Of a stretch of 64,000 bases of DNA, positions 1-64,000 are shown in pieces. Origin of the DNA: Nitrosotalea sp. (lineage in GTDB: Archaea > Thermoproteota > Nitrososphaeria > Nitrososphaerales > Nitrosopumilaceae); NCBI GenBank assembly GCA_025451075.1, contig JANWLA010000041.1, positions 1-64,000 of the forward strand, given 5' to 3'. The number at the start of each line of letters is the position of its first letter. Position 1 is the first letter of the stretch. The translations under genes and the position numbers were made by a program. The notes under the pieces are model-generated. The model made no database searches. It was not told where the DNA came from and saw only the letters and a program-made list of their open reading frames with translations.

Positions 1-41
1 CACAATCACAGAATAAGAAATAAAAGGATCTCAAATCCATC

Positions 42-1658
42 ATGGATATGCAGACAGAATCTACGAAATACATTTTTGTGACAGGAGGAGTCATGTCTGG
101 CCTTGGAAAAGGTGTTGTTTCATCATCTGTTGCAAAGTTACTTCAGCTTTCTAATCAAAAAGTCTCTTGTGTAAAATTTGATCCATACCTGAACTATGAT
201 GCAGGTACAATGAATCCGATTGCCCATGGCGAAGTCTACGTTACGGAAGACGGTGGAGAATGCGACATGGACATTGGAAACTATGAAAGATTCCTAAACC
301 AGAACATGCTAAAGACTCACAACATCACCACCGCTCAAATTTATTCAAGTGTCATTGAGGCAGAAAGGCGCGGAGAGTATCTTGGAGCATGTGTGCAGAT
401 AATTCCACACGTTACAGATGCCATCAAGGAGAGGATCAGAAAGATAGTCAAAAACGAAAACCTTGACATGTTGGTAATAGAGTGTGGTGGAACCGTTGGC
501 GACATTGAGAGTCTGCCGTTTCTTGAGGCCCTAAGACAGATGAGATTAGAAGAAGGGCCAGAAAATGTAATTTTTATCCACGTTACACTTGCACCGTCAC
601 TTGATGTTGTAGGTGAACAAAAGACAAAGCCTACCCAGCACAGTGTTCAAGAACTGCGAAGAATCGGTATCCAGCCAGACTTGCTAGCCGTAAGATGCAC
701 AAGGCCACTTGAAATAGCAACACGAAAAAAGATTTCATTATTTTCAAACGTCTCAGAGCGCGATGTCTTTTCATGCCATGATGCAGAATCAATACTTCTA
801 GTACCTCAGATGCTGTATGATCAAGGCATCGTTGATGTAATATTCAAAAAGTTTGGCAAAGTTGGAATGGTAAATACTTCAGCAAACTGGGACAAGTGGA
901 ATGCAATCATAAATTCATTTCAAAATGTGAAAGAATCAGTCAGGATTGCAATGATTGGAAAATATGTAAAGCTTGCAGATAGCTATGTGAGTGTAAACCA
1001 TGCCCTAAAGCATGCAGGTGCCAAGATTGGCAAAAATGTAATGATTGACTGGATTGATTCTGAAGAATTAAACGGAGATTTGAGCAAACTTGCAACATAC
1101 AATGGAATAATTGTTCCAGGAGGATTTGGAGACAGGGGTGCAGAAGGAATAATCAGCACTGCAAACTATGCACGAGAGAAAAATATACCATACCTCGGAA
1201 TCTGTTTTGGTTTTCAGCTAGCTGCAGTGGCATTTGGAAGACATGTTTGCGGATTGACAAATGCCAACTCTACAGAGATTGCACCAAATACAGAAAACCC
1301 AGTAATTGATCTACTGCCAGAACAAAAATCAGTTGAAAACCTTGGAGGCTCGTTGCGTTTGGGGGCTCACGAGATTACAGTTGAAGAAAATACAATGGCA
1401 TTCAAGCTTTACAAATCAACCAAGATTCACAAGAGGCACAGACACAGATTTGAGTTCAACCAGAAATATTTGGACATGTTCTCTTCAAAGGGCATGAAGT
1501 TTTCAGGGTATAGCGACAACAAAAAACGCATGGAAGTATTAGAGATTCCAAATCACAAATTCTACCTAGGGGTACAATACCATCCAGAATTTAGTAGCAG
1601 ACCAGGATACCCCGAAGAGTCTTTTGAGGCTTTCATAAAGGCATCAGCCAGTACCTAG
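42..1658 (+). CDS. pyrG: CTP synthase
   Basis: Full-length 538 aa; N-terminal [21 protein letters not shown] synthetase motif and C-terminal GATase with GICFGFQ and HPEF. Confidence 0.98.
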
Positions 1659-1660
1659 GA

Positions 1661-2653
1661 CTATTTCGGGATTTCGTATATTCTCTGGCGAGTGTCACGA
1701 AGTGAGACTCTTCTTTTTACATATCCTTTTTCAAGCAAGTGACTCAATGCAAGCCTGACAGTCCTATCAGGAAGAAGTGTCTTTTCAGCCAGTTCTTTTT
1801 GCGTAAGAGAGCCTTCATACTCTAAAGTTTTGAGCAACAACTTTGAACTGGGTGGCATATTCAAAAGCTCGTCTGCAAGTTTTACCTTTTTAGCAAGAGC
1901 AGAAACTGTAGTAGAATCCTTTTTCATTCTGATAACATTTGCAGGCTGGGAAAATTTTGTGCAGACCAAAGTCTTGTCAACTTTGAATCTGTCCTTTCCA
2001 TCAATTACAACTTCACATCTCAGGCTAGATGAGATGTCATCTATTTCAATAAATGCGTCTTCTGGAACTATTAACGGACGTCTTGTGATATCAAGTGAAT
2101 TTACTGAGACAATGCAAAAGACTTTGGAGTTTTGATATATGGCAGGACCTCCTGCTGACATGGAATATGCAGACGAACCAATCGGTGTTGATACTATCAG
2201 GCCATCACTGCTGTCATGCCACAACTCTTCCCCATTTACCCGCAATACATGCTCTACCAATGTAGCACTCTTTGATGAAAATATTGCAACGTCATTTAGT
2301 GCAGGATAGATTTGCCTTCCGTCAATTTTTACGCCAACCCGTGGTAGTGCCTCAATTGAGAAATCACCTTTTTTTAATCTGTTAAGATATATCGGAAATT
2401 GTTTTAGGTCAGTCTGGGCTAAAAATCCACTAGACTCGTATTCGTTTATTCCAAGCACTGGAATTGCAGAAGTGGTTACATTGTGAAAGTATTTTCTAAC
2501 GCCCCTATCTCCACCTGTCACTATAACATAGTCAATATCTTTTCCAAGTGGTTTTTTTCCAAGGTTTACAGCCTCTATTCCATGGCTTTCAAGTGAAAGT
2601 TTTATGGATTTTACAGTCTGCTCTTGATCTTGGCTATAGATTGCAACCTTCAC
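1661..2653 (-). CDS. NAD kinase with C-terminal winged-helix-like extension
   Basis: VTGGDRGVRKYF, GINEYESSGFL, NDVAIFSS, SDGLIVSTPIGSSAYSMSAGGP are NAD kinase motifs; C-terminal ~70 aa LLKTLEYEGSLTQKELAEKTLLPDRTVRLALSHLLEKGYV is HTH-like. Confidence 0.9.
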   Translation of the reverse strand: MKVAIYSQDQEQTVKSIKLSLESHGIEAVNLGKKPLGKDIDYVIVTGGDRGVRKYFHNVTTSAIPVLGINEYESSGFLAQTDLKQFPIYLNRLKKGDFSIEALPRVGVKIDGRQIYPALNDVAIFSSKSATLVEHVLRVNGEELWHDSSDGLIVSTPIGSSAYSMSAGGPAIYQNSKVFCIVSVNSLDITRRPLIVPEDAFIEIDDISSSLRCEVVIDGKDRFKVDKTLVCTKFSQPANVIRMKKDSTTVSALAKKVKLADELLNMPPSSKLLLKTLEYEGSLTQKELAEKTLLPDRTVRLALSHLLEKGYVKRRVSLRDTRQRIYEIPK

Positions 2654-2684
2654 GAGTTAGATTCACCGCTCACACAATAAAAGC

Positions 2685-3560
2685 TTAGACACTTGAGAAC
2701 TGCATCAAATTGTAAAGGTATGCTGCGTTTCTCTCAGTATCACCACCTACTGGGACCTTGTTAAGACCTGTGGCATGCGTTTCAAGAGCAGCTTGTGCTG
2801 CACCAACTGCAAAACAGATTGCCCAGACAGGATCTTTTTCTTTTAGAAATGAGCAAGTAAATGCTGCACAAAAGATATCACCGACTCCAGTCGTATCGCC
2901 TATTTCCATATTTGGAATTTTCAGGTGATACATTCTATCCTTTACAAGCATCGTAATGTTTTGCTTGTTGGTATAGAGCACATGCTTGACACCTTTTTTT
3001 TGCAAGGCAACCATAGCTTCTTTTTCTTTTAATCCAGTGAGGTAAAACGCCTCATCAGGATCTGATTTGATTGCAGTTATACTTGATAAATCAAGAATTG
3101 TTTTCTCAAGAAAAACTTTGTTGTCACTTGCGGTTCTGCGCAGATATCCTTGTGGGTCAAGCAATGTAAAATCAAAGTTTTCCTTTATGCTATCTAGTGT
3201 ATCTTCAGATATTTCATCAAAGACCGGACTTACAATTGCACCATCGGCGTCAGATTTTATGGATTCAATTGGATCACACTTTGCCTTAAGGTAAAGATCA
3301 CGCTCTGTTCCAAATATGTTTAATGCAAATCTAGTGGTTGGTTTTTCAGAGATTGAACCCTGTGAAAGAAAAATTCCTTTTTCTTCAAGTTCTTTTCTAA
3401 ATGTAAAATCTGCACCTACTTTGGTATGAAGATCAATTTCAAACTTCATATTTTTTGCAGTCAATCCGCAATAGCATGCAGGACCTCCAGCCGTTTGTAC
3501 TACGGTGCCATTTTGTGATATCTCATCTATGGTACAATGCGAAAATATTGCGACCTTCAT
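2685..3560 (-). CDS. PfkB-family carbohydrate kinase
   Basis: GGPACYCGLTAKNM and C-terminal GDTTGVGDIFCAAF PfkB signature. Confidence 0.88.
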   Translation of the reverse strand: MKVAIFSHCTIDEISQNGTVVQTAGGPACYCGLTAKNMKFEIDLHTKVGADFTFRKELEEKGIFLSQGSISEKPTTRFALNIFGTERDLYLKAKCDPIESIKSDADGAIVSPVFDEISEDTLDSIKENFDFTLLDPQGYLRRTASDNKVFLEKTILDLSSITAIKSDPDEAFYLTGLKEKEAMVALQKKGVKHVLYTNKQNITMLVKDRMYHLKIPNMEIGDTTGVGDIFCAAFTCSFLKEKDPVWAICFAVGAAQAALETHATGLNKVPVGGDTERNAAYLYNLMQFSSV

Positions 3561-3586
3561 TTGATTTTATGTCAATACCTTTCCAT

Positions 3587-3691
3587 TTAGTCCTTTTTCT
3601 GGCTCGCCAGGCAGGTTTGACATATTACCTTGCCTTTTTCTATAACAATCTCAACATTTGAGCGAAGGCAAACATGGCAGAGACCACGCAT
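3587..3691 (-). CDS. 34-aa zinc-ribbon microprotein
   Basis: Not in ORF track; translated by hand: MRGLCHVCLRSNVEIVIEKGKVICQTCLASQKKD, two CxxC knuckles. Confidence 0.55.
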   Translation of the reverse strand: MRGLCHVCLRSNVEIVIEKGKVICQTCLASQKKD

Positions 3692-3885
3692 AATTCATTT
3701 TAAAATAATATTAAATTTAAATTTTAATGAGTGCCAAGCGCGTTAAATCGTAGATATACTACCCCTCACCAAACGATATCTTGTCCATTTGGTACCAGCC
3801 CAAGAATTTACTCCACTAGAACACAAATTTGGCAGAAACTCGGGCGGTCAAATATCGTTATAAAGAGGCTCCATACAGGTAAAAT

Positions 3886-4173
3886 ATGCCACTAAAGCGT
3901 GCTAGTCGTGGAAGACAGAAAGGAGGAAAAGGATCCACAGGACGTATCCAGTGTACAAACTGCGGTGCTACTGTACCACGAGACAAGGCAAAGAAAGTCA
4001 CATCTAGACTAAACCTAGTAGAACACACTTTGGCAAAAGAGCTAAGAGCACAAGGTGCATACATTGCAGCACCAACAGTTCTCAAATGGTACTGTATTTC
4101 ATGTGCAATACACTTTGGAATTCTAAAAATCAGATCAGCCGATTCAAGACGTCAGACCGGCAGACTACGATAG
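3886..4173 (+). CDS. rps26e: 30S ribosomal protein S26e
   Basis: MPLKRASRGRQKGGKGSTGRIQCTNCGATVPRDKAKK; C-terminal WYCISCAIHFGILKIRS. Confidence 0.95.
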   Translation: MPLKRASRGRQKGGKGSTGRIQCTNCGATVPRDKAKKVTSRLNLVEHTLAKELRAQGAYIAAPTVLKWYCISCAIHFGILKIRSADSRRQTGRLR

Positions 4174-4746
4174 TTAATCCTTTATTCCGTGAGATGTAGT
4201 TATTATTCTCTGGACAAATGTTATTCCAGCAATTATTGCAACAATGACTACGGCATAATTTAGAAAATCAATCATTCCGATTATTGCAATTACAAGCAAT
4301 CGTTCTGCGCGTTCCCCTATACCTATTCCTTGTAGCTGAACTCCAAGAGACTCTGCCCTTGCCCTAGTGTAACTTACAAGCAGAGAAAGTCCTATTGCCA
4401 ATAGTACTAGATAGCCTTGCGAATATCCTCCAATTAGGATGCCAAGAAATATTGCAACTTCGGCAATTTTATCAAAAACAGAATCAAGAAATGCTCCTTT
4501 CTTAGATGACTTGCCAGTAATACGAGCAACCTGACCGTCAACAATATCAAAAAATCCAGAAACAAGAAGCAAGATTCCTCCAAGTACAAAAGAATATTCT
4601 AGATGAATCGCATATACAATTGCAGATGCAAACGCAAAACCTAGTCCAATTGCAGTCCAGAAATTTGCAGACAGGCCTGTGGCAGCAAAAACTTTACCAA
4701 TGTTTTGCAGGGTAGGTTTTAACCCCTCTCTAAAGTTGTTCAGCAT
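4174..4746 (-). CDS. CDP-alcohol phosphatidyltransferase (archaetidylinositol phosphate synthase-like)
   Basis: Motif DIVDGQVARITGKSSKKGAFLDSVFDKIAE; start chosen at MLNNFREGLKP. Confidence 0.85.
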   Translation of the reverse strand: MLNNFREGLKPTLQNIGKVFAATGLSANFWTAIGLGFAFASAIVYAIHLEYSFVLGGILLLVSGFFDIVDGQVARITGKSSKKGAFLDSVFDKIAEVAIFLGILIGGYSQGYLVLLAIGLSLLVSYTRARAESLGVQLQGIGIGERAERLLVIAIIGMIDFLNYAVVIVAIIAGITFVQRIITTSHGIKD

Positions 4747-4866
4747 CTGATACCAGCCACATATCTGACAATAATTTATACCATATATCTGAGTGTGCTT
4801 GGCAAGATTTTTCCACCTTTGTGCCAAATCAAAAAATCTGATATAATAGTGCGTTTTAGAACTCTC

Positions 4867-5079
4867 ATGGGCCTCATATCAAAAGGTGCAAAATGCAGTG
4901 TCACAGGCTGTGACAGTGATGGCGTTCGTTCTCTTACTGCCTCAAAGGTAGATGGTACTGGAGTGGGCATACCACACGGTTTGAAAAAAGCAATCCTTTG
5001 CAAAGAACACTACAAAGAGTGGAAAAAGGCAACAAAGGAAGACAGAGACACAGAAAAAGCAAGATACAGTAGATTCTAA
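4867..5079 (+). CDS. small putative zinc-binding protein
   Basis: MGLISKGAKCSVTGCDSDGVRSL...AILCKEHYKEWKKATKED; start chosen inside the 4795 ORF. Confidence 0.65.
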   Translation: MGLISKGAKCSVTGCDSDGVRSLTASKVDGTGVGIPHGLKKAILCKEHYKEWKKATKEDRDTEKARYSRF

Positions 5080-5159
5080 GATAACTAAATCTTAATGATT
5101 TTATTTTCTGAATTATTTTGAATTAGATATAATTCACAGAAAAATTATTTGCTTTATGC

Positions 5160-6224
5160 CTAGCGCTTTTTGTTAAAGTATGCCTTGGACAAGTCTTCAT
5201 AGTACTGGGGCAATTTCTTGTATAGCCTCTTTGGTTTTCGCGGCTTTTCATTACTTAGTGCATAAAGACACATTATTGGAAATGCAATTGTTGCATCTGT
5301 ATAGACCATAATGACATCTTCATGAGCATCTTTTACTTTTCCCCAGCTCTTTCCTTCTTGCAATGTTGCCCCCGAAAGACCGCCAGTGTCTGGTCGTGCA
5401 TCAGTGATTTGGATTATATAATTTTGCCCACCATGGCCCAATCCAAGTATTTGATCAAGCAACGGACCTGTTTGCTGGGCAGTATTTTTTGGCACACCTC
5501 CACCCAATTCCAGGATTCCAGATTTTTTAGAGTGGTACAAAATAGCGGCTTGCTCTATTATCTCCCTTACAAAGTCAAGACTGTGTATCTTGTTTTCAAG
5601 CCGTAGCGGAGCCAAGTCTAGTGCAAGTGATGAATCCTTCAAAGTTGAGATATACACCGGGACATCATAGTCATATGCAGTTACAACAAAGCTGCGCTCA
5701 GGATTCTTGGAATGTTGTTTAGAATATTTTCCCATTTCATTGCAGAATTCAGCTGTTGTAAATGGTTTATCAAGTAAGTTTTTTGTAAACATTTTCTGTA
5801 CAATTTTATCTTCTGCCTTGAGAGTTTCACCCCCTTTGATGTATACGTCTCTGATTCTTACAATATCTTTTTCATAAAGTATCATGTCATCTACCTCAAA
5901 GTGACCTTGTTTTACAGGCAAGTTCCACGCGAAATGATCCTCATGGTATACATTTGCACCAGTGGAGACAATCCAGTCAACAAAGCCTCGTTCTATTAAC
6001 GACTTGAACAAGCCTCCAAAACCAACAGGAGTCATTGCTCCTGCCACTGTGAGGCATATAGTAGCATCATCTTCAATCATTTTACAATACAACTTTGCGG
6101 CATCTCCGAGTTGCCTTGCATTATAGCCAGTACTTGAAAAAATTTCCACTAGATCATCAATGCCCATATTGGGTTTTATCTTCAGGTGAGGGATGTCCTT
6201 TCCTTTGAAATTATGATGATCCAC
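5160..6224 (-). CDS. deoxyhypusine synthase-like protein (divergent paralog)
   Basis: DHS-type fold motifs incl. TPVGFGGLFKSLIERGFVDWIVSTGANVYHED and LQEGKSWGKVKDA; TAQEFDGS replaced by DARPDTGG. Confidence 0.88.
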   Translation of the reverse strand: MDHHNFKGKDIPHLKIKPNMGIDDLVEIFSSTGYNARQLGDAAKLYCKMIEDDATICLTVAGAMTPVGFGGLFKSLIERGFVDWIVSTGANVYHEDHFAWNLPVKQGHFEVDDMILYEKDIVRIRDVYIKGGETLKAEDKIVQKMFTKNLLDKPFTTAEFCNEMGKYSKQHSKNPERSFVVTAYDYDVPVYISTLKDSSLALDLAPLRLENKIHSLDFVREIIEQAAILYHSKKSGILELGGGVPKNTAQQTGPLLDQILGLGHGGQNYIIQITDARPDTGGLSGATLQEGKSWGKVKDAHEDVIMVYTDATIAFPIMCLYALSNEKPRKPKRLYKKLPQYYEDLSKAYFNKKR

Positions 6225-6312
6225 GAACGACTAACTTTTTTTGGGGTAAATAAATACTTGCAAGGATTTACTTGAATTGCAATCAAAACAATGTTACAAA
6301 AAGTATAGAAAT

Positions 6313-6432
6313 CTATTCTGGGAGTTCTACTTTCCTTGCATCGTGTCGTGAAATTTCTTTATGCATGTCAACATGTGACTTGTCTTTGAAAGTCAGGTTA
6401 CATCTGTAACAATGCCATGCTGTCATGCTCAT
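6313..6432 (-). CDS. small C2H2 zinc-finger protein
   Basis: MSMTAWHCYRCNLTFKDKSHVDMHKEISRHDARKVELPE; C-x2-C...H-x5-H; upstream start at 6483 also possible. Confidence 0.6.
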   Translation of the reverse strand: MSMTAWHCYRCNLTFKDKSHVDMHKEISRHDARKVELPE

Positions 6433-6591
6433 GTCATCTAATACGTATTTTTTGTATTTAAGACGTGTGCACAATTTGTTCATATTATTGATACTAGATA
6501 ATCTTCGGAAAAATCTTCGTGTTACAATAATTAATGTTACAAAACCAAGACGGTCATTTTTCACATAGTATTTTAATAAGAAACCAGAAGT

Positions 6592-8373
6592 TTGAGTCGG
6601 ATGCAAGTTTTCAAGGAGCAAAAATGGGATCTAAGCGAACTTGTAGAGGATCCAGAATCACAGCACTTTGAAAGACGCCTAAAATCAATCCAAAATGACG
6701 TCAATAACTTTGAAAAAAACAAAAAGATACTCAAGCCTACCATATCTGAGAAAAAATTCATGTCAATGCTTCATACTTTGGAGTATATCACAGAAGAGTT
6801 TGGCAGGGTTTCAGGCTATGCATCACTAGAGTATTCATCAGACACCCAGTCAGACAAGGCCACATCGCTTGTTTCAAGGATGAGAAAGATGGGGGCTCAG
6901 CTTGAGAACCAGACCTTGTTTTTTGACCAGTGGTGGAAAAAGCAGATTGATGAGAAAAATGCCCAGAGGTTGATGAAGTCATCTGGTGAGCTGCACGAAT
7001 TTTTAAGATACAAGAGACTGCTTGCAAAATATTCCCTAACAGAGCCAGAAGAGAGGATAATCAATACGCTTGATGTCACTGGCCATTCTGCACTTGTCAA
7101 AATATATGATAAAATAACAAATGCGTTCACCTTTGAGGTAAAAATTGACGGTAAGACAAAAAAGTACAACAGAGAGGAACTGTCAGTTTTAATTCGAAGC
7201 CCAAAACCAAGAACAAGAGAGATTGCATACAAGGCGCTATTGTCAGAGTTTGACAAAAACAAGGGAGTCTTGGGTGAGATTTATCAGAACATAGTTTCAA
7301 ACTGGAAGGACGAATGCATCCAGATACGAGGATATGCATCCCCAATATCAGTTCGAAATATTGGAAACGATACAGATGACAAGACAGTAGATGCACTGCT
7401 TGCAGTCTGCAAGAAAAATGCAGATGTGTTTCGCAAGTTCTTTTTGCTAAAGGCACGCATCTTGAAGATGAAAAAATTACGAAGATATGACATTTATGCA
7501 CCAATTCAGAAAAGAGAGGAAAAAAAATACAACTATGACAAGGCAGTAAAACTTGTTTTAGATACGCTAAATGATTTTAGCCCACAACTAAGTGAATATG
7601 CAAAAAGAGTATTTGTCCAAAGACATGTGGACTCGACCATCAGGCCAGGAAAAAGAAGCGGCGCGTTTTGCAGTACAATATCTCCAAAGATAACTCCATA
7701 TGTCTTGGTAAATTTCAAGGGCAGAACAAATGACGTGTTCACTCTTGCCCACGAGTTGGGACATGCAATACACAGCGTAGCAGCTTCTGGAAAATCAATA
7801 TTCATAGCTGAAGCTCCCCTGCCACTTGCAGAGACTGCCTCAACATTTTCGGAAATGTTATTGTTCAACAAAATCTTAGACCAAGTTTCAGATGATGAAC
7901 AACAGTCAATATTGACAGAGCACTTGGACGACATGTATGCCACAGTAGGACGACAGGCATACTTTACGCTCTTTGAGATAGCCGCTCATAAAAAAATTGG
8001 CAATGGTGCCATGGTCCAAGACATAACATCAGAGTACATGAAGACACTCAAGGACCAGTTTGGAAACTCGGTAGATATCACACCAGACTTTGGGACAGAG
8101 TGGACATGCATTCCACACTTTTACCATTCTCCGTTTTACTGCTATTCCTACTCTTTTGGCAATTTACTATCGCTGTCACTATACCAGCGATACAGAAAGG
8201 AGGGACGATCATTTTCCTCCACTTATGTGGACATACTGGCTGCAGGAGGCTCCAAAAAACCAGAAGACCTGCTCAAAGAACATGGAATTGACATTACATC
8301 TGAGAGTTTCTGGCAAGAAGGTTTCGAGTATATCAAAAACCAGACAGATAGACTGAGTAAAGTAGTTAATTAA
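6592..8373 (+). CDS. pepF: oligoendopeptidase F (M3 family)
   Basis: 593 aa; LAHELGHAIHS zinc-binding motif; PHFYHSPFYCYSYSFG. Confidence 0.93.
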   Translation: MSRMQVFKEQKWDLSELVEDPESQHFERRLKSIQNDVNNFEKNKKILKPTISEKKFMSMLHTLEYITEEFGRVSGYASLEYSSDTQSDKATSLVSRMRKMGAQLENQTLFFDQWWKKQIDEKNAQRLMKSSGELHEFLRYKRLLAKYSLTEPEERIINTLDVTGHSALVKIYDKITNAFTFEVKIDGKTKKYNREELSVLIRSPKPRTREIAYKALLSEFDKNKGVLGEIYQNIVSNWKDECIQIRGYASPISVRNIGNDTDDKTVDALLAVCKKNADVFRKFFLLKARILKMKKLRRYDIYAPIQKREEKKYNYDKAVKLVLDTLNDFSPQLSEYAKRVFVQRHVDSTIRPGKRSGAFCSTISPKITPYVLVNFKGRTNDVFTLAHELGHAIHSVAASGKSIFIAEAPLPLAETASTFSEMLLFNKILDQVSDDEQQSILTEHLDDMYATVGRQAYFTLFEIAAHKKIGNGAMVQDITSEYMKTLKDQFGNSVDITPDFGTEWTCIPHFYHSPFYCYSYSFGNLLSLSLYQRYRKEGRSFSSTYVDILAAGGSKKPEDLLKEHGIDITSESFWQEGFEYIKNQTDRLSKVVN

Positions 8374-8375
8374 AA

Positions 8376-8455
8376 GCGCCTGGCAGTCAAGCGCCCCCAA
8401 CTGCCAGGCAATGTTCCCCTACGGTTTGAACCGATGTCAAAGACATTGTACGTAC
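8376..8455. other. intergenic structured region (perfect 10-bp hairpin plus two smaller palindromes)
   Basis: gcctggcagt (8378-8387) pairs with actgccaggc (8400-8409); then cggtttgaaccg, atgtcaaagacat, tgtacgtaca. Confidence 0.5.
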
Positions 8456-8500
8456 ATTATAATTTAAACCTAGAGTTTAGATCGAGAACTATTTTATTTT

Positions 8501-8677
8501 ATGACGACCATAACTTGCCAAGTGAAATATCCAAGATGCTGCAGTAAAGAACCCGAGTACTTGGTTACTTATGATTGCGGACCAGATCCCCAGCAGACCA
8601 TGCTTGTCTGCAAGAGCCATTTCAAGGAGGAACCATTTCAGAGATTTGCAATAAAGATAGAAAAATTGAGAGAATAA
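8501..8677 (+). CDS. 58-aa Cys-rich small protein
   Basis: Translated by hand: MTTITCQVKYPRCCSKEPEYLVTYDCGPDPQQTMLVCKSHFKEEPFQRFAIKIEKLRE; resembles the 4867 protein's C...CK(S/E)H(F/Y)KE pattern. Confidence 0.6.
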   Translation: MTTITCQVKYPRCCSKEPEYLVTYDCGPDPQQTMLVCKSHFKEEPFQRFAIKIEKLRE

Positions 8678-8708
8678 CTTAATAGTTCGATTTCAAAAAA
8701 TGCTGTAA

Positions 8709-9887
8709 ATGAAAAATCTTCTTGCCTTATCTATAATTGTCTCATTGTTGATGGTATCATGTATTGCAGCCTATGCACAACAACCACAACTTGCATCTTA
8801 CCGTGAAACAGCACATATCCTAGTTGATGAAAAAGTGCAGAACCGAACCACGGCATTTATCACATTAGCATCAACAAGCCCTGTTGAAATGCGAGTTCCA
8901 GCAGACCTTAGTCAAAAAGTACAGAATGCGGCCAACGTGACATCAGTTGTAATAACAAATGCACAGAATTGCGTATTAGGAATCCAGGACCAAGGATGTG
9001 TTTTGGTAAACATTGTTTCTCCAGCGCTTATTGAAAGTTACAACATTACAACTATTCAGACAAATGCACGACAAGTGGGAGATACTCTTATCGATAGCAT
9101 AAACAAGGCATTTGCATTAAATGCACAATTTAACAACGTATACGTTAATCCAAAGGGAGACTTGAATGGTGCACTTGGCACATCAGGCATTGTATCTGGA
9201 AACAGGACAATATCTGTAGTGTATACAATGTCAAGACCTGATTCTTCGTATATTTTTGACGGCTTGACTGCAATACTGATACCAAAGCAAATTCGCGATG
9301 ACGGAGGATTCTTCAATGCCGCACAAAAAATGGCCCAAGATACCAACTCTACTGTAACATTTGCAATCACTCCAGGCCAAGGAGCATTGCTTTACCAATT
9401 ACAAGTCTCAAAACAAATTCCAATCAAAACCCAAGTGACTTCAATCAAGCCATTTGAATTATTTGGCATAGACAAGCTTGAAAGATCAAGCTACTTTGAT
9501 GTAGGATTCTTTCCATTGAATTCAATTTTAGATGTCACTGTAATATCAAATCAGAGTCTGGCAATAACTCCGCAGGGCGGAAATGTTGCACCAACTACAG
9601 TCAAGGATGGTCAAAAGTTTCCATCAGACTTGACAAAATCCGGATGGATTATTGACCCAGATTATGGACAGAAAATTTCTGCAATCTACTTATTTGGAAA
9701 AGATACGTCAGTTACAGACAGTCAGGCTTCACTTACTTTGAGTACAAGCGTGCCAACAGTCAGTCAAGACAATACAACAGCTGTATCACCACCACCCGTT
9801 TCAAATACCAATTATTCCATCTATGCATTAATTGGCATAGTTGCAGCCGGCGGCGCCGCAATCTACCTATTTCTTAAAAGAAGATAA
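8709..9887 (+). CDS. secreted/membrane-anchored protein of unknown function
   Basis: N-terminal signal-like segment; C-terminal YALIGIVAAGGAAIYLFLKRR TM anchor. Confidence 0.8.
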   Translation: MKNLLALSIIVSLLMVSCIAAYAQQPQLASYRETAHILVDEKVQNRTTAFITLASTSPVEMRVPADLSQKVQNAANVTSVVITNAQNCVLGIQDQGCVLVNIVSPALIESYNITTIQTNARQVGDTLIDSINKAFALNAQFNNVYVNPKGDLNGALGTSGIVSGNRTISVVYTMSRPDSSYIFDGLTAILIPKQIRDDGGFFNAAQKMAQDTNSTVTFAITPGQGALLYQLQVSKQIPIKTQVTSIKPFELFGIDKLERSSYFDVGFFPLNSILDVTVISNQSLAITPQGGNVAPTTVKDGQKFPSDLTKSGWIIDPDYGQKISAIYLFGKDTSVTDSQASLTLSTSVPTVSQDNTTAVSPPPVSNTNYSIYALIGIVAAGGAAIYLFLKRR

Positions 9888-9890
9888 AAT

Positions 9891-10442
9891 TTAGAGAATC
9901 AGCACTGCTGCTGTGAATACCGTAGTCCAGTGACCCTTTGCATCACCAACAGCACTTTGTGTTATGTTTCGAGTCTTGTAAATCTGTCCAGATATCTTCC
10001 ACTGTTGTCTTTTTACATCCCAGCTCTTGTTTACATCAAATGATATTCCAAGTGATGATGCAAGCATCTGTGCAGCAATGTCTTCTGCATAGTCACCTGC
10101 CTCTTTTTCAGTCTCTCCAAAGGAGACATATTCTGAGAGATAACCATACTTTGTCTTGTCTTTGGGTTCGGCAATTCCAACAGATGCAGCCATCAATCTA
10201 TGTGGCTCATTGCTCTCTTGCCTAGAGTAAATTGCAAATGTTACACTGCCTGGTCTTATCAATTTCAAGCCTTCAGCTTTTGGAATTACCTTGCAGCCAG
10301 GAGGAAATATACTTGAGATTAAAACTAGATTCGTTCCAGCAATTCCAGCATCTCTGAGCGCATACTCAAAACTTGTCAGCCTGTCAGGATGCACACCCTT
10401 GCCTTTGGTAAGGAAAATTTTCTTTGCTACTAAATCCAGCAC
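9891..10442 (-). CDS. pdaD: pyruvoyl-dependent arginine decarboxylase
   Basis: GTNLVLISSIFPPGCKVIP contains the SS self-cleavage site context; full-length 183 aa. Confidence 0.88.
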   Translation of the reverse strand: MLDLVAKKIFLTKGKGVHPDRLTSFEYALRDAGIAGTNLVLISSIFPPGCKVIPKAEGLKLIRPGSVTFAIYSRQESNEPHRLMAASVGIAEPKDKTKYGYLSEYVSFGETEKEAGDYAEDIAAQMLASSLGISFDVNKSWDVKRQQWKISGQIYKTRNITQSAVGDAKGHWTTVFTAAVLIL

Positions 10443-10496
10443 AAGTCAAGTCTTAACTAACATCTTTAAAAATATATTGAATTGACAAAAAATGAA

Positions 10497-10955
10497 TTAC
10501 TGCAAGTTTTGCAATGACAAAATTATTTCTTGGCCATGTTTTTCAGGACTAATGTCCCTGAAAATTTTTGAAACCTTGCCATCCTTATTGATGATAAAAG
10601 TTGATCTCTTTGCAAGCCCTGCAATGTTCAATCCGGCATAGGTTTTGCAGATAGTCTTGGTAGTATCACTTAGGTGAAGATATGGTACGCCATACTCTTC
10701 TACGAACTTTTTTTGGTCTGGTACAGTGTCTATAGATATTGCAAAAAGTTCAGCATTTTGCTCCTTTATCTTGGGATATGCCTCAATTGTTGCCTGCGCC
10801 ATCTGAAATATTCTCTTGGACGGACATGCAAACAGGTGATTTTTAGGATAAAAACACAGTACGACATTTTTCTTTCCTTGAAAAGAGCCTAGTTTTACCA
10901 TGCTGCCATCATTTGCTACAAGTTCAAAATCTGGTGCGGTGTCCCCTTCATTCAT
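10497..10955 (-). CDS. peroxiredoxin (Bcp/AhpC-TSA)
   Basis: GDTAPDFELVANDG; FYPKNHLFACPSKRI. Confidence 0.9.
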   Translation of the reverse strand: MNEGDTAPDFELVANDGSMVKLGSFQGKKNVVLCFYPKNHLFACPSKRIFQMAQATIEAYPKIKEQNAELFAISIDTVPDQKKFVEEYGVPYLHLSDTTKTICKTYAGLNIAGLAKRSTFIINKDGKVSKIFRDISPEKHGQEIILSLQNLQ

Positions 10956-11029
10956 TATACCATCTAATCAGTCATGCAGGTTAATACCATTTTTGTTTGG
11001 ATTTTTTTATCAGGAAATTAAATCAGGAT

Positions 11030-11560
11030 TTACTTTTTGAAGGTCTTTTGGTATAGTTTTATTCCAGCAGATATTGCCTTTTTGGCACTTGCTGCATTTT
11101 TCCACCCTAGTATCTCAACTTTCTTGCCTTCAAGCTGCTTGTAGGTGGCAAAAAAGTGTGCTATTTCCTTTGGGATGTGTTTTTCAAGATCAGAGAGATC
11201 ATTGATGTCTTCAAATCTGACGTCATCTTTTGCAACACATAAAATCTTGTCATCCATTTCGCCACCGTCTTTCATCTGGAGCATTCCTATTGGACGCGAT
11301 TCAATTAGCACTCCAGGATATGTCGGGTTTGTGACAAGCACCAGAGCATCCATTGGGTCACCGTCTTCTGCAAATGTCTGCGGAATTATACCATATTCTC
11401 CAGGATAGAAAAACGGTGAAAACAAGACTCTGTCAAGTTTTATGACGCCATGCTTTTTGTCATATTCATATTTGTTCTGAGAACCTTTTGGAATTTCAAC
11501 TATAACGTTTATCACAGAAGGCACTTTTGGGCCAGTTTCAATATCACGCCACAAGTCCAT
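11030..11560 (-). CDS. ppa: inorganic pyrophosphatase
   Basis: VIVEIPKGSQNKYEYDKKHGVIKLDRVL; EDGDPMDALVL signature. Confidence 0.96.
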   Translation of the reverse strand: MDLWRDIETGPKVPSVINVIVEIPKGSQNKYEYDKKHGVIKLDRVLFSPFFYPGEYGIIPQTFAEDGDPMDALVLVTNPTYPGVLIESRPIGMLQMKDGGEMDDKILCVAKDDVRFEDINDLSDLEKHIPKEIAHFFATYKQLEGKKVEILGWKNAASAKKAISAGIKLYQKTFKK

Positions 11561-11694
11561 GATAAATTGTTCAGAAATACAGCCTTATTTAATTGACATC
11601 ATGGAAAAATAATTTCTTTATATGACATATTTCCCAGATGTCAAACTCGTACAACTTCGGAAAAGATAAAACGGTAATACAGTTAGTTTGAACC

Positions 11695-12738
11695 ATGAAG
11701 GCAGCATACGTTTCAGGACCATCAGATGTCCAGATTAAAAATGTAGAAAGACCCCAAGCAGGCCCAGGCGAGATTCTAGTTACCATGAAAGCCTGCGGGG
11801 TATGCGGCTCTGACTTGGAAAAAATATACGGCAAGTACAGCCAGCCTTCAATGAGGCTGGGTCACGAGCCCTCTGGAATAGTGTCTGCAGTAGGAGACGG
11901 AGTGTATGACCTGAAAAAAGGTGACAGGGTCTTTACACATCACCATGTACCATGTTATACTTGTCATTATTGCACACATGGAAATGAGACCATGTGTCAG
12001 AAATATTCAGAGACAAACTTGTCACCATGTGGTCTTGCTGAAGAGTTTATCGTTCCCCAGTGGAATGTAGCACATGGTGGAATAATAAAACTGCCAGACC
12101 ATGTTAGTTTTGAAGAGGCGTCAATGATCGAACCCCTTGCATGCTGCATCAGGGCATGGAATAAAATAAAATTCAAAAAAGGGGATTCAATTGCAATTTT
12201 AGGTGCAGGACCAACTGGACTGATGCACCTTATGCTAAGCAAGGCATACGGGATACAGGACATATTTTGTTTAGACATTAACGATTTCAGACTGGGCTTT
12301 GCAAAAAAATTCGGCATAACCGAATCGATAAGATCAGATGACCCAGAAGCATATCAGAAAATTCTTGCAAAGACGCAGAACCGCGGAGTAGACATCGTAA
12401 TGGTTTCAACTGGAAGCATCAATGCCATATCACAAGCAATTGACTTTGTGAGAAATGGAGGAACAATAGTTCTTTTTGGTGTGCCAACAAAAGATGTTAC
12501 CATGTCACTTGCAATGAGCAAGGTGTATTCTAAAGAAATTACGATCACACCAAGCTATGCAGCTTCTGAAAAAGACACCAATGAAGCATTTGAGATGATA
12601 CAAAAGGGAATAGCAAATGTCAAAGATTTGATCACTCACAAATTTTCTCTTACAGAATCTGCAAAGGCATTAGATTATGCCCACCAAGGAAATGATTCCA
12701 TGAAAATAATAATTACAAATTCAGAAACGCTTAACTAA
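11695..12738 (+). CDS. zinc-dependent alcohol dehydrogenase-family oxidoreductase
   Basis: CGVCGSDLEK, GHEPSG, GAGPTGLMHL Rossmann motif. Confidence 0.92.
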   Translation: MKAAYVSGPSDVQIKNVERPQAGPGEILVTMKACGVCGSDLEKIYGKYSQPSMRLGHEPSGIVSAVGDGVYDLKKGDRVFTHHHVPCYTCHYCTHGNETMCQKYSETNLSPCGLAEEFIVPQWNVAHGGIIKLPDHVSFEEASMIEPLACCIRAWNKIKFKKGDSIAILGAGPTGLMHLMLSKAYGIQDIFCLDINDFRLGFAKKFGITESIRSDDPEAYQKILAKTQNRGVDIVMVSTGSINAISQAIDFVRNGGTIVLFGVPTKDVTMSLAMSKVYSKEITITPSYAASEKDTNEAFEMIQKGIANVKDLITHKFSLTESAKALDYAHQGNDSMKIIITNSETLN

Positions 12739-12760
12739 GGCAAATTTTTTCGATGATGAT

Positions 12761-13594
12761 ATGGACTGGGGACTCAAAAACAGACTAGCAAAAATAATCA
12801 AGCCACAAAACAGGCGAGGTGTAATGCTTGCTGTAGACCACGGTTACTTTCTTGGACCAACAGAAAGACTTGAAGTGCCAAGAAAAACAATTGCACCGCT
12901 ATTACCTTTTGCAGATTCTCTCATGCTAACACGTGGTGTTCTTAGAACATCAGTTGACGCAAACTTCCCAGTACCAGTTGTGCTTCGAGTATCAGGAGGA
13001 GCAAGCATCATTGGAAAAGACCTCTCAAATGAAAAAATTACCACCTCAGTAAAAGAGGCAATCAGGCTCAATGCATCAGCTCTTGCCATGTCAATATTTG
13101 TTGGAGCCACACATGAACACGAGTCACTTGTCAGTTTAGGTAATCTAGTAAACGAAGGCGAAGAATATGGAATTCCAGTACTTGCAGTTACCGCAGTAGG
13201 AAAAGAACTTGAAAAACGTGATGCAAGGTATCTCAGCCTAGCATGCAGAATGGCTGCCGAGTTTGGTGCACATTTAGTAAAAACATACTATTGTGAAAAC
13301 TTTGAAAAAGTTGTAACATCATGCCCAGTCCCAGTAATAATTGCAGGCGGTCCAAAACTTGCAACAGAGCTTGACGTGTTCAATCTAACCCATGACGCAC
13401 TGCATGCAGGTGCAGCAGGAGTTGACATGGGCCGAAACATCTGGCAAAACGACCACCCAGTTGCAATGATAAAGGCAGTAAGGGCCATCGTTCACCAAAA
13501 GGCTACAGTCAAAGAGGCTCATGAAATTTTCAAAAAGCTAAAAAGCGAATCACCTCAAAAGGTACAGCCACAAAAAAGCAAACCAAAAAAGTAA
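12761..13594 (+). CDS. class I aldolase, LsrF/ADH-synthase-like (DeoC/FbaB family)
   Basis: RRGVMLAVDHGYFLGPT; AHLVKTYYCENFEKV; GAAGVDMGRNIWQ. Confidence 0.85.
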   Translation: MDWGLKNRLAKIIKPQNRRGVMLAVDHGYFLGPTERLEVPRKTIAPLLPFADSLMLTRGVLRTSVDANFPVPVVLRVSGGASIIGKDLSNEKITTSVKEAIRLNASALAMSIFVGATHEHESLVSLGNLVNEGEEYGIPVLAVTAVGKELEKRDARYLSLACRMAAEFGAHLVKTYYCENFEKVVTSCPVPVIIAGGPKLATELDVFNLTHDALHAGAAGVDMGRNIWQNDHPVAMIKAVRAIVHQKATVKEAHEIFKKLKSESPQKVQPQKSKPKK

Positions 13595-13598
13595 ATTC

Positions 13599-14003
13599 TT
13601 AATCTGAAATTTTTGTCAAGTGCAGGTGCACAATCTTCCATTTTGCATGCTTTACCAAGACAAATGTTGCCCTGCTGTTCATCGTCATGTGCTGTCCACG
13701 AAAGCTGTAATTGTCAACAATCATGCCAGACTGGAGTACAGTAAAGGTTGCAACTGCAAATGTTTCAAACAAGTCCACTCGTAAATTTTTGAGTTCATAA
13801 TCATAATCAGATATGCTGACAAACCTTAGCTGTTCAAGAGCTGTAGTTGTTGCAAAGTCCTTGAGATCAAACGGAGGAACATCACTGTATGCAGAAAACC
13901 TCGGATCCTCTAGTTGTATAACACTTAGCGGCGCAACATTTTTTGTTTTTCCAGCATTGAAAAATGTCGTTATAATATCTAGTATCTCTTCTTGGTCGCT
14001 CAA
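13599..14003 (-). CDS. SnoaL-like/DUF4440-type protein
   Basis: NTF2-like pattern: ILDIITTFFNAGKTKNVAPL ... RATFVLVKHAKWKIVHLHLTKI. Confidence 0.7.
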   Translation of the reverse strand: MSDQEEILDIITTFFNAGKTKNVAPLSVIQLEDPRFSAYSDVPPFDLKDFATTTALEQLRFVSISDYDYELKNLRVDLFETFAVATFTVLQSGMIVDNYSFRGQHMTMNSRATFVLVKHAKWKIVHLHLTKISD

Positions 14004-14078
14004 AATCGGTATTGCTTGAGGTAAATCTAGTTTAAGTCTTCTGAACTAGCACATCATGCCTAAACGTGCCTAGCCAAT

Positions 14079-14090
14079 CTATAATATATT
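14079..14090 (+). promoter_or_regulatory. TATA-box-like element upstream of ilv leader
   Basis: tctataatatatt about 25 nt before the inverted repeat starting at 14107. Confidence 0.55.
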
Positions 14091-14106
14091 AAGACTTTTT
14101 GACCAA

Positions 14107-14145
14107 ATACTTATTAACAATTTTAGAGGGAAAAATAATAAGTAT
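14107..14145 (+). promoter_or_regulatory. perfect 10-bp inverted repeat in the ilv leader
   Basis: atacttatta (14107-14116) and taataagtat (14136-14145), 19-nt spacer containing GAGGG; second arm overlaps the leader ATG. Confidence 0.75.
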
Positions 14146-14206
14146 GACAAAAGTAGACGCGACAAGCATTTCAAGTATTTTGTTGCTAGTCGAACTTGTG
14201 CTGTAA
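14144..14206 (+). CDS. putative ilv leader peptide
   Basis: Hand translation MTKVDATSISSILLLVELVL*, 10 of 20 residues Ile/Leu/Val; directly 5' of ilvB. Confidence 0.5.
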   Translation: MTKVDATSISSILLLVELVL

Positions 14207-14221
14207 AATACAGCAGTTTTT
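14200..14221 (+). terminator. hairpin plus T-tract between leader ORF and ilvB (putative attenuator)
   Basis: GCTGTA-AAA-TACAGC then AGTTTTT. Confidence 0.5.
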
Positions 14222-14235
14222 GGAGATAGAAAATT

Positions 14236-15924
14236 ATGGAAAAAATATCTGGTGCTAGGTCTTTGATGATCGCTTTGGAAAAAGAGGGCGTGGAAATTGC
14301 CTTTGGGTTACCGGGAGGTGCAAACTTGCCAATATACGACGAGCTCTACAAGAGCAACATCCGCCACGTACTGGTAAGACATGAACAGTCTGCATCACAC
14401 ATGGCAGACGGTTTTGGGCGAGTCAGCAGAAGACCAGGAGTCTGTTTTGCAACATCAGGACCAGGTGCCACAAATATTGTTACAGGAATTGCAACAGCCC
14501 AGGCAGATTCTGCACCAATGGTTGCAATCACAGGACAAGTTCCTTCAAAGATGATTGGGCGTGACGCATTTCAAGAAAGTGATATTATCGGAATTACAAA
14601 TCCTATTGTAAAATATGCATTCCAGCCAATGAGTCCAAATGAAGTTCCAGAGGTTGTAAAAAAGGCATTCTACATTGCATCAACTGGAAGACCAGGACCT
14701 GTACTAATTGATATTCCAAAGGATGTACAACAAAATGAAGCAGAGGTACATTTTCCATCAGAGGTAAAAATCAGGGGATATCACCCATGGGTTGACCCCG
14801 ATGTAATACAGATTGAAAGGGCAACAGATATGCTACTATCAGCAGAGAGGCCAATCATTCTTGCAGGCGGTGGAGTGATAATTTCAAGCGCATTTGCAGA
14901 ATTACAATCAATTGCAGAGTTACTCATGATTCCAGTTGTAACAACTTTTAAGGGAAAAGGATCATTTCCAGAAAATCACCCGCTCTCACTTGGACCAATA
15001 GGAATGCACGGTCATGCAGAGGCAAACAAGATGATGACTGAAGCCGACTGCGTATTGGCATGCGGTTCCAGATTTTCAGACAGGTCAGTTGGAACATTTG
15101 AAGAGTTTGAGAGAAACTTGAAAATCATACACATGGATGTAGACCCAGCAGAGATAGGAAAGAACCAGACAACAAACGTTGCAGTAGTCGGAGATGTAAA
15201 GACATCACTTAGGATAATGGTAAAAATGCTAATCCAAAAAGCAATCAAACGCAATGGAGAAAATGCGTGGGCAAAAAGAGTCAAGGAAACAAAGGACTAC
15301 TATAGAGAAAATCTCAAGATACACCCACATCCATTAGCAGCATCCAAAGTTCTCAAAAAATTAAGAGAGGTCTTACCTGCACAGTCAATTGTAACCACCG
15401 AAGTAGGGCAGCACCAGATGTGGGCATCATTATTTTTTGATGTAATACATCCTGGAACATTCTTTAGCTCAACAGGCCTTGGAACAATGGGTTGGGGATT
15501 CCCAGCTGCAATAGGCGCCAAGGCAGCAAAGCCAGATGTCCCAGTATTAGATATCGCAGGAGAGGGAAGCTTCAACATGACAGAAAACTCGCTTGCAGTC
15601 TCTGTGCTAGAGGATTTACCGGTTATCGTATTTTTGCTAAATAATTTCACACTTGGCATGGTAGCCCAGTGGCAGCGAACATTTTATGACAGGAGGATGA
15701 TTGGAGTTGACCTCAAGAATTGTCCAGACTATGTCAAGGTAGCTGAAGCATATGGCGCACAAGGAATACGGGCTACAACACTTGATGAAATCGGCAAGGC
15801 GGTTCAGACTGCGATAAAGAGCAATGTTGCTACAGTAATTGACATTCCAATTGACCCACAAGAAGACGTATTGCCATTTGTTGCCCCAGGGACATCTCTT
15901 AAGGACATGATACTACCATCCTAG
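14236..15924 (+). CDS. ilvB: acetolactate synthase large subunit
   Basis: ThDP enzyme; GARSLMIALEKEGVEIAFGLPGGANLPIYDEL, RHEQSASHMADGFGR, GEGSFNMT. Confidence 0.96.
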   Translation: MEKISGARSLMIALEKEGVEIAFGLPGGANLPIYDELYKSNIRHVLVRHEQSASHMADGFGRVSRRPGVCFATSGPGATNIVTGIATAQADSAPMVAITGQVPSKMIGRDAFQESDIIGITNPIVKYAFQPMSPNEVPEVVKKAFYIASTGRPGPVLIDIPKDVQQNEAEVHFPSEVKIRGYHPWVDPDVIQIERATDMLLSAERPIILAGGGVIISSAFAELQSIAELLMIPVVTTFKGKGSFPENHPLSLGPIGMHGHAEANKMMTEADCVLACGSRFSDRSVGTFEEFERNLKIIHMDVDPAEIGKNQTTNVAVVGDVKTSLRIMVKMLIQKAIKRNGENAWAKRVKETKDYYRENLKIHPHPLAASKVLKKLREVLPAQSIVTTEVGQHQMWASLFFDVIHPGTFFSSTGLGTMGWGFPAAIGAKAAKPDVPVLDIAGEGSFNMTENSLAVSVLEDLPVIVFLLNNFTLGMVAQWQRTFYDRRMIGVDLKNCPDYVKVAEAYGAQGIRATTLDEIGKAVQTAIKSNVATVIDIPIDPQEDVLPFVAPGTSLKDMILPS

Positions 15925-15933
15925 TGAGATACC

Positions 15934-16428
15934 ATGTGGTCAATAATTTCCGTCCTAGTAGAAAACAAGCCAGGTGTCTTGTTCAAGATTACAAACTTGT
16001 TTAGATCAAGAAACTATAACATCGACAGCATATCGGTAGGGATAACTGAAAACCCAGAAGTATCAAGAATGACAATCACCACCGAGGCAGATGAAAAACA
16101 ACTCAGTCAGATAATCAAGCAGTTAGACAAACTAATTGATACGTTAGAAGTAAAACTATTAGACGAGAAAAAGAGTGTATACAGAGAACTAGTCATGATG
16201 AAACTCAAAGTATCAAAACCAACTGACATTAAGGAAATAACAGACCTTGCAAATGCATTCAAGTGTGATGTTCATGATGTTCGAAAATCATCAATCATAA
16301 TTGAAATCACTGCAACACCAGATAGAGTCAGCGCGTTAGTAGATCTTGTCAAAGGGTATGGAATTTTAGAAATGGCAAGAACCGGAATATGTGCACTAGC
16401 AAGAGGAGGATATGAAAATGAAGGTTAG
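15934..16428 (+). CDS. ilvN: acetolactate synthase small subunit
   Basis: ACT domain SVLVENKPGVLFKITNLFRSRNYNIDSISVG. Confidence 0.96.
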   Translation: MWSIISVLVENKPGVLFKITNLFRSRNYNIDSISVGITENPEVSRMTITTEADEKQLSQIIKQLDKLIDTLEVKLLDEKKSVYRELVMMKLKVSKPTDIKEITDLANAFKCDVHDVRKSSIIIEITATPDRVSALVDLVKGYGILEMARTGICALARGGYENEG

Positions 16429-17935
16429 AATTTTTGATACCACGCTAAGAGACGGCGAGCAGACACCAGGTGTAGCCCTTACTCCAGACCAAAAACTTGC
16501 AATAGCGCAAAAACTCGACGAGTTGGGTGTCGATGCAATTGAAGCAGGATTTCCAATCATATCAGAAGGAGAAAAACAGGCAATCAAGTCAATCACATCA
16601 GCAGGTATGAGAGCAGACATTTGTGGATTGGCAAGAACTGAAAGAAAAGATATCGATGCAGCAGTTGCAGTCGGGCTAAATTACATCCACACTTTCATTG
16701 CAACATCTGACATACATTTACAATACAAACTAAAGCTAACAAGAGAGCAAGCATTAGCAAAAGCAGTTGATGCGGTACAATATGCAAAATCACTTGGCTT
16801 GAAGGTAGAGTTTTCAGCAGAGGATGCAACAAGAACAGACAGAGAATTTCTAAAAAAAATATTCAATGCAGTAACAGAAGCAGGTGCTGACAGACTAGAC
16901 ATTCCGGATACGGTAGGCTATTCCACTCCACAATACATTGCAGCAATCACAAGAGATACAATTGACGCAACTCACTTGCCTGTCAGCGTACACTGTCATA
17001 ATGACTTTGGGTTAGCAGTAGCAAATGCAATATCTGCAATACAAGCTGGTGCACAATGTGCACATGTTACAATAAACGGAATTGGTGAGAGGGCAGGCAA
17101 TGCATCATTAGAAGAACTAGTGATGGGGTTGCAGTGCCTCCAATTTGATAAAAAATATGAGACCAACATCAACACCAAACTTCTCTACGAGACCTCTAGA
17201 TTTATCTCAAAGACAGTTGGCGTTCATGTCCAGCCAAACAAGGCAATCGTGGGAGAAAATGCATTTGGTCATGAATCAGGAATCCACACACACGGTGTAC
17301 TAAGCAACCCATTGACCTACGAGCCAATCAGTCCAGAACTTGTAGGCAGAACAAGATGGTTCCAGGTAGGAAAGCATGCAGGAGCACATGGAATATCATC
17401 TATGCTTGAAGAGTATGGTATCCAACCCTCAAAGGAGCAGGCTCATGAAATTTTAGACAAGGTCAAAAAACTCGGTGATTTAGGAAAACATGTAACTGAT
17501 GTTGAGCTACTAAGCATAGCAGGAGAAATCATGCAACAACCAGGGTTGAAGAGAATGGTTCACCTAGTTGGCTTTTCAGTATCAACAGGCATTGGAAACA
17601 TGCCATATGCATTTGTAAAATTAAACATTGAAGGTAAGGACTTTATCGGTACAGATTATGGTGTAGGCCCAGTAGATGCATCAATTAATGCAATACAAAA
17701 AATCACTGGAGAGATATCAAAGGTTAGAATCAAGGACTATAGACTAGAATCCATCTCAGGAGGATCAGAGGCCTTGTGTGAAGTTACAATAAAAGTAGAA
17801 GACCCATATGGCAACCAAGCATCTGCAAAATCAGTAGGAGAAGATATTGTAATTACAAGTGTACAGGCAATGATAGATGGCATAAACAGAATCATGCTCA
17901 AAAAAATTCTCAAGCAAAAAAACCTGGGACAGTAA
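16412..17935 (+). CDS. leuA: 2-isopropylmalate synthase
   Basis: RIFDTTLRDGEQTPGVALTPDQK; SVHCHNDFGLAVAN; GINGIGERAGNASLEE; overlaps ilvN by 17 nt. Confidence 0.93.
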   Translation: MKMKVRIFDTTLRDGEQTPGVALTPDQKLAIAQKLDELGVDAIEAGFPIISEGEKQAIKSITSAGMRADICGLARTERKDIDAAVAVGLNYIHTFIATSDIHLQYKLKLTREQALAKAVDAVQYAKSLGLKVEFSAEDATRTDREFLKKIFNAVTEAGADRLDIPDTVGYSTPQYIAAITRDTIDATHLPVSVHCHNDFGLAVANAISAIQAGAQCAHVTINGIGERAGNASLEELVMGLQCLQFDKKYETNINTKLLYETSRFISKTVGVHVQPNKAIVGENAFGHESGIHTHGVLSNPLTYEPISPELVGRTRWFQVGKHAGAHGISSMLEEYGIQPSKEQAHEILDKVKKLGDLGKHVTDVELLSIAGEIMQQPGLKRMVHLVGFSVSTGIGNMPYAFVKLNIEGKDFIGTDYGVGPVDASINAIQKITGEISKVRIKDYRLESISGGSEALCEVTIKVEDPYGNQASAKSVGEDIVITSVQAMIDGINRIMLKKILKQKNLGQ

Positions 17936-18952
17936 ATGTACAAGATATCACTCATTACGGGTGACGGCATAGGCCCGGAATTATCAGAATCAGTTATTTC
18001 GGTACTGGATACAGTAAACGACAAGCTTGGAGTAAAGATTGAGGTAACAAAGCTAGAGGCAGGCGATGCAGCGCTCAAAAAAACTGGCAAGGCATTGCCA
18101 GACCAAACACTGGATACAATAAAAAAATCAGATGCATGCCTCAAGGCACCAGTTGGGGAAAGCGCTGCAGACGTAATTGTAGTTCTTAGAAGATTGCTAG
18201 ACCTGTATGCAAACATCAGGCCTGCCAAGTCTTATCCAAACATGCCAGCATTAAAGGAAAATATCGACATGGTCATAGTCAGGGAAAATACAGAGGACTT
18301 GTACACAGGCATGGAGTTTGATGTCGGTGAAACCACAATTGCATTGCGTACCATATCAAAGAGCGCATCTGAGAGGATTGCAAGATATGCATTTGATACT
18401 GCAGTACAGCGAGACAAGAAAAGAAAGGTCACCTGTGTCCACAAGTCAAATGTAATGAAAAAAACAGACGGATTATTTGCAAAGACATGTGAAGATATAG
18501 CAAAAAGTTACCCACAGATTGCATTTGAGCACATGTATGTTGATGCATGTGCCATGAATCTAATAAGACAGCCTGAATCTTTTGATGTCATAGTTACCAC
18601 CAACTTGTTTGGCGACATTTTATCAGATGAGGCATCACAGGTTGTGGGTGGACTAGGGATGGCGCCAGCTGCAAACATTGGGGACAAATTTGCATTGTTT
18701 GAACCAGTCCATGGTGCAGCATTTGACATTGCAGGAAAAGATATTGCAAACCCATCATCGTTTATCTTGTCTGCAAAGATGATGTTTGAGTGGCTTGGCA
18801 TAAAAAATAACGACAAGTCATGTTATAATGTTGCAAGAAAAATCGAGGATGCAGTTTACGGAATTGTCAAGGACGGAATAAAGACAAAAGACATTGGCGG
18901 CAACAAGAGCACAAGAGAATTTACGCAAAACGTAATATCGCGCATCACTTGA
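17936..18952 (+). CDS. leuB: isopropylmalate/isocitrate dehydrogenase family (likely 3-isopropylmalate dehydrogenase)
   Basis: LITGDGIGPEL; VVRENTEDLYTGME; TNLFGDILSDEASQVVGGLGMAPAANIG. Confidence 0.88.
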   Translation: MYKISLITGDGIGPELSESVISVLDTVNDKLGVKIEVTKLEAGDAALKKTGKALPDQTLDTIKKSDACLKAPVGESAADVIVVLRRLLDLYANIRPAKSYPNMPALKENIDMVIVRENTEDLYTGMEFDVGETTIALRTISKSASERIARYAFDTAVQRDKKRKVTCVHKSNVMKKTDGLFAKTCEDIAKSYPQIAFEHMYVDACAMNLIRQPESFDVIVTTNLFGDILSDEASQVVGGLGMAPAANIGDKFALFEPVHGAAFDIAGKDIANPSSFILSAKMMFEWLGIKNNDKSCYNVARKIEDAVYGIVKDGIKTKDIGGNKSTREFTQNVISRIT

Positions 18953-19286
18953 GGTCAGACACAGGTGGCTCTCTTGACCAGAAAAACATTGCAAGGCTGA
19001 TTGGAACCATTATCATTATTGCAACTCCAAGTGAGATCCAATAGAATGTTGGATCGATTCCCTTTATCAGCGGAACTGGAAATACAGTATAAGCCCAGAC
19101 AAATGCAATAAAGCCCAACAGTACTTTATTTTTCTTGAAGATTCGCCATCCAAGTTTTCTTTTGGCAATATAGCAACGCTTACACCTTGTACGGTCATCA
19201 GTCATGCACGAAGTGCAACAGTGCTTGTCGCAAAAGTAGCATGTCCTATCCCCAAACTCAGAGCCGCAGAAATCACACTGTCGCAC
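18945..19286 (-). CDS. Cys-rich zinc-finger plus two-TM protein
   Basis: CDFCGSEFGDRTCYFCDKHCCTSCMTDDRTRCKRC then two hydrophobic segments. Confidence 0.75.
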   Translation of the reverse strand: MRQCDFCGSEFGDRTCYFCDKHCCTSCMTDDRTRCKRCYIAKRKLGWRIFKKNKVLLGFIAFVWAYTVFPVPLIKGIDPTFYWISLGVAIMIMVPISLAMFFWSREPPVSDLK

Positions 19287-19319
19287 AACACATTGTTGAT
19301 TTGGTCAAAATTTATCTTT

Positions 19320-20609
19320 TTATGGAAATAGCCTTTCAGGGTCACGAGGATACAGCACCACCTCTCGCACATTATCAATTTGAGTCAAAACTGCCATTAG
19401 TCTATCAAGGCCCAATCCCCATCCAGAGTGAGGCGGCATTCCCCAGTCAAATGCCTTCAAGTGGTCTTCAAACTGTGCAGGGTCAAGTCCTTGCTCTACA
19501 AGCCTTGCCCTAATCTTTGCAGGGTCATGAAGTCTTCTCCCTCCAGAAGATAGCTCCAGATACCCATACTGCAGGTCAAACGATTTTGAAACCTCGGGGT
19601 CGTCTTCTTTTTCGTAAATATAAAATGGCTTTAGCTTGAGCGGCCAGTCAGTCAAAAAGTAAAATCCGGGATGAATTTCTCCCAACGTTCTCAGATGTGA
19701 ATCAAGCAAGTCATCTCCAAATGCAAGAGGAAGCCCCTTCTTGCCAAGATCTTCAATTGCCTGCTTATATGTCACCCTTTCAAAAGGCACTGATGGTTTT
19801 TTGATTTCAATTCCTAGATTCTTGATGTCTTGCGCACAGTTCTTTTCCACGTGATCAAATACAGATACGATTAGCTGTTCTAAAATTTCCATGACATCAG
19901 TGTAATCCATAAACGCAGATTCAATGTCAACACTTGTAAATTCAGTCAAGTGTCTTACAGTGTGGGATTTTTCAGCCCTGTAAAAAGATGATATCTCAAA
20001 TATTCTTTCAAGACCCAGTGTGAGTTGTTCCTTGTAAAGCTGTGGGCTCTGTGCAAGATATGCTTGCTTGTCAAAATATTTCATGGAGAAAAGATTTGCA
20101 CCACCTTCGCTTGCACTGCCAATAATTTTCGGAGTGTTTACTTCAAGAAATCCCTTGTCAGAAAGCATCTTGCGTATGCACAAGAGAACATTGTGTCGTA
20201 TCTTGAATATTGATGCAGTCCTTTGATTGCGAAGATCAAGTGCCCTTGCGTTTAGCCTATTGTCGATTCCACTCTCAAGTCTGCCAAGCGGATCAATTGG
20301 CAGTGGATGAAGTGCACGGGACAAGATTTCAATTTTTTCTGCCTTGATCTCAAATGCAAAGTCACGCGCTTTAGATTCTTGCACTGCACCAGTAACTAGA
20401 ACTACGCTTTGGCGCGTGAGGTCTTTTACTTGAAGCAAGTTTTCAGGGCCTGCAACCACAATTTGTGATACGCCGGTAACATCACGTAAAGTGATAAACG
20501 AGAGTTTCCCTAGTTCCCTCAAATCTTCCACCCAGCCGCCGACTATTACTTTTTGTCCCTTCATGTCAGGACCTAGTGCGCCAATGTTGTGCGTTTTTTT
20601 AATATCCAT
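19320..20609 (-). CDS. aspS: aspartyl-tRNA synthetase (archaeal type)
   Basis: Class II motifs: FLEVNTPKIIGSASEGGANLF, FYRAEKSHTVRHLTEFTSVDIE, GWGLGLDRLM. Confidence 0.95.
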   Translation of the reverse strand: MDIKKTHNIGALGPDMKGQKVIVGGWVEDLRELGKLSFITLRDVTGVSQIVVAGPENLLQVKDLTRQSVVLVTGAVQESKARDFAFEIKAEKIEILSRALHPLPIDPLGRLESGIDNRLNARALDLRNQRTASIFKIRHNVLLCIRKMLSDKGFLEVNTPKIIGSASEGGANLFSMKYFDKQAYLAQSPQLYKEQLTLGLERIFEISSFYRAEKSHTVRHLTEFTSVDIESAFMDYTDVMEILEQLIVSVFDHVEKNCAQDIKNLGIEIKKPSVPFERVTYKQAIEDLGKKGLPLAFGDDLLDSHLRTLGEIHPGFYFLTDWPLKLKPFYIYEKEDDPEVSKSFDLQYGYLELSSGGRRLHDPAKIRARLVEQGLDPAQFEDHLKAFDWGMPPHSGWGLGLDRLMAVLTQIDNVREVVLYPRDPERLFP

Positions 20610-20620
20610 TAGATTTTTCC

Positions 20621-21100
20621 TTACTTTCTTTCAAATTCCACTACTAGTTCTATCTTTCGAAGATCGTGAGCTATTGCAACTACCTTATCCACATCTATTG
20701 GAAATCGCGGTGTCTTTTTGCCAGATACGATAACCTTGGTTTTTTGAAGACCCCCAAGAGCCCAGACTTGATTTATTCCAAGTATCTTGATTGGGAAAAA
20801 TACGTCTTCAATGAATTTTTTGTCATCAGAGCCATGGTGCACAAGCCAAATCTTTCCATCAAACTCGCCTTGGAGTATGCGGTATAGTTCCCTGCTTTGG
20901 CGAACCGTCATGATATCAGGGCTGTTAAGGTACAGGACATAGTTCCCGTTAGACCCTCTGCAGGAGTTTAGCGTGAATTTTTCTATTTGCGGTATTTTCT
21001 GGGAAAGTTTGACCAGCTTTATTGATGCGTCCACATCTGCCTTGGTAAGTGTCCCTTGATCGAGCTTTGACTCACACTGTGGGCACAGTATGCCGTTCAT
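20621..21100 (-). CDS. NusA-like/KH-type conserved archaeal protein with N-terminal CxxC
   Basis: MNGILCPQCESKLDQGTLTKADVDASIKL...GKIWLVHHGSDDKKFIEDVFFPIKILGINQVW; start trimmed. Confidence 0.6.
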   Translation of the reverse strand: MNGILCPQCESKLDQGTLTKADVDASIKLVKLSQKIPQIEKFTLNSCRGSNGNYVLYLNSPDIMTVRQSRELYRILQGEFDGKIWLVHHGSDDKKFIEDVFFPIKILGINQVWALGGLQKTKVIVSGKKTPRFPIDVDKVVAIAHDLRKIELVVEFERK

Positions 21101-21238
21101 TGCATCAAAGTTACAAATCGGTGTCCTCAAGGAAATCGATTTTTTGCTTGCAAAAACTAGAAGATAAACCATGCGAAAATAGGTTCTGTATAATCTTCGG
21201 TGTATTTTCTTTGCGTATAAAAGCAGTTGATCGTTTTT

Positions 21239-21451
21239 CTATTTCCTAGTATTCCATACATTATATTTTCGCAGGCAAAACAGAATGTTGATCAGTATTA
21301 CCACCCCAAAGATAACAAAGAGAAGTGGGATGGCTATCGATGATTGATTAGACATTACTCCATCTTTGTGTATTACAATGTAGGAAATTATTGAATATAA
21401 TACCGTGATAATAACAACTCGTACAGTGAGTTCAGTAGCAATAGTTGTCAT
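21239..21451 (-). CDS. small two-TM membrane protein
   Basis: 70 aa with two hydrophobic helices. Confidence 0.5.
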   Translation of the reverse strand: MTTIATELTVRVVIITVLYSIISYIVIHKDGVMSNQSSIAIPLLFVIFGVVILINILFCLRKYNVWNTRK

Positions 21452-21550
21452 AAGAGAATGGCATAGTCAAAGATTAATGAAGGTGCTGATAATTGCCACC
21501 AAAAACAGATAGTTGAAAACTCAAATGTACTACTAATTCATACGGTATCC

Positions 21551-22486
21551 ATGGTCACGTTATCTGTAGAGGATTTATCCGTAAAATACCAAAGCCAGGG
21601 AAAGATAGTGCATGCTGTAGACCATGTCTCGTTTTCGTTTGACAAAACCGAGTCCCTTGGAATAGCAGGTGAGAGCGGCTGCGGCAAGAGTACACTTGGC
21701 CTTGCAGTCATGAAAACCCTGCAGGAAAACGCCAGTGTCTCAGGCAAGATTATTTTTGATGGTACACAAATACTTGCAGTATCAGATTCTGAATTTACAA
21801 AAGAGATCAGGTGGAAGCAGATATCAATGATATTCCAGGGAGCAATGAATTCCCTTGATCCCGTATTTACAATAAAAAAACAATTCGAAGAGATCCTAAA
21901 AAAACACAATTTCCAGGAAGACCACATCAAGACAATAGAGCATGCAATATCCACAGTCGGGCTGCCGCATTCAGTCTTGGACAAGTACCCACACGAGATA
22001 AGCGGCGGAATGAAGCAGCGTGTGATCATTGCCATGTCTCTTATTTTAAAGCCAATGATGGTCATTGCAGACGAGCCTACCACAGCACTTGATGTGCTGG
22101 TCCAAGCACAGATCATGATTTTATTGAAAAAACTCAAAAAAGAAGGCCTGTCGATTGTATTAATCTCGCATGACTTGGGCATAATTTCTGAGATTGCAGA
22201 AAAAGTTGGAATCATGTATGCTGGACAGATAGTAGAGTTTGGTGACATGAAAGAGATTTACAAAAATCCAAAGCATCCATACACAATAGCACTGCTTGAT
22301 TCCATACCAAAGATACAGGAATCAAAAAGTATTACGCCCCTGAAAGGAAATCCCCCAAGCCTTGTAAACCCGCCAGGCGGATGCAGGTTTTATGACAGAT
22401 GCCCCAAGGCCATGGAAAAGTGCAAAAAGGATCCTCCCAAAATAAAAACGGCAACAGGTTTTGTCATGTGCTGGCTACACGAATAA
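21551..22486 (+). CDS. oligopeptide/dipeptide ABC transporter ATPase (OppD/DppD-type)
   Basis: GESGCGKSTLG Walker A; EISGGMKQRVIIAMSL signature; C-terminal cysteine motif CRFYDRCPKAMEKCKKDPP. Confidence 0.93.
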   Translation: MVTLSVEDLSVKYQSQGKIVHAVDHVSFSFDKTESLGIAGESGCGKSTLGLAVMKTLQENASVSGKIIFDGTQILAVSDSEFTKEIRWKQISMIFQGAMNSLDPVFTIKKQFEEILKKHNFQEDHIKTIEHAISTVGLPHSVLDKYPHEISGGMKQRVIIAMSLILKPMMVIADEPTTALDVLVQAQIMILLKKLKKEGLSIVLISHDLGIISEIAEKVGIMYAGQIVEFGDMKEIYKNPKHPYTIALLDSIPKIQESKSITPLKGNPPSLVNPPGGCRFYDRCPKAMEKCKKDPPKIKTATGFVMCWLHE

Positions 22487-22520
22487 AACTAGTTAAAAAT
22501 CTAAAATTTACTATAGAATT

Positions 22521-23450
22521 TTACTTGAGGCCTGTGCCGTTATAGTAAGAGTTGTAGACCTGCAATGCATTTGCCATAGAAACTTGTTGTGCTTGTGCAA
22601 GCATTGTGTTTCTGTCTGCACCGTTTTCATCAGTTGTTACATCGGTTAATCCGTAATAGTTTGATTGCAACAATGCAAGGTGTCTTTCGTGAATCTGGTC
22701 AAATATGATTACTGCCTTTTCTAAAGCATATGCTTGTTGTGGACTCAGGTTGCGGCCACCATTGTCCTGTTCGTTTGTGACAGAGTTTGGCTTGTATGTG
22801 AATTGTGTTGGGTCAACATACTGGCTCAAGTCAACGTATACTTGATCAGTTTTTGCAAGTTGGCTTACCAAGGCTGCTGCCTGGGCTTCGCCAGCATCCA
22901 TATTTTGTGTAATCTGTGTTTGTCTATCATAAGTTGCAACAGAATCAGTTGTTGGACCTGCTTGGAAGTTTGCATAGTTTTGTTGAATCTTGACTAGTTG
23001 GTTGATTACATCTTGGGCTTGTGTAAGTGATGATGACTTTGCGGCATCAATCATTGCAGTTCTGTCTCTGCCCTGAGTATCAGTTGTAGTATCATTTAGT
23101 CCTGCATAATCAGTTGATTGGATATCTGCTAATTGTCTAACGTGAATATTGTCAAATTGTGCGATTGCATTTTGTAATGAAACTTGTGCTTGTGCATCAA
23201 TGTTTCTTCCTCTGCTTGTCTCATCAGTAGTAACGCTGGTAAGTCCAGACCAGTTGCTCTTTGATTGATCCATGTTTGCAAACTGGTAGTAGCTCATGTA
23301 TGTTGCCATGGCTTTTTGTTCTGCCGCCTGTTGTCTAGCAGCTATATCTGACCAAGGGTCATCTGCAAAGACTGCGTGATTCAAGTAAATTGATCCTGCA
23401 CTGAATAATAGTCCTGTAATCATTACAATTGCAAGTAACTGGAATTTCAC
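22521..23450 (-). CDS. secreted helical-repeat protein
   Basis: Signal peptide; repeated motif (Y)xGLT(S/D)VTTDExxxxRNxxxxAQ in three to four copies. Confidence 0.75.
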   Translation of the reverse strand: MKFQLLAIVMITGLLFSAGSIYLNHAVFADDPWSDIAARQQAAEQKAMATYMSYYQFANMDQSKSNWSGLTSVTTDETSRGRNIDAQAQVSLQNAIAQFDNIHVRQLADIQSTDYAGLNDTTTDTQGRDRTAMIDAAKSSSLTQAQDVINQLVKIQQNYANFQAGPTTDSVATYDRQTQITQNMDAGEAQAAALVSQLAKTDQVYVDLSQYVDPTQFTYKPNSVTNEQDNGGRNLSPQQAYALEKAVIIFDQIHERHLALLQSNYYGLTDVTTDENGADRNTMLAQAQQVSMANALQVYNSYYNGTGLK

Positions 23451-23660
23451 GAATTTCTCTCATATCTTATGCCTTTTAAAACTTTGCGATGATCAGATTT
23501 TTGCCTGCTGATCGCTGTGTGAAATAACGCTGCACATAGTAATGGTACACAAATTAGAACTTGGCCGATTAAAAGATGCTACCACTTGGAATCTTGTCAA
23601 ATAAAAATTGGATAAACTTTCAAGCAATTTCATAAATCAATTATAAAATATTATGTTAAA

Positions 23661-24698
23661 TTGAAATTTAATCAAAGCCTATATTCTCTAAAATCAATTT
23701 GGGGTGTAATGACAAAAAACATTGCAGTCACAATCATTCTTGTAGTATCAATGATTACAATTGCAGGAGTGCAACCAATTTGGGCACAGGGCACAAACAA
23801 ACTGGATGTTCTCAATCTCCAAGTCAGCCCAGGTGTGATCAAAGTTGGAGATACGTTTTCAATTAATGCAACACTTGTCAACAATTCTACTGATACCATA
23901 ACAGTTCACAATAGCTGTGGAGGAGCGTTTTCAGTAGTTTTTGACAACCATGCCACAGTCAACTTGAAAAAAATATGCAACTGGATGGCAATCCAAATAA
24001 TATTACAACCAGGACAGAACACCACTGTAACAAGTCAATACTCCAATCTTGAATACAATGCAACCTTAGCTGGCGCGGCAAATGCAAATGTAACATTCTC
24101 ATATGATACACGGGACCAATCAACCCCTCAAGTGTTAAACAATACAGTTTCAAAATCACTTGTGTTTACAATATATGATAAAACTAATCAGACAAATGTT
24201 GGACAGACAGTCATGCCACCACTTGAACAATTCAGATCAGGGATTGCTGCAGACAGTGTCCAGTGCAAACAGGGTCTGCAATTAATTTTCAAAGCATCTG
24301 ATGATTCTCCAGCATGTGTAACTTCTTCTGCTGCAACTAGACTTGCTTTGTGGGGATGGGCAAAATCAGCAGGTCAGCAACCCCCAGTGCAAGGCGTACC
24401 AGGGATTGGAGCCATCACCCTAGAGAACAATGGCAAATCAATTAGTTTCAATAAAGGCGACAGATTTCTCTTAAAACTTGGCAACAGTTTTCTGTGGAAT
24501 GTCCAGAGTGACAACCAGACAGTTGTAAGCAGGGTGGTTGACATCATGGCAACCAAAGATTCCCAAGGAGTTTACATAATCCACAATGCAGGCAATGCAA
24601 CATTGACTGGCATAGGAGATCCATTGTGCCGCACATCATCACCGCAATGTGAGATAGCTTCAATTCTATTCAAGGTAAACATCACAGCATCACCATAA
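23661..24698 (+). CDS. secreted protein: CARDB-like domain plus 'PLEQ-SGI' domain
   Basis: LNLQVSPGVIKVGDTFSINATLVNNS; PPLEQFRSGIAADSVQCKQGLQLIFKASDDSPAC...WGWA. Confidence 0.8.
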   Translation: MKFNQSLYSLKSIWGVMTKNIAVTIILVVSMITIAGVQPIWAQGTNKLDVLNLQVSPGVIKVGDTFSINATLVNNSTDTITVHNSCGGAFSVVFDNHATVNLKKICNWMAIQIILQPGQNTTVTSQYSNLEYNATLAGAANANVTFSYDTRDQSTPQVLNNTVSKSLVFTIYDKTNQTNVGQTVMPPLEQFRSGIAADSVQCKQGLQLIFKASDDSPACVTSSAATRLALWGWAKSAGQQPPVQGVPGIGAITLENNGKSISFNKGDRFLLKLGNSFLWNVQSDNQTVVSRVVDIMATKDSQGVYIIHNAGNATLTGIGDPLCRTSSPQCEIASILFKVNITASP

Positions 24699-24724
24699 AC
24701 CCACAGGCGGAAACGGTAAAACGC

Positions 24725-25720
24725 TTGATATATTTGAAAACATACAAGAAAAGAATGGAAGAGATTCTTTCAGTCAAGAATTTAAAAAAATATTTTGTAA
24801 AAAAGGGATTCACCGGTGCAGACAAGGAAGTTACAAGGGTTGCAGATGACATCTCATTTTCAATTAAAAACGCCGAGACCTTGGTACTGGCAGGAGAATC
24901 AGGTTCTGGCAAGACCACAATTGCACGATTGATACTGCGAGCACTAGAGCCAGATTCTGGAACCATAAGTTTTGACGGCCAAGAGATAACAAATCAAAAA
25001 GACCACCTAGAAAAGATTAGGCTTGGATGCCAGATGGTTCACCAGGATCCTTACGCATCAATTAATCCAAGGATGACCGTACTTGATATCATAAGAGAGC
25101 CGCTTGAAATTCACCACATTGCAAACAAGGAAGAAAGAAACCGCTTGGCATTACAAGCACTCGGACAAGTAAAGCTAGAGCCAGTGCAAGATATTGCGCA
25201 AAAATATCCCCACATGCTATCAGGCGGTCAAAGGCAGCGAGTCGCAATAGCCCGTGCAATTGTAACAAATCCAAAACTTGTCATAGCAGACGAGCCAGTC
25301 TCCATGCTTGATGTATCAGTAAGAATTGGCATACTGGAGCTGATAAAAGAATTACAGCAAAAACACGGAATCTCTTTTTTATACATAACACATGACCTGT
25401 CCACTTCACGATACATTGGTCACAGGATTGCAATTTTGTATCTTGGAAAAATTATAGAAACAGGACCGATTGACGAAGTGCTATCCAGTCCACATCACCC
25501 ATACACCCAGGCACTCTTGGATTCAATCTCAGAGCCAGACCCAGACAATCTACACCGAGACAAAAAGATACGCATCAATGAGCCTTCACATGTGGACATA
25601 TACCAAGGCTGCAGGTTCAGGGCAAGATGTCCCTATGCAATTGACACATGCAAGCAAGAACCAGAACTTGAAAAAGTTTCAGAGAACAGACACGTGGCGT
25701 GCTTTGTCAAGATAAACTAG
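24725..25720 (+). CDS. oligopeptide/dipeptide ABC transporter ATPase (OppF/DppF-type)
   Basis: GESGSGKTTIARL; LSGGQRQRVAIARAI; CRFRARCPYAIDTCKQEP. Confidence 0.93.
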   Translation: MIYLKTYKKRMEEILSVKNLKKYFVKKGFTGADKEVTRVADDISFSIKNAETLVLAGESGSGKTTIARLILRALEPDSGTISFDGQEITNQKDHLEKIRLGCQMVHQDPYASINPRMTVLDIIREPLEIHHIANKEERNRLALQALGQVKLEPVQDIAQKYPHMLSGGQRQRVAIARAIVTNPKLVIADEPVSMLDVSVRIGILELIKELQQKHGISFLYITHDLSTSRYIGHRIAILYLGKIIETGPIDEVLSSPHHPYTQALLDSISEPDPDNLHRDKKIRINEPSHVDIYQGCRFRARCPYAIDTCKQEPELEKVSENRHVACFVKIN

Positions 25721-28700
25721 TTTGCAACTTCTGGCACACTAGAAATTCTGTGTGATACAACATGTGAAACACCATTTCTTGGAAAGACTCCGTAGATGAG
25801 GGTGGCCTTTTTGACTACAGAGTCTTTTAGTGACACCATGATCATCTGGCTTCCTTTTGCCCTGTCTTCAAGTATTGTAGAAAGCCTTTCAGTGTTTAAT
25901 GCATCAAGGTGTGCATCCACCTCGTCAAGCAAGTAGAACGGAGACGGTTTTAGTTTTTGGAGTGCTAGCAAAAATGTGATTGCCGCAAGTGTCTTTTCAC
26001 CACCACTGATTGAAGTTGATTCTCTTTTTGGCTTGTTTGGAAATTGCACAAGATATGATATTCCAGATGCAAATATGTCATCCTCGTTTTGAATCTCAAG
26101 CCATGCGTTTCCTCCAGTCATCTTGCTAAATATTTCACGAATGTCCTTGTCTACTTTGTCGTATGATTCCAAGAAGGTCTGGCGCTTGCCCTTGTCAATT
26201 TCCTCGATGAATTTTACAATAGAGTTTCTTTCTTCTTCAAGCTCGTTCTTTCTTGACGACATGGAGCGATACCCATTTGAGATTTCAAGATACGCATCAG
26301 GTGCCCTGGTGTTCAGTGAGCCGGCTAGACTTCGCTTTTCAGATTCAAGTGCAAGTAAAATCTGGTCAACATCAAATGATTCCAAAAGTGTATGATGATA
26401 TCCATACGACTGTAATGTTTTACGGATACGCTCTTCATTTTCTACCAAATCCCTGACATCTCGTTCGATTGAATCAGACTGTCTTTCCATTCCGTTTACT
26501 TCTTTGCTCAGCACCCTTTCAGATTCGTACAGGCCCTTTAGTTTAGAGTCATATTCTTTTAGTGTTGATACCGATGTTCCAGATGTAGAGATTAGTTGCT
26601 GTTCCTTTTCTCTCAAGGTTACAAGGGTCACATCAACTGATTCCTTTTCTTTTCCAAGTGCCCTTGACTGGACCTCAATGTCATATTTTTCATGATTTAG
26701 CGAAGACTGTTCCTGGGACAAGAGCCTCACATTTGCCTTCAAAGAGTTTTCCTCGTTGCCAAGATTAGTTAGATTTCCAGTCAGTTCACGGAACTGTGTG
26801 GATATTGTACTATGAGAGCCAAGAAGTGTGGAACGCTTTTCATTTAAAACAGAGAGTTGACTTGCAACCCTTGCCTGCCCCTCATCAGCATAATTTTCCC
26901 TAGTAAGAGAGATGCGCTCATCAAGTGATGATTCATAGGATTGCAGTTTTGATATGTTGACCATTATACCTTCTTCCCGTCTTCGCAATTGCGAGATTCT
27001 CGAAGTGAGTTGATCTTCAGACAGACCCAAGTTCTTTAATTTTGCCTTGATGTCTGCAAGACCAAGGCCTACATTTGCAAAGCCAGTCTCAGATGAATTG
27101 TACCTATTTTCAAGGCTGTCAGTTATTCTTTCAAGTTTTTTTAGTTGGCCCTTTTTGTTCTGGATGAATCTTCTCAAGAGTTCAAGTGATTGAACCAGCC
27201 CATCAACTGATGTGCTCAGCAAAATAATTTTTGTCAGGTGGGAAACCTTGGAATTTACATCAACAATTACGGCATTTGCGTCAGCTTCGAAGAATTGCCC
27301 GTCTATTGTAACTGCCTTGTAGCCTTTCTTGGATAGCTCGTATGCCTTGTCCTTTGAATCAACCAGTACAATATTTCCAAAGATGAAATTTTTGAGCGAT
27401 GTGAACTTGTCGTCGCACTTGACAAAGTCAGACAAGACTCCAAGAATACCAGGTTCCTTGTTGACTGTAATTTTAGAATCAGATATTGCATCAAGCGGAA
27501 TTATCCTAATCTTTGGCAATTTTTTTTCTTGTGCAAATTCTGCAAGCCCAAGCAATGTTGCAAAGTCATTTACAACCAGTCCCTTGAGCCAGTCAGAGCC
27601 TGCTGCAAGCAATGGTCTTTCATATTGCCTGTCCCATGTCAAAAGTTCAAACACCAAGCCTTGGATTCCAAGCCTCTTAGAATCTTCTTTGAGTTTTGCA
27701 ATGGAATAATCTTCGTGCATTACTTCCTTTACGACTTTGATCTTTGCCTCATATTGTGCAGCAGCCTTGCTTGCCTTTTCAAAGATGATTGTAGTCTCTT
27801 CAATGTCTTTTTCTATCTTGACGCGCTTTTCACGCAGGTTGCTAAGCCTTGATTTCAAGTCATTGATTGCAGCCTCATGGTCTGTCCTTACATGTCTGAG
27901 TTTTACTTCAAGACCCAAGAGGTTTTCTTTTTCTCCAAGTATTGATTTTACCCTCAGCGAGTTTTGGTCAATCTTACTTTGAATGTCTGCTCTTTCTTGT
28001 TCAAATCGTGATAGGGAAAGTTTTGTTTCATTTAATTGGTCTGTGAGTTTTTGCACGGTTTCATCGACTCGTAGCTTGTTTGTGGCAATCTGAGATTGTT
28101 GCTTTAGCACTTGGTTGATTTCAGAGTCTACAGATGCAAGCTCGGCATTTGTAGTTTTTCTAGTTTCATTTATGATACCAATTGAATTTTTCAATTCTGT
28201 AATTTGATTTTCTAGTAACGCACGTCTTTCATTTAGTGTAATAAGTTCTGTCTGGATCTCTGGAAGTCTTGAATCTATTTGCAACAATCTTCTTGCATTT
28301 GTTGCAAGCTTGCTGTTTGCAGATTCAAACTGGTGCATTGCAGATGCAAGCTCAGAGTCAATTGTTGCCTTGGCCTGGTTGTATACATTTACCTCGTCCA
28401 TGAATTTTTGTTTCTCCTCTTCGAGTTTTTTTATTTCATCACGTAATTGTCCGCGTTGCTCGTCAAGTTTCTTTGTTTCAGACTGGATGGCATTTAGGTT
28501 TCGCTCCTTGGATATTTTTGCAGATTCAATATCACGTAATTTATTTGAGGACTGGATTGCGTATAGTCTCTTTATTTCCTTGTCCAAGATATCAAAACGG
28601 AGTTGGTTGTTTCTTTCAAGTTCTAGTTCATCAATGCGTTTTTTTATTTCATCCATTCTGGCAAGTGCAATCTCAAGTCTCCTGTCTGCCTCGTCTAGCT

Positions 28701-29244
28701 GTTTTAGAGATTCAACCTTTTTTTCGTCAAAGTATGCAAGTCCGATGATATCCTCAATTATTTTTCGCCTCTCCTCTGCGTTAAATTCAGAGATTCTAGT
28801 GATTGTACCCTGCTGAACGATGTTGAGCTTGTGAATGCCGCAGTTTGCCACCTCAAGTATGTCCAAAACGTGGTTTCTGAGCACCTTTTTCTGGTTTAAA
28901 TAGTAAATATTTTCGCCGTTCTCATCCATTTCCCTTGTAATTGTTATCGTGTTAGAGTCGACTGGAATCCTCCTATCAGAGTTGTCAAAGTGGCAGCTGA
29001 CACGAGCAATCTTTGCCCCGTGCTTTGCATTGTCCACATCGTGCAATAACGAGCGAAGCTTGTCCACCCTCATTACCTTGGGAGAGTTTTCTCCAAGTGA
29101 AAACGAGATGGCATCAAGTATGTTGCTTTTTCCAGACCCGTTAGCGCCAGATATTGCAACTAGTCCCTGCTCAAAGTTTACAATGGTATTTTTGTACCCA
29201 AATGACTTGAACCCAAAGATCTCAAGCTTGCGTATGTGAACCAA
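25717..29244 (-). CDS. smc: chromosome segregation protein SMC
   Basis: 1175 aa; ISGANGSGKSNILDAISFSLGE; long coiled coils; hinge; SISGGEKTLAAITFLLALQ...YLLDEVDAHLD. Confidence 0.96.
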   Translation of the reverse strand: MVHIRKLEIFGFKSFGYKNTIVNFEQGLVAISGANGSGKSNILDAISFSLGENSPKVMRVDKLRSLLHDVDNAKHGAKIARVSCHFDNSDRRIPVDSNTITITREMDENGENIYYLNQKKVLRNHVLDILEVANCGIHKLNIVQQGTITRISEFNAEERRKIIEDIIGLAYFDEKKVESLKQLDEADRRLEIALARMDEIKKRIDELELERNNQLRFDILDKEIKRLYAIQSSNKLRDIESAKISKERNLNAIQSETKKLDEQRGQLRDEIKKLEEEKQKFMDEVNVYNQAKATIDSELASAMHQFESANSKLATNARRLLQIDSRLPEIQTELITLNERRALLENQITELKNSIGIINETRKTTNAELASVDSEINQVLKQQSQIATNKLRVDETVQKLTDQLNETKLSLSRFEQERADIQSKIDQNSLRVKSILGEKENLLGLEVKLRHVRTDHEAAINDLKSRLSNLREKRVKIEKDIEETTIIFEKASKAAAQYEAKIKVVKEVMHEDYSIAKLKEDSKRLGIQGLVFELLTWDRQYERPLLAAGSDWLKGLVVNDFATLLGLAEFAQEKKLPKIRIIPLDAISDSKITVNKEPGILGVLSDFVKCDDKFTSLKNFIFGNIVLVDSKDKAYELSKKGYKAVTIDGQFFEADANAVIVDVNSKVSHLTKIILLSTSVDGLVQSLELLRRFIQNKKGQLKKLERITDSLENRYNSSETGFANVGLGLADIKAKLKNLGLSEDQLTSRISQLRRREEGIMVNISKLQSYESSLDERISLTRENYADEGQARVASQLSVLNEKRSTLLGSHSTISTQFRELTGNLTNLGNEENSLKANVRLLSQEQSSLNHEKYDIEVQSRALGKEKESVDVTLVTLREKEQQLISTSGTSVSTLKEYDSKLKGLYESERVLSKEVNGMERQSDSIERDVRDLVENEERIRKTLQSYGYHHTLLESFDVDQILLALESEKRSLAGSLNTRAPDAYLEISNGYRSMSSRKNELEEERNSIVKFIEEIDKGKRQTFLESYDKVDKDIREIFSKMTGGNAWLEIQNEDDIFASGISYLVQFPNKPKRESTSISGGEKTLAAITFLLALQKLKPSPFYLLDEVDAHLDALNTERLSTILEDRAKGSQMIMVSLKDSVVKKATLIYGVFPRNGVSHVVSHRISSVPEVAN

Positions 29245-29326
29245 TGTATCCGATAATGCCTGAGCCGAGATAACCGATTATTGACAAGTTTCCTTGAGCT
29301 GCTGAATAAAAATTATAATGCGAGAT

Positions 29327-30394
29327 CTAACTGTCGCGCTTGCCTTCGACAAACTCGCCAAATGCCTTCTTTGCCTCAGTGTATGGCATCTGGATTGGAG
29401 GATGCTTGAAGCAGTAAGATGAGATGCTAGTCATTGGTCCGTACAATTTTCTGTCAAGTGCAATCTTTAGTCCCCTTATTGCATCGATCATTATTCCCGC
29501 ACTGTTGTATGCATCAATTACTTTTAGTTTTAGATCCAGCTTGACTGGGATCTTGCCAAAGTATTTTCCTTCCAAGTTGATATAGCAAATTTTTTCATTA
29601 TCAATGAAATCAACATAATCACTAGGGCCTATTCTCATTGGGATATCATAGTCTGCCATTGCCTTGACTGCACTTGTCTTGCTGATTCGCTTGTCTTCTA
29701 GTCTCTCCTCATCGAGCATGTTGAAAAAGTCCATGTCACCACCAATGTTTAGCTGGTACGTGCCATCAATCTGGACGCCTCTATCCACAAAGAGTTTCAC
29801 AAGTGTCTTGTGAACAACTGTTGCCCCAAGCTGGCTCATTACGTCATCTCCTGCAAGCGGAATTTTTTTCTCAGCAAACATCTGCTGCCATTTTGGCTCT
29901 GATGCAATAAAGACTGGAATTGCATTGAGAAATCCCACACCTGCCTCAAGTGCCTGGGTTGCATAGTGCTTTACAGCATTTGTGCTTCCCACTGGAAGAT
30001 AGTTTACAAGCATCTCGGCTCCGCTGTCTTGGAGAACCTTTTTGACGTTTACATCAGGTTCTTGAGAAACTGTAACAATTCGACTTAGGTGTCTTCCTAT
30101 GCCGTCAAGAGTAGGACCTTTTTGAACGGTTACTCCCATGGGTGGCACTTCGGCCACTGTAATTGTATTATTTGGTCTTGCATAGATTGCTTCGGATACA
30201 TCTTTTCCCACCTTTGTATCTGCAACATCAAATGCGGCCACGACCTCGATATCTCCTGGCTCGTATCCGCCTATGTTGTAGGCTGTAAGACCTATTGTAT
30301 CATGAGTATTCTGAGTATAGTATTTTCCACCTTGAATAATTGCTGAAGCGCAATTACCAATACCTGCAATTGCAATCTTTATTTTCTTACCCAA
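29327..30394 (-). CDS. ino1: myo-inositol-1-phosphate synthase
   Basis: IAIAGIGNCASAIIQGGKYY; LVNYLPVGSTNAVKHYA; AGDDVMSQLGATVVHK. Confidence 0.93.
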   Translation of the reverse strand: MGKKIKIAIAGIGNCASAIIQGGKYYTQNTHDTIGLTAYNIGGYEPGDIEVVAAFDVADTKVGKDVSEAIYARPNNTITVAEVPPMGVTVQKGPTLDGIGRHLSRIVTVSQEPDVNVKKVLQDSGAEMLVNYLPVGSTNAVKHYATQALEAGVGFLNAIPVFIASEPKWQQMFAEKKIPLAGDDVMSQLGATVVHKTLVKLFVDRGVQIDGTYQLNIGGDMDFFNMLDEERLEDKRISKTSAVKAMADYDIPMRIGPSDYVDFIDNEKICYINLEGKYFGKIPVKLDLKLKVIDAYNSAGIMIDAIRGLKIALDRKLYGPMTSISSYCFKHPPIQMPYTEAKKAFGEFVEGKRDS

Positions 30395-30480
30395 CTTCGA
30401 TAGCTACCAAATAATCCATTATATTAATTACTTGTGATTTAGAACAGAGGATTTTATAGCCCAGAATTAATTTATGTTTA

Positions 30481-31419
30481 ATGATAAAACCCGGCAAGCC
30501 CGTCAAGGATATTCACATCAAAAAGGGAGACACTATTGATTCCATATTTGATCAAATGTCAAAGTCAGGTGGGTTTGAGTCAAAGAATTTGGTTGACGGA
30601 TTAAACATTCTAACTGCCATGATTGAAGACAAGAATTGCTTAAAGTTCATGTCATTTGTAGGAGCTGTTGTCTCAACAGGTCTCAGGGGTGTAATCACAG
30701 ACATGGTAAAAAACAAAATGTGCGATGTTGTAATTACCACATGTGGTGCGTTAGATCACGACATTGCAAGACACTATTCTAATTATTTGGAAGGATCGTT
30801 TACTATGGATGACAGCGAGCTTGTGGAAAAAGAGATTCACAGGCTTGGAAATGTTTTGGTTCCAATGAAAAGTTATGGTCCACTGATTGAAGAAAAGATG
30901 CAGAGTTTTCTACAAAAGGCGTACAAGGATGGCAAAAAAGAAATGTCAACTCAGGATGTAACAAAGATGATTGGAGAAAATTTGGGAGAAGATTCTTTTC
31001 TTTATTGGGCAAACAAGAACAACATACCGGTTATAGTTCCAGGAATAATGGACGGGGCAGTAGGAAGTCAGATCTGGATGTTTTCACAAAATCACAAAGA
31101 TTTTAAATTAAATATTGTAGCAGATGGCGATTTATTGTCAGGATTAATCTTCAAGGCAAAAAAATCAGGTGCCCTGATGATAGGAGGCGGAATATCAAAA
31201 CACCATACCTTGTGGTGGAACCAGTACAGGGATGGCCTTGATTATGCAGTGTACATTACAACTGCCCAAGAGTTTGATGGTAGTTTGAGTGGTGCCCTTG
31301 TCAGAGAAGCAATATCATGGGGAAAAGTTACAAAAAATGCCAAGCAGACTACAATCCATGCAGAGGCCACAACAATTCTGCCGTTTCTCTACTCTGCCCT
31401 TCTTGTCAATCTCAAATAG
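30481..31419 (+). CDS. deoxyhypusine synthase
   Basis: YAVYITTAQEFDGSLSGALVREAISWGKV canonical active-site block. Confidence 0.94.
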   Translation: MIKPGKPVKDIHIKKGDTIDSIFDQMSKSGGFESKNLVDGLNILTAMIEDKNCLKFMSFVGAVVSTGLRGVITDMVKNKMCDVVITTCGALDHDIARHYSNYLEGSFTMDDSELVEKEIHRLGNVLVPMKSYGPLIEEKMQSFLQKAYKDGKKEMSTQDVTKMIGENLGEDSFLYWANKNNIPVIVPGIMDGAVGSQIWMFSQNHKDFKLNIVADGDLLSGLIFKAKKSGALMIGGGISKHHTLWWNQYRDGLDYAVYITTAQEFDGSLSGALVREAISWGKVTKNAKQTTIHAEATTILPFLYSALLVNLK

Positions 31420-32137
31420 CATAGATTGTCTTGTGGTAGACTCGCTGAAAACCCAGTTTTGAATAAAACTCCAAGAGGTTATCTTTCTTGTATGTTTCCA
31501 GGATCAAAAACTCCAAGTTTCTAGAATGGACTTGATATAACGCAAAATCAATCAAAGAAGATGCCGTGCCATGATTTCGCTTTCCAGGTACAGTGCCCAG
31601 GCAATAGAGCCCCAAGATAGAGTCTGTCTCATACAAAGCCATGCAGGAACTGTTTGATTCATCCACAAAATAATCAACATGTGACAATGATTTTTCAAGT
31701 ATGGACGATACTGTTTTTGACCATCCTTGGCAATCATACGAATCACAGAAGACTTGAGTCCACACATCAATAGTATCACGCGTGATTTTAACTGCGCTTG
31801 TTTTCTCTTGTGGTATCGTACTTTTTTTTAGGACATGCTGCGTATCATGGTATGAAAATCCCTTTTTTTGAAGCATGTTTTCAAGTTCAGGATTGTTCAA
31901 TGAATAGACACATGGGACAGAGTGGTTTTTCTTTAAACTCTCTACTGATTTGTCAATCACGGTATAATCAACACATGTAACATTTGTCAGCTTGTTAAAA
32001 AAAATGTCATCAGAGAGTTTTTGGTTCAAAAAAAGCATGCCGCAATCTGTTTTGGTCACATCGCTCCAGATTCCAGTAAAGCCAAGATCGTTTGATTCTA
32101 TTTTTGGTATCATGGTGTGATTCCAAGTATTGTACAA
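31412..32137 (-). CDS. GNAT-family N-acetyltransferase
   Basis: LYCLGTVPGKRNHGTASSLIDFAL acetyl-CoA site; C-terminal NLLEFYSKLGFQRVY. Confidence 0.82.
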   Translation of the reverse strand: MYNTWNHTMIPKIESNDLGFTGIWSDVTKTDCGMLFLNQKLSDDIFFNKLTNVTCVDYTVIDKSVESLKKNHSVPCVYSLNNPELENMLQKKGFSYHDTQHVLKKSTIPQEKTSAVKITRDTIDVWTQVFCDSYDCQGWSKTVSSILEKSLSHVDYFVDESNSSCMALYETDSILGLYCLGTVPGKRNHGTASSLIDFALYQVHSRNLEFLILETYKKDNLLEFYSKLGFQRVYHKTIYAI

Positions 32138-33270
32138 ATTCGGCCAAAATCAATTTTATTTATTTTCTTGCCATCTTTTACCCCAAGACATATCTCTTCT
32201 AGTTTTGCAAGAGCGGCAGGAGAATCAAGGTCATTACCCAGCGATTTTACAAAATCGTTAATTAAATCTGAAATGTATTTGTCCGTACCATCAGAGACCC
32301 TTGCTCCAGCAAATCGAATCAAGTCAAGCAATGGTTTTTTTTCTACCAAGTCTTTTTCAGAAAAATCCATGTCATCGCGATAGTGTCTTGAAAAAATATA
32401 CAGCCGGATAATATCAGGGCCATGTTTTTTTACCAGATCATGCACCCATACAACATTTCCCAAAGATTTGGACATTTTTTCTCCACCAGACAAGACAAGG
32501 CCCACATGCACCCAAGATTTAACCGGTGCATCAGAATCTGACAAGAGTTGGTATTGTGCAAGATGCGCCTCATGGTGCGGGTATAGAAGTTCTCTTGCGC
32601 CTCCATGAATATCATAATTTTTGCCAAAATTCTCAAAGGCAACAGCAGTGTCCTGCATGTGCCACCACGGCACACCTTTGCCAAACTCACTGTCCCATGA
32701 AAAGGCAAAATCTTCAGTACAGTTCCACAGCATGACATCTTCAGGGTTTTTCTTGCCAGGACCAATATCCAGCCTATGCATGTTTAGCTGAGTTTTTGTC
32801 TGCTTTGATATCTTGCCATAGTTTTTTACTTTGGAAACATCAAGGTACACATTTCCATGTGCCATATAGGCAACTTTTTTTTCCATTAATTTTTTTACCT
32901 CATTTTCTATGCTGGATACATAGTCTGACACATACGCAAGCCTGTTGACACTGTATACTCCAAGGGATTGTAGATCATCGGCAAATGCAAACGCATAGAA
33001 TTTGGCAACATCTTTGTATGTAGTAGAATTTTCTTTGGCTTTGTTGAATACATTCTGGTTGATATCAGTCATGTTCACAAGAACATCAGTTTGCAGTCCT
33101 TGATCATTTAGATATCTGGACAAAAGGTCATACGTCAAAAATATTCTGGCATGGCCAAGGTGAGCATAATCATATACGGTAGGACCACAGATGAATATTT
33201 TTACAAGGTTCTTTTCAAATGGAATAAAATCCTCTACAGATGAAGAAAAAGAATTAAAAAGTTTGAGCAT
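32110..33270 (-). CDS. cysS: cysteinyl-tRNA synthetase, short divergent form
   Basis: ICGPTVYDYAHLGHAR (HIGH-type), KMSKSLGN; only 386 aa. Confidence 0.85.
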   Translation of the reverse strand: MLKLFNSFSSSVEDFIPFEKNLVKIFICGPTVYDYAHLGHARIFLTYDLLSRYLNDQGLQTDVLVNMTDINQNVFNKAKENSTTYKDVAKFYAFAFADDLQSLGVYSVNRLAYVSDYVSSIENEVKKLMEKKVAYMAHGNVYLDVSKVKNYGKISKQTKTQLNMHRLDIGPGKKNPEDVMLWNCTEDFAFSWDSEFGKGVPWWHMQDTAVAFENFGKNYDIHGGARELLYPHHEAHLAQYQLLSDSDAPVKSWVHVGLVLSGGEKMSKSLGNVVWVHDLVKKHGPDIIRLYIFSRHYRDDMDFSEKDLVEKKPLLDLIRFAGARVSDGTDKYISDLINDFVKSLGNDLDSPAALAKLEEICLGVKDGKKINKIDFGRICTILGITP

Positions 33271-33279
33271 TTTTTCGAC

Positions 33280-33522
33280 TTAACGTCCGCCCTGAGAAAG
33301 GATTGGAGTTAATGTCACAGTAGAACGAACTTTTGGCAGTCGTCTTATCTTGTGCGTAATTACAGATTCAAGTGCAGAACCTGAATCAGCTTGCAACTTT
33401 ACAAAGATGTCATAGATGCCATAGGTACCTCTTACCTCTTTGACTTCAGAAATTTTTTCAAGCTCCTTGATTATCTCTACTTCTGAACCTAGATCGCAGT
33501 TAACAAGTATGTAGAGTGTTTC
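33280..33522 (-). CDS. stand-alone Lrp/AsnC ligand-binding (RAM) domain protein
   Basis: METLYILVNCDLGSEVEIIKELEKISEVKEVRGTYGIYDIFVKLQA; start trimmed. Confidence 0.85.
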   Translation of the reverse strand, partial: ETLYILVNCDLGSEVEIIKELEKISEVKEVRGTYGIYDIFVKLQADSGSALESVITHKIRRLPKVRSTVTLTPILSQGGR

Positions 33523-33591
33523 CATAAGAAAAGACTGTTTTTGCCACATAAAACGATATCCATAATTAAAACAATGTATTGAGTCCAAATC

Positions 33592-34308
33592 ATGGGCAGC
33601 GAAGTGTTCATCAGAGAAGTCAGGCCAATTGATGTAAAAGATGGTTACCTCATAGATGGCTTTCCATACACAGGTTTAGCAAATGCAATTGCAACCGAGT
33701 CACTTGTCAATACCACTTCCCAGTTTGAATTGTCAGGCGTTCTTGATTCAGAATTATTTCCGCCACTCAGCATTGTAAGAGATGAGGTACCAAATTTTCC
33801 AGCACGTATCCTAGTCAATAAAGATCTCAAAGTTGCAGTATTTTCATCATATCTTACCCCTCACGAATCAATCCACCGCGATGTTGCACGAGTCATGCTA
33901 AAGTGGGCAAGTGATCACAAGTGCTCTTTTATCATAAGCAGTTCTGCAATCAAAAGTGATGACGAATCCCCTTTTGTAATAGGAGTTGGAAGTACAGAGG
34001 CAGCAAAGAAGAAACTGCATGAATCTGACATACCAGTACTAAAAAACGGAACAATTCCAGGCATTCCAGGAATTTTATTAAACGAAGGCATGATTGCAAA
34101 TATCAATGTCATTGTATTATTGTGCAAGGCAAGAGACTCGGGACCTGATTTCCGGGCAGGTGCGGAGATTTGCATGGCAATGTCAAAACTTGTTCCAGGT
34201 GTTTCATGTAATCTTAATTCATTACTTGATGAAGCCAAAGGTGTAGAGCAAAATCTAAAGCAAGCAGAGCAAGACGCAGGTCCACTCAGAGATGCAATTT
34301 ACGGATGA
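33592..34308 (+). CDS. PAC2-family proteasome assembly chaperone-like protein
   Basis: LIDGFPYTGLANAIATESLVN; GIPGILLNEGMIANINVIVLLCKARDSGPDFRAG. Confidence 0.85.
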   Translation: MGSEVFIREVRPIDVKDGYLIDGFPYTGLANAIATESLVNTTSQFELSGVLDSELFPPLSIVRDEVPNFPARILVNKDLKVAVFSSYLTPHESIHRDVARVMLKWASDHKCSFIISSSAIKSDDESPFVIGVGSTEAAKKKLHESDIPVLKNGTIPGIPGILLNEGMIANINVIVLLCKARDSGPDFRAGAEICMAMSKLVPGVSCNLNSLLDEAKGVEQNLKQAEQDAGPLRDAIYG

Positions 34309-34553
34309 CATACCAAGAAAAAACTATACCAAAAGAGAGTCTTGAAAAGTTTTTAGCTACACTTGATTCAGACGAGGGAGTCAGGATAGATAATGAGTTC
34401 GGACACATATTCATCAACAAGACCTCAAAAAGATACTGCATCGACATATCAATAGACAATAAAGATGAGTTTATTTACAAAAATAATGTAGAACAAGTAA
34501 TAGATTTTTTAAAGAATCATTTGAAGCCAGAGTCGAAAATTTTTACATACTAG
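34305..34553 (+). CDS. hypothetical protein
   Basis: 82 aa ORF overlapping the PAC2 stop (ATGA), same strand. Confidence 0.6.
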   Translation: MTYQEKTIPKESLEKFLATLDSDEGVRIDNEFGHIFINKTSKRYCIDISIDNKDEFIYKNNVEQVIDFLKNHLKPESKIFTY

Positions 34554-34558
34554 AAACA

Positions 34559-34819
34559 TCAACCGCAGTCTAATTCTTCTACATTTGATTTGCATGCATC
34601 GTTGAACTGGGATATTTTAGAATTTAATGCATCACAGACTTGCGGGTCCTTTGTGGTGTCATATTTTTTTATATCTTCTGCAATACCAAGCTGGCGTATG
34701 GAACAGACATTAGATGATTTCAAGTCATAAGAAATAACTGATACAATAAAGCCAACTGCAATAATTGCCAAAATCCACTTTAATTGTCTATTGAGCATTC
34801 TGGCTTTTTGAAACGTCAA
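34559..34819 (-). CDS. small single-TM protein
   Basis: WILAIIAVGFIVSVISYDL helix; C-terminal cysteines. Confidence 0.6.
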   Translation of the reverse strand: MTFQKARMLNRQLKWILAIIAVGFIVSVISYDLKSSNVCSIRQLGIAEDIKKYDTTKDPQVCDALNSKISQFNDACKSNVEELDCG

Positions 34820-35078
34820 CTTCTATTGTTGAGACGTTTCTTTCTTTACCATCATTTGATTCAAGTCTTTCAGAGAAGATCCTCACACCGCTTACTTTGT
34901 ATCCCATTGCACTCATCCTTTTGACTATCATCTGTGATACATCCACAGCAGTAACCATGCTTCTGCCCCTTGCTTTTATGGTCACAGTGGGCTCGTTTGC
35001 AAGAAGTGTTAGAGTGGCATTAAGATATGTCAGAATGGGTTTTTTGCCAATAAATACAATATTAGGCGGTCTTGACAC
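34788..35078 (-). CDS. albA: DNA/RNA-binding protein Alba
   Basis: VFIGKKPILTYLNATLTLLANEPTVTIKARGRSMVTAVDVSQMI. Confidence 0.94.
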   Translation of the reverse strand: MSRPPNIVFIGKKPILTYLNATLTLLANEPTVTIKARGRSMVTAVDVSQMIVKRMSAMGYKVSGVRIFSERLESNDGKERNVSTIEVDVSKSQNAQ

Positions 35079-35172
35079 AAGTCCACTCTTGTTGTGTTTT
35101 ATTTAATAGTTAGCACAAACAAAAACACAATTTGCTACTTTTCCATCAAGTACAGACTCGTTTTGTTTGGCA

Positions 35173-35415
35173 CTAGCCAAGATTCTTTTTTTCTACATAC
35201 TGTTGCAAGATTTTTTCAATATCTTCTGATTTGGATTGTTTTACCTCTTCAACCACGTCTTTTTCTGCAATTTCATAACAATTGAGCAGTTCATTTGAGT
35301 CCTTGTAGAACAACAAAATTTTTTCTTGATATACACAATAGTACAGTTTATCGACTTCCATTTTCTCCGATTTTATCTTAACACCCTCGGGTTCTACTAT
35401 AATTGGATAATCCAT
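35173..35415 (-). CDS. hypothetical protein
   Basis: 80 aa ORF, divergent from dpo4. Confidence 0.55.
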   Translation of the reverse strand: MDYPIIVEPEGVKIKSEKMEVDKLYYCVYQEKILLFYKDSNELLNCYEIAEKDVVEEVKQSKSEDIEKILQQYVEKKNLG

Positions 35416-35515
35416 GTGTCTAGTTTATCCAATAAGCATATTTAGATTATATCAAAGATTGGAGGCCAAGCGCACCAACAATAACGTAATAAGGATTTCA
35501 AATCATAAATTTACC

Positions 35516-36610
35516 ATGACTAGCAGAATCATATTTCATATTGACTTTGATTATTTTTATGCCCAGTGTGAAGAGATACGCAGGCCAGACCTCAAGACAA
35601 GACCTGTTGCAGTATGTGTGTACTCTGACCGTGGAGGAGACAGTGGGGCCATTGCAACTGCAAACTATCTGGCTAGAAAATATGGTGTCAAGTCAGGGAT
35701 GCCAATTAAATTTGCAAAAAAAAAGTTAGAAGACATACCAGAAGCAGTTTTTTTGCCCACAGATTTTGAGTATTATACAGAGACATCAGAGAGTGCCATG
35801 GGTATAATCAGAAACCATGCAGACATTTTTGAGTATGTTGGAAGAGATGAGGCATATCTTGATGTGACAAATAGAACTGGACAAGATTTTAAAAAAGCTG
35901 CCCATCTAGCACAGCAGCTCAAGAACTCGCTGCGTACCACAATCAAGCTCTCAAGTACCATAGGAATATCTTCAAACAAACTAGTCTCCAAGATTGCATC
36001 AGATTACAAAAAACCAGACGGCCTTACCATCGTTGAACCGCAACAAATAGAATCATTTTTGGACCCATTATCGATACGATCAATTCCAGGAATAGGCAAA
36101 AAATCAGAGGAAAAGTTTTCTGAGATGAACCTTGATACAATATCACAACTTCGTGGAGTGGACGTCTTTACATTAAATGGATTATTTGGAAGAAAGGTTG
36201 GATCATACATTTACAATGCAGCGCGCGGAATAGACGAAGATCCAGTATCACCAAGACATGACCCCATTCAGTATAGCAGAATTGTAACACTAAAACAAGA
36301 TTCCAAAGATTTTGATTTTCTTGTAAAGGATTTGGAAAAACTTTGCGATGACTTGCATGAAGCTGTAGTCAAAGATAACATACTTTTCAAATCAGTAGGG
36401 ATACAGTTTGTCCAGTCAGACCTATCAAACAGGACAAAATCAAGAACGCTTAGGAACCCAACATCAAGCTTGGACGAGTTGAAAAAGACCGTAATTCAGC
36501 TGCTCAAAGACTCGCTTGAGGACCAAAAGATTCCCATAAGGCGACTTGGTGTTAGAGTTTCAGACTTTTCACAAATTAGCGGACAGGTAGACATTACAAG
36601 GTTTTTTTAA
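35516..36610 (+). CDS. dinB: DNA polymerase IV (Y family)
   Basis: IIFHIDFDYFYAQCEE; start trimmed from 35414; C-terminal QVDITRFF PIP box. Confidence 0.94.
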   Translation: MTSRIIFHIDFDYFYAQCEEIRRPDLKTRPVAVCVYSDRGGDSGAIATANYLARKYGVKSGMPIKFAKKKLEDIPEAVFLPTDFEYYTETSESAMGIIRNHADIFEYVGRDEAYLDVTNRTGQDFKKAAHLAQQLKNSLRTTIKLSSTIGISSNKLVSKIASDYKKPDGLTIVEPQQIESFLDPLSIRSIPGIGKKSEEKFSEMNLDTISQLRGVDVFTLNGLFGRKVGSYIYNAARGIDEDPVSPRHDPIQYSRIVTLKQDSKDFDFLVKDLEKLCDDLHEAVVKDNILFKSVGIQFVQSDLSNRTKSRTLRNPTSSLDELKKTVIQLLKDSLEDQKIPIRRLGVRVSDFSQISGQVDITRFF

Positions 36611-37092
36611 ATTAAAACCCCAACTCTTGATGCCAGCCTTTTATGTTCATCGTGAGTTATCCATTCCACATGTAGATACTCAAATATCTCATTGTCATCC
36701 ATGCCAAGATTTCTTGCTTCCTCGACTGCAATGGCATAGGCTTCAATCTCAGTTGGTCTATCAACATAAGAGTAGGACTTGTCGTAAAGATCTAGTCCCT
36801 GTCTTTGCTGTTTTACATGCACCAACTCATGGATGATATCCAAATAGAGGATTTTTTTTTCAGAATTTTGAAGGTGGTTTTTGCCTATCACTATAGATGC
36901 GTCGTCATTTTGTACGTGCATATAGTGAGTGTTCTCGTTTACAATTACCGATATATTTTCAAATACGTCGTCAAGGGCTTCGCTTGTTTCAAATATTTTT
37001 AAAAGAATTGCAGTATTTTTTAGATTTACAAAAATCTCTTCAATGTTGTATGTACCGTTCTCTACATCATTATTTACTTTTATCTGGTTCAT
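36607..37092 (-). CDS. putative zinc metallopeptidase-like protein
   Basis: LDIIHELVHVKQQRQG (HExxH) and downstream RPTEIEAYAIA glutamate. Confidence 0.7.
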   Translation of the reverse strand: MNQIKVNNDVENGTYNIEEIFVNLKNTAILLKIFETSEALDDVFENISVIVNENTHYMHVQNDDASIVIGKNHLQNSEKKILYLDIIHELVHVKQQRQGLDLYDKSYSYVDRPTEIEAYAIAVEEARNLGMDDNEIFEYLHVEWITHDEHKRLASRVGVLI

Positions 37093-38014
37093 CTTTTGCT
37101 GCCCCTAGTTTTTTGATTCGTTTTGTTTCAATGTATGTTACTATAAGTAGGAATACGAAAAGCCATGGCAAGAACATGATCTCGCCTGCAATTCCGTGAA
37201 ATGACTCAAACTCGTTTACGTTAGTAGATACCTTGAGGACAAAAATTGATAGTGATAAAATTCGAATTACGTTTACAGTTATTGTTCCTACCACCCCCAT
37301 GGCAAAGTAGACAACCTTTCTGTTTCTTGGAATGTTCATCTTTAACAAAAATGCCATCATCACAAGTGAGTAGATGATCATACTGTGCACACCGGCAGAG
37401 GGCCAAAATACTTGAAGTGCAAACGGACCATGGTCCCCACTTAGGAACATGACGTTTCCATGAGATGTGGCCAACCCCAAGTGAAATAGGTTAATCAAAA
37501 AGACATCAATTTTTACAAGATAGGGTACAACATACTGTAATGGACCCAGGGAATCATATGGGAAAAAGGCGTCAAGGGACAAAATGATTGCAGTACCTGC
37601 AGCATATATCGGGCCTGCAGGAGATATTCGAATCCATCTCTTGCCAAAGAGAATAGTCATGCTTACCATGAAAAATGCAGCAATTACGATAAAGTCCCAC
37701 ATCCAGGTCCAAGAGTCCTTTAGCAGAACATGGAAACTAGGGGCAACTGAGATCAAGTAACTTTTCAAGCCAAATTCTAAACCAACAAGGTAACCAATTA
37801 CCACCAGAGCAAGCGGTATTATTGCAAGCAGGCGTTTCTTTGGAATCTCTAATTTTAAGCCAATCAATTCTGCGGCGATAAAGGCCATCGCAAAAAGAAA
37901 TCCTCCTCTGCCCTGATTCCACCCTAGACTAAATGTCCCAGGAAATACAGCTAGTGCAAATAGTATAGGCGCTGCAAGTATTACCAGTGCAAAGATGACG
38001 CTTTTGTTTTGCAA
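37070..38014 (-). CDS. archaeosortase/exosortase-family integral membrane protein
   Basis: Multi-TM; FWPSAGVHSM, NVIRIL, FHGIAGE motifs in exosortase order. Confidence 0.75.
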   Translation of the reverse strand: MQNKSVIFALVILAAPILFALAVFPGTFSLGWNQGRGGFLFAMAFIAAELIGLKLEIPKKRLLAIIPLALVVIGYLVGLEFGLKSYLISVAPSFHVLLKDSWTWMWDFIVIAAFFMVSMTILFGKRWIRISPAGPIYAAGTAIILSLDAFFPYDSLGPLQYVVPYLVKIDVFLINLFHLGLATSHGNVMFLSGDHGPFALQVFWPSAGVHSMIIYSLVMMAFLLKMNIPRNRKVVYFAMGVVGTITVNVIRILSLSIFVLKVSTNVNEFESFHGIAGEIMFLPWLFVFLLIVTYIETKRIKKLGAAKDEPDKSK

Positions 38015-38054
38015 TAAATTATGTCCAAAGCGTGTTAAATAAAAACTCTAGTAA

Positions 38055-39215
38055 CTAGAAAAAGTCTGATATTGATTTTTGCTTTTTTGCCAAATATAGC
38101 TTGCTGTGAGCGAGCCACTCTTTTTTACCAATGCTCAATCCCCTGCATGCAAAATCCAACCCTTCTTGAAAATTTGAGACTGTCAATGGCTTTTGTTTTA
38201 GAGCCATGCGAACTCCCTCGCGAACTTGCCAGACTCCAACTGGCACTGCATACTCTGGCCTGATCTCTCTGAGTACCATGACAGCTGCCTGGATTTTGTT
38301 TTCAGCAAGATATTCCGACACTGCAAGTCTTGAAGCAAAATGTGCACCAGCAGTTTGTGGATAGTGTGTCATACCTTTGGCATCTTCAAAGTCAGATCCA
38401 AATCCCACATTTCCTTGTTCATCATACCAAGCCTCTTGCATTTCAAACATCCATCTGCTTGGAAACATGACAACAGAGAAAAAGTTACCCAAGTGATCAT
38501 ATGAAAAGACCAGGGATGTATCCAGCATTCCATATTCCATTATTTTTTCAACAAGAGATTTTGAAACAATGTCATCTGTTGCAGTAATGCTCCATCGGGT
38601 TGGGACAAGTTTTCGGTTTTTGCCAAACATTCCTATGCTGAAACATTTCTGAATTCTTGAGATTTCTATGCCCCTGTTGTAAAGTTCTACCACAGCATCC
38701 TGGGCCAAAAAGTCCCTGTCATAAAATGCCCGTTGGATGTTTTTATCAGATGTCGAGTTTGAAAATTTGGCAGACTTTATCTCCCCAATAGGTCCAAAAA
38801 TAGGACTGTCCCCGTCAATTGAGACTGTAGGTGACGCATTTTTTACAAGTTCCATCTCAGCATCGGTTGATTTTTCTGACATGGACATTTCCTGGAGGTT
38901 TTCAATGTATTTTTGCCCAACATCGTCTATCTTTACAGGCTTTATCCCACGAACCAAACTTAGCCTATAGTTTACTATATCCTCAAGACTCTTTCCAGTC
39001 CATTTTTCTGGAGAATCTAATATCATCATATCACCGTGAACGGGAGGCAGCATTGGCCCTACCAAGACTTTGGGGTAACCATATGCTCCAACAAAAACAG
39101 AAGGTGGAGTGGAACCATCAACATGATTAGATGAAAAGAGATTACCATAACGTGAAAGGTATTCTTTCCAGTTTGATTCTATTGACTTTCGTATATCAGT
39201 GGCAGTTCGCTTCAC
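38055..39215 (-). CDS. nreA: NreA-type DNA repair protein with C-terminal PIP box
   Basis: FVGAYGYPKVLVGPMLPPVHGD; C-terminus KKQKSISDFF. Confidence 0.88.
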   Translation of the reverse strand: MKRTATDIRKSIESNWKEYLSRYGNLFSSNHVDGSTPPSVFVGAYGYPKVLVGPMLPPVHGDMMILDSPEKWTGKSLEDIVNYRLSLVRGIKPVKIDDVGQKYIENLQEMSMSEKSTDAEMELVKNASPTVSIDGDSPIFGPIGEIKSAKFSNSTSDKNIQRAFYDRDFLAQDAVVELYNRGIEISRIQKCFSIGMFGKNRKLVPTRWSITATDDIVSKSLVEKIMEYGMLDTSLVFSYDHLGNFFSVVMFPSRWMFEMQEAWYDEQGNVGFGSDFEDAKGMTHYPQTAGAHFASRLAVSEYLAENKIQAAVMVLREIRPEYAVPVGVWQVREGVRMALKQKPLTVSNFQEGLDFACRGLSIGKKEWLAHSKLYLAKKQKSISDFF

Positions 39216-39303
39216 GCAATTTCTAATTGACTCGTGCTAATAATATTATTCAGATCATTTTGTTTCAAGTTATATTCAACTAATCGCCCAAGATCATATA
39301 ATC

Positions 39304-39687
39304 ATGGATTCTGAGACTTTTGGAATTGAAAAGGGGTATGGTGAGCAGGCCGTACAGTGGATGAATGAAGAAGCAAGGAAGATGGACAGAAAATTTGAGG
39401 CAAGGTTATACAATTATGAAATTCAGACAAAGAACTTTGGCTCGTTTGAAATGTTTTCATTAATAGGAGATCCAAAAGCTGCACGAGAAATAACCATGAA
39501 GGCAAGCAGGCGGTTTAAGATCAAAGTCATAGAGGGAGGATACAAGACAAGAAAATTTTTGGCCAAGATTGTAAAAAATGAATATGGAGTTGTAAAAAAA
39601 GGCGACAGAATAATCGGTCAGATTGAATTCGAGTCTTCAAGATTTGGACATGGAGACTGGAAGATAACAAAGGAAGAGAGAAGATAA
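39304..39687 (+). CDS. conserved hypothetical protein
   Basis: 127 aa, well-formed ORF with charged composition. Confidence 0.7.
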   Translation: MDSETFGIEKGYGEQAVQWMNEEARKMDRKFEARLYNYEIQTKNFGSFEMFSLIGDPKAAREITMKASRRFKIKVIEGGYKTRKFLAKIVKNEYGVVKKGDRIIGQIEFESSRFGHGDWKITKEERR

Positions 39688-39689
39688 CA

Positions 39690-40250
39690 TTATAGTGATT
39701 TTGCCAAGAGTTGTGTCACTCGAAGAGGTTCTGGGACAGAGCCCTGAAGAGTAAAACGGTCTAGTAATTTTTGTGCCTCTTTTGAGGTACAACCATCAGT
39801 TCTAAGATAAAGATCATAACCTGTGTGTAATCGAATCGTTTCCCTCTTGCCAAGTTTACGATATCTTTCAATCTTATTCTCATACGAACCAGGAAAATGA
39901 CGTTTTATTGCAGATTCTATTCCTCTGGATTTCTCATAAGTTACGCCAATTACCGGCAATCCGGTTTTCTTTCCAATCATAGTAACATCTACGATGTTAT
40001 ACATTGCAATTACAAGTCCAGAAATCAAGATAAAACTAATGTCATCTCGTTGAAGTTTAGAGTACATCGTAAGAATTGAATCAGTTGCATCATCTCCGCC
40101 AATGGTACAATGACCAAAAACAAACCCATCAATTACAAAATCCCTGCGCATCACTATGCCTGCAAGCCTTGATTTTTTATCACCTTGCTTGAAGCTCTCG
40201 GCAATCACCAGTCCCCTTAGGCCTTTCTTTTCAAGATGGATGTGACTCAT
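39690..40250 (-). CDS. DUF99-family protein (EndoV-like fold)
   Basis: LRGLVIAESFKQGDKKSRLAGIVMRRDFVIDGFVFGHCTIGGDDATDSI; start MSHIHLEKKG. Confidence 0.82.
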   Translation of the reverse strand: MSHIHLEKKGLRGLVIAESFKQGDKKSRLAGIVMRRDFVIDGFVFGHCTIGGDDATDSILTMYSKLQRDDISFILISGLVIAMYNIVDVTMIGKKTGLPVIGVTYEKSRGIESAIKRHFPGSYENKIERYRKLGKRETIRLHTGYDLYLRTDGCTSKEAQKLLDRFTLQGSVPEPLRVTQLLAKSL

Positions 40251-40368
40251 TTTTCTTGCTTCTTGCAAACCGCCTGTAGACCAAACCTACAACTACCATG
40301 CAGACTGCAGTAAGAACAGACCATGATGTAAGAGCAGTAGTATCAACAAGAGTCAAATCTTGCAACAT
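40231..40368 (-). CDS. 45-aa single-TM microprotein
   Basis: Hand translation MLQDLTLVDTTALTSWSVLTAVCMVVVGLVYRRFARSKKNESHPS; overlaps the DUF99 start. Confidence 0.5.
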   Translation of the reverse strand: MLQDLTLVDTTALTSWSVLTAVCMVVVGLVYRRFARSKKNESHPS

Positions 40369-40427
40369 ATTATCCAGCAGACCTATTTTAGTGAATTTAA
40401 AACCAGGATATCATCAAAGCGATGAAA

Positions 40428-41348
40428 TTATTTTATAATTTTTCCGCTGCCCACAATGCGTATAGATGCAGACTCGGGTTTTAAAATAACGCACGTATCC
40501 CCTTTTTCATATACCGTAGATTTACCAAGTGAGAGTTTCATCGGATTAAGCGAGATTATTTTTACAGGTCGTATTTGCAATCCAATGCTTACAAGAAACA
40601 TTTGGTTTTCGGCCACTTTGTCTTTGAAAAATTTACTTTGGGTATAACCAATCTCAATTTCTTGTGAGACTAACATTGTATCAGGCATGCAAAGCACATC
40701 ACCTCGTTGGACATCATCAGGCCCTGCACCTTTTACTGCCAGGCCCACTCGTGCAGGAGAGACTGCATCTTCAACAGAATCATCATGCATTTGAATTGAT
40801 TTTATTACGACATCAGATCCTTTTGGGAATAGTTTCAAATTTTCATACACCTTGATTTTTCCTTGCGTTATTTTTCCAAGAATTACTGTTCCAACGCCTT
40901 TTACATCAAAACAATGATCAATTACAATTACTGGCTTGCCTTCTTTTGAGATAGGCTCAAGCAGGTCAATTTCTTTTTTTAGGTTTTCAGATTCTACCAA
41001 CTTGTATTGTTCTACTACAGTTCCTTTTATCATAGAAAGCAAAGTGTTCTTGTCAACATCAAAGGAATGTGATAGAATACCTTGTTTTTTTCCAAGTACG
41101 TCAAGTGCAATTATCTGCTCGCCCGTAAATTTATCAAGTTTTGCCACATGAAATATGACATACTCTCCCATGCTTATGGCCTGAAATAAGGACTGGATTT
41201 TATCTGGAAATGAAGTAGGCAGTGTCCAAGTTCGTAAAATCCCAGATTCTTTTCTGTCATAAATTGTAATATCTGTAGTTGTGCCCTTTTTTCCAAAATC
41301 CTTTGCAAGTGATTCATCACCAAGAAGTGTAAAGTTGATAGACTTCAT
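40428..41348 (-). CDS. EF-Tu/SelB-like protein lacking GTPase motifs
   Basis: C-terminal translation-factor beta-barrel pattern (FDVKGVGTVILGKITQGKIKVYENLKLFPKG; VGLAVKGAGPDDVQRGDVL); no GxxxxGK(S/T) or NKxD. Confidence 0.75.
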   Translation of the reverse strand: MKSINFTLLGDESLAKDFGKKGTTTDITIYDRKESGILRTWTLPTSFPDKIQSLFQAISMGEYVIFHVAKLDKFTGEQIIALDVLGKKQGILSHSFDVDKNTLLSMIKGTVVEQYKLVESENLKKEIDLLEPISKEGKPVIVIDHCFDVKGVGTVILGKITQGKIKVYENLKLFPKGSDVVIKSIQMHDDSVEDAVSPARVGLAVKGAGPDDVQRGDVLCMPDTMLVSQEIEIGYTQSKFFKDKVAENQMFLVSIGLQIRPVKIISLNPMKLSLGKSTVYEKGDTCVILKPESASIRIVGSGKIIK

Positions 41349-41552
41349 TTTACTTGTAAAACCTATTATCTAGTAAAATATCTTGTGAAATTCAAGCATA
41401 GTTGAAGAAAATTTTTTTTGTGATTATATCATTTGATTATTCCAGATCAGCACACAATCACCGTATTTTATCATGAAAATGTATTCAGGGGTAAAAAATT
41501 AAAAAAGAACAGTGTGTTTTTCACGAATGCTTGCAGCCGTATATGACGTGAC

Positions 41553-42035
41553 TTACCATCCGCGCTGAATCAGTATTTGTGCAACTGCTGGATCTACACA
41601 GGCTGGTGAGCCGTCTTCTGCTTTTAGAAGCAGTGTAAAGCCTTGTTTGCATTGTACATCTTTTGGAAGAACTCCAGATTTTACTTGTTCCAACGGAGGC
41701 AACATTTTAGGTGTTGATACGGTAGAATTTGTGGGCATGGTTTTGTTCATACCATGATGTAACATTGCGTATTGATCCATAGCTGTTTGGTTTGTGCCCG
41801 GTGGCATCATTCCTGTTTTATTCATACCTGAATTCATGCTGGTGTTATTCATACCAGTTTGATTCATACCTGGTGACATCATTGCAGTTTTATTCATGCT
41901 AGTTTGGTTTGTACCTGAATTACCAGTCATATTTTGAGATGTAGAATTTGTTGTTGCATATGACAGACCTACTGGTAAAATCATGGCGCTTGCCAAAAAC
42001 ATTGCAATAATTACCATTGCGTTAATTTTCAACAA
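41553..42035 (-). CDS. secreted Met/Asn/Thr-rich repeat protein with 'PLEQ-SG' domain
   Basis: Signal peptide, NQTGMNNTSMNSGMNKTGMM repeats, PPLEQVKSGVLPKDVQCKQGFTLLLKAEDGSPAC...RGW. Confidence 0.78.
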   Translation of the reverse strand: MLKINAMVIIAMFLASAMILPVGLSYATTNSTSQNMTGNSGTNQTSMNKTAMMSPGMNQTGMNNTSMNSGMNKTGMMPPGTNQTAMDQYAMLHHGMNKTMPTNSTVSTPKMLPPLEQVKSGVLPKDVQCKQGFTLLLKAEDGSPACVDPAVAQILIQRGW

Positions 42036-42152
42036 GTGTACTTTTTTTATTAACTATTTAAGGTAAAAGAAGAAATTCCTGTCATCTCGAATGTGAAAAT
42101 TTTTACACCAATTGGAAAACAGATGTGTTTGTTAAATAATGCCAGGTCGTGG

Positions 42153-43031
42153 TTATTGATGCAACACAACTGCAAGAATTAAATCTACTTTGTAGTTTAA
42201 CTCTAGTCTTGGATTCACATCTAGCTTCCATGAAATAAAACTTGGTTTGCCAGTGCCATCAATTATCTTGAATCCGGCTTGCTTTAATTTTGATCTTAAG
42301 GATTTTGCATCAAGACTGACTTTGACAGAGCTTTTTCCTCTTTCATAATCATAAGGGTCAGATATTATTACAAACTTTTGTGCTTGCAATTTGATAGTTT
42401 TTAAAAGTTTTATTGGCTCGATTAATTCCAACACGTTAAGGGCCATAACAGCATCAAACTTCATAGTGCCAAAGGGCATGGACAAAGAATCAGCTAGAAA
42501 GAAATCCACATTACTGATTTTACGTTTCTTTGCCTCCAGCAAGGCAAAAAAGGACTTATCAATACCAAAGATTTTTCCATGATACTTTGCTGCAATCGCA
42601 GACATTGTGCCTATCGAACAGCCATGTTCTATGACAAAATTGCAATGCTGGAGTTTTTTGACTATATTGCTTGTGTTTATTTGAAATGCTGAAGGTTTGC
42701 TTTTCTTGTATGTTACAGCCCAATTTTTTTCAAGATCGGTCGTGTCATCCCCAACCTTTTGTATTTGTTGCAGAGATTTTCTTATCAAGTATTTTATTTT
42801 TTTATTTTTTACGTTCAGCAAGAGGTACCCACCCAATTTGGCCCTAATAGAAAAAAACATGGAAAGATCTTCAACAAGAAATGGAACAGAGTTAATTATT
42901 GGATAAATGCCATTACATCTAGTACAAGAGAGCAGTCCTTCAATGATTTCTTTTTGTATTTCAAAGGCTTCCAATTCCAAGGTATACCCACATTTTACGC
43001 ACCTCAAATACGGTAGACTAGATTTGTGCAA
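42153..43031 (-). CDS. SAM-dependent methyltransferase with N-terminal Trm112-like zinc ribbon
   Basis: YLRCVKCGYTLELE...CTRCNGIYPIINSVPFLV; EHGCSIGTMSAIAAKYHGKIFGID; FDAVMALNVLELIE. Confidence 0.82.
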   Translation of the reverse strand: MHKSSLPYLRCVKCGYTLELEAFEIQKEIIEGLLSCTRCNGIYPIINSVPFLVEDLSMFFSIRAKLGGYLLLNVKNKKIKYLIRKSLQQIQKVGDDTTDLEKNWAVTYKKSKPSAFQINTSNIVKKLQHCNFVIEHGCSIGTMSAIAAKYHGKIFGIDKSFFALLEAKKRKISNVDFFLADSLSMPFGTMKFDAVMALNVLELIEPIKLLKTIKLQAQKFVIISDPYDYERGKSSVKVSLDAKSLRSKLKQAGFKIIDGTGKPSFISWKLDVNPRLELNYKVDLILAVVLHQ

Positions 43032-43074
43032 TGAAATTCAACAACCAGCAAGAGATTAAATCTATAACTATTTT

Positions 43075-43890
43075 CTACTCTGAAATTTTATTCTCTTGGA
43101 ATGGTCCAGAGTTATACCAACAATACCTAAAGTAATCTAGGCACCATTCATGGAACAGTTGGTCTTTACTGTAAAACATTTCCCGCATGTCAGCGTCGCC
43201 ATCAAGGGTGGGAAACAAGATGCATGCTTCTTTTTCGTTCAGGACAACAACTACTTTGACGCCTTCCTTCATTTTTCTTTCAACCAATCCCTTGTCAAGC
43301 AATTCCTTTATCCCCAACTTGTTGAGCAGTTCTTTTCTTCCCTTGGGTACGATTACTGAATCAGAAAATATGTAGTTGAGCAAAATACCTCGCTTTACTC
43401 TTGCAAGTAATGGTTCAATCAAATCCAAGGGAACCTCTGTAAACAATTCGTAAATGTATTCATCAGCGTTTTTGTAAACATGTTTCCATTGTTCTAGTAC
43501 ATTGACAAATCCCTTGATCTGTTGCCCTGCTGCCAATGCACCAATTCGTTGGATGAATTTCATTGGAATGTCACCAAAATCATGAGTTTCAAAATATTTT
43601 CTGTTCTTTGATAAAAATAACAACGATGGAACCTGCGTGCACATTGTTTTTCCATATGTGGTTAGATCATAGTATCCGTCTTTGTCCTTCATTATCAGGC
43701 CAGCATTTGAGAGACGCTCAAAGTTCCGGTGCACTTCTTGTACGGTTGCATGTAACTCTTTTGCCATGTTAGAAATTTTTGATTTTTGTTCTAATAGTTT
43801 GAAGATTATCTTTAGTCTTTGTTCACTTGCAAGCTCTAGAAAATCATTTGCGGCATTTTCATAAATTGTTCCCACGACAGATTTATTCAA
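43075..43890 (-). CDS. winged-helix transcriptional regulator (DUF1724-like effector region)
   Basis: FLELASEQRLKIIFKLLEQKSKISNMAKELHATVQEVHRNFERLSNAGLI. Confidence 0.8.
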   Translation of the reverse strand: MNKSVVGTIYENAANDFLELASEQRLKIIFKLLEQKSKISNMAKELHATVQEVHRNFERLSNAGLIMKDKDGYYDLTTYGKTMCTQVPSLLFLSKNRKYFETHDFGDIPMKFIQRIGALAAGQQIKGFVNVLEQWKHVYKNADEYIYELFTEVPLDLIEPLLARVKRGILLNYIFSDSVIVPKGRKELLNKLGIKELLDKGLVERKMKEGVKVVVVLNEKEACILFPTLDGDADMREMFYSKDQLFHEWCLDYFRYCWYNSGPFQENKISE

Positions 43891-43997
43891 AGTGTAAATG
43901 TAAATCTTACTGACCCAAATTCCAATAAAATTATCGTTATCAGAAAATTCAGAGCCATATTGTTAGACTAAAATATCATCGCGTAACTTGGATAGAT

Positions 43998-44366
43998 ATG
44001 ATAACAGTGGATTGTAGAGCGATGCCTTCCCTAAAGTCACCCCTTGCAGTCTATACATCAGACCAGGTAGGAGCAATACCTGCATTGAAGATACACGAGT
44101 TTATGCTTGCCCCCCTAAGTGATGAGGGAGTGGATGCAGCCAGGGTCATAAAAGCAATCAAGGACTTTTTAAATTCAGTATCAATTGAGACGCACTTTGC
44201 AGTAATACAAAACAAAAATGTAATCTCAATAGTTGCACTAGATGATTTCAAGTTAGAAATTCCGCCAGCAAATCCAACGGATCAATTTTTTTCATGCGTA
44301 CATTGCGGCCATGTAACCCAATTTGAGACAGTGCACAACAATCACATGAAAATCCATTACCTTTGA
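43998..44366 (+). CDS. small protein with C-terminal C2H2 zinc finger
   Basis: FFSCVHCGHVTQFETVHNNHMKIHYL*. Confidence 0.7.
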   Translation: MITVDCRAMPSLKSPLAVYTSDQVGAIPALKIHEFMLAPLSDEGVDAARVIKAIKDFLNSVSIETHFAVIQNKNVISIVALDDFKLEIPPANPTDQFFSCVHCGHVTQFETVHNNHMKIHYL

Positions 44367-44376
44367 GGTAGAGTTT

Positions 44377-45945
44377 TCATTTTCTCTTCCTAGTAAATAA
44401 CAACATTCCAATAGAAACGCCAATAGATATAGGCACACCAACAGCTGCCAAAATGACGGCATTGTACAGGTCATTGGCATGACTGTTTTCTGCGTAGACT
44501 TGAACTGCTGGAACTTTTGATGGTGGTCCAAGATGTAAGAGGTCTCCATGGTTTAGATTAACCATATTGCCAAACGTATTTCCATAATCATTGCTTGCAA
44601 CTAAAAACAAATCATCGCCTGGCAAAGAAGTATTCATTGCAATGTAAACATTTTTGCCTAACGATATCATTTGTGTTTGGAAATAATCTTGTTTTTCATC
44701 TGTTAGCTTGATGGCATCATCAAAGATAGTACCGTTATCCATGCTTTTTCTAATAAAGACCTCCTCTTTGTCTCCAAATTTATTTCCCCATGAGACAAAC
44801 ACACTATTCCCAGATGCTGCAATATTTGACCAGTAACTTGTTCCCACGGGACCACTCATATCAAGAGGTTCACTGAATGTATTTCCACCATCATGGCTTT
44901 GTGTAAGAAATATGCCAGATGTTGGACTAGGCCCAAAGCCAATACCCTTGTTCACAATGTTTCCGTTATCATATTTCCATATCACATAGAGATCCTTTCC
45001 TGATGCCACCATGTGTGGAGAGCTTGATTCGCCCAATTTTTGCCCAATTATTTGCGGATTATTAAAACTATTTCCACCATCATTACTTTTTGCAAGGAAC
45101 ACGTCTACTTCATCCCCAGCAAGCTGACCCCATACTGCATATACATTATTCTCAGATGAATACACATCCAAGTCTACAGGGTTTACAACAGTTGCAATGT
45201 GAAGTGGAATTTCAAATGTTGCACCATTATCAATGCTCTTCCAAAGCAAAATATCATAACTACAAACATTAGGATTGTCTGAACAGCCAATTTCATCTTC
45301 CCCTGTTATGTAGATTACATTCCCAACTTTTTGCATCGAAGTATCAAATGTCATCAAATGTCCAGATGCAGGCAACAATTTCACCTTGTTTCCAAATGTA
45401 GTGCCATTGTCATAGCTTGTCACAAGATAATCAGCGGTATCATATGGAGGAGCATCACCTGTTTCTGTAATCAAAGCATACACATTGGTTCCATCAGACA
45501 TAAGATGATTTACTACAGAATTTGCAGACATGTTGGCATCCAATACAATAGTGGCAGCAAATGTTTTTCCATCATCTGCACTTTTTGTAAACAACACACT
45601 AGACGGAGGATAACCAACACCGCCAGAAAGCCACGCCATGTATATGTTATTTCCAGAGGCCGCCATTAGTGGTGAATTTCCAGTTTCACCATCAAGCATG
45701 ATTGGACTAGTAAAACTATGACCTGCATCAGTACTCCTTGTAAAAAATACATGAGATGTTCCTCCATTATTGCCATTTTCTTGGTATGTGACATAGACAT
45801 TGTTCCCTACAGAGACCATGTTAGAGAATTGATAATGTATAACTTGTACAGGCCCTCCAAGAGATATCTGGCCAAAGGCTGGGCTTGCAGATTGAATTGC
45901 AATCATGCCAAATACAATCAAAATTGCAAGGTGTAAAGTTTTCAT
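44377..45945 (-). CDS. secreted BNR/sialidase-like repeat protein, C-terminal TM anchor
   Basis: Repeated S.D.G.TF blades (STDAGHSF, SADDGKTF, SIDNGATF, SNDGGNSF, SHDGGNTF); TM then RKRK. Confidence 0.85.
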   Translation of the reverse strand: MKTLHLAILIVFGMIAIQSASPAFGQISLGGPVQVIHYQFSNMVSVGNNVYVTYQENGNNGGTSHVFFTRSTDAGHSFTSPIMLDGETGNSPLMAASGNNIYMAWLSGGVGYPPSSVLFTKSADDGKTFAATIVLDANMSANSVVNHLMSDGTNVYALITETGDAPPYDTADYLVTSYDNGTTFGNKVKLLPASGHLMTFDTSMQKVGNVIYITGEDEIGCSDNPNVCSYDILLWKSIDNGATFEIPLHIATVVNPVDLDVYSSENNVYAVWGQLAGDEVDVFLAKSNDGGNSFNNPQIIGQKLGESSSPHMVASGKDLYVIWKYDNGNIVNKGIGFGPSPTSGIFLTQSHDGGNTFSEPLDMSGPVGTSYWSNIAASGNSVFVSWGNKFGDKEEVFIRKSMDNGTIFDDAIKLTDEKQDYFQTQMISLGKNVYIAMNTSLPGDDLFLVASNDYGNTFGNMVNLNHGDLLHLGPPSKVPAVQVYAENSHANDLYNAVILAAVGVPISIGVSIGMLLFTRKRK

Positions 45946-45946
45946 T

Positions 45947-47356
45947 TTACTTACCTCCAGTGGAATTGATAAAATTACCAGATGGTAATACTATGACTTG
46001 ACCTCTCAACCATGGTCCAGGTTCTCCATGATATCCATAAGTTCCAGGGTTATCAAATGTGTAAACCCATGTTTGATTTGTGGTCAGAGAATTTGATCTG
46101 AATTGTCCCTTGTCTCCCACTATAGCATACATTGAATCATCCGCGTTTGTCCACTGGACAGTATTATTTACGCCAATCTGCACTGTCACTGTTTGAGGCG
46201 TAACATGTCTTCCAAATGTACTCAAGGCAGGTGGAATTAGAATCTGCGTCATGTTGTTTTCTCTAGGTATGCAATAATTATTGTCGTCCTTGTCTATTTC
46301 ATAACAAAGCATTCCATGAGACTCTCGAATATTTTTACAGTTTTGATCACAGATTATTTGGTGTGGCGGGTTAAATGTGACACTGCCCATGTTGCCACAG
46401 TCATTATCCATAGGATAGCTTGCATTGTAAATTACAAGTTTTCTTGTGTCTATTGCGACAGACGCATACCATCCCTTATCACAGGCAACCTTAGGATTTC
46501 CAGAATTGGGCGGAAGGTACAGTCCAAGTTGTGAAAAATGTATGTCATACTTGTCATTTCCAATATAATTTCCCCCAGTAAACTTCCATCCAGTTTTGGA
46601 CCATTGCCTTAATGGTGCAAGATTCATGACATCATAGAAGAACTTGTCTTGCTGTACCTGAGTTGAATATCCTGCGTCAAGAAGAGAAGACATGGGATTT
46701 ACAGCCCAACCCCTGATGACTAGGTTAGCCAAGTCATCTGGCAAGATACATGCAGGCATGCTGTCTTCTTTTTTGATTGTCAATACCAGATTGTCACATT
46801 TCACATCATTTGGTGCAATTCCTAGCCTGACCTGTTGCAGAGGCGGTGGGTGTACCATATCGATTGTAGATGTATCATCATAAATTGTAAACATGAATGA
46901 TTTTGAGATGGTCTTTTCTCCACCTGATGGACCAGAACTTGTTTGATTGTATAGCAGATATGAGAATGTCACAGTTGCATTTGTAATTCCTGCAGATGTT
47001 GCAGTGTAAACAAGATTAGAGCTTGGCTCTATAGTACGAATTTGTTGTCCCGGGTTTAATGTCTGCACAATATCTCTTGGGATACAGGACCCTTTTGTGT
47101 CAGATGTTGCATGATTATCAAAGAATATTGAAAAAAAATCTCGGCATGCATGTTCCTGTACATATATCGCATGAGTAGAGTTGTTGACCAGAGTTGCACT
47201 AACTGTAAATGTATTCCCAACTTTGATGATTGGAGGATCTACTTGTAGGTTGATTACAGTTACACCAGCAACAGTTGAATCGGCAAAGACATTGTGATCA
47301 ACTATACCAAGAGATGCACATGAGATCATAATTATTAAAAGAGGAATTGTTTTCAT
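45947..47356 (-). CDS. secreted protein: CARDB-like + 'PLQQ' domain + degenerate cupredoxin-like domain
   Basis: VINLQVDPPIIKVGNTFTVSATLVNNS; PPLQQVRLGIAPNDVKC; NTVQWTNADDS...GTYGYHGEPGPWLRGQVIVLP. Confidence 0.8.
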   Translation of the reverse strand: MKTIPLLIIMISCASLGIVDHNVFADSTVAGVTVINLQVDPPIIKVGNTFTVSATLVNNSTHAIYVQEHACRDFFSIFFDNHATSDTKGSCIPRDIVQTLNPGQQIRTIEPSSNLVYTATSAGITNATVTFSYLLYNQTSSGPSGGEKTISKSFMFTIYDDTSTIDMVHPPPLQQVRLGIAPNDVKCDNLVLTIKKEDSMPACILPDDLANLVIRGWAVNPMSSLLDAGYSTQVQQDKFFYDVMNLAPLRQWSKTGWKFTGGNYIGNDKYDIHFSQLGLYLPPNSGNPKVACDKGWYASVAIDTRKLVIYNASYPMDNDCGNMGSVTFNPPHQIICDQNCKNIRESHGMLCYEIDKDDNNYCIPRENNMTQILIPPALSTFGRHVTPQTVTVQIGVNNTVQWTNADDSMYAIVGDKGQFRSNSLTTNQTWVYTFDNPGTYGYHGEPGPWLRGQVIVLPSGNFINSTGGK

Positions 47357-47568
47357 TTTTTTCTTGCTCCTGCATAAATTGCAATTCCCACAACTACAGA
47401 TATGATTACCACAACCGCAGGAATAGTAAATTGCTCTTGTAATGTATTATCCGTATAAGTATATGTAGTTGCATTTTCAGGAGTTGAACTAAATTCTTGA
47501 TCAGTTGCAAATGCTTGCAGTGTTACAATGGACAATCCCATAATTATTGTAAGATGTAGAGTTTTCAT
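47353..47568 (-). CDS. small secreted/membrane protein
   Basis: MKMKTLHLTIIMGLSIVTLQAFA-type signal and C-terminal TM IPAVVVIISVVVGIAIYAGARKK; start trimmed from 47592. Confidence 0.65.
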   Translation of the reverse strand: MKTLHLTIIMGLSIVTLQAFATDQEFSSTPENATTYTYTDNTLQEQFTIPAVVVIISVVVGIAIYAGARKK

Positions 47569-47617
47569 TTTGTACCTGTACTGGATATGCATGCTTTAAA
47601 AAACTGGTGTAGGATTC
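47569..47617 (-). promoter_or_regulatory. shared promoter module, copy P2
   Basis: Minus strand CCTACACCAGTTTTTTAAAGCATGCATATCCAGTACAGGTACAAA-ATG. Confidence 0.6.
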
Positions 47618-47662
47618 TTCTGTTTTTTATGAATATCTAGAGTTTTCATTTTCCATTCAACT

Positions 47663-49546
47663 CTATTTTTCTGTAGACAGGGGAGGTAAAATTTTAACCG
47701 GAACATAAAATGGAATTAATTGCATTGCTCTAGCTGTATAATATTTTTGAGCATCAGGAATCATGTGATAGACTGATGTGTAAAGACCGATTTGTATCAC
47801 TCCATAATTGCCTGTACCTACACTAGACCACGGGATGTCTGAATCTTCTATATAGGTTCCAGCAATCTGTACTTTTTCTTGAGTTGTGGAATTGTCAACA
47901 TGGGCATTTGCAGATGGATCTGGATAAGAAGGCCCATTTCCAGTGCTTAGAGAATGTAACGCATTTTTATCAAAAACAAGTTTTATTATTTTCGGGCTGC
48001 TTTCAATTTTGTTCGCAAAGACACCCCCAAGCAAGAGATAGCTGTTCCCGTCAGTTGCATTTACCACTGCATCATAGCTGATATGAGGTGGAAGTGAGTC
48101 AAGTGACATTCCAGGAAAGACTTTGAAATCATCATGTATGTTTTGGATTTTTTGTCTTGCTAATTCTTTTTTCATTTCATCTTTTATCAGAAAACTTCCA
48201 AGTTGGTCATAGAAAGCGTCTTTGTATTTTTCATAATAGGCTTTTAGTTGTTCTGGCGTTTTGTTTTTCCATTCATCTACAGTTTGTGACAGGTAGGTGG
48301 CATCATCTGTAACCTTCGACTCGGTGTAATTAGTCGAAGACGATACTTGATTATCAGTACTAACCAATAATTTCATTTTTCCATCATAAAATGTCAGACC
48401 TGCCTGCGGGTTTGTATGATTGCTAAACATGGTTTGTTTTGGATATATTGGACACGGCTGAGAATCCGCAAACATGTGTAACAATTCATGAATACCATCA
48501 GAAAACTTGGCATCAGCCCAATAGTAAGAACCGCCTCCAGACATTATTTCACCCACGGTATCATTGCTTCCGCAACCACCACTAGGCAACCCCCCTCGAA
48601 ACCCTGGAGGAAACAAGGTAAAAACCACATCATGAAATGAAACTTGCACGGGATTAGAATAAGCAGTATCAGTGTAGTTTGGTGTTACAAAATAATAGGT
48701 CTGATTTCCAAATGTAATTATTCCGGCATTATCTTCCAATCCCATGATTCTGTTAGGCAGCGGTTTGATGGAATCTATTGGTTGCATTGCCCATCCCCAT
48801 TTACGTTCAACAAGCTTTTGTGCTGTTTGTGGTCTTGCACAAGCAGGAGAACCATCTTTTGTTTTGATTACAAGCTGAAGACCTTGTCCGCATTTTACAT
48901 TATCTGCTGCAATACCAGACTTGAATTGCTGCAACGGAGATGCATTTTTGATTTTAGATACAGTAGTGGAATTGGCATATTTTGAAATGTTTCCCTTGTC
49001 GTCTATTGACCACCAGGAATCAAATGTTGGAGGATGGGTTTGATCAACTATACCATTAGTATAAACAAGAGCCAGAACTTCGATATGAAAATGATAAGTG
49101 CCTGGCGTAAATGCAGACATTTCTATGGGAAGTATGTCATTATTTGACATCATTCCTCCCAGGACTGGTTCTGCAGTACCATTTATGACCCATTTTCCGG
49201 TGTCGCTACCAGGAGAGAATTTCAGTGTCATGGAACCAGTGTGAGTAAAAAATAATTCATGTATCAAAATAGTATCATCTTTTGTGGCATTGACAAAAAA
49301 ACTGACATTTTTTACCAGTGTCTTATTTTTTTCGTCAAAGAATTCAAGATAAAGATCTTTTGTGGAATTGGGAGATACTTGATCAAATTTGTCATACAGG
49401 ACTAGAGACATGTTTGAAAGGTCAGGACTGTGAGCATCAAATCCAGTCAAGGAACCAGAGTCAGATAAGGCAAAAGGAAGTTGAATCAGAATGGACATTG
49501 TAACCCCAATCAAGGCTGAAATTATGAGAATTTGTAGAGTTGTCAT
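47663..49546 (-). CDS. large secreted protein with 'PLQQ-SGI' domain
   Basis: Signal peptide (MTTLQILIISALIG); SPLQQFKSGIAADNVKCGQGLQLVIKTKDGSPAC...WGWA. Confidence 0.78.
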   Translation of the reverse strand: MTTLQILIISALIGVTMSILIQLPFALSDSGSLTGFDAHSPDLSNMSLVLYDKFDQVSPNSTKDLYLEFFDEKNKTLVKNVSFFVNATKDDTILIHELFFTHTGSMTLKFSPGSDTGKWVINGTAEPVLGGMMSNNDILPIEMSAFTPGTYHFHIEVLALVYTNGIVDQTHPPTFDSWWSIDDKGNISKYANSTTVSKIKNASPLQQFKSGIAADNVKCGQGLQLVIKTKDGSPACARPQTAQKLVERKWGWAMQPIDSIKPLPNRIMGLEDNAGIITFGNQTYYFVTPNYTDTAYSNPVQVSFHDVVFTLFPPGFRGGLPSGGCGSNDTVGEIMSGGGSYYWADAKFSDGIHELLHMFADSQPCPIYPKQTMFSNHTNPQAGLTFYDGKMKLLVSTDNQVSSSTNYTESKVTDDATYLSQTVDEWKNKTPEQLKAYYEKYKDAFYDQLGSFLIKDEMKKELARQKIQNIHDDFKVFPGMSLDSLPPHISYDAVVNATDGNSYLLLGGVFANKIESSPKIIKLVFDKNALHSLSTGNGPSYPDPSANAHVDNSTTQEKVQIAGTYIEDSDIPWSSVGTGNYGVIQIGLYTSVYHMIPDAQKYYTARAMQLIPFYVPVKILPPLSTEK

Positions 49547-51021
49547 TTTCTAAATTTCACCCCATAGAATACAATAACAGATACCATTCCGATCAACATG
49601 ACTGGAACTGCAAATGGAAATTCTGGAACTGATATAGTATTTTGTTCAGCAAAAGTCCACTTTTCCCCATTAAACTGCCATGTTTTATTATCATTGTAAA
49701 CATCTGTCAGTAAAGGCGCTGATGTAGCATAATGCTTTCCGTCATAATTATATGAAATTAGTATAGTTCGATTTGTTGGATCTAGTGTCATAGGCATATT
49801 GATAGGGAAAAATGAAAATGTACATTTTTCATGTGATCCAATTTCAGGTATAGAGTAGTATGGTCCTGCTTCGGTAATTCCGGAACTAACAGTAGAAGGT
49901 ATTTTGACATCAAAATATTGTAATTGTATTGCTTTGTCTTGCGTGTTGTACATGTCAAACCATTGTGGAGCATGAACATTACCTGAACTCTGAGAGCCTA
50001 AACAATCCTTGTTTGTACCACTAGTGTATTGATGAATTGGCTCACAAGTTCCACTGCCAAGAAAATATGCACATTGAATTTTTTTTCCAGGAATCAAACC
50101 AGTCAAACAGCTATGTTGTGCATCCAAGCCATATTCTGAACTACAGGTCTGGTTGTCGGGAAAAAATGCAAGTGAGCTATCAAGCTCAACCTGAGTTATT
50201 ATCACTGGAGGATTTTTGTTTTCAAGATCCATGCTAGTTCCTATAATTTTCACGTACCAGTTTCCGTCAGTTGAGTATGGATGAAATGGTAGATCAATCA
50301 AGAGTGTTCTTGTATCAGAAGAAGTCTGTGTCTCATTGAAATTCACACTTTGCATGTATTGTGTTTCTGGAGTATTATCAGCCAATACAGTAAAGCTAGT
50401 ATCACCTTGATCTGATTTGGAATCAATTAGGCCTCGGGGTAACTTGATTTTAAGTGTGGAATGACCTGTCACATTTACGACATGTATTGTTATTGATTTT
50501 TCCATAAGACTGGTATCAATTTTATTTATTACTCCGTCAACTAGAGCGTATACCAAAGAGTAATGCGTTCCGTTTATTTTCAAGTCGTATGGAGTGGCTT
50601 GATACATGAATGCCGAACCGTATGACATTGTATTCAGATCTGGACTGAGATAAAAATTGTAATACCCACTAGTGGCATTTTCTCCCTCTATCTTAAATGA
50701 GTAGACAAATGAACCATTTGAACTAGTATTGAACTGATCAGAGCGATACAGAATCATTTTTGGATTATATATTTTGATTGACAGATGAGTCCCATACTTT
50801 GATAAGATGTATTGGTCTACATTGCCAGAAATTGTGATTTTATCCCCATCAGTATATGCCGTGCTATCGGATTTTATGGTCATGTGAATTGGTGGTGGAC
50901 CTGCGCATAACTGCGTTCCATTTGGTCCGATGGCACAGGGCGCATAAACATTTGGAGGATAGACTGTGACAATTATCACAATTCCAACTATTGTGATTAT
51001 TGAGAGATGCAGAGTTTTCAT
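49543..51021 (-). CDS. secreted PEF-CTERM-type protein
   Basis: MKTLHLSIITIVG signal; C-terminus ISVPEFPFAVPVMLIGMVSVIVFYGVKFRK. Confidence 0.82.
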   Translation of the reverse strand: MKTLHLSIITIVGIVIIVTVYPPNVYAPCAIGPNGTQLCAGPPPIHMTIKSDSTAYTDGDKITISGNVDQYILSKYGTHLSIKIYNPKMILYRSDQFNTSSNGSFVYSFKIEGENATSGYYNFYLSPDLNTMSYGSAFMYQATPYDLKINGTHYSLVYALVDGVINKIDTSLMEKSITIHVVNVTGHSTLKIKLPRGLIDSKSDQGDTSFTVLADNTPETQYMQSVNFNETQTSSDTRTLLIDLPFHPYSTDGNWYVKIIGTSMDLENKNPPVIITQVELDSSLAFFPDNQTCSSEYGLDAQHSCLTGLIPGKKIQCAYFLGSGTCEPIHQYTSGTNKDCLGSQSSGNVHAPQWFDMYNTQDKAIQLQYFDVKIPSTVSSGITEAGPYYSIPEIGSHEKCTFSFFPINMPMTLDPTNRTILISYNYDGKHYATSAPLLTDVYNDNKTWQFNGEKWTFAEQNTISVPEFPFAVPVMLIGMVSVIVFYGVKFRK

Positions 51022-51068
51022 ATTTTACATGTACTGTACGCGTATAGTTTAAAAAATTGGTGTAGGTT
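51022..51068 (-). promoter_or_regulatory. shared promoter module, copy P1
   Basis: Minus strand CCTACACCAATTTTTTAAACTATACGCGTACAGTACATGTAAAAT-ATG. Confidence 0.65.
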
Positions 51069-51167
51069 TCTTCTGGTTTAAAAAATAAAAATGCATCAAA
51101 AAACCTCAAAATTGTAGATTATACATCAAAACTAGTGTACTACCACATGAAAATCCATTATCTTTGA
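51066..51167 (+). repeat. repeated zinc-finger-tail fossil, copy A
   Basis: Frame reads VSSGLKNKNASKNLKIVDYTSKLVYYHMKIHYL*. Confidence 0.65.
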
Positions 51168-51250
51168 GAACCTTCTAAACTGTATTGATCTTACATAATA
51201 TTTCTAGCATACCAAGATATGTAATGCAACTTGAGTATAATTGATAATTC

Positions 51251-54200
51251 GTGGTAGACAAGCCCACAATCAATTCTAGAAAATATTTTCTTACGCTTGT
51301 CTTTGCTTCAATATTTTTAGTATCGTTTGGAATGATTTCACACAATGCATTTGCAGATACTGTGACAACTACAATACCAGTAAGCGGTGCTTTTGGCGTA
51401 GTAACTAATCCTAATACGAACTTGACTTATGTTGCTACTGGTCAAGGCTATCAGATTCAGGTCATCAATGATACCACCAATGCAGTAATTGCTACTATAC
51501 AAACACATGATCCCGCTCCAACTCAAAATAACAGTGGTAGTTGTAAGACACTTTACTTGGCTGTGAACCCAATCACAAACCTGGTCTATGCCGATAACGG
51601 AGGCTGTGAACTCTACTATCAAAACGTGCAAAGTCCATACGACGCCAGTGTTTCCGTAATAAATGGTACTAACAAAGTCGTTGCCACCATACCACTTGGT
51701 AATAATTGGGGATCCTTCCCAATTACAGTAAATCCAGTAACAAACAAGATTTACACTTCTGACTTTGAAGATGATGTAGATGTAATTGATGGCACATCTA
51801 ATACGGTAACAACACTGACCCTTAAAGCAACAGAGTATGATGGCATTGCCTCTAACCCCAACTCCAACATGGTTTACGTACTTGGACAGTATGGTGCAAC
51901 TTCAGTAATTAACGTGATTAACGGCTCAACTAACTCCATTGTAAACACTTTCGCTTTCGGCGGATATTCTCAAATGGGCATTAGTGTCAATCCTACCACA
52001 AACAAGGTCTATGTTTCAAATGCTTATCCATGTAACAATACTGGCAACCAATTCGTTGGGGGCAATGCATGTAACGCCAACTCTGGTCCATTTGTTGGTG
52101 TGATTGATGGCACTACAGATCAAGTGTTATCTACAATACCTGACACCGACCACGGCTATGTCGGTATAAACCCAATTACAGACAAGATCTACATAGGTAA
52201 TAATGGAGGCAATACTGTCTCTGTCATAGATGGACAAACCGACACTGTGACCAGCCAAGTCCAAGTTGGAAATGGTCCATTTGGAATCGGAATAAATACT
52301 AATACAAACAAAATCTATGTGGGTAACAGTGGTAGCTCTACAATCTCAGTAATAGATAGTAACTCATCCAGTACATCAACAGTTCCATCTGCACCGCAAA
52401 ACCTAGTAGCGACGGGAGATAATTCCAAAATTGCTCTGTCTTGGTCTGCACCATCATCTAATGGCGGTTCTCCAATCACAAACTACAAGATATACAAATC
52501 GACTAGTTCTGGAACTGAAACACTATCTGCAACAACAGGAAATGTAACTTCATACAATGACACTTCAGTAACTAATGGTCAGACATATTTCTATAAAGTA
52601 ACGGCTGTCAACTCAGTAGGTGAATCATCACAATCTAATGAGGCAAGTGCAACACCAACAGGAGCAGGGGTGACAGTACAGTCTGTCGACCAAAACAATA
52701 ATCCGATCTACGGTATCTTCACACTACTCTGTTCTCAAGGAACATCAACAACTGCCAACGGTAGCAATACCTGTGAGACAGGCCAATCACGATTAGCCAG
52801 TGGAAATACTACTGTGACCTTTGGTTCTATGCCACAGGGGCAAACTTTTGGAGTGGATGTTTACAACAATGCTACCTGCTCATTTAATCACTGGTCAGAT
52901 AACACTGCTAACACATACAAATTCCGTCTCTTTACTGCTTCAAACCCGCCATCAATTCTTACTGCAGTGTACAGCTGCGGTAACACCACTACTGTACCGC
53001 AGTCACCAATAGGGGTTATTGCCAATGCTGTTTCATCATCACAGATTGATCTGTCCTGGACTGCACCATCCAATAATGGTGGTTCTCCAATTACAGGATA
53101 CAAGATTGAAAGATCAAATAACACTGGTACCACTTGGTCCAATGTACAATCCAACACAGGTTCCACAGATACAACATACAATGACACTGGACTTTCGTCC
53201 AGCACAACCTACACATACAGAGTATCTGCAATAAATTCCGCTGGAACAAGCCTACCATCTAATATTGCATCTGCAACAACACAAACAGCTGCACCGCCAG
53301 CAGGTATTACATTAAACAACATCCAGTCAACATCAGGTACCGTATCTTCATCACCATATCAAATCACACTTGCAAACTTTAACTCAGGTACCGGTAGCAA
53401 TCAACTACTTGTTGTGGGAATAAGTGCAAACAATAACAATGTAGCTTCAGTTACATTTGGTGGAGTCTCGTTAACAAAAAAAGTATCTTCCTTCTCTAAC
53501 AATGACGCCGAGTTTTGGTATCTCAAAAATCCTGCAAGTACTGGAAACATTGTTGTCACCATGGCAGGTTCAACATCTGCTGTAGTTGGAGCTTATTCAT
53601 TTTCTGGAGTAAACCAAACAAGTCCATTGCCTACCAGTACAACAAATCATAATTCAGCGGCTGGCAGTCCTACTGTAACAATAACTACGACAAATCCCAA
53701 CAGCTGGGTTCTTGACCTGCCGTCAATTTATGGTGGCGTAACACTTGGTTCACCAACCTGCACACAACAATGGGATACACACATGCCAAGCAAAATAACT
53801 GGTGCATCAAGCTCTGTCATGCAAACAACAGCAGGCTCGCTCACATGCAAGTGGACTGCAAGCAGTGGTGAGATGTGGGACGATGTTGCAGTTGAAATAA
53901 AAGCATCTAGTACAGGTTCAGGCAGTACCCCTACAGTTCCATCATCACCTACAGGACTGACAGCTAGTGCCGCATCTTCATCGCAGATCAACCTGTCCTG
54001 GACTGCACCTGCAAACAGCGGTGGTGCTACTATAACAGGATACAAGATTGAACGTTCCACTGACTCGGGTTCTACCTGGTCGTCTCTAGTTGCAAACACT
54101 GGCAGCACATCTACAAAATATTCTGATACTGGATTGAGTCCAAGTGCATCTTACACATACAGGGTATCTGCAATCAATTCTGCAGGATCTAGCGCTCCAT

Positions 54201-55156
54201 CAAACATATCATCTGCCACTACGCCTAGCAATACAACTGTACCATCACCGCCTACAGGACTTGGTACAACCGCAGTATCATCATCGCAAATCAACCTGTC
54301 CTGGACTGCACCATCAAGCAACGGTGGCTCTGCAATAACAGGATATAATGTGCAACGCTCAGTCAACAACGGCAATACATGGTCTACTGTCGTATCCAAT
54401 ACCGGCTCTACTGCTACTGTATTCAATGACACCGGATTATCCCCAAGTACAACCTACGCATATCGAGTGTCTGCAATAAACTCGGTCGGAACAGGCTCTC
54501 CATCAAATGTTTCCTCTGCAACAACTAGTGCGGCTACAACAAGCGGCGGCATCACACTTGTCAATGTCCAGTCAACATCAAGTTCAACATCTCCCTCAAA
54601 TCCTATAATGCTTGCAGACTTTAATGTTGGAACTGGAAACAACAGGCTGCTTGTTGTTGGTGTAAGTGCAGACAATAGCGATGCAGCTTCTGTAACATTT
54701 GGCGGCGTACCGTTAACAAAAAAAGTATCCACTTTTTCCAACAATGATGCCGAGTTTTGGTATCTGAAAAACCCAACTGGCACTGGAGCAATCGTAGTTA
54801 CAATGTCAGGCTCCACATCAGCAGTCGTTGGCGCATATTCATTTTCTGGAGTAAACCAGTCAAGCCCATTGCCTACTAGTATAGTAAACCACAATTCTGC
54901 TGCCAGCAGTCCTACTGTATCCATTACCACAAAATTTGCAAATGATTGGGTCTTGGACCTACCTTCAATTTATGGTGGTGTAACACTTGGCTCTCCAACT
55001 TGCACATCGCAATGGAATGCAAACATGCCAGGTGCAATCACTGGCGCATCAAGCTCTGCAATGGTCCAGTCTCCAGGTTCTGTCACATGCAAGTGGACTG
55101 CAAGCAGTGCTGATCTATGGGATGATGCTGCAGTTGAGATTGCAGCGTCAAAGTGA
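51251..55156 (+). CDS. 1301-aa secreted YVTN beta-propeller/fibronectin-III mosaic protein
   Basis: GTG start; signal peptide; NPNTNLTYVATG/NPVTNKIYTSD/NTNTNKIYVGN blades; FN3 units 'PSSPTGLTASAASSSQINLSWTAP...'. Confidence 0.85.
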   Translation: MVDKPTINSRKYFLTLVFASIFLVSFGMISHNAFADTVTTTIPVSGAFGVVTNPNTNLTYVATGQGYQIQVINDTTNAVIATIQTHDPAPTQNNSGSCKTLYLAVNPITNLVYADNGGCELYYQNVQSPYDASVSVINGTNKVVATIPLGNNWGSFPITVNPVTNKIYTSDFEDDVDVIDGTSNTVTTLTLKATEYDGIASNPNSNMVYVLGQYGATSVINVINGSTNSIVNTFAFGGYSQMGISVNPTTNKVYVSNAYPCNNTGNQFVGGNACNANSGPFVGVIDGTTDQVLSTIPDTDHGYVGINPITDKIYIGNNGGNTVSVIDGQTDTVTSQVQVGNGPFGIGINTNTNKIYVGNSGSSTISVIDSNSSSTSTVPSAPQNLVATGDNSKIALSWSAPSSNGGSPITNYKIYKSTSSGTETLSATTGNVTSYNDTSVTNGQTYFYKVTAVNSVGESSQSNEASATPTGAGVTVQSVDQNNNPIYGIFTLLCSQGTSTTANGSNTCETGQSRLASGNTTVTFGSMPQGQTFGVDVYNNATCSFNHWSDNTANTYKFRLFTASNPPSILTAVYSCGNTTTVPQSPIGVIANAVSSSQIDLSWTAPSNNGGSPITGYKIERSNNTGTTWSNVQSNTGSTDTTYNDTGLSSSTTYTYRVSAINSAGTSLPSNIASATTQTAAPPAGITLNNIQSTSGTVSSSPYQITLANFNSGTGSNQLLVVGISANNNNVASVTFGGVSLTKKVSSFSNNDAEFWYLKNPASTGNIVVTMAGSTSAVVGAYSFSGVNQTSPLPTSTTNHNSAAGSPTVTITTTNPNSWVLDLPSIYGGVTLGSPTCTQQWDTHMPSKITGASSSVMQTTAGSLTCKWTASSGEMWDDVAVEIKASSTGSGSTPTVPSSPTGLTASAASSSQINLSWTAPANSGGATITGYKIERSTDSGSTWSSLVANTGSTSTKYSDTGLSPSASYTYRVSAINSAGSSAPSNISSATTPSNTTVPSPPTGLGTTAVSSSQINLSWTAPSSNGGSAITGYNVQRSVNNGNTWSTVVSNTGSTATVFNDTGLSPSTTYAYRVSAINSVGTGSPSNVSSATTSAATTSGGITLVNVQSTSSSTSPSNPIMLADFNVGTGNNRLLVVGVSADNSDAASVTFGGVPLTKKVSTFSNNDAEFWYLKNPTGTGAIVVTMSGSTSAVVGAYSFSGVNQSSPLPTSIVNHNSAASSPTVSITTKFANDWVLDLPSIYGGVTLGSPTCTSQWNANMPGAITGASSSAMVQSPGSVTCKWTASSADLWDDAAVEIAASK
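53303..53917 (+). repeat. internal duplicated domain, copy 1
   Basis: ITLNNIQSTSG...LLVVGISANN...FWYLKNP...WTASSGEMWDDVAVEIKAS. Confidence 0.75.
54548..55155 (+). repeat. internal duplicated domain, copy 2
   Basis: ITLVNVQSTSS...LLVVGVSADN...FWYLKNP...WTASSADLWDDAAVEIAAS. Confidence 0.75.
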
Positions 55157-55180
55157 TTTTTGACAAATTTTTATTTGAAA

Positions 55181-55252
55181 AATTGCTGATTATTCATCAA
55201 AACTAGTGTACTACCACATGAAGATACATTACCTTTAAGATAGAGTTTTCAT
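55181..55252 (+). repeat. repeated zinc-finger-tail fossil plus ATGAAAACTCTA motif, copy D
   Basis: KIADYSSKLVYYHMKIHYL* frame followed by gatagagttttcat. Confidence 0.65.
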
Positions 55253-55259
55253 GTTATCA

Positions 55260-56909
55260 CTAAGGATATGGAACGTATTTGACTCCAATTCCACTCAAAC
55301 CAACAATGTGATAATTATAGAGTTGTGCGGGACAATAATACGTACCACCAAGCCATGGAAAATCACCTTGAACAAAGGTAGATGTACTATCATATCCTAC
55401 TGCAAAGGGCATTCCCACACAGAATATGGTCAATCCGTAAAATCCCACACGGTTTGTTGTTTTTACAGTATACACAATAGTACTGTTTCCTGTTTGAATT
55501 TTGTCAGGTGTCGCATATGATGTGATATCCTTGGTATCATCATCTATGTGATGTGCTTCAAAAATTCTGAGCCCTGTTGGCTGCGGAGGATTTGAATTAG
55601 AATATTGAACACATATTTTCCCAGTAGAGTTCACTGGCATGTACAATACTACAATACCACTATTTGATTGCGGATAGGGACTATCACATGGCATGAAGGA
55701 TGCAGGTAAAGTAGTGTTGTCCTCTCTAGACGTATGACTGTCAGTATTGAGATGTGGTAAAACAATAACTGTTCCTTTCATCCATGGATGAGGTTCTGTA
55801 TGATAGGTAAATGTTCCAGGTTCTGTAAATGTAAGCACGTATGACTGCCCCGGTTTTATCACACCATCACTATCAAATGGTTTACCGTCTTGCATTGTTG
55901 GAATGTCAGATACAATGGTGTTTCCAACATCTGCTTGATTTATCCACTGTACAGTGTTATTTATCCCAATTATTACCGTAGCAGTGTCAGGGCTGTACGT
56001 ATTGTGGGATGCTTGATTTTCGGAACCCGGTGTGATTATTATTGTGGTATAATTTTCATTGCTTACACTTGTTCCATAAAGAAATCCTCTTGAAGCAAGT
56101 TTTGAAATTGTTTCGGCCTTGAGGCACATAGGATCTTGGTTATGTGATTTCACTACTAGATAGAGACCTTCTTTGCAAGTAATATCGCTCATGCCAACTC
56201 CTGACTTGAATTGCTCCAGTGGTGAGAGTGCAATAGGTGCCTTGTCTATTGAGACAGTCGAGGTACTGCCCAAAGCAGAATTTATCGTAATTTGTATTTG
56301 CGAATGTTCTACGCCTCTTGTTGCACCAATTTGCCATATTCCTGAAACGGCATTTGTTGGAATTGTAAAATTAAGCGATGAAAAATGCCCAGTCTTATCT
56401 GAAACTGTTTGTGTTGATTCTACAGAAATGCCATTAGGATCAATTAACGATAATTGGATCAGAGTATTCGAATTCTCAGTACCCAGTATTATGACAGGGT
56501 CCCCGGGACGGTATGAATTTTTGTCAGTATTAAGAGACATGTATCCACCTGTTGGCATAAGACCTACTGCAAAATCTAGTTTGATCTCATCTGTCCCGTC
56601 CCCAACTATGACAGAGCAAATTCCCGGATTGTAAGATGATATGTCAAACGAATATGTGGCAGACCCGTTTTCAAGCGTGATATTTTTATCTAGTTTTTGC
56701 AATCCATGCGAATCTAGTACAAGTAAATTGAGGGTTGCATTTGGTTTTGCAAATATAGACAAGAGTGGTTTTTCTGAATTTTGATAATTGTTTTTGTCAA
56801 GAATTGCATGAAATTGAGGACCAGGTATGGAGGTTATTCCAGATGCAAAAGTAACTGGTAGTAGTGATAATACCGTAATTATAATTATTGAAAGATGTAG
56901 AGTTTTCAT
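55260..56909 (-). CDS. secreted protein with two Ig/MG2-like domains, 'PLEQ-SG' domain and cupredoxin-like domain
   Basis: MKTLHLSIIII signal; LNTDKNSYRPGDPVIILG; SPLEQFKSGVGMSDITCKEG; GTFTYHTEPHPWMKGTVIVLP. Confidence 0.82.
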   Translation of the reverse strand: MKTLHLSIIIITVLSLLPVTFASGITSIPGPQFHAILDKNNYQNSEKPLLSIFAKPNATLNLLVLDSHGLQKLDKNITLENGSATYSFDISSYNPGICSVIVGDGTDEIKLDFAVGLMPTGGYMSLNTDKNSYRPGDPVIILGTENSNTLIQLSLIDPNGISVESTQTVSDKTGHFSSLNFTIPTNAVSGIWQIGATRGVEHSQIQITINSALGSTSTVSIDKAPIALSPLEQFKSGVGMSDITCKEGLYLVVKSHNQDPMCLKAETISKLASRGFLYGTSVSNENYTTIIITPGSENQASHNTYSPDTATVIIGINNTVQWINQADVGNTIVSDIPTMQDGKPFDSDGVIKPGQSYVLTFTEPGTFTYHTEPHPWMKGTVIVLPHLNTDSHTSREDNTTLPASFMPCDSPYPQSNSGIVVLYMPVNSTGKICVQYSNSNPPQPTGLRIFEAHHIDDDTKDITSYATPDKIQTGNSTIVYTVKTTNRVGFYGLTIFCVGMPFAVGYDSTSTFVQGDFPWLGGTYYCPAQLYNYHIVGLSGIGVKYVPYP

Positions 56910-56956
56910 ACTTTACACGTACTGGACAATTATGGTTTAAAAAAGTGGTGTAGAAT
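56910..56956 (-). promoter_or_regulatory. shared promoter module, copy P3
   Basis: Minus strand TCTACACCACTTTTTTAAACCATAATTGTCCAGTACGTGTAAAGT-ATG. Confidence 0.6.
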
Positions 56957-56961
56957 TTTGA

Positions 56962-57177
56962 TTATTGTATTAATTCTATTATGTCTGTAGATTTTGCTAT
57001 GGCATCATCAACTTCCGGTGTATTTGCAGGTATCAGAACTTCCATTCCAACAATTTTGCCTTTTTCGTTTACATCGATAAACCTGTCTTTTCCCATAGAT
57101 ATTGTCTTTGTAACTTTTCCCTTGCGTAACTGAACATACATTGCCCCAGAATCTTTATCAAATTTTATTGAAACCAA
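56962..57177 (-). CDS. DUF2283-family protein (putative antitoxin)
   Basis: IKFDKDSGAMYVQLRKGKVTKTISM...VGMEVL. Confidence 0.8.
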   Translation of the reverse strand: MVSIKFDKDSGAMYVQLRKGKVTKTISMGKDRFIDVNEKGKIVGMEVLIPANTPEVDDAIAKSTDIIELIQ

Positions 57178-57242
57178 TTATCTTCAATCCTCCTTTGTCT
57201 GTCCACATTACAGTAATGACCTTTACAGAAGTATTAATCTTA

Positions 57243-57464
57243 TTATGTATGGCCACCAGATAAGGCCTGGTCTTTATATGGTGGATTTTCTGACTTGCCA
57301 TAGCTCTTGTAATTTTGTCGCTCATCGTCATATATTGTCCTAACGGGGTTGTTGATCACTTTGGAGATTTCCCGAGTTGTCACGTATCTTTCAAATGCTC
57401 TGTCTTTACAATGCCTTGTGAATATTATACGAATTTTCCTTGCAGACAACTTACTGTTTAACAT
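57243..57464 (-). CDS. DUF4258-family protein (putative toxin)
   Basis: IIFTRHCKDRAFERYVTTREISKVINNPVRTIYDD. Confidence 0.75.
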   Translation of the reverse strand: MLNSKLSARKIRIIFTRHCKDRAFERYVTTREISKVINNPVRTIYDDERQNYKSYGKSENPPYKDQALSGGHT

Positions 57465-57535
57465 TATTTCAAAGTTTTAAAGAAAGCGATAGGTCTAGTC
57501 TGCAAAGTTCCAAGACAATACTGTCTACAGATTAT

Positions 57536-58366
57536 CTAGTTTACATTGATCTTGAGCCTGTAAAATGCAATTACAGAAATTATTCCAATCAACATGACTG
57601 GAACTGCAAAAGGAAATTCTGGAACTGTCACAGTGTTTTGTTCAGCAAAAACCCACTTGTTACCATCAAATTGCCAGGTTCCCGAATCGTTGTTGGTATC
57701 AGTCAACGAGGGTGTGGCAGTCGTATACGGCTTTCCGTCATAATAGTATGAAACTTCTATGGTCATGTTAACCGGTTTAACTTCAAGGGCTCCCTGAGAA
57801 TAGCTGTTAGAGAGTGCAAGTGTGCACTTTTCATGCGGCCCAATGCCAAAACCCCCGCCCTTGCTTTGTTGCACGTCATTGCCCGAGATAAGTTTGAAAC
57901 CAAAATATTGTATCTGTACAGTTTTGTTTTGTGTATTATACAAATCAAACCATTGTGAGCCAGACGAGATGGGTTGCACCGAATCGCCAAAGCAGCTCTT
58001 GTTTGTGCCGCTGGTATACTGGTGAAGCGGCTCACATGAATTGCCAGAAATATACGAACATTCAACTTTGCGATCCGAGACCAAGTTTGTGAGACAGCTG
58101 TGCTGCGGATAAACTGCGGGCTGCGACGTGCATGTTAGGTTGTCTGGCAGGAACTTGAACTGGCTTGCAAGCTCCACCTGACTTAATATTACAGGCGGGC
58201 AACATGGAGGCCATTCCGGAGGGCTCAAGTTTTTTACAGTTGTTGTATGTGTTACAGTAACACTCTTGTTTTCTGCTACAAATGAATCTGGTTCTGCTAT
58301 TGAGCTTGCACTGTTAAACGTTAATACTCCAAGTACGACAACTACTAGCAAAAGTAGAGTTTTCAT
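57536..58366 (-). CDS. secreted PEF-CTERM-type protein, paralog of 49543 C-terminal half
   Basis: C-terminus VTVPEFPFAVPVMLIGIISVIAFYRLKINVN; shares CEP(I/L)HQYTSGTNK block. Confidence 0.82.
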   Translation of the reverse strand: MKTLLLLVVVVLGVLTFNSASSIAEPDSFVAENKSVTVTHTTTVKNLSPPEWPPCCPPVILSQVELASQFKFLPDNLTCTSQPAVYPQHSCLTNLVSDRKVECSYISGNSCEPLHQYTSGTNKSCFGDSVQPISSGSQWFDLYNTQNKTVQIQYFGFKLISGNDVQQSKGGGFGIGPHEKCTLALSNSYSQGALEVKPVNMTIEVSYYYDGKPYTTATPSLTDTNNDSGTWQFDGNKWVFAEQNTVTVPEFPFAVPVMLIGIISVIAFYRLKINVN

Positions 58367-58413
58367 TTTGTATTTGTACTGGATACGTATGCTTTAAAAA
58401 AATTGGTGTAGGT
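58367..58413 (-). promoter_or_regulatory. shared promoter module, copy P4
   Basis: Minus strand CCTACACCAATTTTTTTAAAGCATACGTATCCAGTACAAATACAAA-ATG. Confidence 0.65.
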
Positions 58414-58527
58414 TTCATCTAGTTTAAAAAATAAAAATACATCAAAAAACCTCAAAATCGCTGATTATACATCAAAACTAGTGTACTACCACATGAAAAT
58501 CCATTACCTTTGAGATAGAGTTTTCAT
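58412..58527 (+). repeat. repeated zinc-finger-tail fossil plus ATGAAAACTCTA motif, copy B
   Basis: VSSSLKNKNTSKNLKIADYTSKLVYYHMKIHYL* then gatagagttttcat. Confidence 0.65.
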
Positions 58528-58543
58528 TTTCTAATCTCTGATT

Positions 58544-58789
58544 CTATTTTATCAGTCCATTCTGATAATCTAAAGTAAAATCATCCCTTGTTATTCCACA
58601 ATCATCCAGAATTTGTTTGGTTAAACCAGTTCCTAATTCATCATTTTTGGCTGGTACAGAAGTAAATCTATTTGAATCGTCATTACGTAATGAAACATGA
58701 CTTCCCTTTTGACGGGATATCCTGAATCCTTTCTTGTTGACAAGATATTTTATCATTACATTACCAGAAACTCGAGGGAGTTTACTCAC
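58544..58789 (-). CDS. hicA: HicA-like toxin
   Basis: KYLVNKKGFRISRQKGSHVSLRND...VPAKNDELGTGLTKQILDDCGI. Confidence 0.85.
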   Translation of the reverse strand: MSKLPRVSGNVMIKYLVNKKGFRISRQKGSHVSLRNDDSNRFTSVPAKNDELGTGLTKQILDDCGITRDDFTLDYQNGLIK

Positions 58790-59009
58790 TATATTTGCGA
58801 ATAAATTTAAGACTATAACTTTTGTCTTTGCCTAGATCCTCTACCATCAACTCGATTGCTTCTTTGATGCTATCTTTTGCTTTGGCTTCTGTCCTTCCCT
58901 CTGCATTAGCATGAAGTTCGTTGCATCTTGCAAATATCATGCCATATTCATCTTTATCTAAAATTATCTGATACGTCTTTTTAGATACTGTGGAGGTTGA
59001 ATGTTGCAT
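58782..59009 (-). CDS. hicB: HicB-like antitoxin
   Basis: YQIILDKDEYGMIFARCNELHANAEGRTEAKAKDSIKEAIEL. Confidence 0.85.
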   Translation of the reverse strand: MQHSTSTVSKKTYQIILDKDEYGMIFARCNELHANAEGRTEAKAKDSIKEAIELMVEDLGKDKSYSLKFIRKYSE

Positions 59010-59182
59010 ATACGAAATATAATGTTAGTACGATCTATAAAAAGAATAAGACATCAAAATACGATAAACTACACATTGTATAGATAAAAAATTAGGTGGT
59101 GATTTTCATACCCTCCATGTTTTTTCACTTCGTCTGGTCTCATACTTTAAAAATATGATGAAAGAGGCAAAGTTTTCATTTT

Positions 59183-60229
59183 TTACTTCCCCTGTTCTAA
59201 AACGGCAAGATGTAATGCCACCTCCTTGTAGTCCATACCTGAAACTTCAACTTTTGTAAGCATGTATACACTGGATACGCAAGGAGGATTCAATGGATCA
59301 ATGTATGAAAAATCTGAAGCATTTACCTGATCTTTTGAATATCCAACAGCCAGCGGATAGCGTTCACAAAAAAGTCTCGGTATTGATTGATCGTAAAAAC
59401 CAGTGGCATTTGGTAGTGGACTTATGACGTATGTAGCTGTAAAGTTTGTACCTAGTGGATAATTTGCAAGATCAACAGTGTCCGGTGCTGTCATGATCTT
59501 AAAGGAGTTTGTATAGTCTGTTCCTTGAGTTATGCTAAAGGAACCACCGTTTTTTTCATAGTGCAGATTGTGTATGAAAAGCATCGGTCCAAGTAAAAAT
59601 ATGTGTTGGCAATTTGGCCCATTACAATCATTGTAATTAGATGATATGATAAAAGTGAGCCTGGTACATGCAGTAGAGTTTGATTTCATCAAGAGAACTG
59701 GAACTGTATTAAGGTAAGTTTTGTTTTCAGGAACAGTATAGAATTTGCCACAATCATTTACTGACAAGTCGTTTGTTTTATCAAATCCAGTTACAAGAAA
59801 ATGAGTTTGAATTGACTTGTCCTTGTCAAATAAGATATCAAGAGTATAAGGTCCTTGTCTTTCAAATGTAGCCGAAAAATTATCAGATTTGCTTGGAAGA
59901 TAAAGCGTGTATGAGGAAGTGTCATTGATTGGACATGACATTAGGGAGCTTGAATAATTAATAATTGGCTTGTCAGGCTGGTTATCTCCGTATAACATTA
60001 TTGCTGGTGTAACACATCGATGATTTGTAAAACCATGAATCAATATAGAGAATTTGGCGGTGTCACCAACCCGATACGAGTTACTAAGTCCAGGAGTATC
60101 AATCAATGTGCCTGAATTCCAGTCATGTGATGGTGGTAAAGCAGGAGAAATGTTTCCAAAAATCATCAGAGCTGCAATTCCTAAACCAATTCCAATTGCA
60201 GATATTATTGCAAGTAGTAGAGTTTTCAC
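59183..60229 (-). CDS. secreted protein of unknown function
   Basis: GTGAAAACTCTA start (VKTLLLAIIS) preceded by the shared promoter; hydrophobic N-terminus. Confidence 0.7.
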   Translation of the reverse strand: MKTLLLAIISAIGIGLGIAALMIFGNISPALPPSHDWNSGTLIDTPGLSNSYRVGDTAKFSILIHGFTNHRCVTPAIMLYGDNQPDKPIINYSSSLMSCPINDTSSYTLYLPSKSDNFSATFERQGPYTLDILFDKDKSIQTHFLVTGFDKTNDLSVNDCGKFYTVPENKTYLNTVPVLLMKSNSTACTRLTFIISSNYNDCNGPNCQHIFLLGPMLFIHNLHYEKNGGSFSITQGTDYTNSFKIMTAPDTVDLANYPLGTNFTATYVISPLPNATGFYDQSIPRLFCERYPLAVGYSKDQVNASDFSYIDPLNPPCVSSVYMLTKVEVSGMDYKEVALHLAVLEQGK

Positions 60230-60276
60230 CTTGTACATGTACTGTACAGGCATTGTTTAAAAAATTGGTGTAGGTT
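60230..60276 (-). promoter_or_regulatory. shared promoter module, copy P5
   Basis: Minus strand CCTACACCAATTTTTTAAACAATGCCTGTACAGTACATGTACAAG-GTG. Confidence 0.65.
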
Positions 60277-60375
60277 TCTTCTAGTTTGAAAATAGAAAAC
60301 GCCAAAAACCTCAAAAAAATCACAGATTATTCATCAAAATCAGTGTACTACCACATGAAGATACATTATTTGTAA
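60274..60375 (+). repeat. repeated zinc-finger-tail fossil, copy C
   Basis: VSSSLKIENAKNLKKITDYSSKSVYYHMKIHYL*. Confidence 0.65.
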
Positions 60376-60397
60376 AATAAATAAAAAAAGATTATAC

Positions 60398-60682
60398 CTA
60401 TTGTGATACTACTTCATAAAATGTCGGCTTGGGTGGTCCATCCATGTAAGAGTGTCCCTTTGACTGGATCTGGAAATGCTGCTGAGTTTTATGCATGGTC
60501 TCAAATTGTTCCTTGGTTTCAAACTCTACCAAGATAACATGCTTGCCGGTACGCGATTCAAGCAACCTCCTTCTTACAAAGCCATCAAATTTTGAAAGTT
60601 CAACATTGGATTTGCCTATCCAGTCCTTAAATTCTGCTTCAGATCCTTTCTTTATCTGAATTTCTGCAGCAACTACAAACAT
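60398..60682 (-). CDS. antibiotic biosynthesis monooxygenase (ABM)-fold protein
   Basis: MFVVAAEIQIKKGSEAEFKDWIG...FDGFVRRRLLES...HVILVEFETKEQFE; start trimmed. Confidence 0.8.
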   Translation of the reverse strand: MFVVAAEIQIKKGSEAEFKDWIGKSNVELSKFDGFVRRRLLESRTGKHVILVEFETKEQFETMHKTQQHFQIQSKGHSYMDGPPKPTFYEVVSQ

Positions 60683-60810
60683 GGAATACGACAATATTAG
60701 TTTGAATAATAATATTTCTAAGATTTTCACACATGGTAAACTTGAGAGATGCATTTCCAATTAGATACAGGCTCAATAGTCCTAAATAACGGAATAATTC
60801 GACCAAGTGT

Positions 60811-61071
60811 ATGAATGAGAAACTCTTGGCATATGGATCAATTATCGCTGCAATTGTCATAATGTCAACAATAGTGTTTCCGTTTTGGAATTTGATTCCC
60901 AGCATGGTGACAGAAAAAGTCAGAGTAGTATACGTACAAGGAGGCAAGTGTACAGTGGAAACAAGCGATGGTTTTGACATACCAAACATACCATGTCCCA
61001 ACGCAAAGGTAGGAGACAACATCACGGCATCATATGATGTCAAAGTAAAAGACAGAGAACACAAAATTTAG
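60811..61071 (+). CDS. small membrane-anchored/secreted protein
   Basis: N-terminal TM; 86 aa. Confidence 0.6.
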   Translation: MNEKLLAYGSIIAAIVIMSTIVFPFWNLIPSMVTEKVRVVYVQGGKCTVETSDGFDIPNIPCPNAKVGDNITASYDVKVKDREHKI

Positions 61072-61075
61072 CAAG

Positions 61076-61432
61076 CTAGAGAAGTTTTAGATCCTTTGTA
61101 ACTTTATCAATCATTTCTTCAGGGGCAGGACCTATTGAGATGCACGTAACAGTTCCAGGCTCTATTTGTGTATGACCTGCATCTGTAACCTCGGACCATG
61201 GAAGACCATGAGATATTGCATCTCTTTTGACTTTATCCAACTCTGACATGCTTGATACTTTGACAACAACTTTTTCTTGGCCATATCTTTCCCACTGGTC
61301 AAACCATTCTCGTTTTGATTTTCTCACGTGTTCTGCGCCAAGTACACATGCATGACCCACCTGGGCTGCAATCTTTCCAGCACCCATGCCCAGATCTTTT
61401 CGTACAACAATTACCTGCTTGATTACGCCCAT
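61076..61432 (-). CDS. pth2: peptidyl-tRNA hydrolase, Pth2 type
   Basis: IKQVIVVRKDLGMGAGKIAAQVGHA; DAGHTQIEPGTVTCISIGPAPEEMID. Confidence 0.95.
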   Translation of the reverse strand: MGVIKQVIVVRKDLGMGAGKIAAQVGHACVLGAEHVRKSKREWFDQWERYGQEKVVVKVSSMSELDKVKRDAISHGLPWSEVTDAGHTQIEPGTVTCISIGPAPEEMIDKVTKDLKLL

Positions 61433-61540
61433 ACTAATTTGCAATTACATCAGGACATGTTAAACTTTTGAACACGACAAATGTATCCCATATTTGCAGA
61501 TTATAGTATCAATAAATAACGGCAGTGTTGTAATTAATAC

Positions 61541-61681
61541 ATGCCCGGTATGAAATGCGTATCATGCGGAATTGGATTCTTTTCTGCCACTGGTTCAGAT
61601 AAATGCTCCAAGTGTTCAGGTAAAGGCCAACATGAAGCCGCAGAAAGTCACGACTCTTGTGGCTGCGGTCACAGCCATTAG
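61541..61681 (+). CDS. 46-aa Cys/His-rich zinc-ribbon microprotein
   Basis: MPGMKCVSCGIGFFSATGSDKCSKCSGKGQHEAAESHDSCGCGHSH; not in ORF track. Confidence 0.65.
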   Translation: MPGMKCVSCGIGFFSATGSDKCSKCSGKGQHEAAESHDSCGCGHSH

Positions 61682-61795
61682 AAAATTCTAGTGGTCATGT
61701 GATAAATCTCCCTTTTTTGATACAATTTAGGCAAATCAAATTTTCTAAAATCCGTAGTGAATTAATAGTGCAGACAAGACAAAAAATATGACAGC

Positions 61796-62932
61796 ATGGA
61801 TTACGATGTAGTAATAGCAGGTGGAAGTGTTGCAGGTCTCTTGTGTGCACGCGAGATTGCAAGCAAGAACCATAGTGTATTGGTATTAGAAGAAGACTCT
61901 GAGCTTGGCACCCCAGAGCATTGTGGAGGTGTAGTCAGCATACCTGCCATGGACGACCTTGGCATCATACCAATGAGGGCCACACTTGACAACAAGATAC
62001 GCTCTGCAAAGATAGTTGCACCATCTGGAAAAAATTTCACACTAGATGCAAGACCGCAACAAGTCATAGTCTTGGACAGACGAGAGTTTGACAAGCAGAT
62101 TGCACACCAAGCCCAAATCAAGGGAGCTGAAATCAGGGTAAAATCATCACTAAGAGAGATAACAAAAGAAGGAGTAAGAACATCAGACGGAGAGATAAAA
62201 TGTAAAATTGTTGTAGATGCAAGGGGTGTGACACCACTTGTTCAAAAAGATAGGACTGGAACTCTCCAGTCTGCACAATATGAAATCTTTGCAGATTGGA
62301 TAGACAAGGAAAAAATCGAAGTATATCTAGACCAGGAAAAATATCCAGGATTTTTTGCATGGGTCATACCTACCAGAAGAGATGAAGCCAAAGTAGGAGT
62401 CGCCGGAAGAGGAATCAACCCCGCACTAGCAATAGAGGAATTTCTCAAAACAAAAGGAAAACATTCCACCATTAGGAAAATATTTGCACCAATCTGGATC
62501 AAAGGTCCAATCAAAGAATTTGTAACAGGAAATGTTGTAACCATAGGAGATGCGGCAGGACAAGCAAAACCTACGACGGCAGGCGGGATTTATTCATCAG
62601 GAATTGGAGGAATACTTGCGGGAAATACAATTTCCAAGTTCTTAGAATCAGGGGATAGATCAATGCTTTTAGAATACCAAAAAAAATGGAATGAAAAATT
62701 TGGCAAAGAGTTTGAAAATATGCTTCTTGCCCGCTCTCTTCTTGAGAGACTAGACAACAAATCAATTGACGGAATCTTTGAATCAATAACGCCAAAGATG
62801 CTAGATGAGATCTCAAAAGAAGGAAGTTTTGATTTTCACACAACATCAGTTGCAAAGCTATTAGGTGTGAGAGGATCTGTCAAGGCAATCCAGGCAATTC
62901 TTGGAAATGAATTGAGAAGATTGTTGAACTGA
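61796..62932 (+). CDS. geranylgeranyl reductase-family FAD-dependent oxidoreductase
   Basis: YDVVIAGGSVAGLLCAREIA; GNVVTIGDAAGQAKPTTAGGIYSSGIGG. Confidence 0.9.
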   Translation: MDYDVVIAGGSVAGLLCAREIASKNHSVLVLEEDSELGTPEHCGGVVSIPAMDDLGIIPMRATLDNKIRSAKIVAPSGKNFTLDARPQQVIVLDRREFDKQIAHQAQIKGAEIRVKSSLREITKEGVRTSDGEIKCKIVVDARGVTPLVQKDRTGTLQSAQYEIFADWIDKEKIEVYLDQEKYPGFFAWVIPTRRDEAKVGVAGRGINPALAIEEFLKTKGKHSTIRKIFAPIWIKGPIKEFVTGNVVTIGDAAGQAKPTTAGGIYSSGIGGILAGNTISKFLESGDRSMLLEYQKKWNEKFGKEFENMLLARSLLERLDNKSIDGIFESITPKMLDEISKEGSFDFHTTSVAKLLGVRGSVKAIQAILGNELRRLLN

Positions 62933-62982
62933 GCAACATTTGATAAGCAAGGTATAAATTCGGTAGAAATCGACTTTTTAGC

Positions 62983-63162
62983 ATGTCATCAACTATAACA
63001 TTGCCTGTGTGCAGTTCTTGTCACAGACCAATAATGCCTAACGATAAATGTGTAAAATTTAACTGTCCTAGTTGTGGCTCTGTATTGCTTTGGAGATGTG
63101 AGAGTTGCAGAGAAGCTGCAAGAGTATACAAATGCAATTCATGCAAATTTGAAGGACCTTAA
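62983..63162 (+). CDS. zinc-ribbon RNA-binding-type small protein (archaeal zf upstream of aEF1B)
   Basis: MSSTITLPVCSSCHRPIMPNDKCVKFNCPSCGSVLLWRCESCREAARVYKCNSCKFEGP. Confidence 0.8.
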   Translation: MSSTITLPVCSSCHRPIMPNDKCVKFNCPSCGSVLLWRCESCREAARVYKCNSCKFEGP

Positions 63163-63165
63163 AAA

Positions 63166-63447
63166 TTGGCCCGACTTTCGCTTAGAGCAAAAATCCTTCC
63201 AACCGGAACTGAGATAGATCTAGATGACATTGCAAAAAAGATCACGTCTTCCCTAACAGGAGATATTGTGCTTTCAAAATATGTAAAAGAACCACTTGCT
63301 TTTGGTCTCTACTTTCTTAATGCAGAGTTTTCTCTAGACGACAAGGAAGGCCAAATGGATTCTCTTGAAAATACCGTGCGTTCAATTGAAGGAGTAGGAG
63401 AATTCGAAGTGTTAGGTTTGAGCCGAACATCTGTCGATATGAAGTAG
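63166..63447 (+). CDS. elongation factor 1-beta
   Basis: AKILPTGTEIDLDDIAKKI...KEPLAFGLYFLNAEFSLDDKEGQMDSLENTVRSIEGV; TTG start. Confidence 0.9.
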   Translation: MARLSLRAKILPTGTEIDLDDIAKKITSSLTGDIVLSKYVKEPLAFGLYFLNAEFSLDDKEGQMDSLENTVRSIEGVGEFEVLGLSRTSVDMK

Positions 63448-63455
63448 GTGTCTCC

Positions 63456-64000
63456 TTGGTAAAAAAAGACGAACTGCTTCAAATGCGGGTCGGCGAAGCA
63501 AAACAAAGAGATGTTGGAAAAAGACGTGCCAGGATAGAACCTGAAGCAATGGAGTTTTTAAAAGTTGAAGCAGGTGACATGATTGAAATTGCTGGAAAAC
63601 GATCTAGTTGTGCAATAGTTTGGCCTGCAGATGATGACAACAAGGCACCAGATGTCATACGAATAGACGGTCAAACAAGAAAGAATGCAGGAGTTGGAAT
63701 AAACGACTTGGTCAATGTAAAAAAAATAATAGCCAAGCCAGCAAAGAGTGTTACACTGATGCCGGTAAACGGCAACGTTACAGTTGACAAGGAATTTACA
63801 GATTTTGTAAAAAACAGATTGAGAGGCTTGCCCCTTTCTGAGGGCGATGAGATATCAGTCATGATTCTTGGAAACTCGATGGACTTTAAGATTCACAAGA
63901 TTGCACCAAAGGCTGTTGTAAAAATAGAGCGAAGCACTGCTGTCACAATACTTACTGAGACATCAGTTGACAAAAAAATCAGGGTCACGTTTGAAGAAAT
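63456..64000 (+). CDS. CDC48/VAT-type AAA ATPase, N-terminal part (runs off the window)
   Basis: Hand-translated LRVGEAKQRDVGKRRARIEPEAMEFLKVEAGDMIEIAGKR...IRIDGQTRKNAGVGINDLVNVKK; TTG start. Confidence 0.85.
   Translation, partial: MVKKDELLQMRVGEAKQRDVGKRRARIEPEAMEFLKVEAGDMIEIAGKRSSCAIVWPADDDNKAPDVIRIDGQTRKNAGVGINDLVNVKKIIAKPAKSVTLMPVNGNVTVDKEFTDFVKNRLRGLPLSEGDEISVMILGNSMDFKIHKIAPKAVVKIERSTAVTILTETSVDKKIRVTFEE

Follow-up and report, generated by a model that had tools for sequence, protein, structure and literature searches.

The 64,000-nucleotide stretch of DNA analysed here, hereafter the window, carries on its minus strand (37070..38014) a gene with a TTG start for a polytopic membrane protein of 314 amino acids which is, on sequence criteria, the thaumarchaeosortase (TIGR04297) of Ca. 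Nitrosotalea. It is the single archaeosortase of this genome, probably sorting proteins with PEF(G/P) tags by means of a putative Ser206 nucleophile at the position of the catalytic Cys. The protein is in itself an ordinary find, an ordinary member of a family, found in ammonia-oxidising archaea and related lineages, which, together with its tag, has already been named in public libraries. The curators of TIGR04297 reportedly remarked on the Ser, and no mention of "thaumarchaeosortase" or "TIGR04297" was found in the literature searched. What the present analysis adds is a single origin for the Ser, the identification of Cys-bearing sisters and a PEFP tag common to both.

A thaumarchaeosortase with serine at the catalytic cysteine position

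The window protein matches the NCBIfam model TIGR04297 with 468.6 bits (E = 1e-140, positions 1-301 of the 307 in the profile; curated cut-off 250 bits) and the exosortase/archaeosortase signature TIGR04178 with 44.7 bits (cut-off 23), while its score on PF09721 (Exosortase_EpsH), 20.0 bits, is under the Pfam gathering cut-off of 25.7. The sequence-only reading, which had described an archaeosortase-like protein and guessed at a known thaumarchaeal variant, was thus right on both counts, and the three motifs it had cited, FWPSAGVHSM (37379-37408), NVIRIL and FHGIAGE, are present in that order. The match to the family is full length, the Ser motif is identical and the organisms are the same; we found no difference, save that the window protein and its genus score fewer bits than several other genera. 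Proteins in named Nitrosotalea records are at most 93% identical to it (91% for N. devanaterra).

Alignment with Cys-bearing relatives places Ser206 (codon TCT, 37397..37399, minus strand) where the family has its catalytic Cys, as had been claimed from the sequence, and places with it a catalytic-type Arg251 (37262..37264, minus) and a catalytic-type His273 (37196..37198, minus). The Cys expected of the TIGR04178 superfamily is therefore absent, but since the TIGR04178 model still takes in the protein, its loss bears on mechanism and not on homology. Throughout an alignment of 120 sequences the Arg and the His are invariant, while the nucleophile position is Ser in 76, including two from a separate family of exosortase-like proteins (L032 and L033), and Cys in the other 44.

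The alignment with thaumarchaeal members proposed by the sequence-only reading finds the Ser to be fixed: every one of the 154 family loci sampled (140 distinct cores) has it at the nucleophile position. The sampled members, drawn from a wide range of genomes, share the motif W-P-S-A-[GA], with PSAA in L048 where others have PSAG, and all 80 named loci read VFWPSAGV. In these 80 the Ser is encoded by TCT (50), TCA (12), TCC (10) and TCG (8), and this use of all four TCN codons implies that selection holds the residue rather than the DNA. One record titled Gammaproteobacteria bacterium (L212, BMAH01000059.1) also carries the thaumarchaeal gene, at 68% identity, and is most likely mislabelled or a mixed assembly.

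The catalytic role could in principle have passed to another nucleophile or partner, whether a Cys at some other site of the same protein or an additional sortase encoded in the genome, and two or more exosortase-type proteins do occur together in other lineages (G004, G067, G137, G146). The window protein, however, contains no Cys at all, conserved or otherwise, nor do 100 of the 154 family loci, and it is the sole TIGR04178 match in its source genome, which is 85% complete. We regard this explanation as very improbable.

Solved structures include no relative detectable by sequence (the lone profile match, at E = 0.97, is not credible), and a fold search of the PDB returned no match at E <= 0.001. 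In an AlphaFold model of the window protein (mean pLDDT 82.5, pTM 0.72) the Ser lies at the start of a transmembrane helix, right after strands; the adjoining residues 203-205 are those of lowest confidence (pLDDT <50).

Cysteine-bearing relatives and the history of the substitution

A phylum-wide search with TIGR04297 also recovered relatives below the cut-off, of which 40 sequences were taken and aligned. These carry Cys in the same motif, in the form NWPCAG in L093-L095 (with near variants in L092 and L096), SWSCAGSHS in L097-L099 and AWPC[AS]G in most others; the nearest non-members read NWPCAGVLS. Over its full length the window protein shares 31-33% identity with the closest of them, which makes these as near to it as the deepest Ser members (28-36%). 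The group L092-L096 (families f39, f58, f60 and f67) shares with the window protein full-length identity of about 31-33%, the motif flanking the nucleophile and, in three of the four families (f39, f58 and f67), PEFP tags, but has a Cys nucleophile and scores 115-164 bits on TIGR04297, below the 250 of the cut-off.

Ser and Cys labels were read from the alignment column and a maximum-likelihood tree of 80 rows was built with that residue masked. All 44 Ser rows fall on one side of one branch (support 93/82, found in 92% of bootstrap trees), so that one Cys/Ser change is needed, and in an unmasked tree the Ser rows adjoin the Cys clade L092-L096. The tree was drawn at the midpoint, and the change was read as running from Cys to Ser because Cys is the usual state across the superfamily. 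The simplest history compatible with these sequences would be one Cys-to-Ser change in the common ancestor of the lineage.

A second exosortase-type protein with Ser in place of the catalytic Cys (GEPSSG) occurs in family f2 (L316-L319, from G137, G067, G099 and G077). Its open frames are of 326-755 amino acids, three of the four with a long C-terminal extension, and its nearest models are XrtD and XrtW; the substitution there seems independent of that in the thaumarchaeosortase.

It might be supposed that the change was an adaptation to ammonia oxidation, in which an outward-facing Cys would be exposed to nitric oxide and copper. The sampled amoA-positive genomes which have the enzyme all have Ser, and so does the second exosortase-type protein of the f2 genomes (PSSG). 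Against this, a search for archaeal amoA drew no match in six genomes of deep Ser lineages (f4, f7, f8, f14 and f15, each 88-96% complete) and did match in the ammonia oxidisers taken as positive cases, which indicates that the Ser is older than ammonia oxidation or is not tied to it. The source draft has no archaeal amoA match either, although at 85% completeness a single absence of this kind is weak. This is the least probable of the explanations considered.

Sorting tags, candidate substrates and the proposed role of Ser206

Tags were counted genome-wide by profile searches. The source genome has 14 PEFG-CTERM (TIGR04296) tags above cut-off and more PEFG, PEFP and PEFS tails below it, and a PEFP-tail profile gives at least nine matches at E < 1e-10, two of them in the window; three of the nine were absent from the set used to build that profile. 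The two in the window belong to secreted-looking proteins whose N-termini resemble signal peptides: one of 276 amino acids (57536..58366, minus; PEFPF, transmembrane segment and basic tail at 57536-57622), which scores 15.7 bits on the PEFG-CTERM profile, under the cut-off of 25, and one of 492 amino acids with an MG2-like domain (49543..51021, minus; tail at 49543-49626). PEFPF-tailed proteins of the window had been put forward from the sequence as candidate substrates, and these two are plausible as such, but most tags of the genome are of the PEFG type and PEFPF tails are in the minority.

Among 300 genomes of the class, 187 have both the enzyme and PEFG tags, 95 have neither, 12 the enzyme only and 6 the tag only (Fisher p = 2e-56, a value which ignores relatedness, as the tag correlation tracks phylogeny and the 300 genomes are not independent). 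The six tag-only genomes are all drafts, 80-88% complete, and the twelve with the enzyme only are mostly from deep lineages, some of them with PEFP tails instead. In genus g23, four near-complete genomes (G070, G093, G100 and G114) have neither thaumarchaeosortase nor PEFG tags, and G070 has amoA; this coupled absence is a possible natural control.

PEFP tails occur both in the deep Ser lineages (for example GTTVIPEFPGLALLIILTLSLLVLGVIQKRFR in G189) and in their Cys sisters (for example IPIPEFPAAAIALISALAASLYILRRIKK in G323), the Cys-enzyme genomes with such tags being G323, G337, G485, G416, G406 and G375, the last two with several IPEFPSW tails. The PEFP profiles behind these assignments are short and were built in part from the genomes against which they were searched, and one genome (G163) has a PEFP tail with no enzyme found. 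PEFG hits above cut-off were found in neither the deep Ser lineages nor the Cys sisters. The presence of PEFP with both types of enzyme implies that the tag is older than the change of nucleophile, and PEFG looks like a later elaboration.

Among other subfamily models, the best for the window protein is that of ArtC (TIGR03762), at 28.1 bits, but this is far under the ArtC cut-off of 100. The partner tag of ArtC is said to be the PEF-CTERM of methanogens, which is near PEFP. ArtA of Haloferax volcanii (PGF-CTERM) is likewise a multi-transmembrane enzyme with the order nucleophile, Arg, third residue, and acts on tripartite tags. Its C173S mutant is reportedly inactive, from which it would follow that Ser is not automatically tolerated. 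ArtA differs in having Cys173, Arg214 and Arg253, all critical (PMC9263693), and a PGF tag, where the window protein has Ser, Arg and His and PEF(G/P) tags.

One might then ask whether the Ser form is no longer a protease and instead binds or chaperones PEF-tailed proteins, or inserts them into the membrane uncut. The replacement of the nucleophile, the reported inactivation of ArtA by the same substitution and the fact that the tails double as plain transmembrane anchors would all fit. A dead site should, however, drift to Ala, Gly or other residues, and this one has kept Ser in all 154 loci and Arg and His in all 120 aligned sequences; the tag set has also been retained as in the Cys-bearing relatives. 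We consider loss of proteolysis unlikely. Activity assays of any family member were not found in the literature searched. Most likely, in our analysis of these sequences, the thaumarchaeosortase actively sorts its substrates as a protease/transpeptidase with a putative serine nucleophile, a reading which draws on the invariance of Ser, Arg and His, the lack of a spare Cys, the occurrence of one enzyme with many tags and the fact that the same tag class is served by Cys and Ser enzymes.

An active enzyme of this kind would lie in the cytoplasmic membrane with its active site facing outside, and would take secreted proteins ending in PEF(G/P), a transmembrane segment and a basic tail. Cleavage would take place close to the PEF motif, with Ser206 forming an acyl(ester)-enzyme and Arg251 and His273 assisting, and the C-terminus so created would be handed to an acceptor in the membrane, perhaps a lipid by analogy with ArtA, so that the substrate would be kept on the cell surface. 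The change from Cys to Ser would have taken place in the common ancestor of the lineage with the basic tag unchanged. More tentatively, in a reading for which the sequences leave the balance nearly even, this may be a natural serine-nucleophile sortase, the lineage's only PEF-tag enzyme having swapped Cys for Ser once, with the ancestral tag kept and compensating changes enabling the Ser to act in a site where this substitution reportedly inactivates ArtA, and the PSSG protein of f2 (L316-L319) having made the same swap separately.

The setting is a clean one, with a single Cys-to-Ser change, Cys sisters using the same tag, no spare Cys and an intact tag repertoire, and whether an archaeosortase can work on serine thereby becomes testable by one-residue swaps in both directions. 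The question bears on the anchoring of surface proteins in the most abundant ammonia oxidisers, in whose ammonia oxidation pathway a multicopper oxidase with a PEFG tag has been proposed to take part (PMC9122916).

Gene neighbourhood and other surface-type proteins of the window

The gene lies in a conserved order (35414-39215 in the window) comprising an nre homologue, the thaumarchaeosortase, in some cases an M78-like peptidase and a convergent DNA polymerase IV-like gene. In the 44 loci with full flanks the polymerase is always present and Nre is found in 42. The small M78/IrrE-like putative metallopeptidase (36607-37092, with a weak Pfam score) is present in 24 of the 44 flanks; in the window the first 23 bases of its gene are also the last 23 of the thaumarchaeosortase gene.

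Two further proteins of the window (8709-9887, plus strand; 44377-45945, minus strand) end in a transmembrane helix and a basic tail with no PEF motif, and these ends are either plain tail anchors or another kind of tag. The window also has a cluster of surface-type proteins (44377-56909), three of them with a WING-49 domain, two of these also with cupredoxin domains, which includes a fibronectin-III/beta-propeller protein of 1301 amino acids.
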